The translations under genes were made by a program, and so were the position numbers. Positions 1 through 25,089 of a DNA stretch of 25,089 bases are shown here, one piece after another; position 1 is the stretch's first letter, and each line of letters begins with the position of its first letter. The stretch comes from a virus. Where the stretch lies: positions 1 through 25,089 of IMG/VR virus record IMGVR_UViG_3300036846_000368; one strand, written 5' to 3'. The notes under the pieces are model-generated. The model saw nothing but the letters and a program-made list of their open reading frames with translations, made no database searches and was not told the origin of the DNA.

Positions 1-9
1 GGCTCGCTC

Positions 10-37
10 TTGACTTCGCTCATCCGTTTCGGATAAA
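10..37 (+). promoter_or_regulatory. Candidate sigma70-type promoter of the late unit
   Basis: TTGACT at 10-15 matches five of six bases of the -35 consensus. GATAAA at 32-37, after a 16-base spacer, matches four of six bases of the -10 consensus. Transcription would begin near base 44, only a few bases before the GTG at 48, so the first message would be nearly leaderless. It is the only such pair I noticed just before the first late gene. The window starts only nine bases upstream, so this cannot be judged in context. Confidence 0.3.
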
Positions 38-47
38 CCTGAAATCC

Positions 48-518
48 GTGGCGAACCGCTGGAAACTTCGAGCGAAATCTGCGGAATCGCAGGCGATTGC
101 GGCGGGAGCGGCCCGAATAGCTGCGGACGAGATTATCGCAGAGCTAGTTCGGGAGATTGCGAGGCTGACGGAGGCGTTGGGGCGGCAGCCCGAGACGATC
201 CTGTCGAACCTGGCACCCCTGTTCATCGGCTACCGTGAAGACACAGCCAAGACCCAGGCCCAAACACGCCTCCAACAAATGATAGGCGGAACCAACGAGG
301 ACGAAGAGCGAGGCGTATGGTTCCCCGACATTGAGTTCGACGAGTCGATGGAAAGCAGAGACCAGTGGCCTCAGAGTGGACGGATAAACGGACCCCCAAC
401 TGGGCGAACCAGTCCAACAAATCACAGGATAACAAACGGGGAGGTGGTAAGGGAGGACGGTCAGCAAATGTTCCAAGCTGGTTCGACCGCACCCCCTCCG
501 GAGTCAAATCAGGAATAG
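48..518 (+). CDS. Hypothetical protein upstream of terminase
   Basis: A 156-residue protein starting at GTG; no earlier start is visible in the window. I do not recognise the family. Residues 1-50 are rich in Ala, Arg and Glu and look helical, as in small DNA-binding or assembly proteins. A middle part includes FIGYREDTAKTQAQTRLQQM, and an acidic stretch follows (EDEERGVWFPDIEFDESMES). The last 50 residues are encoded in a 154-base overlap with the next gene and use codons rare elsewhere in the window (AGG, AGA, ATA, AAT, AGT), so this tail may not be native. A small terminase subunit is possible from its position but nothing in the sequence shows it. Confidence 0.55.
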   Translation: MANRWKLRAKSAESQAIAAGAARIAADEIIAELVREIARLTEALGRQPETILSNLAPLFIGYREDTAKTQAQTRLQQMIGGTNEDEERGVWFPDIEFDESMESRDQWPQSGRINGPPTGRTSPTNHRITNGEVVREDGQQMFQAGSTAPPPESNQE

Positions 519-787
519 ACCGCGACGAAGCGGAACGTCTCGCAACCCGCTCCCCGCAAACACAACAGGTCAAGAAATCCGATCGGGCAACACGACGCTT
601 CTCCCGAACCCAGTTCGTAGCACACATTAGCGACCGGATGACCTTCAACCGGAACGGCGACATGATGATAACGATTCAAGTCCCGTTCCAGTTCAAGCAT
701 CTGGCCGAACCGTTGACCGACGCGTTCGGTATTCCACTCTCGTTCGACGTCGAAGTGTGGCAGCCCTATCAGGACGACACGACGTAA
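365..787 (+). CDS. Hypothetical protein
   Basis: A 140-residue protein read from GTG 365, preceded by a weak purine stretch (GGAAAG, 350-355). The N-terminal 70 residues are hydrophilic and probably disordered, with a Gly/Lys/Arg patch (KRGGGKGGR), while the last 65 look folded (FSRTQFVAHISDRMTFNRNG, then MMITIQVPFQFKHLAEPL). Codon use here is typical of the late unit from the very start, unlike the overlapping tail of the previous ORF. The only internal ATG (639) would leave 49 residues. The frame is open back to 335, so a -1 shift from the previous gene, or a frameshift error, could join the two into one protein. It ends in TAATG with the next gene. No function recognised. Confidence 0.55.
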   Translation: MASEWTDKRTPNWANQSNKSQDNKRGGGKGGRSANVPSWFDRTPSGVKSGIDRDEAERLATRSPQTQQVKKSDRATRRFSRTQFVAHISDRMTFNRNGDMMITIQVPFQFKHLAEPLTDAFGIPLSFDVEVWQPYQDDTT

Positions 788-930
788 TGGCCTGGTGCCC
801 TATCTGCGGCAAATACTGGATAGTTCGCACAGGAACCTTCATCAAACGAGGAGTCCTCGGACGCTCCAACAACGACGTCATCGACCCGCCCGACATGATC
901 TGCCCCGACTGCGAGAAGACCGATGCCTGA
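787..930 (+). CDS. Small zinc-ribbon protein (47 aa)
   Basis: A 47-residue protein with two CxxC pairs: C4-P-I-C7 near the start and C39-P-D-C42 near the end. This is the classic four-cysteine zinc ribbon, so it should bind one zinc ion. Between the knuckles are KYWIVRTGTFIKRGVLGR and an Asp/Pro turn. The start codon shares one base with the stop of the preceding gene (TAATG) and the end overlaps the next gene by eight bases, so it is translationally embedded in the operon. Small zinc ribbons in phages can be transcription or DNA-binding adaptors, but no specific role can be assigned here. Confidence 0.75.
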   Translation: MAWCPICGKYWIVRTGTFIKRGVLGRSNNDVIDPPDMICPDCEKTDA

Positions 931-1204
931 CTACGTTGACAAGACCAACGAGTTAGCGGAACTGGCGCTCAACGAAGCGAAACTGATCCTCCAGTACGGC
1001 CCGTCGCAGCAGAAACTACAGGTGATCCGTGGTGTGCTTGGTGTGCTCGCTCGCCAAGCAGCAGCAGGACAAGACGCGGTAGCTTTAGAGATGCGACTGA
1101 AGATGGAGACGCTGATGGCGTCAATGCGAGACGTCCCGCAACTCACCACCATCGTCGGCGAACGAGACTTCATCGTGGAAGCCGAAGTAATCGACGAATC
1201 ATAG
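923..1204 (+). CDS. Hypothetical helical protein, possible small terminase by position
   Basis: A 93-residue, probably all-helical protein starting at ATG 923, overlapping the zinc-ribbon gene by eight bases. It has an amphipathic N-terminal half (NELAELALNEAKLILQYG), a second helix (QQKLQVIRGVLGVLARQAAA) and an acidic C-terminus (FIVEAEVIDES). It lies 19 bases before the large terminase gene, where the small terminase subunit is often found, and its size would suit one. No helix-turn-helix is obvious, and the assignment rests on position only. The stop codon lies within a three-copy 10-base repeat. Confidence 0.6.
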   Translation: MPDYVDKTNELAELALNEAKLILQYGPSQQKLQVIRGVLGVLARQAAAGQDAVALEMRLKMETLMASMRDVPQLTTIVGERDFIVEAEVIDES

Positions 1205-1220
1205 CGAATCATAACGAATC
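1195..1220 (+). repeat. Three tandem 10-base units before terminase
   Basis: CGAATC begins at 1195, 1205 and 1215, exactly 10 bases apart; the first two copies are followed by ATAG and ATAA. The units span the stop codon of the preceding gene and end four bases before the terminase ATG. No good Shine-Dalgarno sequence is present in the same gap. The one-helical-turn spacing would suit a repeated protein-binding site. Confidence 0.6.
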
Positions 1221-1223
1221 CTG

Positions 1224-2837
1224 ATGCTCTCGCTTCACCCGCTACTCAAGACGCTCACCATCAAGACCAAAGACCTTGAGTTCCGTCCGCTCGACCTGTT
1301 CCATGTCCATCCCGACTACGGGGATTTCGGATGGGCTCAACGACGGTTCGTCCACCAAGTCGAGAAGACCTACAATCAAGGCAAACCCATACGAATCATC
1401 ACGCTCAAAGCACGACAACTCGGCATCTCGACCGTAACCGAAGCGATCCTGTTCCTATGGGGGTTCATACACCACGGAACAAACGGTCTCGTCATGGCTC
1501 ACGAGAACACCGCCTCGCTGGAACTGTTCGAGATGACGAAACTCTACTGGGACAGATGGGATTTCCGTGGAGCCTATACACTTCAGTCTCAAACGAAACA
1601 GAACTTCCACTGGTCTGAGACTCGGTCCCGATTGCGAGTCGCTACTGCCAGAAATATTCAGAGTGGACGCGCTTCAACCCTACACGCAGTTCACGCGTCT
1701 GAAGTGGCTTTCTATCCTGACCCGGCGACCCTTATGCTCGGACTGTCTCAAACGATCCCACAAAGACATGGGACTATTGTCGTACTCGAATCGACGGCGA
1801 ACGGTGTAGGCAACTGGTTCTACGACGAATGGCAATCCGCGGAGGAAGGCGAATCGGACTATATCCCTCTGTTCTTTCCGTGGTGGCGTCACCCCGAATA
1901 CAAGCTAACGACGACTCTCACCATCAAATCGGAACTAACCTCAGACGAACGGGACCTGATCCGGCTCGGAGCAGACCTAGAGAACATTGCCTGGCGACGG
2001 TGGGCGATCGTCAACCTCGCTCGGGGAGACATGGCGCTCTTCATGCAAGAGTACCCGTCAACCCCCGAAGAAGCGTTCATCACCACAGGCCGTCCGATCT
2101 TCAGTCATCTCCACCTGAAGAAGCAGTTCGCTCCCGAAGAAGGCATCCAAGGACGATTCCATTCGGATATCCGAGGACGCGTCCATTTCGAGCGCGACCA
2201 TAGTGGTCCGTGGACGATCTTCCGGAAACCGAAGCCGAAAGACCTGCGCTCCGACCGCTACTTCTGTGCCGGCGACCCCAGCGAAACGATTGCGGGCGAT
2301 CCTGCCTGCGGCCAAGTCATCAACCGGCAGTCGCTCGAACAGGTAGCGGTCTACCACAACCGGGTCAACCCCATGCACTTCGCCGACGAAATGATCCTGG
2401 CAGGGAAGTTCTACAACGAATGTATGCTCTGCCCCGAAGTCGAAGGCGGCGGGCAAGCGACCATCAGCCGAATCCTCACAAAGAACTATCCGAACGTGTG
2501 GCTCGACAAACGCGCAGACCGTCTCCGAGGCTCATTCAACGTATTCGGATGGTCAACCAACTACCAACGCAAACGATGGGCGATAGGAACATTACAGCGC
2601 ACGATCATTGACGGCTCCTTGACCGTCCATGACCGCAAGACCTACAATCAGCTTCGGAACTATGTGGAGGACGAGACCGGGTATTGGGGCAACGCAGACA
2701 AAGAAACGCACGATGACGCGGTTATGGCGTTGGCGATCGCTGTCTGTGCCTCAGAGCAAGAGGGACCGTTTACTGCAGACCCCCCGGTGCCTTCCGTGAT
2801 CCACGACCTGTACGCCCAAGAGTTCGACGTCGGATAG
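1224..2837 (+). CDS. terL: Terminase large subunit
   Basis: The 537-residue packaging motor: an N-terminal ATPase that drives DNA into the procapsid and a C-terminal RNase H-fold nuclease that cuts the concatemer. The Walker A-type loop is KARQLGIST (63-70 region). The Walker B position reads HASEVAFY (157-164), with Ser-Glu in place of the usual Asp-Glu, and VVLESTANG (186-194) is the coupling motif. The nuclease acidic residues are visible as D351 in CAGDPSE, E405/E407 in PEVEGGG and D497-D498 in HDDAVMALA. The length is normal for the family. The start was chosen at the first ATG, although no clear Shine-Dalgarno precedes it; reinitiation from the upstream gene is possible. The identification is firm; the packaging type (headful, cos or other) cannot be read from it. 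Confidence 0.95.
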   Translation: MLSLHPLLKTLTIKTKDLEFRPLDLFHVHPDYGDFGWAQRRFVHQVEKTYNQGKPIRIITLKARQLGISTVTEAILFLWGFIHHGTNGLVMAHENTASLELFEMTKLYWDRWDFRGAYTLQSQTKQNFHWSETRSRLRVATARNIQSGRASTLHAVHASEVAFYPDPATLMLGLSQTIPQRHGTIVVLESTANGVGNWFYDEWQSAEEGESDYIPLFFPWWRHPEYKLTTTLTIKSELTSDERDLIRLGADLENIAWRRWAIVNLARGDMALFMQEYPSTPEEAFITTGRPIFSHLHLKKQFAPEEGIQGRFHSDIRGRVHFERDHSGPWTIFRKPKPKDLRSDRYFCAGDPSETIAGDPACGQVINRQSLEQVAVYHNRVNPMHFADEMILAGKFYNECMLCPEVEGGGQATISRILTKNYPNVWLDKRADRLRGSFNVFGWSTNYQRKRWAIGTLQRTIIDGSLTVHDRKTYNQLRNYVEDETGYWGNADKETHDDAVMALAIAVCASEQEGPFTADPPVPSVIHDLYAQEFDVG

Positions 2838-2839
2838 CG

Positions 2840-3187
2840 ATGATGTACGCCTACAAATGTCGAGTGTGTGGAGCGGTCGTTGATAGTACGTCTCGAAACC
2901 TCACGACCTGTCCAGAATGCCTTAGCATGGCGCTTCGACGTGATTACACGTCTGTTCAGATGGGAATGGGAGCTTTCCGTCCCCACTTCAATCATGCGGT
3001 CGGGGCTTACGTTGAGACGTCGAAACAGTTCGACGACCTACTCAAATACCACTCAGAACGAAACGGCTCGCAACTGACGCGCATCGACCCAGGCGACGCA
3101 CCAACCCCACACAAAGACACGGAAATACTCGAAACCCAAGCACGGACGATACGCGACAAGAACATCAACCCAGCGGAGCTAACATGA
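2840..3187 (+). CDS. FmdB-like zinc-ribbon protein
   Basis: A 115-residue protein with an N-terminal zinc ribbon, YKCRVCG at 5-11 and CPEC at 24-27, the arrangement of FmdB-type ribbons. It is followed by a short conserved-looking segment (FRPHFNHAVGAYVETSKQFD) that I know from small phage proteins next to packaging genes, and a charged, probably disordered C-terminus. It starts two bases after the terminase stop; ATG 2843 is an alternative start. The position suggests a role in packaging or head assembly, but the family has no established phage function. It overlaps the next gene by four bases (ATGA). Confidence 0.75.
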   Translation: MMYAYKCRVCGAVVDSTSRNLTTCPECLSMALRRDYTSVQMGMGAFRPHFNHAVGAYVETSKQFDDLLKYHSERNGSQLTRIDPGDAPTPHKDTEILETQARTIRDKNINPAELT

Positions 3188-3294
3188 CCGAAACGCAGGC
3201 GTGGATCATCATAGTCGAACTAGGCATCATCGCTCTCGTCTACCTACTGTCCCTGTTCGGCTACGCTGGTCGTGGCCCACACCGTCCAGCCTGA
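3184..3294 (+). CDS. 36-residue single-pass membrane peptide
   Basis: A short ORF coupled to the previous gene by an ATGA overlap. After MTETQAW it has an uninterrupted hydrophobic segment at about residues 7-25 (WIIIVELGIIALVYLLSLF), then a short basic, proline-containing tail (GRGPHRPA). By the positive-inside rule the C-terminus would be cytoplasmic. The next gene's Shine-Dalgarno (AAAGGA) begins at its stop codon. A membrane peptide of this size could act in lysis, like a small holin or pinholin, or in membrane association of another phage protein. No lysis enzyme lies nearby, so the role is open. Confidence 0.6.
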   Translation: MTETQAWIIIVELGIIALVYLLSLFGYAGRGPHRPA

Positions 3295-3304
3295 AAGGAA
3301 CCTC

Positions 3305-3640
3305 ATGTCAGACCAAGAGACCGAGACGACCGACTTCACACCTCTCGACGTCGACGAACTCATCGACGCGCTCCACAACGAACGCAGCAGCACGAACCCG
3401 AACATGGACGCGGCAGCCAACGCGAAGTACGAGACGCTCACATGGGTTCTGTCGCTTGTCGAGGACCCCGAAGCCCGCGCTGAAGAAGACCAAGGCGAAG
3501 TAGACGAAGCCCAAGCAGAACGAGACGCACGATTCGAGGAACACGAAACAGGCGTCCCCGCCGGCGAAACGGAAATCCCGCCAGAAGAGTCTGAGCCTGA
3601 CGAAGAACCAGAACCCACCGAAGAACCCTTCTTGTCGTAA
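3305..3640 (+). CDS. Acidic hypothetical protein
   Basis: A 111-residue protein from ATG 3305, chosen over an upstream in-frame GTG (3272) because AAAGGA (3294-3299) sits five bases before it and 3272 lies inside the previous gene. It is very acidic. Residues 1-55 include an Asp/Thr-rich start and a likely helix (VDELIDALHNERSS, then AKYETLTWVLSLV). The remainder is a disordered Glu/Pro-rich tail with repeated EEPEPTEEP-type segments. Such tails occur in phage assembly or DNA-mimic proteins, but I do not recognise a family. The next gene begins at its stop in TAATG. Confidence 0.7.
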   Translation: MSDQETETTDFTPLDVDELIDALHNERSSTNPNMDAAANAKYETLTWVLSLVEDPEARAEEDQGEVDEAQAERDARFEEHETGVPAGETEIPPEESEPDEEPEPTEEPFLS

Positions 3641-3816
3641 TGCCGTTCCGCTCCGAACCTCAGCGACGGTTCATGTGGGCGCAGCATCCCGACATTGCGG
3701 AGAAATGGGCGCACGGCCAGCATTCCACGAAACAAGGCCCACATAAGATGCCACGCTCCAAGAAGCGGTCCTCGAAACGGTCCTCGAAACGGTCGAAACG
3801 ATCGAGCCGTTACTAA
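3640..3816 (+). CDS. Small basic protein with SEPQRRFMWAQHP motif
   Basis: A 58-residue protein linked on both sides by TAATG junctions. Residues 3-24 (FRSEPQRRFMWAQHPDIAEK) follow a pattern I have seen in small phage proteins of the form F-K/R-S-E-x-Q-R-R-F-x-x-A-x-H-P-E-I-A. The last third is a low-complexity basic tail of Ser-Lys-Arg units (SKKRSSKRSSKRSKRSS), encoded by a near-perfect repeated TCGAAACGGTCC sequence. Such a tail should bind nucleic acid or acidic protein, and its neighbour is strongly acidic. The function is unknown; a head-interior or packaging role is inference. Confidence 0.75.
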   Translation: MPFRSEPQRRFMWAQHPDIAEKWAHGQHSTKQGPHKMPRSKKRSSKRSSKRSKRSSRY

Positions 3817-4133
3817 TGCCGATCAACTTCAAGGGAGTCCCCACTCGTGACCCCGGCGACGAAGGAGAGTTCTGGTCACTAATCAACGCCGTCAAAGACG
3901 AATATGCGTGGCGGCCTGGTGGTGGTGGTACAGACGGCGGCTCCTACACCCACCACCAAACCGTCGCTGACACGACATGGACAATCAACTCGCCGCTCAA
4001 CTTCTATCCGAACGTCTCGGTGGTGGACTCGACTGGCGAGCAAATCTTTCCCGGCTCACTCGTCTACTCTAGTGTCGCGCTCATCATCCTGACGTTCTCG
4101 TCAGCGGTCGGCGGGGAGGCATACCTGAGCTAA
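3816..4133 (+). CDS. Fibre-type structural protein, short
   Basis: A 105-residue protein. After a 50-residue N-terminal part with a Gly run (GGGGTDGG), residues 44-105 form a segment typical of phage fibre or head-fibre ends: THHQTVADTTWTIN, FYPNVSVVDSTG, then ALIILTFSSAVGGEAYLS at the terminus. In this family the segment is a small beta-structured trimerising or capping module. The gene is short for a fibre, so the protein may be an adaptor or cap for the two fibre proteins encoded next. TAATG junctions on both sides tie the three together. Confidence 0.7.
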   Translation: MPINFKGVPTRDPGDEGEFWSLINAVKDEYAWRPGGGGTDGGSYTHHQTVADTTWTINSPLNFYPNVSVVDSTGEQIFPGSLVYSSVALIILTFSSAVGGEAYLS

Positions 4134-5368
4134 TGCCAGTCTTCTACGGTGCCATCGACCTTTCCAAGAACGAGCTACGAAACGCTGTCGTCCAGAATCT
4201 TGGTGCGCCGCCAGGGACGCCCACCAAAGGCCAAATCTACATGGATTCGGCCCTCAACAACCTCTACTTCTACGACGGCACCGCATGGGTATCCACTAGG
4301 TCCTCAGGGGCGCTAACCCCCGCCACGGCCGTCACAACCCAAGCAGTCGGCGACACCCCGACAGTTGGCGTCTCCACCAACTACGCCCGACAAGACCACC
4401 TTCACGGTAGAGAACCGTTCGGGGCAGTAACCGCCGAAACCACATTCGGGACGTCATCAGCCAACGGGGTAGCGACAACCCTGCCACGCTCCGACCACAC
4501 CCACGGCAACCCTGCCCACGGTCTCCCTGCCCACTCTACCATCCCGCTCAACGCTCTTCTGACAGCCACGAGCTCGTACTCGATGGGCGGTAACTTTCTC
4601 ACAGGCGTTGCTGACCCGGTAAACCCGCAAGACGCTGCCACCAAGAACTACACCGATAACGCGATCGCTGGCCTCAGTTGGAAGGATTCGGTACGGCTGG
4701 CGACGACAGCATCCTTTGGTGCTTCGATCCCGGTCGGACCGCAAACCGTCGACGGTGTCGCAACTGCTGTCGGAGACCGGGTACTCATCAAGAACCAGGC
4801 GACCGGCGCGCAGAACGGCATCTACATTGCGGCCTCAGCGGGACTCACCTGGCAGCGAGCCACAGACGCCGACGCCTCCAACGAAATCGAAGGCATGGCG
4901 GTCTTCGTCAACGAAGGCACAGCCAACGCCGACACATCGTGGGTGTGTACCACTAACGCACCGATCACCATCAACACGACGGCCCTGGTCTTCGTCCAGT
5001 TCGGTTCCGGGGCTGTTTACACGGCCGGTGGCGGTCTCACACTAACCGGCAACAGATTCGATGTTGTCGCCGGCGACACGTCTCTCACGGTCTCCGCTGG
5101 CTCGATGATCGTCAACACGGCGGTCATCGCTACCGTCGCGTCGGTTGCAGCGAAAGCCGGGAAGTTTGCGGCCGCGCTCACCGGCACGGCCTCCCCCGAA
5201 ACGGTAACTCACAATCTCAACACACGAGACATTGCACTCACAGTCCTCAACGGAGCATCGCCGTACACGGCCGTCGAAGTAGACTGGGACGCAACAACCG
5301 TCAACACCGCCACGATTCGCTACAACCCGAACCTCGGCGCGGGGTATCGTTGTGTGGTCGTCGGATAA
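4133..5368 (+). CDS. Tail-fibre protein with HxH motifs
   Basis: A 411-residue fibre. Residues 8-53 are an N-terminal anchor-like segment (DLSKNELRNAVVQNLG, then GQIYMDSALNNLYFYDGTAW). Two repeats of about 34 residues follow, each with an HxH motif: DHLHG (88-92) and DHTHG (121-125). HxH motifs coordinate iron in several phage fibres. NPQDAATKNYTDN (164-176) is a common fibre linker. Residues 181-297 form a fibre domain seen in many phages (WKDSVRLAT, VDGVATAVGDRVLIKNQ, NGIYIA, AVFVNEGT). The rest is beta-rich, ending in a compact domain with PETVTHNLNTRDIALTVLNG. It should contact the host surface or support a receptor-binding protein. Confidence 0.85.
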   Translation: MPVFYGAIDLSKNELRNAVVQNLGAPPGTPTKGQIYMDSALNNLYFYDGTAWVSTRSSGALTPATAVTTQAVGDTPTVGVSTNYARQDHLHGREPFGAVTAETTFGTSSANGVATTLPRSDHTHGNPAHGLPAHSTIPLNALLTATSSYSMGGNFLTGVADPVNPQDAATKNYTDNAIAGLSWKDSVRLATTASFGASIPVGPQTVDGVATAVGDRVLIKNQATGAQNGIYIAASAGLTWQRATDADASNEIEGMAVFVNEGTANADTSWVCTTNAPITINTTALVFVQFGSGAVYTAGGGLTLTGNRFDVVAGDTSLTVSAGSMIVNTAVIATVASVAAKAGKFAAALTGTASPETVTHNLNTRDIALTVLNGASPYTAVEVDWDATTVNTATIRYNPNLGAGYRCVVVG

Positions 5369-6726
5369 TGCCACGCTCATACGGGACGACTAACGTTGCA
5401 CCGTATCCGGCTGCACCTGCGGTCGGCCCCGCCGGTGACACGTACTACAACACGGCCAACAAAGTTCTGTACCTCAGCGACGGCTCCGTGTGGAACCCGA
5501 ACGCAGGAACACCAGCGGGCGGCACGGCTGACCAAGTGCTCCAGAAGAACTCTGCCACGGACTACGACGACTCGTGGACAAGCATCATCGGAGCGAACGC
5601 TGGTATCTCTCGGATCGTAGCGACCGGCAACAACACCTTCGGCCAAATCGACGGCCAACGCATCAACGGTGCAGGTGCGATGGCGGGACTACAGAACGCG
5701 TTCAACTTTCGTGGACTCGGCTACGACGGCGTGTCAGCGTACCGTGTGCTCGGATCAGTCTCTCTAGGAACAGACGTCGCAGCCGTCACACCAACAAACG
5801 CCGGCGGCACGGTCACATTCAACACGACAGCGAACGGTACTCTCACCAACACTGGACGTGTACGCATCGACGGTGCGGGCATGGTCGAAATCGCGTCGAA
5901 ACTGAAGGTCGGCCAAGCTCTCGCATCCGCTGGACTCACCGGATCAGCACTCGACCTGTCCAACGGCCTGCTCAACATGCGGCGCCAAGCGTACGCGGTC
6001 ACGTCCGGGTTCCTAAACGACCTGACCCTCCCGACGTCATCGTTCATCGAGTTCACGGGTGCGACAGGTAGCTGTGTTATCTCAGGGTTCGCTGGCGGTA
6101 TTGACGGAGCGGTCATCAACTTCCTTTACACAGGCACACAGCCATTCTCGCTCCTTCACCAACAAACGTCTGCGACAGCTAACCAAATCTATATCCCGAC
6201 TGCTGTAACAGTCTACGCCAGCGGCCCTTTCGCTGGCACACTCATCTACTCGACGAGCCTATCCAAGTGGATACTGACGTACTTCTCTGCCGACCAGTTC
6301 CAAGCGTCGGGGACGGTCGTCTCGGAACAGTCCCGAGGCTACATCGGAGGATGGGGGACGACGGCCTCGACCACCTACGTCGTCATCTCCGGTTCCTTCA
6401 TCCCTATCGTGAACTTTGTCAAACGGTATGCAGGCACGACCTTGGAACTCTCGATGGGAGCTTCGGCGTACGTTACAGGCACCGTCGGGCCTGCCCAGTT
6501 CGGATGCTCGACCACCAACGCGCCAGCGAACGTCACCCAGGTCTCCCAGTTCTACTGGAACGCCCTGTCGTCCCACGCAGCGTTCACGGGTCTCACTAAC
6601 CTGACGGGCCTAGCGGCAGGCACCTACGCTTGCTCCTGGTGGCTGAAAGTCACCAACGCCGCTACCACCGTCACCAACGACGCAAGCGACCTCATCTGGA
6701 CCCGGATCAGGGAGATATGGCCGTAA
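5368..6726 (+). CDS. Second fibre-type structural protein
   Basis: A 452-residue protein from ATG 5368, chosen because the stop of the upstream fibre shares its first base (TAATG); an in-frame GTG at 5350 is inside that gene. The N-terminus repeats the anchor pattern of the previous fibre in diverged form: GDTYYNTANKVLYLSDGSVW here against GQIYMDSALNNLYFYDGTAW there. The sequence TADQVLQKNSATDYDDSWTS is a common fibre linker. The rest is Ser/Thr/Gly-rich and probably beta-structured, ending with SWWLKVTNAATTVTNDASDL. Enzymatic motifs are absent. It is probably the partner or distal half of the fibre, and its C-terminal half is a reasonable place for host-range variation. Confidence 0.75.
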   Translation: MPRSYGTTNVAPYPAAPAVGPAGDTYYNTANKVLYLSDGSVWNPNAGTPAGGTADQVLQKNSATDYDDSWTSIIGANAGISRIVATGNNTFGQIDGQRINGAGAMAGLQNAFNFRGLGYDGVSAYRVLGSVSLGTDVAAVTPTNAGGTVTFNTTANGTLTNTGRVRIDGAGMVEIASKLKVGQALASAGLTGSALDLSNGLLNMRRQAYAVTSGFLNDLTLPTSSFIEFTGATGSCVISGFAGGIDGAVINFLYTGTQPFSLLHQQTSATANQIYIPTAVTVYASGPFAGTLIYSTSLSKWILTYFSADQFQASGTVVSEQSRGYIGGWGTTASTTYVVISGSFIPIVNFVKRYAGTTLELSMGASAYVTGTVGPAQFGCSTTNAPANVTQVSQFYWNALSSHAAFTGLTNLTGLAAGTYACSWWLKVTNAATTVTNDASDLIWTRIREIWP

Positions 6727-8543
6727 TGGCAACTGATACGCTCACGACGATGCTGATGCCGCATCGGGAACCGGACCTGCAAACAGTCAACGACCTGCGC
6801 ACCCTCTACCTTGTCGCCAGAGACGAGAAGCGCAACCGTTACGACAACTGGATGCGGAACTATCGTCTGGTTCACAACCGGATCGGCGGCACCGTCCAGA
6901 ACTGGATGCCAGCCCCACGAGACAGCGAAATCTACCCTGGACTCTCGTCGCTGATCGCGTGGATGACAGACCAAGAAATCGACATAGACCTTATCCCGTC
7001 CGCTGACCCCAACTCGCAACTCTTCGACTACGTATCACACATCGCCGACGACCTGTCCGACGTCCTCTACACGACATGGCAAACCGAATGCTACGACCAG
7101 CAAATCAAACTGGCATTGTGGGATGCGACAATGTACGGGACAGGGATCATCAAGAACATCTGGGACAACTCTCTCAGCGGCGGCTACGGCAACTCGGTCA
7201 TGCGACGCACAGACCCGTGGGCTTTCTACGTGGACCCCAACGCAACATCACTGTCCGACGCCGAATACATGATCGAAGTACGCAAAGTCTCCCGAGACGA
7301 ACTCGAACGACGATTCCCTGACACGTACGACAAGGCAGTCAAAGCAACAGGGACGTCCATCGAAGGCTACGATGAACGCCCGAAAGTGTACGGGTCGATG
7401 GATCGGCGCGTAATGACAAACCCCGGACAAATCCCTTCGTCCGGACAGTGGCCCGGCGGCTCATCCCGCGTCGGAACATTCGGGGGACGCCCACGAGACC
7501 GGCGACTCTACCTGCCCGACCCCGGCTACGTCCTCTACGAATACTGGCTCAAAGTCAACGACGAATACGAAGAAGAATGGCCGGACTTCCCCGACGAAGA
7601 AGACGAGGAATACCCCGAATATGCCGACAACAGAGTCAAACCAACCTGGCGATTCGTTGCCGTCTGTAACGGTCGAGTGCTCTTGGACGTACCTGTGTCC
7701 GAAATGTGGTCACACGGCCAACCGCCGTACGAAGACTTCCGGTTCGACGACATTGGTGAGTTCTACGGGATCGCCCTCGTCGATCACCTGGCACACCCCC
7801 AAATCTACGTCAACCGACTACTCACGGCGCTCCAACACAACGCCGAACTTACGGGTAATCCGATCTTCATTGAACCCGCCAACTCAGGACTGAACCGGGT
7901 CAACATCATCAACCGTCCCGGCCAACGCCTCACAGTGTCGGGTCCACAAGCGATGCAGAACCGTCCCGACTGGCTCACCCCGCCAGCAATGCCGCAGCAA
8001 GTCATGGACTTGGTACAGTTCTGGATCAGCCGCATTGAGAACACCATGTCACTCAGCGCCCTACAGAAAGGCATCACGCCGACACAACGCAACGCCGAAG
8101 GCGCGCTCAACATGGTGCAGGAGGCAGCGTTCGTTCGGGTCCGGTCGGCGCTCTCCAACCTTCAAGACTGCCTCCAACGCTCAGCGATCAAACTAGCAGA
8201 CCTTATCGTCGACAACTACACGCAACCGCGAATCATGGCAATCATCGGCGAAGACGGTAACATGATGGCGAAATCTCTCGCCGGCCAGCATTTCATGGTC
8301 CCATCCCGCAACGGGTCAGCGCCTCTCCAATATGTCATCCGAGTCGAAGCCGGGTCCGGAGGCCCGACGTCCCGAGCCGCTCGCATGGCGGAAGCAGACA
8401 AGCTCTACGGTCTCGGAGCCGTCGACGACCAGTACGTCCTCCAGAAGCACCGGGTCCGCAACGTCAAAGCCGTTCTCGGCCGCCTTTACGAGAAGCGGCA
8501 GAAAGGTCTCATCGGAACGCCAGGCAAACGACAAGGCAAATAG
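6726..8543 (+). CDS. Portal protein
   Basis: A 605-residue portal, the dodecameric ring at one capsid vertex through which DNA enters and leaves. Family features are the N-terminal helical segment (NYRLVHNRIGGTVQNWMPAP), the Asp/Pro signature DPWAFYVDPNATSLSDAEYM, an acidic insertion with repeated Glu/Asp (EYEEEWPDFPDEEDEEYPEY), and the stem/crown helices GIALVDHLAHPQIYVNRLLT and SRIENTMSLSALQKGITPTQ. The basic C-terminus KRQKGLIGTPGKRQGK would face DNA or the capsid. I chose ATG 6726 because it forms a TAATG junction with the fibre gene and AGGGAG lies 11 bases upstream; ATG 6717 is possible but too close to that purine stretch. Confidence 0.9.
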   Translation: MATDTLTTMLMPHREPDLQTVNDLRTLYLVARDEKRNRYDNWMRNYRLVHNRIGGTVQNWMPAPRDSEIYPGLSSLIAWMTDQEIDIDLIPSADPNSQLFDYVSHIADDLSDVLYTTWQTECYDQQIKLALWDATMYGTGIIKNIWDNSLSGGYGNSVMRRTDPWAFYVDPNATSLSDAEYMIEVRKVSRDELERRFPDTYDKAVKATGTSIEGYDERPKVYGSMDRRVMTNPGQIPSSGQWPGGSSRVGTFGGRPRDRRLYLPDPGYVLYEYWLKVNDEYEEEWPDFPDEEDEEYPEYADNRVKPTWRFVAVCNGRVLLDVPVSEMWSHGQPPYEDFRFDDIGEFYGIALVDHLAHPQIYVNRLLTALQHNAELTGNPIFIEPANSGLNRVNIINRPGQRLTVSGPQAMQNRPDWLTPPAMPQQVMDLVQFWISRIENTMSLSALQKGITPTQRNAEGALNMVQEAAFVRVRSALSNLQDCLQRSAIKLADLIVDNYTQPRIMAIIGEDGNMMAKSLAGQHFMVPSRNGSAPLQYVIRVEAGSGGPTSRAARMAEADKLYGLGAVDDQYVLQKHRVRNVKAVLGRLYEKRQKGLIGTPGKRQGK

Positions 8544-8596
8544 GTTTCACGGCCGTCCACTTGACGACCCGTCTCCAACACGAAAGGATCACTTCA

Positions 8597-8827
8597 ATGG
8601 CTCCAACCCCACGACCAGCGGGATGGAAAGGTGGCGGCGAGGACTTCGGCTTCCTCCGCACGTTCGACGGCCATGTGGCCCCCGAGCTAACCGGCATGGG
8701 CGACGATCCCGACGACCGTTTCGGTTTCGCCAACGTCCGATGGGGTTTCGAGAAAGCGGACCTGAGCGGGGACTACAGTACCCCGTTCGACGTGCATCTC
8801 GATTACGACGAAGAGTCAGAAGAGTAG
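8597..8827 (+). CDS. Hypothetical protein, small
   Basis: A 76-residue protein from ATG 8597. This start is supported by AAAGGA at 8583-8588 with eight bases of spacing, better than the in-frame ATG 8561, which has no Shine-Dalgarno. It has a Pro/Gly-rich N-terminus (APTPRPAGWKGGGEDFGFLR), aromatic and acidic residues in the middle (DDRFGFANVRWGFEKADL) and an acidic tail (DYDEESEE). I do not recognise it. It opens the block of tiny genes between portal and scaffold after a 53-base gap, and the strong ribosome-binding site suggests high expression. Confidence 0.65.
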   Translation: MAPTPRPAGWKGGGEDFGFLRTFDGHVAPELTGMGDDPDDRFGFANVRWGFEKADLSGDYSTPFDVHLDYDEESEE

Positions 8828-8855
8828 GCGCGTAGTCGGTGAGGGGGTGATTAGC

Positions 8856-8900
8856 ATGGCGCGACGTGGACGCAGGCACGGTCGGGGCAAGCGGAAGTAA
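8856..8900 (+). CDS. Very short Arg/Lys-rich ORF (14 aa)
   Basis: Fourteen codons encoding MARRGRRHGRGKRK, ten of fourteen residues basic. The reason to report so short an ORF is its ribosome-binding site: GAGGGGGTGATT at 8841-8852 is close to the full complement of the 16S rRNA 3' end, five to six bases before the ATG and stronger than most sites in the window. It lies between two small genes, and the next encoded protein (8975) also ends in a basic Ser/Arg/Lys stretch. It could be a DNA-condensing virion peptide or a translated leader for the hairpin directly after it. There is no direct evidence that it is translated. Confidence 0.4.
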   Translation: MARRGRRHGRGKRK

Positions 8901-8902
8901 CG

Positions 8903-8967
8903 CTTTCGGAGGGTGAGGTATCTCTTCGGGACCCGCTGGATGCCTCACCCTCAACCCCTCACGAAAG
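8903..8967 (+). promoter_or_regulatory. Long RNA hairpin between small genes
   Basis: The arms 8909-8923 and 8938-8952 pair over 15 bases with two G-U pairs; the outer ten pairs (GAGGGTGAGG with CCTCACCCTC) are perfect. The loop has 14 bases. An outer six-base stem, CTTTCG (8903-8908) with CGAAAG (8962-8967), can stack on it across a nine-base bulge and would involve the purine stretch just before the ATG at 8975. No T-run follows, so it is a poor intrinsic terminator. RNA processing or stability, or control of the next start, is more likely. Confidence 0.6.
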
Positions 8968-8974
8968 AAGGATC

Positions 8975-9073
8975 ATGCCAGCAAACTTCGGAAGTAAGAT
9001 CACCAAGGGATCGTCGATCCCAGGTCTCAAACGGACCAGCAACCGATCCAAGCGTAAGTCAGGACGGCAGTAA
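8975..9073 (+). CDS. Small basic protein (32 aa)
   Basis: A 32-residue protein, MPANFGSKITKGSSIPGLKR followed by TSNRSKRKSGRQ. It is basic throughout and carries no hydrophobic core, so it is probably unstructured when free. The purine stretch AAAGAAGGA lies directly upstream, at the 3' side of the hairpin. It ends in a TAATG junction with the next gene, which supports real translation. The C-terminal Ser/Lys/Arg composition resembles the tail of the 58-residue protein at 3640 and the 14-codon ORF at 8856. A nucleic-acid binding or head-interior role is plausible but unproven. Confidence 0.6.
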   Translation: MPANFGSKITKGSSIPGLKRTSNRSKRKSGRQ

Positions 9074-9222
9074 TGGCGAAAGAGAAAGTCGGCGACGACA
9101 TGCAGAAGCGCGGAACGAACCAGTTCATGCGCCAAGGCCACACGTCGCACATCTACGGTAACCTCCCCTCCGTTGACGCGAAGGGCGGCATCACGTCCCC
9201 GCCGAAGGACCTGAAGGCGTAA
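9073..9222 (+). CDS. Hypothetical protein (49 aa)
   Basis: A 49-residue protein beginning in a TAATG overlap with the preceding small gene. The N-terminus is charged (MAKEKVGDDMQKRGTNQFMR) and the C-terminal half is rich in Gly, Pro and Lys (LPSVDAKGGITSPPKDLKA). It contains a short QGHTSHIYGNLPSVD segment. I do not recognise a family. It is small, without a membrane segment or a cysteine motif, and lies in the block of short genes between portal and scaffold, where head-completion or scaffold-associated proteins are often encoded. The next start is three bases after its stop. Confidence 0.65.
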   Translation: MAKEKVGDDMQKRGTNQFMRQGHTSHIYGNLPSVDAKGGITSPPKDLKA

Positions 9223-9225
9223 CTT

Positions 9226-9627
9226 ATGGCTGGTCTTGGCGGGAAAGGTGTCGTCGAAGCGTTGACGAACACCTACACGGACGTCGCCAAGATGAAGCTA
9301 CTCCCCGACGCGAACCAGCACATGCAGTTCCTCGACGGACTCATGCAAGGCGTCATGCATTACATTCAGATGCAAGCGAACGCGTCACTCGGGCCGGGAC
9401 CCGGCGGTGGAGCCGCTGGTATCGGCGGAATGGGCGGCGGTGTCGGAGCGGCCGGTGCGGGCGGGGCGATGCCTCCCGGTGCCGGACCAGGCGGACCTGG
9501 CGGCGGCGGACCCCCGCCAGGACCTATGCAGATCGCCCCCGGCGGCGGTGCAGGCATGAGCGGACTCATGCAACAACCGAACCCTGACCAACTACGGCAG
9601 CTACTCGCCCAAGGACCGCCAGGCTAA
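9226..9627 (+). CDS. Gly/Pro-rich protein before the scaffold
   Basis: A 133-residue protein with two parts. Residues 1-55 look helical (GGKGVVEALTNTYTDVAKMK, then LDGLMQGVMHYIQMQANA). Residues 57-113 are low complexity, made of Gly, Pro and Ala (GGGAAGIGGMGGGVGAAGAG and similar). A Gln-rich end follows (LMQQPNPDQLRQLLAQGPPG). It may be an assembly helper or flexible linker. The repeat-rich DNA is GC-heavy but stays in frame, so this is a coding feature and not a mobile or satellite repeat. The scaffold-like gene begins at its stop codon (TAATG). Confidence 0.7.
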   Translation: MAGLGGKGVVEALTNTYTDVAKMKLLPDANQHMQFLDGLMQGVMHYIQMQANASLGPGPGGGAAGIGGMGGGVGAAGAGGAMPPGAGPGGPGGGGPPPGPMQIAPGGGAGMSGLMQQPNPDQLRQLLAQGPPG

Positions 9628-10643
9628 TGTCCGACTTCCTCACCACCAACCCTGAGCACGGAGGCGTCACCGACGAAATGATGGAGCGATTCTTCGCTGA
9701 CCATCCCGACATGGCTCCGCTGCCATCCGTCAACCCGTCTGCCCAGTCAACTCCTGAAACGGAGCTAGAGCAACCCCCCAGTTCGCCCCAGGCTCCACAG
9801 GAAGGGGAACCGGAGGCGACCCCGGAACCGGCCGCACCTGAGCCGCCTTCGGAACCCCCGTCCGAACCGCCGGATGCAGGCGATTTCCTCGAACTCGACG
9901 GTACACGCTACCCACGCTCACAAATCCAAGCAGCGGCCGACTTCCAACGTCATCTCACATCTGACCCGCAGCTACAACGGCTCATCACCGACTATCTCAC
10001 GGCGACACCCGCTCCGCCACAACAGGTAGCCCCCCAGGTCGCCCCCGCATCTCCTTCCTCTGAAGTCCCGCCCGAACTCGACATGGAAGACCCTTCCATG
10101 CGGGCGCTCTACACGCTCATCCAACGCAACAACGAGCAGATCAACAACCAGATCGCTCAACTCTCCCAAGGTGTCAACACAACGTACGAGCAGTCGATGG
10201 CGGCCCAACGCCAACAGATCGACGCCCAGTACCACACGGCCTCAGCATCCTTCGCCAAAGATCACTCTCTCGGCGACGACGAAGTGGAGCAACTGTCACA
10301 GGTAGCTGCCCGTCTCGGCGTGCTCCCCTCCCTCATGCAAGGCATCGACCCGATCACGGGATCACCCACATCACCAGATCCGATTCGTGCCTTCAGCCGT
10401 GCACTCGAAATCGCCATGTACCAAGTCCCTGAATACCGAGACCGTGAGTTCCGGCGTTCGGTGGAAACGATGCAACAAGAAGCACAGAAGAAGAAACTGC
10501 TCGGGGCAGTAGGCGGCTCAAGCGGCTCAGTCGCCAGAACAACCGCCCCTCCACAACCGGGATCACCCGAATCGAAACGAGCGATGCTCGCTGAAGTCGG
10601 GGCAATGCTAAACGGCGAGTGGTCAGACCCGACCGCGAACTAA
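9627..10643 (+). CDS. Probable scaffolding protein
   Basis: A 338-residue protein directly before the coat gene, the standard position for the scaffold that shapes the procapsid and then leaves. Residues 1-85 are disordered and rich in Pro and Glu (for example EPAAPEPPSEPPSEPP). LELDGTRYPRSQIQAAADFQ follows, a segment of the kind found in phage scaffolds. A Gln-rich, helical coiled-coil-like region comes next (IQRNNEQINNQIAQLSQGVN), and a helical C-terminus ends in a short charged stretch. It lacks enzymatic motifs, so a protease-scaffold fusion is unlikely. The acidic N-terminus and helical C-terminus match the scaffold layout. The call rests on composition and position. Confidence 0.7.
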   Translation: MSDFLTTNPEHGGVTDEMMERFFADHPDMAPLPSVNPSAQSTPETELEQPPSSPQAPQEGEPEATPEPAAPEPPSEPPSEPPDAGDFLELDGTRYPRSQIQAAADFQRHLTSDPQLQRLITDYLTATPAPPQQVAPQVAPASPSSEVPPELDMEDPSMRALYTLIQRNNEQINNQIAQLSQGVNTTYEQSMAAQRQQIDAQYHTASASFAKDHSLGDDEVEQLSQVAARLGVLPSLMQGIDPITGSPTSPDPIRAFSRALEIAMYQVPEYRDREFRRSVETMQQEAQKKKLLGAVGGSSGSVARTTAPPQPGSPESKRAMLAEVGAMLNGEWSDPTAN

Positions 10644-10654
10644 AGGACGGATAA

Positions 10655-11608
10655 ATGGCAACCCCGATCGGGACCAACGAAATCAACTCGATCAGCCGCA
10701 GGTACATCTACCCGACGCTCGTCGATAACGTGTACCGCTCGAACCTCATGTTCTTCCGGCTCAACGCCAGGAACAAGAAGGTGTTGCAAGGCGGACTCCA
10801 AATCGAAGTACCACTCGTCTACGCACGATTCGCTGCCGGCGGGTTCTACCAAGGGTTCGACCTGCTCGACGTCTCCCCCTCGGACACAGTGAAGAACGCT
10901 GCATACGACTGGAAACAAGCGTACGTTCCAGTCTCCGTCGACGGCCTCACTCTGATCCGAGCAGACTCCCCGGAAGCGATCGTCAACTTCCTGTCGTTCT
11001 ATTTCGAGCAGGCACAAACGGAACTCGCCGAAATCCTTGGTGCGGGCATGTGGTCAACCGCTCCCGGCGCCAAAGGCGTTGACTCGATCCCTGCTGCCGT
11101 AGACAACGGCACACTCGCTGCCACCTACGGGGGTCTGTCACGAGGCGCGAACCCGTTCTGGTCCGCCAACCAGACGGCCATCACACCTCCGCTTGCTCTT
11201 GCGACGCTCCAAACGATGTTCGGGACCTGCACCGAAGGTGGACGGCATCCGACCATCATCATCACCACCCAAGCCGTCTACAACCTCTACTGGGCGCTCT
11301 CGACTGGGGGCCAAGCATTCCCGGTCCAACCCGGCGGCCACGACGAACAACTAGCACAGAACGGGTTCACGAACCTGCTCTTCAACGGAGTCCCGATCGC
11401 TGTTGACTCCCACGTCCCGGCAGCCCAAATGTTCTTCCTCAACGAAGACTACATCTACCTGTACGTGAACCCACGGGCCGACTTCAACATGAAAGAGTTC
11501 CGTGAGCCGGTCAACCAAGACGCGATGACGTCCCTCATCCTGTGGGCGGGCGACGTCTGCTTCTCCAACCTCCAACGGCAAGGCAAACTGACAGGAGTCA
11601 CGTCGTAA
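10655..11608 (+). CDS. Major capsid (coat) protein
   Basis: A 317-residue protein of the size and arrangement of HK97-fold coat proteins. It begins MATPIGTNEINSISRRYIYP, has a long helix (PEAIVNFLSFYFEQAQTELA) like the spine helix, a PTIIITTQAVYNLYWALSTG segment as in the P-domain, and an IYLYVNPRADFNMKEFREPV end region. AAAGGA at 10642-10647, with seven bases of spacing, is one of the best ribosome-binding sites in the window, as expected for the most abundant virion protein. Its position after the scaffold and before the decoration protein supports the call. No cleavable N-terminal prodomain is evident. Confidence 0.85.
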   Translation: MATPIGTNEINSISRRYIYPTLVDNVYRSNLMFFRLNARNKKVLQGGLQIEVPLVYARFAAGGFYQGFDLLDVSPSDTVKNAAYDWKQAYVPVSVDGLTLIRADSPEAIVNFLSFYFEQAQTELAEILGAGMWSTAPGAKGVDSIPAAVDNGTLAATYGGLSRGANPFWSANQTAITPPLALATLQTMFGTCTEGGRHPTIIITTQAVYNLYWALSTGGQAFPVQPGGHDEQLAQNGFTNLLFNGVPIAVDSHVPAAQMFFLNEDYIYLYVNPRADFNMKEFREPVNQDAMTSLILWAGDVCFSNLQRQGKLTGVTS

Positions 11609-12090
11609 TGCCCGAAGCAACGATCACCAACCCCGGCTCACTCTACGGTCTCTCCGCAACCGCCCCGAACCAGTTCGTCGAAATGCTCAACAACAGCGGC
11701 GCATCCCTCTTCCCCGGCGACGTTGTCGCCATCGCAACAGACGTCACCGGCGTCCTTGTCACAACCACCACGACAGTCAACGACAAGACGGTGATCGGCG
11801 TGGTTGGAGCTAAGGTTCCGTCCGACTCGCTCAACTCCCAAGCCCCAGCGTCGTACGCGTCCCAGGCTGTCTGCCCTGTCATCATCCGTGGACCGGCTCG
11901 TATCAACATCGGTGCCAACACGGTAGCAGCCGGCGATCTGCTCGCATCGTCAGCCACAGCGAAAGTGGCAGCCACCAACGCAGGCACCCCCGCCGCCAAC
12001 GCCGTCACAGGCTCTATCATCGCCATCGCACTCGAAGCGTACACAGCCAAAGACGCCAACAACACGATCCGCGCCTACATCAACAAGTAA
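11608..12090 (+). CDS. Probable capsid decoration protein
   Basis: A 160-residue, beta-rich protein starting at ATG 11608, which shares its first base with the coat gene stop; the longer in-frame reading from 11542 lies inside the coat gene. NSGASLFPGDVVAIATDVTG, then VIGVVGAKVPS, and later GPARINIGANTVAAGDLLAS resemble small capsid cement or decoration proteins of the DUF2190-like type, with a beta-tulip-like pattern of short strands and Thr-rich loops. Placement next to the coat gene is typical. It would bind the outer shell and stabilise it after expansion. The exact family is inferred by eye. Confidence 0.6.
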   Translation: MPEATITNPGSLYGLSATAPNQFVEMLNNSGASLFPGDVVAIATDVTGVLVTTTTTVNDKTVIGVVGAKVPSDSLNSQAPASYASQAVCPVIIRGPARINIGANTVAAGDLLASSATAKVAATNAGTPAANAVTGSIIAIALEAYTAKDANNTIRAYINK

Positions 12091-12091
12091 C

Positions 12092-12676
12092 ATGGGACCC
12101 GGCGACTTCCTCAAAGTGACCTACCAGGGACGGCAACGCCGACTCCCTGACGGCACCGAATACTACGACTCCACGACCCCGTTCATTCTCATGTGGGACG
12201 CGAAGAAGTATCAGGTTCCCGTAGGTCAGTCTGCCTTCGCTCCGTTCGAGGCCGTATCGGTAGCAGCCGGTGATCCACGCTCCAACGAAGGTACACAGAC
12301 GATACGAGACGAGTCAGGCAACGTCGGATGGGTCGTTGACCGTCCGACAGAAGTACGACGCCTCCGTACCCTCTACGACAACCAAACCGGCGACCTCCAC
12401 GAAATCAAGTTCGCTCCACAACTGACCGTCGAAGATTTGGAGGGCAACGCGATTCGGACGGTACTCGACGACCCTGAAGGTGAGTCTGTTCTTCCGGCAG
12501 AGACCACGATTCTCGACCGTGAACAACTCCTAGCCCAAGTCCAGCGTCAACAACGCATGATCGAACAGTTGGCGACAGCGCAGGGCATCGACCTGGGGAC
12601 CGTCGAAACGCAAACGTCCGAACCAGACGAGCCTTCCAATACTGAGGACCCATTCGCTTCCGTACCTGAGGGCTAA
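12092..12676 (+). CDS. Hypothetical structural protein
   Basis: A 194-residue protein beginning one base after the decoration gene stop. Residues 1-130 look beta-structured, with FLKVTYQGRQRRLPDGTEYY and PFILMWDAKKYQVPVGQSAF. Then comes a probable coiled-coil helix (REQLLAQVQRQQRMIEQLAT) and an acidic Ser/Thr/Glu tail (TSEPDEPSNTEDPFASVPEG). The position between decoration and tail-end genes suggests a head-completion or minor capsid role. I do not recognise a family. Confidence 0.7.
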   Translation: MGPGDFLKVTYQGRQRRLPDGTEYYDSTTPFILMWDAKKYQVPVGQSAFAPFEAVSVAAGDPRSNEGTQTIRDESGNVGWVVDRPTEVRRLRTLYDNQTGDLHEIKFAPQLTVEDLEGNAIRTVLDDPEGESVLPAETTILDREQLLAQVQRQQRMIEQLATAQGIDLGTVETQTSEPDEPSNTEDPFASVPEG

Positions 12677-12679
12677 CGT

Positions 12680-12922
12680 GTGCAACCGCCGTGGGACTTC
12701 GCTCTTCTTGTCGATGCTCCACGACAGGACTTGCTGCGTGAACTGGCATCCGCCCACACCGATTTGGCTAACCTTCACGAAGAAATAGCCTTCAACAAGG
12801 TAGCCGAAGTCGAGAACCGCTCTCTCCGTGCAGCGCGCATCCAGCTAGAGGGCCATCGTGACGCGCTCATCGAGAAGAAGTTTCTGCTGCTAAGGTTGCT
12901 CGATGCTACGGTTAGCCGCTGA
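12680..12922 (+). CDS. Small helical protein
   Basis: An 80-residue protein starting at GTG, three bases after the preceding stop; no ATG is available upstream in frame. After MQPPWDFALLVDAPRQ, the rest is a long, probably coiled-coil helix (LASAHTDLANLHEEIAFNKV, then IQLEGHRDALIEKKFLLLRL). Its last base is the first base of the next ATG (TGATG). The protein is too short for a tail component on its own and is probably an oligomeric adaptor or chaperone for a neighbouring structural protein, which is inference from shape and position. No family recognised. Confidence 0.65.
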   Translation: MQPPWDFALLVDAPRQDLLRELASAHTDLANLHEEIAFNKVAEVENRSLRAARIQLEGHRDALIEKKFLLLRLLDATVSR

Positions 12923-14574
12923 TGCCGCCCGCTGACGAAGTCCAATGGATACAGATACGGGACTTCAAGCCTGGCCTCTCCGACGACCCCGGCTCGAACT
13001 ATCCGGCAGGAGCCGCACAACGCTCAGGCACCTTCCGATGCGTCTCCAACCGTAACGGCGCACTTGTCCCGCTACCACAGCGGCAGACCCCGTTCACAAT
13101 GCCGCACAATGGCGTACAGACAGCGGTCACAGGAATCTACTATCCGCCTATCGGTCTGCTGCCGTCCGGCGGAACAGGATTCAACCCGAACATCTACCCT
13201 GAACACGAAGTGTTCGTCGGAACAGAGTTTCAGAGCGGCGGTAACGTCACAACCAACGTGCGACGGTTCCGGCGCTACGAAATCCCAGGGACCAACTTCG
13301 ACACGATCCAATCCGACACACGTGCCCAAGCAGCAGGCGCATGGCGGCCCAGCGGTATAACGTTCGTAGCAACCCGATCCCTGCGCTCCAACCCACGAGC
13401 ACCAGGCGTTCCGATCGTCGTCTTCTTCAGCGGCTCAGGAGTTCTCGCCTTCCCCGACGACGCCAACCCGTCCGCGAACGCCACCTACCAAATCTTCCCG
13501 GCATTCGGTGACACGGGCGGCATATTCGTCCTCAACATGGCAGCCCACCAAGGCAAAGTCATCATCCAGATCGTCAACCCGTTCGGTCAGGGTGTGAACA
13601 CGCAGACGTTCATGGGTGAGTCGATGATATGGTCAGCTATCAACGACGTCACGACAGCGAACTGGCTTGGTACACGCCTTGATCCTGATACGGGTACGAC
13701 GTCTGAACCGGCGGTCATGGTTCCCGAGAACCCGTCCGGTTACGCGTTCATGGCTTCCATGTCCGCTAACGAGATATTCGCTGTCAAAGGCCACGGCGGA
13801 CTCTACTACACAGGCGACCTAGACGGAAACGGTTCAGTCGTTTCTCTGCCGATGGTAACCGGAGCCGAAATCCAGCAGGTCCCAGCGATCAACAACGCAG
13901 GAGTCATCTACGGGAACAGAGGCTCAGGGATATGGACGTGGACACACGGGCCTGCCTGCCAACTCTTGTCACCCATGATGAACCCGGACTTCTGGACGCT
14001 CCCATCGCCAGTCTTCCCGCTCGACGACTTCGGCGGCATCTCCTACTCGCTCACAACGCTCGACGACTGGATCATCACACCCGACAACTTCCTGTACGAC
14101 ACGCAGACAAACGGGTGGTGGCGTCTCGAAGACGACACGGTAGCCCGGTTCCGCTACAACACGGGGCTGTCCCACTACCTTTACTGTTCCGAATCGTACT
14201 ACACCGACACCTACGACACTCCCGTCTCGTTCTACGCACGAGAAACACCGTCAACGTATTATTCGTGGCAGTCGCATCCGCAGTGGGAGACGATTGACAC
14301 GCTCATCGACGTGCGAGAGATTACTTTGCGTGTGCGAGGCGCTGGACAAGTCAAGGTGACACTGACGGGCGAAACGTCGACGTCAGTTAGTACCTTCTCG
14401 GGTGTCTCCACGATTCTACCTGTTCTTCTACGTCAACCCAGTCGTATCCAAGACGCGAACATAGCCGTCAAGATCGAAGCGACCGGAAGCGGATCACCGG
14501 CCGTTGCTCCTACTGTCTACGAATGCAACCTCGGATACTTCCCTGTCCAACGTGAGAAAGTGACAATGACGTGA
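12922..14574 (+). CDS. Large beta-rich structural protein, possible tail nozzle
   Basis: A 550-residue protein. The N-terminus (WIQIRDFKPGLSDDPGSNYP, then FRCVSNRNGALVPLP) has the form seen in propeller-like tail proteins of short-tailed phages, where the sequence opens with a strand and a Pro-Gly turn and continues as repeated strands. The body has many short aromatic and Gly/Asn/Asp turns consistent with a beta-propeller (GYAFMASMSANEIFAVKGHG, GISYSLTTLDDWIITPDNFL), and the C-terminus contains a small beta domain (ITLRVRGAGQVKVTLTGETS). The connector gene lies downstream. A nozzle or stopper at the tail tip is the best guess. There is no signature motif that proves it. Confidence 0.5.
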   Translation: MPPADEVQWIQIRDFKPGLSDDPGSNYPAGAAQRSGTFRCVSNRNGALVPLPQRQTPFTMPHNGVQTAVTGIYYPPIGLLPSGGTGFNPNIYPEHEVFVGTEFQSGGNVTTNVRRFRRYEIPGTNFDTIQSDTRAQAAGAWRPSGITFVATRSLRSNPRAPGVPIVVFFSGSGVLAFPDDANPSANATYQIFPAFGDTGGIFVLNMAAHQGKVIIQIVNPFGQGVNTQTFMGESMIWSAINDVTTANWLGTRLDPDTGTTSEPAVMVPENPSGYAFMASMSANEIFAVKGHGGLYYTGDLDGNGSVVSLPMVTGAEIQQVPAINNAGVIYGNRGSGIWTWTHGPACQLLSPMMNPDFWTLPSPVFPLDDFGGISYSLTTLDDWIITPDNFLYDTQTNGWWRLEDDTVARFRYNTGLSHYLYCSESYYTDTYDTPVSFYARETPSTYYSWQSHPQWETIDTLIDVREITLRVRGAGQVKVTLTGETSTSVSTFSGVSTILPVLLRQPSRIQDANIAVKIEATGSGSPAVAPTVYECNLGYFPVQREKVTMT

Positions 14575-14584
14575 GGATGACGGC

Positions 14585-15241
14585 GTGAGTCTCAACGTCA
14601 CAGGTCCATGTCAGCTACACATACCCCACAAAGACTGGGCGGACGACCCGGCAGAGAAACAGAACTACGAAGCGATCGAACAATGGTCGTATCGGTTGCC
14701 GAACTGTTTCGAGGCAGCAGGACCGGACCCTGGCGGAGCAGTCACAGTCCACCGGGCCACCTACGGATGGTCTCACGGATACTACGGTCCACCAGTTGTC
14801 GCCGGCGCATACACGTTCTACAACTCGATCCCGAGCGGAGCCGGGAACCTTTACTGGGACTGGGGGAACACGGCACTAACCGCCGACGCCCTAAACGTCA
14901 ACGGATGCTTCGGGACTGACCCCAACGGCCGTATAGGCCACAACGGGTATGTTCCGATCATACCGATCAACAAATCCGGTCTGCTCTCCTGGCACGCCAT
15001 ACTCGACGGGTCGTCGATGATAAACGGGCAATGGTCAGTGAACTTCGTGGACTACAACGCCAAGTCGAATCTTCAGACGGAGACGAGTGTTGTAGCTCCT
15101 TCTGCGGGCGGTCCGATAGTGTCCGTCGGCGGCGGCTACTACGTTCCCGCAGGCACCCAACTAGTGTTCTACGTGAACCAGTTCACGGGCACGACCAGCG
15201 TGTTCTCGATACGAATGATGATGACTCTCTTGGAGTTCTAA
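14585..15241 (+). CDS. Structural protein with beta-sandwich features
   Basis: A 218-residue protein starting at GTG 14585, with GGATGACGGC upstream as a weak ribosome-binding site. The first 45 residues resemble a fibre or appendage N-terminus (MSLNVTGPCQLHIPHKDWAD, then YEAIEQWSYRLPNCFEAAGP). The rest is rich in Tyr, Gly, Asn and Ser, with a repeating strand pattern (GGGYYVPAGTQLVFYVNQFT near the end) like a jelly-roll C-terminal domain. It may be a tail-tip or appendage protein. The family is not recognised. It joins the connector gene in TAATG. Confidence 0.55.
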   Translation: MSLNVTGPCQLHIPHKDWADDPAEKQNYEAIEQWSYRLPNCFEAAGPDPGGAVTVHRATYGWSHGYYGPPVVAGAYTFYNSIPSGAGNLYWDWGNTALTADALNVNGCFGTDPNGRIGHNGYVPIIPINKSGLLSWHAILDGSSMINGQWSVNFVDYNAKSNLQTETSVVAPSAGGPIVSVGGGYYVPAGTQLVFYVNQFTGTTSVFSIRMMMTLLEF

Positions 15242-15945
15242 TGCCCGTCACTCTCTCCGAATACATCAGACGCTCACGGTCAGTCCTCGACGAACCCTCC
15301 GCACGATTCTGGACAGACGCTGAACTAACTGACTGGATCAACGACGGAGCAAGAGACCTGGCACGACGAGCCGAAGACCTGCTCACCTACGATCAGACCA
15401 TCAACGTTTCAGCGAACATCGCCAGCTACCCTCTACCCGTCGACGTCATCCGTATCCACCGGGCAGAGTTCGTCCCAGTCAACTCCACCCAGACGTACCC
15501 GATTCGTGCGTCATCGCAGGACGAAATGGATCAAATCTGGGGGACATACCAACAGAACCCTGCCTCGTACCCGTCGTGGTTCGTCACGAAAGGATACCCT
15601 GGCGGCAGCGGCTCATCGTCGTTCCAAATCCAGTTCTACCCGGTCCCGTCCCAACCAGGCACCATCAACCTTTACTACTACAAGATGCCGAAACGCCTAG
15701 CGTCAACGGACACGGCCCTCACCATCGACTTGCCTGAAGGATGGGACGACCTAATCATCACCTACGTCGAATGGCGAGGACTCCGCAAGACCCACGACGC
15801 TCGCTGGCAGGACGCGTACAAACTCTACACGGAACAGATCGACTATCTGCTCAACACGACACGCTTCTTCCACGACCAGCAGCAGGTAATCTCAACCGCT
15901 TCACGCATGATGGTCCCTCAGTGGCTCACGGAATGGCCTGAATAG
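15241..15945 (+). CDS. Head-to-tail connector/adaptor protein
   Basis: A 234-residue protein from ATG 15241, chosen because it forms TAATG with the previous stop; the ORF extends upstream but only inside that gene. LSEYIRRSRSVLDEP and FWTDAELTDWINDGARDLAR form the helical N-terminal part that is characteristic of phage head-tail adaptors, where such proteins form a ring below the portal. A beta-rich middle follows (ASYPLPVDVIRIHRAEFVPV), then GTINLYYYKMPKRLAS, and helices (WRGLRKTHDARWQDAYKLYT) at the end. Size and pattern match family members in short-tailed and long-tailed phages. The role, joining portal to tail, is well supported, although the phage type is not decided by it. Confidence 0.8.
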   Translation: MPVTLSEYIRRSRSVLDEPSARFWTDAELTDWINDGARDLARRAEDLLTYDQTINVSANIASYPLPVDVIRIHRAEFVPVNSTQTYPIRASSQDEMDQIWGTYQQNPASYPSWFVTKGYPGGSGSSSFQIQFYPVPSQPGTINLYYYKMPKRLASTDTALTIDLPEGWDDLIITYVEWRGLRKTHDARWQDAYKLYTEQIDYLLNTTRFFHDQQQVISTASRMMVPQWLTEWPE

Positions 15946-15953
15946 GCGGCGCA

Positions 15954-16871
15954 ATGGCATACATTGGATTAGCGGGGCAAGGCAACCCGGCGACAGGACA
16001 ACAAGGCCAGGTTCGTTCACAATCCGACCCTGGCTACACGAACGTCGGCGGGCAGCTTCAATCGCAGTTCTCGCAACAGCCCGACCCGAACGCTTGGTTC
16101 AGTCAATGGCAGCAGCAGGTCGGTAACCCGTCGCAAATGTTGGAGCAGGCCCAGTGGAACCAGTTGCAAGGCCAAATCGGTCTCACGGGAATGCAATCCG
16201 ATCTGGCGTCGCAAATCCAGAACCAGCAGGCAGGATGGCAGCTTCAAGGATTCGGTCTCGACCAACAATCGCAAGCCGTCCAACAAGGCGCATTGTCGCG
16301 TCAAATGTCGCTCCTGCCGCAACAGTACGGTCTCCAACAGCAAGGCTTCGATATCCAAGGCCAACAACTCGGGGTCCAAGGCCAACGACTCGACGAGCAG
16401 CAGAAAGAGTCGTGGCAGAATGCGGCACAATCGCAGCGGGGCCTAAAGTCGTCAGCGACAGCGGCAGGCACGTGGAATATGCCGGGCACATCGCAAGGGT
16501 ACGCTGATATCAAACAAGGGTTACAGAATGCGCTCACGAATATCGGGTTCGGTCGTCAAGACCTTTCGCTGAACCAGCAGCAACTCGGGTTGAACCGTCA
16601 AGGCGCAGCGCTCACATTCAAGGAGCAGCAGGCGGCCCAACAAGACTCGCAGAAGATGCTCGGAATACAGGCGCAACGCCTCGGTCTCAGCGAAGACGAA
16701 GTACGAGGACGGCTACAGAATGCGCTGAACCAGATCGGCATAGGCAGCCAGATATCCGTCGATCAGCTACTAGCCGAGCAATACAAAGTCCAGCAGGGCG
16801 GGTTGTCGCCGCTGTCTGGAGCCTTCGGTGATTTGCTCTCAATGGGCGGGGTAACCGTCCCGTCGCAATAG
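15954..16871 (+). CDS. Gln-rich protein, probable virion-interior/ejection protein
   Basis: A 305-residue protein with about one residue in five Gln. The whole length is low in hydrophobic residues and rich in Gln, Gly, Ser and Leu (QQYGLQQQGFDIQGQQLGVQ). It contains an internal repeat of about 11 residues with LQNAL and IG-x-G: GLQNALTNIGFGRQ (188-201) and RLQNALNQIGIGSQ (257-270). The C-terminus has EDEVRGRL helices. Membership of the ejection group follows from its place just before two other interior-type genes and its repeat-rich helical composition, as in short-tailed phages whose internal proteins form a channel through the envelope. No enzymatic motif is seen. Confidence 0.55.
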   Translation: MAYIGLAGQGNPATGQQGQVRSQSDPGYTNVGGQLQSQFSQQPDPNAWFSQWQQQVGNPSQMLEQAQWNQLQGQIGLTGMQSDLASQIQNQQAGWQLQGFGLDQQSQAVQQGALSRQMSLLPQQYGLQQQGFDIQGQQLGVQGQRLDEQQKESWQNAAQSQRGLKSSATAAGTWNMPGTSQGYADIKQGLQNALTNIGFGRQDLSLNQQQLGLNRQGAALTFKEQQAAQQDSQKMLGIQAQRLGLSEDEVRGRLQNALNQIGIGSQISVDQLLAEQYKVQQGGLSPLSGAFGDLLSMGGVTVPSQ

Positions 16872-16880
16872 GAGACAACG

Positions 16881-17597
16881 ATGGGTGCATTCGATTGGGC
16901 CACGACCTTACGTGAAGGTCTTCAATCCGGCGCTGGAAACGTAGCGAAAGGAGGCGCCCAGTTCGCACGACAGAACCCGGTTCCGTCTATTCTGTCGTTA
17001 GGGACCGCTCCGTTCTGGGCAGGCGCAGCTAGAGAAGCGGGAAGTCTCATGCCTAGCGGCGGCGGCGGCGGCGGCGGCGGATCATCTGACCCGTCACAAC
17101 CACAACAGCAGCAGCAGCCCGTTACTCCGCAAACACAATCCGGTCCAACACAATCCGGTCCAACCGGCAACATGACCTTCAACCCGTACGTAAACCCGCT
17201 CGCCATGTCGGCGTTCTTCACGCAATCAATGGCCCCGTATCTCAACTCGATCGCTGACCGTTACCAGCAACAGTCGGGTGCGGCCCAGAATCTTGCTCAA
17301 CAGAACCTTCAACATTTCCAGATGCCCGCTCAGTTCAAGTCGTTCTTCGGTCAGCAACTCCCGCAAATGCAACAGGATCAGGCGGGAGTTATGGCGGCTC
17401 TGCAACAGGCGGCACCCGCCCAAGGCCAATATCAGCAGATGATGGCAGGACTCGGGAACCTACAGAAACAAGCGCAACAAGCGTACGCGACGGAACTGTC
17501 CCGCAAGGCGTACGAGCAGACATACGGGGTGCAGCCGGGAACAGGACCAACCGGAGCCTCAACCGCTAACCCGGCAGCGACAGTAGCGGGCCTCTAA
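16881..17597 (+). CDS. Gln/Ala-rich protein, probable virion-interior protein
   Basis: A 238-residue protein with AGGAG (16870-16874) six bases upstream. Residues 1-55 are an N-terminal part with hydrophobic and Ala/Gly segments (QNPVPSILSLGTAPFWAGAA). A run of eight Gly follows (60-67), then Ser, Pro and Gln linkers (SQPQQQQQPVTP) with a doubled QSGPT unit encoded by two tandem 15-base copies. The C-terminal half is helical and Gln-rich (DRYQQQSGAAQNLAQQNLQH). It resembles the preceding protein in composition and, with it, would form part of the ejection apparatus; this is inference. Confidence 0.55.
   Translation: MGAFDWATTLREGLQSGAGNVAKGGAQFARQNPVPSILSLGTAPFWAGAAREAGSLMPSGGGGGGGGSSDPSQPQQQQQPVTPQTQSGPTQSGPTGNMTFNPYVNPLAMSAFFTQSMAPYLNSIADRYQQQSGAAQNLAQQNLQHFQMPAQFKSFFGQQLPQMQQDQAGVMAALQQAAPAQGQYQQMMAGLGNLQKQAQQAYATELSRKAYEQTYGVQPGTGPTGASTANPAATVAGL
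17058..17081 (+). repeat. GGC trinucleotide run in coding sequence
   Basis: Seven GGC units followed by GGA encode eight consecutive glycines (residues 60-67) of the Gln/Ala-rich protein. The run is in frame. It is a simple-sequence tract that could vary in length without breaking the gene. Confidence 0.8.
17133..17162 (+). repeat. Tandem 15-base repeat (2 units)
   Basis: Two identical units ACACAATCCGGTCCA lie at 17133-17147 and 17148-17162. They encode the doubled QSGPT segment of the virion-interior protein. In-frame duplications of this kind change linker length only. Confidence 0.8.
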
Positions 17598-17598
17598 C

Positions 17599-20500
17599 AT
17601 GGCGAAGAGCGACTACCAGTCAGCGGTTATCAAATGGCGGCAACGCGCATCCCAAATGCGGAGTGCCGGTGTCGCTGATAACGTCTGGAAGCCGCTTGCC
17701 ACCAAAGACCTTACGGCGATCATGCAGCAAGGCAAATCGCCGATGGCAGACGCCCAAGTCAACGACGCAATGAAAGCGGCAATCGGGGTCTCACCGATCA
17801 AAGACCCGCAGAACATGGTCGGCGGGATCATGGATATCGTCGGCAACATTCCGTCCGACGTCCAGAATCTCGTCACCGGGTTCGTTCCCGGTGTGGCGTC
17901 AATGGCATGGCACGCACCCGAACAGGCAGCAGACCTCTACAAGACATTCGCCGGCTCCAACGCTGACCGAGCGAAGATAGCCGCCAAATACGGGATCACA
18001 CCGAACGCTGACATTGGCGACTTTCTCCGTAACCTCCCGAAGACGCCGCTGCTTGGTCAACTTCTTCCCGGTGCGAACACGGCAGCAGCAGCCACAACCT
18101 CCCAGGGACGCAAATCTCTCGAAGCTCATCCGGTTTCGACGCTTATCGACGTGGCTGCCGCCGCTTCGGTAGCGGGGAAGCTCGGCGTGTTCGGCAAAGG
18201 AGCCGCCGCTGCCTCTGATGCTGCGACTGCTGCAGCGGAAGAAGCAACGAAATCAGCGGTCGAACTGGAAGGCCAGCAGGGAGTCAAACAAGCAGCGAAA
18301 GAAGCGGCCCACAAAGCCGCCGAAACGGCATGGCAGAACATTCCTCGGCCGTCAGCGAGAGAAGCGCTTCAACGCGGCCAAGCATTCAAGGCGGCCGGGC
18401 GAGGTATCCTCCAAACCGCTGAACACACTCCCGGTTTACGACACCCCGGCGGCGTCCCTCTACGCGAAGCCATCCGCAATGTTCTCATGGACCTGCAAAT
18501 CCACCCCGACATTGCGGAACGCCTCTCACGACCGTTTCAAGAGATACGCACCAAGAACGAAATGCTGATGCGTAACTTCCTCAAATCTGAAGTAGTCAAA
18601 CCGATAACGGACCTGAACAAAGAGGACCGTAACCTCTTCAACGTGAACTGGAACGGGACGGCTACGGACGCGGAGAAGGCAGCGTTCGACGCTCGACCTG
18701 ATCTGCAAGCGATCCAAGACACAACACGACGCTACATCGACTACATGGCCGAGAACGATCCGGCGCTAATGAAAGTCCAAGCGAAATGGGGGAAACCGCA
18801 ATACTATCGTAAAGACTCGCCGGTCGGACGCGCCTACAACGAAGTGCAAAGCCTCGATGCCGCATTGCAAGACAAGACACGAGCGGCAGCGCACGTGACA
18901 ATGAACTTGAATCAGTTGCGAATGACGGGAGCCGACCCCGAGAAGATTCGTAAAGCCGAAGTAGCCGAAACGAAACTTCTCGGTGACAAACAAGCGATCC
19001 AAGACGGCCTCGACAACGCCCAATCGCAGTTCGAGCATAATCTGGAGAAGTACGCTCCCGCTTCGTTTCAGGCTGCGCTTGTCGAAGGCGCGCCGTCAGT
19101 GGGTTGGCGAGGTATCCGAGAGCAGGCAGCGTCCACGGCCGAAACACAACGCAACCTCCCGAAAGGCACTCTGCAACGCCAACTCCCCGAAGTGTTCAAT
19201 CACATTATGGCGTCCACGGATATCAAAGAGATAGCACGCTACATTGGCGACAAGGAAGCGAATAGGCTACTCACCGACGCGAACATGACGTGGCAGACGC
19301 TCGCTCAGCATGGTCTCGACCCGATCTTTCTTCCTGTGGTTCCGGCGGCACGTGTCGAACACGTCGCCTATCCGACTGTCGTCCCGCTCGGCGGTGCGGT
19401 CACACCGGCCGTGTCACGCGCCTCGACGCTCAACCTGTCCCGAACAGTCTTCGATGTTGCTGTCGGCGTCACGGAATACCAGCGTCAAGTTCTCACAGCA
19501 GCAGGAACACGAGAGTTCGCTGAGAACTGGGTTCAGCCGTGGACTCGTAACCATCTCGAAGAGAAAGACCGTATCCAGAAGGCAATACTCAACGGCGGCG
19601 GGATGGCGAACCAGCAGCTACGCCAACAAGTCCAGTTGGAAATGGGACGCCATTATCTCAAATGGAACCCTGACTCTAACGGACTGCAAGGCTATATCCC
19701 GTCAGCGGAATATCTGATGCCGAAAGGCGTCGCACGAGCAATCGACAAACTCGGGTTCAAGGAAGAGTCGTCCACACCGATGAAAGTCCTCTACGACCGA
19801 GGCATGAAAGTGTGGAGATTCGCTGTATTGACGACCCCACGCCACATGAGCCACGTCCTCTTAGGCGGGGCGATGATGGGCATACTCCAAGACCCCGCTT
19901 TCGTCCCTCACTTCATCCGACGCTTCTCCGACGTACGCAAGGTCATCAACGGCGACCCGGCGATGTTGGAGAGAATGGGTCTTATTAGCAAGGGAGCGTC
20001 GAGCGCCGAGATAGAGACAGCAACAGCAGCGTTCGTATCCAAGTTCGGGCCTCGCATCAACATCGACGCCGACCCGCTGATAGCTGTAGGGTCAGGCCAA
20101 TCGCACGGACGTATCCTCAACACGGTCATTGACCCTGCGAAGAACCTCGTTCACGGTGCGAACTGGGTCGAAGAGCAAGCGACTCTCATGTATAAGATCA
20201 GCACGATGCTGACGAAAGAAGCGAAAGGAGTCCAACGGGAAGAGGCGATACGGTTAGCGAACAAATGGTTCGTGGACATGAACGCCATGACCCCGTTCGA
20301 GCGCAACTCGATCCGGATGGTCTTCCCGTTCTACGGCTTCACGCGCCACCTGTTCCGCTACCTGATGACATACCCGTCCGATCACCCGATAGCTGCCTCT
20401 ATTCTCACGAACTTCGCGAACCAGTTCCAGCAGGACCACAACAGCGGCCTCCCGCAGTCCATGAAGTTCCTGTTCTTTCTCGGACACCCTGACGTCAACG

Positions 20501-21162
20501 GCAACGTAACCGGCGTAGACTACCGTTCTATCGACCCGTTCCGGTCTTTCTACAATGTCTTCACGATCGCCGGCATCTCGTCGCAAATGAACCCTGCTTT
20601 CCAAGCGGTCGCGCAACAGATGGGCGTCAACGTCCTGTCCGGTACGTCGGAACTGTTCCCGACAACACATTTCGATCCGAATACGGGTCAGATGGTAGCG
20701 GACCAGCCGCCTGGCCTCCCGCTGCGACTGGCGGAAGCGGCAGTCCCAGAAGTTCAAGGCGTCGATGCGATATTCTCGCTATCGGACCAGTACCGTAACC
20801 TCAAACTCACCGACCCCCAAGCCTACAAACGACGCGTCTACACGTCCTTTGGTATCCCCTTCGCTCCCTCGACTGTCAACGTCCCACGCACCGTCGAAAC
20901 CACGCAGATGAAACGCTACACAGACGCGCAACAGTCGATAGCGGAAGCGATACGTACCGGGGACTTCTCGAAGGCGAAACGGTACAAGGTTGTCCCGACT
21001 CCGTCCACGCTGAAAGTCTTCCTCGGCAACAAACCGTACGCGACTACAGCGGAAGTGGAGCGGGTCTACAACGCGCTCATGGAGCAGATGGGTCTTGCGG
21101 GAACCGACGCCTCTCTCCACGGCCAGCTACGCAAACCTCCACGCACAAGGACGTCCCACTGA
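17599..21162 (+). CDS. Large virion-interior/ejection protein (1187 aa)
   Basis: The largest gene in the window. Residues 1-300 are Ala/Lys-rich helices, with Gly/Pro-rich amphipathic stretches (IMDIVGNIPSDVQNLVTGFV; VAAAASVAGKLGVFGKGAAA) and an extended Ala/Glu/Lys helix around 200-245. Residues 300-500 are charged and coiled-coil-like (EKIRKAEVAETKLLGDKQAI). A segment at about 886-925 (MTPFERNSIRMVFPFYGFTR) carries the PFY pattern I know from large structural proteins of several phages. I see no lytic transglycosylase, peptidase or polymerase motif. By order and size it is likely the main internal protein, ejected with DNA. The stop overlaps the next start (TGATG). Confidence 0.6.
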   Translation: MAKSDYQSAVIKWRQRASQMRSAGVADNVWKPLATKDLTAIMQQGKSPMADAQVNDAMKAAIGVSPIKDPQNMVGGIMDIVGNIPSDVQNLVTGFVPGVASMAWHAPEQAADLYKTFAGSNADRAKIAAKYGITPNADIGDFLRNLPKTPLLGQLLPGANTAAAATTSQGRKSLEAHPVSTLIDVAAAASVAGKLGVFGKGAAAASDAATAAAEEATKSAVELEGQQGVKQAAKEAAHKAAETAWQNIPRPSAREALQRGQAFKAAGRGILQTAEHTPGLRHPGGVPLREAIRNVLMDLQIHPDIAERLSRPFQEIRTKNEMLMRNFLKSEVVKPITDLNKEDRNLFNVNWNGTATDAEKAAFDARPDLQAIQDTTRRYIDYMAENDPALMKVQAKWGKPQYYRKDSPVGRAYNEVQSLDAALQDKTRAAAHVTMNLNQLRMTGADPEKIRKAEVAETKLLGDKQAIQDGLDNAQSQFEHNLEKYAPASFQAALVEGAPSVGWRGIREQAASTAETQRNLPKGTLQRQLPEVFNHIMASTDIKEIARYIGDKEANRLLTDANMTWQTLAQHGLDPIFLPVVPAARVEHVAYPTVVPLGGAVTPAVSRASTLNLSRTVFDVAVGVTEYQRQVLTAAGTREFAENWVQPWTRNHLEEKDRIQKAILNGGGMANQQLRQQVQLEMGRHYLKWNPDSNGLQGYIPSAEYLMPKGVARAIDKLGFKEESSTPMKVLYDRGMKVWRFAVLTTPRHMSHVLLGGAMMGILQDPAFVPHFIRRFSDVRKVINGDPAMLERMGLISKGASSAEIETATAAFVSKFGPRINIDADPLIAVGSGQSHGRILNTVIDPAKNLVHGANWVEEQATLMYKISTMLTKEAKGVQREEAIRLANKWFVDMNAMTPFERNSIRMVFPFYGFTRHLFRYLMTYPSDHPIAASILTNFANQFQQDHNSGLPQSMKFLFFLGHPDVNGNVTGVDYRSIDPFRSFYNVFTIAGISSQMNPAFQAVAQQMGVNVLSGTSELFPTTHFDPNTGQMVADQPPGLPLRLAEAAVPEVQGVDAIFSLSDQYRNLKLTDPQAYKRRVYTSFGIPFAPSTVNVPRTVETTQMKRYTDAQQSIAEAIRTGDFSKAKRYKVVPTPSTLKVFLGNKPYATTAEVERVYNALMEQMGLAGTDASLHGQLRKPPRTRTSH

Positions 21163-21380
21163 TGGTTACGAAGATGCGGCTCCGAATCTTAGAGGACGGA
21201 CGCCCGCAATACGTCATCGCTGCCGACGTTGGCGTGTCTCCTGCTCGTCTGTCCGAATACGCGTTAGGGAAACGTGCTATCCCTTCACGGCTGATCTACG
21301 AGTTTGTTCGTGTGTTCAAGTGCAATGTGGAGGACTTTCTGGGGTGGGAAGAAGACGAGATGATCGTGGGCGTGGAATGA
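21162..21380 (+). CDS. Small XRE-type helix-turn-helix protein
   Basis: A 72-residue DNA-binding protein of Cro/C1 type. The first helix (KMRLRILEDG) is followed by the helix-turn-helix (QYVIAADVGVSPARLSEYAL) with the typical GKRAIP turn, then a hydrophobic helix (SRLIYEFVRVFKCNVEDFLG) that would form the dimer or core face. No second domain is present, so it looks like a Cro-like repressor and not a two-domain C1. AAGGA at 21147-21151 lies 10 bases upstream, and the start shares its base with the ejection-gene stop. It is the last gene of the late unit, so it would accumulate late. Confidence 0.85.
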   Translation: MVTKMRLRILEDGRPQYVIAADVGVSPARLSEYALGKRAIPSRLIYEFVRVFKCNVEDFLGWEEDEMIVGVE

Positions 21381-21526
21381 ACCCCCCATTTCCCGTCACA
21401 GCCCACAGGATCACTTCTGCTGCCCTCCACCTGCTTCCGGCACCCTAACCCCTCGGACCCCGATCCAGAGCCTCTCCGGGCCACACAGAGGCTGAAACGG
21501 GCGAACCCACCAGCTTCTAATAACAT
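21381..21526. other. Convergent intergenic region
   Basis: A 146-base gene-free stretch where the two transcription units meet. It is C-rich on the plus strand, contains no ORF of interest, and holds the symmetric hairpin at 21469-21493. Nothing else recognisable is seen. Confidence 0.7.
21469..21493. terminator. Possible bidirectional terminator hairpin
   Basis: AGCCTCT (21469-21475) and AGAGGCT (21487-21493) form a perfect seven-base stem with an 11-base loop. It lies between the ends of the convergent units and reads the same on both strands. Neither side is followed by a T-run, so efficient intrinsic termination is doubtful. Confidence 0.3.
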
Positions 21527-22417
21527 CTAGGCGGGAATCTCGCCACCCCTCAAGGTTTCGTGGGTGAACAACGGACGTCTCACCCCAACCTCGCACGCCT
21601 GCGGATTCCGGTACACGATCTCTACGCGACGATCCGAACGGTCCTTCGACTTCGATTCTCCCGCCTGTACCACGGCCATAGTAGCGTTCGCTCCGTACAA
21701 ATCTGTCCACCAGTCGCCTTCTTTGATGAGGCGGAAATACGTCGGGTGGTCATATCCAGACAGAACAACATTCCCTTGGACTCGCAAGAGGACGTCCACT
21801 AGTTCGTTATGGTATTCGTCGCCGGGTTCAACAGCGTAGTATCGCTTGCCTCTTCGTGTGTCCAGAATATACGGGGGGTCGCAATAGAAGGTCGTATCAG
21901 GTGTGTCCCATTCTTGAAGGATATCGAGAGCGTCACGGCATTCGATCTGAACGTTACGGATACGATCATGGATGGCCCCTAGTTTCCCTTGACGGTGGAA
22001 CCAGCGGGCGGCCAGATTATCCGTACGTCCTCGTGACCAGTCACCTTTACTTGCGAGCCTCTTACCCGAAATACTCTGATTGAGAACCGTGTAGAACGCG
22101 ACCGCCCGACGAACCGGATCAGCGATACCTTCGAACGATAAACACGACTCGAAGGTTTCTCGACTATATGGCGTGAGGTCCAGAAGTCGTTGGAACTCAA
22201 CCGCCGAGTCAACCTCACGCAAAGTCTCAAAGAGGTTGACAAGCGCACCGTCAAGATCGTTATAGACTTCAACTTCGCTTCGCTCTCGGTTGAGCAATAC
22301 TGAACACCCGCCTCCGAAGGGTTCAACGTAAACACGAGTTTGCGGGACAAGCGGGAGAAGATCATTCAGTTGCTTACCCTTGCCTCCTGCCCAACGCACC
22401 AAAGAGAGAGTGTTCAT
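21527..22417 (-). CDS. DNA adenine methyltransferase, D12 class (Dam-like)
   Basis: A 296-residue enzyme that transfers a methyl group from S-adenosylmethionine to the N6 of adenine in DNA. The D12 motifs are complete: RWAGGKGKQL (8-17), the SAM-binding motif I VEPFGGGCSV (31-40), YNDLDGALVNLF (52-63), and the catalytic DPPY (180-183, in YCDPPYIL). Late motifs include NVVLSGYDHPTYF (216-228). Length is normal. The start ATG at 22417 lies inside a perfect dyad (22409-22428), which may regulate it. No restriction enzyme or second subunit is adjacent, so this is an orphan methyltransferase, probably for protecting phage DNA or timing of events. The recognition site cannot be read; GATC is only one possibility. 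Confidence 0.93.
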   Translation of the reverse strand: MNTLSLVRWAGGKGKQLNDLLPLVPQTRVYVEPFGGGCSVLLNRERSEVEVYNDLDGALVNLFETLREVDSAVEFQRLLDLTPYSRETFESCLSFEGIADPVRRAVAFYTVLNQSISGKRLASKGDWSRGRTDNLAARWFHRQGKLGAIHDRIRNVQIECRDALDILQEWDTPDTTFYCDPPYILDTRRGKRYYAVEPGDEYHNELVDVLLRVQGNVVLSGYDHPTYFRLIKEGDWWTDLYGANATMAVVQAGESKSKDRSDRRVEIVYRNPQACEVGVRRPLFTHETLRGGEIPA

Positions 22418-22428
22418 ACACGAACACT
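22409..22428. promoter_or_regulatory. Dyad at the methyltransferase start codon
   Basis: AGTGTTC (22409-22415) and GAACACT (22422-22428) are perfect seven-base arms around a six-base spacer. The ATG of the methyltransferase falls at the spacer and arm boundary. No Shine-Dalgarno was seen at normal spacing. It could be an operator, or an mRNA hairpin that controls the start. Confidence 0.5.
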
Positions 22429-22629
22429 AACTTACCTGACCAATACGCGCAAGAGGGAGGACAGGAGTCCCCTGCAAGGCCCTCCCGTCCTCCCCCGCGC
22501 CCTGGACCCAACGGCCACCGATGGCACGGACCGCCAAGCCGAGGCTATGTGGGAGTGAGCCGTATCCGCAATGTTATGGCAAACACAACCCGACGACCCA
22601 CTCCCACGACCTATGGTAGCAGCGACGAC
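22429..22629. other. Gene-free stretch with inverted repeats
   Basis: Between the glycosylase and methyltransferase genes. It has two inverted repeats: GGGAGGAC (22455-22462) with GTCCTCCC (22487-22494), flanked by GCGC on each side, and GTGGGAGTG (22549-22557) with CACTCCCAC (22599-22607). I find no convincing small gene. A promoter is expected here if the methyltransferase is transcribed on its own, but no clear -10 and -35 pair is seen. Confidence 0.5.
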
Positions 22630-23388
22630 TTAGAACAGCTTCATCTTCTTGCCTCGTTTCGCCGGCCTCCCCACGACCTTCCCTTTCCCGCTCTTCCCCG
22701 TCTTCCACTCCCAATGTTTCTGGCACCATGCGATCCCTTCGTCAGTTATATGTGTCCCCACGCAACTCCCGCACTTCACGCACGGACGATACACGTACGG
22801 TGGAATGGGCGGACGAGTCTCAGAACCACCCTCGACACTCTCATGGAACACGCGTAGATCATCTAACACGTCGATGAGTAACGCTTGATTCCGGAGGACT
22901 GCTGCCGGATGCCATGTTACCAAACCCCATGTATCCACGTCTAATCCACTGATCGGGCATTTCACCCATCTGCCCCTAATCTCCCCAACTCGGTAACCTT
23001 GGACCCAGGCACTCACGGCAACACCGCCAAACAACAGAAGGAAAGACGGCTCGATCAGCCGCAACTGCGCCATCAGATTCCCACGACACGCCTCCACCTC
23101 CAACCCCGTAGGAGTCCGGTTCGGGAAGCACGACACGGCATTCACCCACGCGACGTTCCCGAAACGCGGCTCGATCCAACTTCTCGCCAGTTGACCGCTC
23201 AATCCGACGAAGGGTCGTCCTTGTTCGTCCTCCGTTCGGCCAGGTGCCTCCCCAACGACAGCAACACGAGAAGGTACAGGGCCGTCCCAAGGAACAGGCC
23301 GGGTGCTACGGGTATGCAGATGGCAGCGAACACATCCAATGATCTGCGACCTTACTTGTAGTGCCGTTCGCGGTTGCACGTCCGACAA
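22630..23388 (-). CDS. Family 4 uracil-DNA glycosylase with C-terminal zinc finger
   Basis: A 252-residue enzyme that removes uracil from DNA. It carries the active-site motif VVGEAPGRTEDEQG with PFVG (44-62), the C-terminal WHPAAVLRN (159-167), and four cysteines at 19, 22, 87 and 101 for the [4Fe-4S] cluster typical of family 4. The start is TTG 23388: GGAG lies eight bases upstream, at 23397-23400, and the next alternative is GTG 23379. The body ends near residue 190. A 60-residue extension follows with CVKCGSC and WCQKH (C203, C206, C209, C222, H225), suggesting a zinc finger, then a Lys/Arg/Gly tail (GKSGKGKVVGRPAKRGKKMK). This extension is not part of the core family. Confidence 0.88.
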   Translation of the reverse strand: MSDVQPRTALQVRSQIIGCVRCHLHTRSTRPVPWDGPVPSRVAVVGEAPGRTEDEQGRPFVGLSGQLARSWIEPRFGNVAWVNAVSCFPNRTPTGLEVEACRGNLMAQLRLIEPSFLLLFGGVAVSAWVQGYRVGEIRGRWVKCPISGLDVDTWGLVTWHPAAVLRNQALLIDVLDDLRVFHESVEGGSETRPPIPPYVYRPCVKCGSCVGTHITDEGIAWCQKHWEWKTGKSGKGKVVGRPAKRGKKMKLF

Positions 23389-23678
23389 TAGCGCTTCTCC
23401 TTATGCCAGTAGGTGTTCTCGTCTGTATACTCGTGACCGTGAGAACATCTGGTTACCTTCGGTCTGCGACGAAGGTTCTCGACGGCCGTTACACACTCCA
23501 TGTGGAACGGGTTGTAACAGGACTTCACGCGACACAAATGGTCTATGGTAAGACCGTTAGGGATCGGACCACGAATAGCTTCGTACGCTAGTCGGTGGAC
23601 GGGTCTAGGTCCGAAAGTTCCATAGCCGTCTTGGTCCAATCTTCCGTCGTAGATCCAGCATTGTCTAATGATTCCCAT
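23352..23678 (-). CDS. HNH endonuclease
   Basis: A 108-residue nuclease. The CWIYDGRLDQDGYGTFG N-terminus and VHRLAYEAIRGPIP are typical of small phage HNH proteins. The catalytic region has IDHLCRVKSC (45-54) and NPFHMECVTAVENLRR (56-71), with H47, N56 and H59 as the likely metal and active-site residues. A second zinc motif follows (CSHGH, then CRTC). The first 30 codons overlap the ERCC4-type gene by 91 bases and the last 12 overlap the glycosylase by 37, leaving 199 unique bases. Typical N-terminal residues lie in the overlap, so both overlaps seem genuine. A free-standing homing role or a DNA-cleaving role in packaging are both possible. Confidence 0.85.
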   Translation of the reverse strand: MGIIRQCWIYDGRLDQDGYGTFGPRPVHRLAYEAIRGPIPNGLTIDHLCRVKSCYNPFHMECVTAVENLRRRPKVTRCSHGHEYTDENTYWHKEKRYCRTCNRERHYK

Positions 23679-24310
23679 AGGACTCTGGCTCGTTTCGCTC
23701 CGATCCCTCGGACTTCCATAAGATCAGACAATCCCACCGTCCACATTGCTGGCACTGTACGATCAAAGTGCTCGTAGATTGCCCGTGCCTGAACAGGTCC
23801 GATACCACGGAAGCCTTGCAACAAGTGGATAGCCCACTGTTCGTTTCCACTCTTCCCCCATTCGTCAGATGTGGGTCCTGGCCTGCTCTCCAACGCGATG
23901 TGCCGCGGTTTGGCCGTCCACCGCGTAAACGCGGATATCAAAGTGGAGGTTTCCTGGGCCGTAGTCGAAGTAATGACCCAACAGCCGCTCAACTGTATCG
24001 ACCACAAAGTCCCTAGATGCTGCGTCACCGACCATCGTGTACGCGTCCACGTCGCTAAGCCATCGTTCGTCCAAGATGCTCTCCCTTCAAGTACGAGAAG
24101 CGACAACCCGAGCCGCTTCATCATCCCAAGCTCCTTCGCTAACCTCCCATCCTGAACCGACGCAACGAAATCCGACAGTTCCTTTCGTTGGACACCAACC
24201 AAACCAAACTCGGTAGACGTGAACAGGAAATCCGCACCATACTGTTCAGGCACCAACGACGACTTACCCAACGCTCGTAACAACGGCGGCTCAGTCGGCG
24301 ACACCAGCAT
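23588..24310 (-). CDS. ERCC4-type nuclease with two helix-hairpin-helix motifs
   Basis: A 240-residue structure-specific nuclease of XPF/MUS81 type. The ERCC4 core includes D27 (YGADFLFT), GVQRKELSDFVASVQDGRLA (39-58) and LSLLVLEGR (69-77). The usual catalytic ERK reads QRK here, with Q41 where Glu is expected; R42, K43 and D47 are retained. The C-terminus has two HhH motifs, LLQGFRGIGPVQARAIYEHF (163-182 region) and DLMEVRGIGAKRARVLWESL (196-215 region), for DNA binding. The start (ATG 24310) overlaps the preceding 43-residue ORF by 20 bases, and the last 25 residues overlap the HNH gene. It likely cuts flaps or branched DNA. Whether the Gln form is active is unknown. Confidence 0.85.
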   Translation of the reverse strand: MLVSPTEPPLLRALGKSSLVPEQYGADFLFTSTEFGLVGVQRKELSDFVASVQDGRLAKELGMMKRLGLSLLVLEGRASWTNDGLATWTRTRWSVTQHLGTLWSIQLSGCWVITSTTAQETSTLISAFTRWTAKPRHIALESRPGPTSDEWGKSGNEQWAIHLLQGFRGIGPVQARAIYEHFDRTVPAMWTVGLSDLMEVRGIGAKRARVLWESLDNAGSTTEDWTKTAMELSDLDPSTD

Positions 24311-24422
24311 CGTCGTCGCTCTCTGCCGGTGCTGTCACGGGAGGTTCCAGCCACCTCGGGCACCAGTAAGCATGGAAGCGTCCAGCTTCACGCCCACACA
24401 GACGGCAGCGGTGAACGGTCAT
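24291..24422 (-). CDS. Small zinc-ribbon-like protein (43 aa)
   Basis: A 43-residue protein starting at ATG 24422 in an ATGA overlap with the previous stop. It begins MTVHRCRLCGREAGRFHAYW and then has CPRW. The C6-x2-C9 pair, H17 and C21 could bind one zinc, forming a small knuckle. After PPVT the tail is APAESDDD and GVAD, which comes from a repeat copy at 24308-24338. The ERCC4-type start lies 20 bases inside this gene. No family recognised. Its coupling to the nuclease suggests it may act with it, which is inference. Confidence 0.65.
   Translation of the reverse strand: MTVHRCRLCGREAGRFHAYWCPRWLEPPVTAPAESDDDAGVAD
24308..24338 (-). repeat. Gene-junction repeat, copy R4
   Basis: Copy at the ERCC4-type start. 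Read on the minus strand it ends at the ATG of that gene. It matches R1 over its full length apart from one substitution and one missing base. It encodes VTAPAESDDD in the upstream 43-residue gene. AGAGAG about eight bases before the ATG could serve as a Shine-Dalgarno. Confidence 0.85.
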
Positions 24423-24541
24423 TTGTTGTCGCTCTCTGCCGCTTCGATAACGCCCGCGAGGTTGTCGAGTGCCGCGATCAGTCGCGGCAACGTCTCGTCA
24501 ATCAGGCCAGTGAGGGCATCCACCGAATCTTCGAGGCTCAT
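24419..24541 (-). CDS. Small helical protein (40 aa)
   Basis: A 40-residue protein from ATG 24541, which forms an ATGA overlap with the preceding gene; a longer reading from 24652 is only that gene's shadow in another frame. The sequence is an amphipathic helix throughout (SLEDSVDALTGLIDETLPRL, then IAALDNLAGVIEAA) with the acidic tail ESDNK. The tail and the ATG of the next gene come from repeat copy R3. No family is recognised. It could oligomerise as a coiled coil. Confidence 0.65.
   Translation of the reverse strand: MSLEDSVDALTGLIDETLPRLIAALDNLAGVIEAAESDNK
24420..24441 (-). repeat. Gene-junction repeat, copy R3
   Basis: The most diverged copy. It keeps the central GGCAGAGAGCGAC and the ATG at its 3' end, with GAC and GAA codons changed to AAC and AAA. 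It encodes AAESDNK at the end of the 40-residue protein and then the ATG of the 43-residue protein. Confidence 0.8.
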
Positions 24542-24759
24542 TCGTCGTCGCTCTCTGCCGGTGGCGCCTCGTGGCATGGGAAGGTGCGGACGCGGATCGG
24601 CACCATGACGACTTCTTCCATCTCGGTCGCTTCGTCGCCGTCCCCGTCGCACTCGAAGTGGTCAGCGAGCCACGAGTACTCGCCGTAGATCAGGTCGCCG
24701 TCCGTGCGCCGGAACGCGGTGAACGCTCCCGGCATCCGGCGTGCTTCTTCAGGGGTCAT
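24538..24759 (-). CDS. Hypothetical acidic protein (73 aa)
   Basis: A 73-residue protein from ATG 24759. It opens MTPEEARRMPGAFTAFRRTD, continues with IYGEYSWLADHFECDGDGDE and a strand-forming VVMVPIRVRTFPCHE, and ends APPAESDDE. Two cysteines (37 and 62) do not form an obvious motif. It resembles small uncharacterised proteins of phage early regions in composition, but I cannot name a family. The first start is inside repeat copy R1 and its last codons are repeat copy R2; it overlaps the next gene by four bases. Confidence 0.65.
   Translation of the reverse strand: MTPEEARRMPGAFTAFRRTDGDLIYGEYSWLADHFECDGDGDEATEMEEVVMVPIRVRTFPCHEAPPAESDDE
24539..24563 (-). repeat. Gene-junction repeat, copy R2
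   Basis: Identical to R1 over 25 bases, from CACCGG to the start codon; the A that follows also matches. It encodes PAESDDE at the end of the 73-residue protein and the ATG of the 40-residue protein in an ATGA overlap. Confidence 0.85.
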
Positions 24760-24788
24760 TCGTCGTCGCTCTCTGCCGGTGATGTCAC
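24756..24788 (-). CDS. Ten-codon ORF bridging two genes
   Basis: GTG 24788 begins an ORF of ten codons, MTSPAESDDE, ending in TGA at 24756. Its start shares GTGA with the stop of the recombinase-like gene upstream, and its stop shares ATGA with the start of the 73-residue gene. It consists entirely of repeat copy R1. Either it is translated as a relay between the two genes, or it is the remnant of a larger gene whose tail was the same repeat. Ten codons is too short to prove coding by itself. Confidence 0.3.
   Translation of the reverse strand: MTSPAESDDE
24757..24788 (-). repeat. Gene-junction repeat, copy R1
   Basis: A 32-base copy ending at the ATG of the 73-residue gene. It matches R4 except for one substitution and one base, and matches R2 exactly over 25 bases. 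The central AGAGAG lies nine bases before the ATG, at Shine-Dalgarno distance. Confidence 0.85.
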
Positions 24789-25089
24789 AGTTTCCATCCC
24801 GCTACCCCAATCAGATATGCCGCCACGAAATCCGGTGCCACAACTTTCCCTTTCACCGGCTTCCGACCGTCACCCGAGAACGGCTTCCTCTCTTTTAGCG
24901 TGGTCATCCGATACCCGGACGGCGACTCGACCAAGAACATCTCCGTATGAAACAGATGCGCTAGTTTCTTCTCACCCGACGGCTTCATCCCGACCGTCTG
25001 ATACTTGGCGAACACGTCAGCGTCGTCGCCGAACTGGCCCTTCTTCTCCCGTGTCTGCTCTGCGGCGACCACACACAACACGTGCCCAC
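24785..25089 (-). CDS. Probable Sak4/RecA-like recombinase, C-terminal part (partial)
   Basis: The reading frame is open to the window edge, so the true start lies outside; the 101 visible codons are the C-terminal part. The sequence begins as a strand with VLCVVAAEQTREKKG, then has VGMKPSGEKKLAHLFHTEMF and GYRMTTLKERKPFSG, and ends FVAAYLIGVAGWKL. The strand plus Lys/Arg-rich late motifs resemble the end of phage Sak4-type RecA-like ATPases, whose Walker A motif would be upstream of the window. Neighbouring ERCC4, HNH and glycosylase genes suit a recombination role. The call is from a fragment and could be another ATPase. Confidence 0.5.
   Translation of the reverse strand, partial: GHVLCVVAAEQTREKKGQFGDDADVFAKYQTVGMKPSGEKKLAHLFHTEMFLVESPSGYRMTTLKERKPFSGDGRKPVKGKVVAPDFVAAYLIGVAGWKL

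Follow-up and report, generated by a model that had tools for sequence, protein, structure and literature searches.

How can small genes enter, leave or be exchanged in phage operons that nevertheless stay intact? This is an open question, and at most module borders no homology is visible. Here we consider a virus record of 25,089 bases, analysed as a whole (the window), in which the sequence GGCAGAGAGCGAC is present in four exact copies, each at one of four successive minus-strand gene starts. A four-copy array with partly shared flanks, located beside a recombinase gene and holding variable cargo, should be a favourable site for observing how this happens.

The array lies at the right end of the record within a recombination/repair operon on the minus strand. 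In it, three small genes separate the end of the gene for a Sak4-like ATPase (AAA_24) from an ERCC4-type nuclease, which is followed by an HNH endonuclease, a uracil-DNA glycosylase and an adenine methylase; the gene calls are mechanical. The ATPase gene (24785..25087, minus) is cut by the contig end, and its remaining 3' part is 68% and 65% identical to the homologues in the relatives L008 and L007, respectively. The Sak4 assignment comes from the full-length proteins of these relatives, which match the Sak4-like family phrog_124 (E 5e-9 for L008 and 7e-5 for L007), and their AAA_24 matches fall below the Pfam cut-off. The nuclease, which carries a helix-hairpin-helix (23588..24310, minus; Pfam ERCC4, E 7.5e-9), is the fixed downstream neighbour of the small genes, with homologues 42-71% identical in L007, L008, L009, L014 and L020. 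The gene of the uracil-DNA glycosylase superfamily occupies 22630..23388 on the minus strand (Pfam UDG, E 1.5e-20). Elsewhere in the window, an 18-nt exact repeat with copy starts 15 nt apart is present at 17132-17164, inside the ORF 16881-17597.

Two of the small genes, B (73 aa; 24538..24759, minus; C-terminus PPAESDDE) and C (40 aa; 24419..24541, minus; C-terminus AAESDNK), have positive codon scores, and no relative of either was found. Gene D (43 aa; 24291..24422, minus) contains a CxxC motif; its codon score is not positive and its coding status is less certain. The codon scores are weak evidence, because the conserved nuclease is also unmarked by them. In addition, a stub ORF of 13 codons, METVTSPAESDDE (24756..24797, minus), starts inside the ATPase gene and ends in the first copy of the repeat, R1.

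The exact cores are found on the minus strand at 24777-24765 (R1), 24559-24547 (R2), 24440-24428 (R3) and 24327-24315 (R4), with the next ATG at 24759, 24541, 24422 and 24310, respectively, so that 5 nt separate the core end from the ATG in R1-R3 and 4 nt in R4. The whole record has no other exact copy; it is a genome fragment, and further copies could be present in the rest of the genome. With up to two mismatches allowed, the core is matched 6 times in the window versus 0.94 ± 0.86 times in shuffled sequences, and 0 of 100 shuffles reach 6. The two matches other than R1-R4 have 2 mismatches each and are located away from the array. The identity extends beyond the core: R1 and R2 match exactly over at most 26 nt (CACCGGCAGAGAGCGACGACGAATGA), R4 matches either of them over 22 nt, and for R3 the longest match to each of the other copies is 14 nt. 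As complete elements, R1 (24756..24781) precedes gene B, R2 (24538..24563) gene C and R3 (24419..24441) gene D, while R4 with its left flank (24308..24352) resembles the ATPase 3' end followed by R1; all are on the minus strand. The copies are confined to 0.5 kb, and none stands before the glycosylase, HNH or methylase starts in the window. Given the exact cores, the shuffle test and the window-wide uniqueness, the four-copy repeat at successive minus-strand starts, first described in a sequence-only reading of this DNA, is real.

Every copy also closes an upstream reading frame. Protein tails had been claimed for R2, R3 and R4, and all three do end frames; R1, whose 13-codon stub was overlooked, does so as well, and the tails read (P/A)AESD(D/N) in all four cases. 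R1, R2 and R3 terminate in the 4-nt stop/start overlap ATGA. In R4 one A is lost before the ATG and there is no ATGA; the upstream frame continues, ending in DDDAGVAD after a 20-nt overlap with the nuclease gene. R3 has two changes after the core, both of which alter residues (D to N and E to K). The tail of gene D, LEPPVTAPAESDDD, aligns in frame with the R1 stub. With spacing and ATGA overlap constant across R1-R3, an identical frame and shared tails arise automatically in these three copies, and the shared tail is therefore not independent evidence for a protein function.

The AGAGAG inside the repeat had been proposed as a Shine-Dalgarno sequence, and this proposal gains moderate support. 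The predicted pairing with the anti-Shine-Dalgarno is moderate and comparable with that of neighbouring starts (-6.3 kcal/mol in all four copies versus -5.4 to -8.2 at other starts of the operon), calculated for an actinobacterial-type sequence, which assumes the host type and may not be the phage's. A promoter or RNA-structure role of the repeats was considered and rejected: no sigma-70-like promoter or terminator was found near them, shuffled sequences fold as well as the four junctions do, and there was no match in Rfam.

The similarity of the copies includes their flanks. At R4 the left flank of R1, which includes the 3' end of the ATPase gene, is found again (GGATGGAAACT against GGCTGGAACCT) in a short and gapped match with an anchored score of 26, and 0 of 3000 random segments are as good. 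The two sequences stay in the same reading frame (METVTSPAESDD / LEPPVTAPAESDD) and differ in length by three bases at one place, and the METV that opens the stub is in part a consequence of the GWKL codons of the ATPase. The right flank of R1, past the ATG, recurs at R2 with a score of 31, compared with 21 for the best of 1000 random segments. Judged from sequence, the R1/R4 match is what copying of the junction at the ATPase end would leave.

Relatives were found via the nuclease (L007, L008, L009 and L014) and via the methylase (L020), with a protein identity of only about 70% for the closest homologues. In the interval from ATPase to nuclease, L007 has one gene of 82 aa, L008 has ORFs of 57, 78, 109 and 23 aa, L009 of 78, 231 and 120 aa, and L020 of 59, 53 and 228 aa. 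L014 is the sole relative without cargo: its ATPase and nuclease genes overlap (7998-8065). The operon of L007 also encodes a RecE-like protein. The small proteins of the window, L007, L008 and L009 have no recognisable relative among the other phages, whereas the backbone proteins do match. All of the window's small genes are absent from the relatives, which also lack its repeat. These comparisons support the view of the ATPase-nuclease interval as a slot of variable content: its small genes are different in each of the relatives examined. The start of the stub corresponds to the codon position inside the ATPase gene where four relatives begin an ORF of 57-82 aa (82, 57, 78 and 59 aa in L007, L008, L009 and L020). 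In the window the first gene of the slot is thus cut to 13 codons exactly at a copy, as is expected if the gene content changes at copy edges.

Two relatives carry start-junction repeats of their own. In L008/L012, a 20-nt repeat, GGTGGTCRCATGATGCTCAA, is present with 95% identity at two successive stop/start junctions of the same slot (L012, 1544-1563 and 1870-1889). In L007/L011, a 22-nt repeat, GAACGGAGYAGCCCSCAATGAG, stands at three successive starts between the nuclease and the glycosylase (L011, 9226-9675); its sequence is unrelated to that of the window repeat and was not found in other viral contigs. The upstream tails at the L011 copies are LNGVAPNE, PNGAARNEP and VERSSPQ. Because they are read in two frames, it is the DNA, not a protein tail, that these copies have in common. 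Hence the layout recurs in two relatives and the sequence does not, which suggests a recurring process rather than one special sequence. Downstream of the glycosylase gene, L012 also has a tandem array of an 18-bp unit, GGTACTGGTGACTTGTAC (3573-3662).

A survey of 85 loci, in which same-strand start pairs within 6 kb were compared, gave 27 within-locus start-junction pairs scoring at least 16 versus 5.3 expected from between-locus pairs; this is a rough rate, as the ORFs are mechanical and some overlapping or paralogous loci are included, and duplicated genes may account for part of the remaining pairs. The window copies form the strongest set of within-locus start repeats in the survey, and among the top pairs only L011 also has an array with three or more copies. 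Start-junction arrays are uncommon, yet the window's is not the only one. In a distant phage contig, L086, two start junctions (8932 and 9989) share TTTCGAGGMATCCTAGC, a possible start-junction repeat.

The start-linked repeat pattern was found neither in viral contigs nor in bacterial and archaeal genomes. Two exact-pattern matches in IMG/VR (L001 and L002) lie inside long unrelated genes and were judged to be chance. Among cultured phages there was no DNA match, no match for the nuclease and none for genes B and D, and the repeat itself gave partial, chance-level matches only. By these searches, the repeat sequence is private to this phage among the viral contigs, bacterial and archaeal genomes and phages covered. 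No close relative with a different gene set between copies of the same repeat was found, and no gain or loss event was caught. The sequence-only reading had interpreted the repeat as a junction cassette for the swapping of small genes. This idea survives in part: the copies are junction segments in a variable slot, the flanks of R1 recur at R4 and R2, and the stub ends exactly at a copy. The notion of a reusable cassette is not supported, since at starts the same repeat was absent from all other phages, viral contigs and bacterial genomes searched.

We suggest that the four copies are probably duplicates of one gene junction, which was copied by recombination in this lineage and left as a trace of the gain and loss of small genes. 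Each copy would consist of the final codons of an upstream frame, a weak ribosome site rich in purines and the start codon that follows, usually with the ATGA overlap. The likely founder is R1, the junction after the Sak4-like ATPase. Recombination would copy this junction within the lineage while the ATPase-nuclease slot acquires and loses small genes. A gene placed behind any copy would at once be in a working, translationally linked position, and the short direct repeats may ease further gain and loss. The copies would persist because each of them supplies a stop, a ribosome site and a start to whatever lies behind it. We infer the order of these events, the recombination pathway and the use of the copies as ribosome sites, whereas the repeats with their positions, frames, shared flanks, unrelated cargo and private counterparts in two relatives are seen directly in the DNA.

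The main rival of this reading is a start-associated regulatory sequence, a phage-specific element similar to the SAS of mycobacteriophages, which would recruit ribosomes or a regulator to chosen genes. The position just upstream of the ATG, the single orientation and the invariant 13-nt core are in line with it, as are the predicted pairing of AGAGAG with the rRNA end and the fact that every SAS-bearing phage group has its own sequence. R3, in which the central 13 nt are kept while the flanks differ, is a point against duplication and could equally mean selection on the sequence. However, the copies are gathered in a single stretch of the operon instead of being spread across many operons, and the glycosylase, HNH and methylase starts have none. 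They all lie inside upstream frames, whereas 0 of 15 SAS sites of Adephagia are fully inside an annotated upstream gene, and the flanks are duplicated along with the core. We therefore regard such an element as unlikely, although it is the first alternative to be considered.

Rather less probable is a plain recent tandem duplication followed by drift, with no role in translation or gene exchange. It would account for the very high identity, the presence in one phage only and the chain of flanks from R4 through R1 to R2; yet in three related phages the copies stand exactly on starts, with unrelated sequences and different cargo, and random duplication would not target starts. We can also imagine that each lineage in this phage group makes its own junction cassette, a start junction being amplified by the Sak4-like system for the in-frame capture of small genes behind a ready-made ribosome site, and that turnover is too fast for the cassettes to be shared; this is a speculation to which we give a small chance. 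Selection on the protein tail, with PAESDD(E/D) as a functional C-terminal tag of several small proteins, is very improbable. All four upstream frames do end in this type of tail, but R3 alters two of its residues, R4 lengthens it, and at R1 it belongs to an ORF of 13 codons. Furthermore, the equivalent repeat of L011 is read in two frames, and the common frame of R1-R3 is forced by their spacing.

The duplicated-junction reading places the array next to several known systems, and the earlier statement that no named element of this form is known is wrong in substance: the lambda nin chain, boundary sequences, SAS and the Island3 genes gp67/gp68 are precedents. Short conserved boundary sequences, as cited in PMC3029335, provide homology at gene boundaries that was proposed to guide module exchange. 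Under this model both partners of an exchange must have the sequence, whereas the window repeat is found in one phage only.

SAS are 13-nt start repeats described by Pope and colleagues in cluster K mycobacteriophages, mostly in gaps of over 50 bp (PMC3203893). SAS/ESAS are known from these phages and from cluster EF Microbacterium phages, in 11-19 copies dispersed over the non-structural genes or the right half of the genome (PMC3203893, PMC7302621). The window array resembles them in having a conserved 13-nt repeat just upstream of the ATG, in one orientation, with ribosome-site-like bases and specific to a phage group. Unlike SAS, which are many, dispersed and mostly in large intergenic gaps, its copies are four, clustered and inside upstream frames, with duplicated flanks. 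The core GGCAGAGAGCGAC does not match the SAS consensus GGGATAGGAGCCC, which itself also differs between phage clusters.

In Island3, an inserted small gene copies the C-terminal codons of the upstream gene, namely the last 18 residues (PMC3029335); in our recheck 16 of these 18 residues are identical between gp67 and gp68. Its authors infer recombination between repeats of about 50 bp, fundamentally like the short boundary-sequence model (PMC3029335). Similarly, in the window the DNA that encodes the tail of an upstream gene recurs where an adjacent small gene ends, with four shorter copies in place of two long ones. Island3 has a near-identical sister phage without the gene, Brujita, whereas the window phage has no such sister.

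In the nin region of lambda, ATGA overlaps link the genes into a chain (Kroger and Hobom 1982, as cited in PMC8022706), and lambdoid phages differ in the genes that they have there. NinB, NinC, NinG and NinI end in DRAA, REAA, SEAA and GEGA just before the ATGA. As there, the small genes of the window are chained by ATGA, with tail, ribosome site and next start in one stretch; this applies to R1, R2 and R3, whereas R4 has its longer overlap instead. Unlike the window, where 14-26 nt are identical, lambda nin has no exact repeats of at least 14 nt, and its junctions are similar but not identical. Hence the window array, which combines features of SAS, of the Island3 tail duplication and of the lambda nin chain, is a clear additional example of the kind of gene-junction repeats known from other phages rather than a new type of element.
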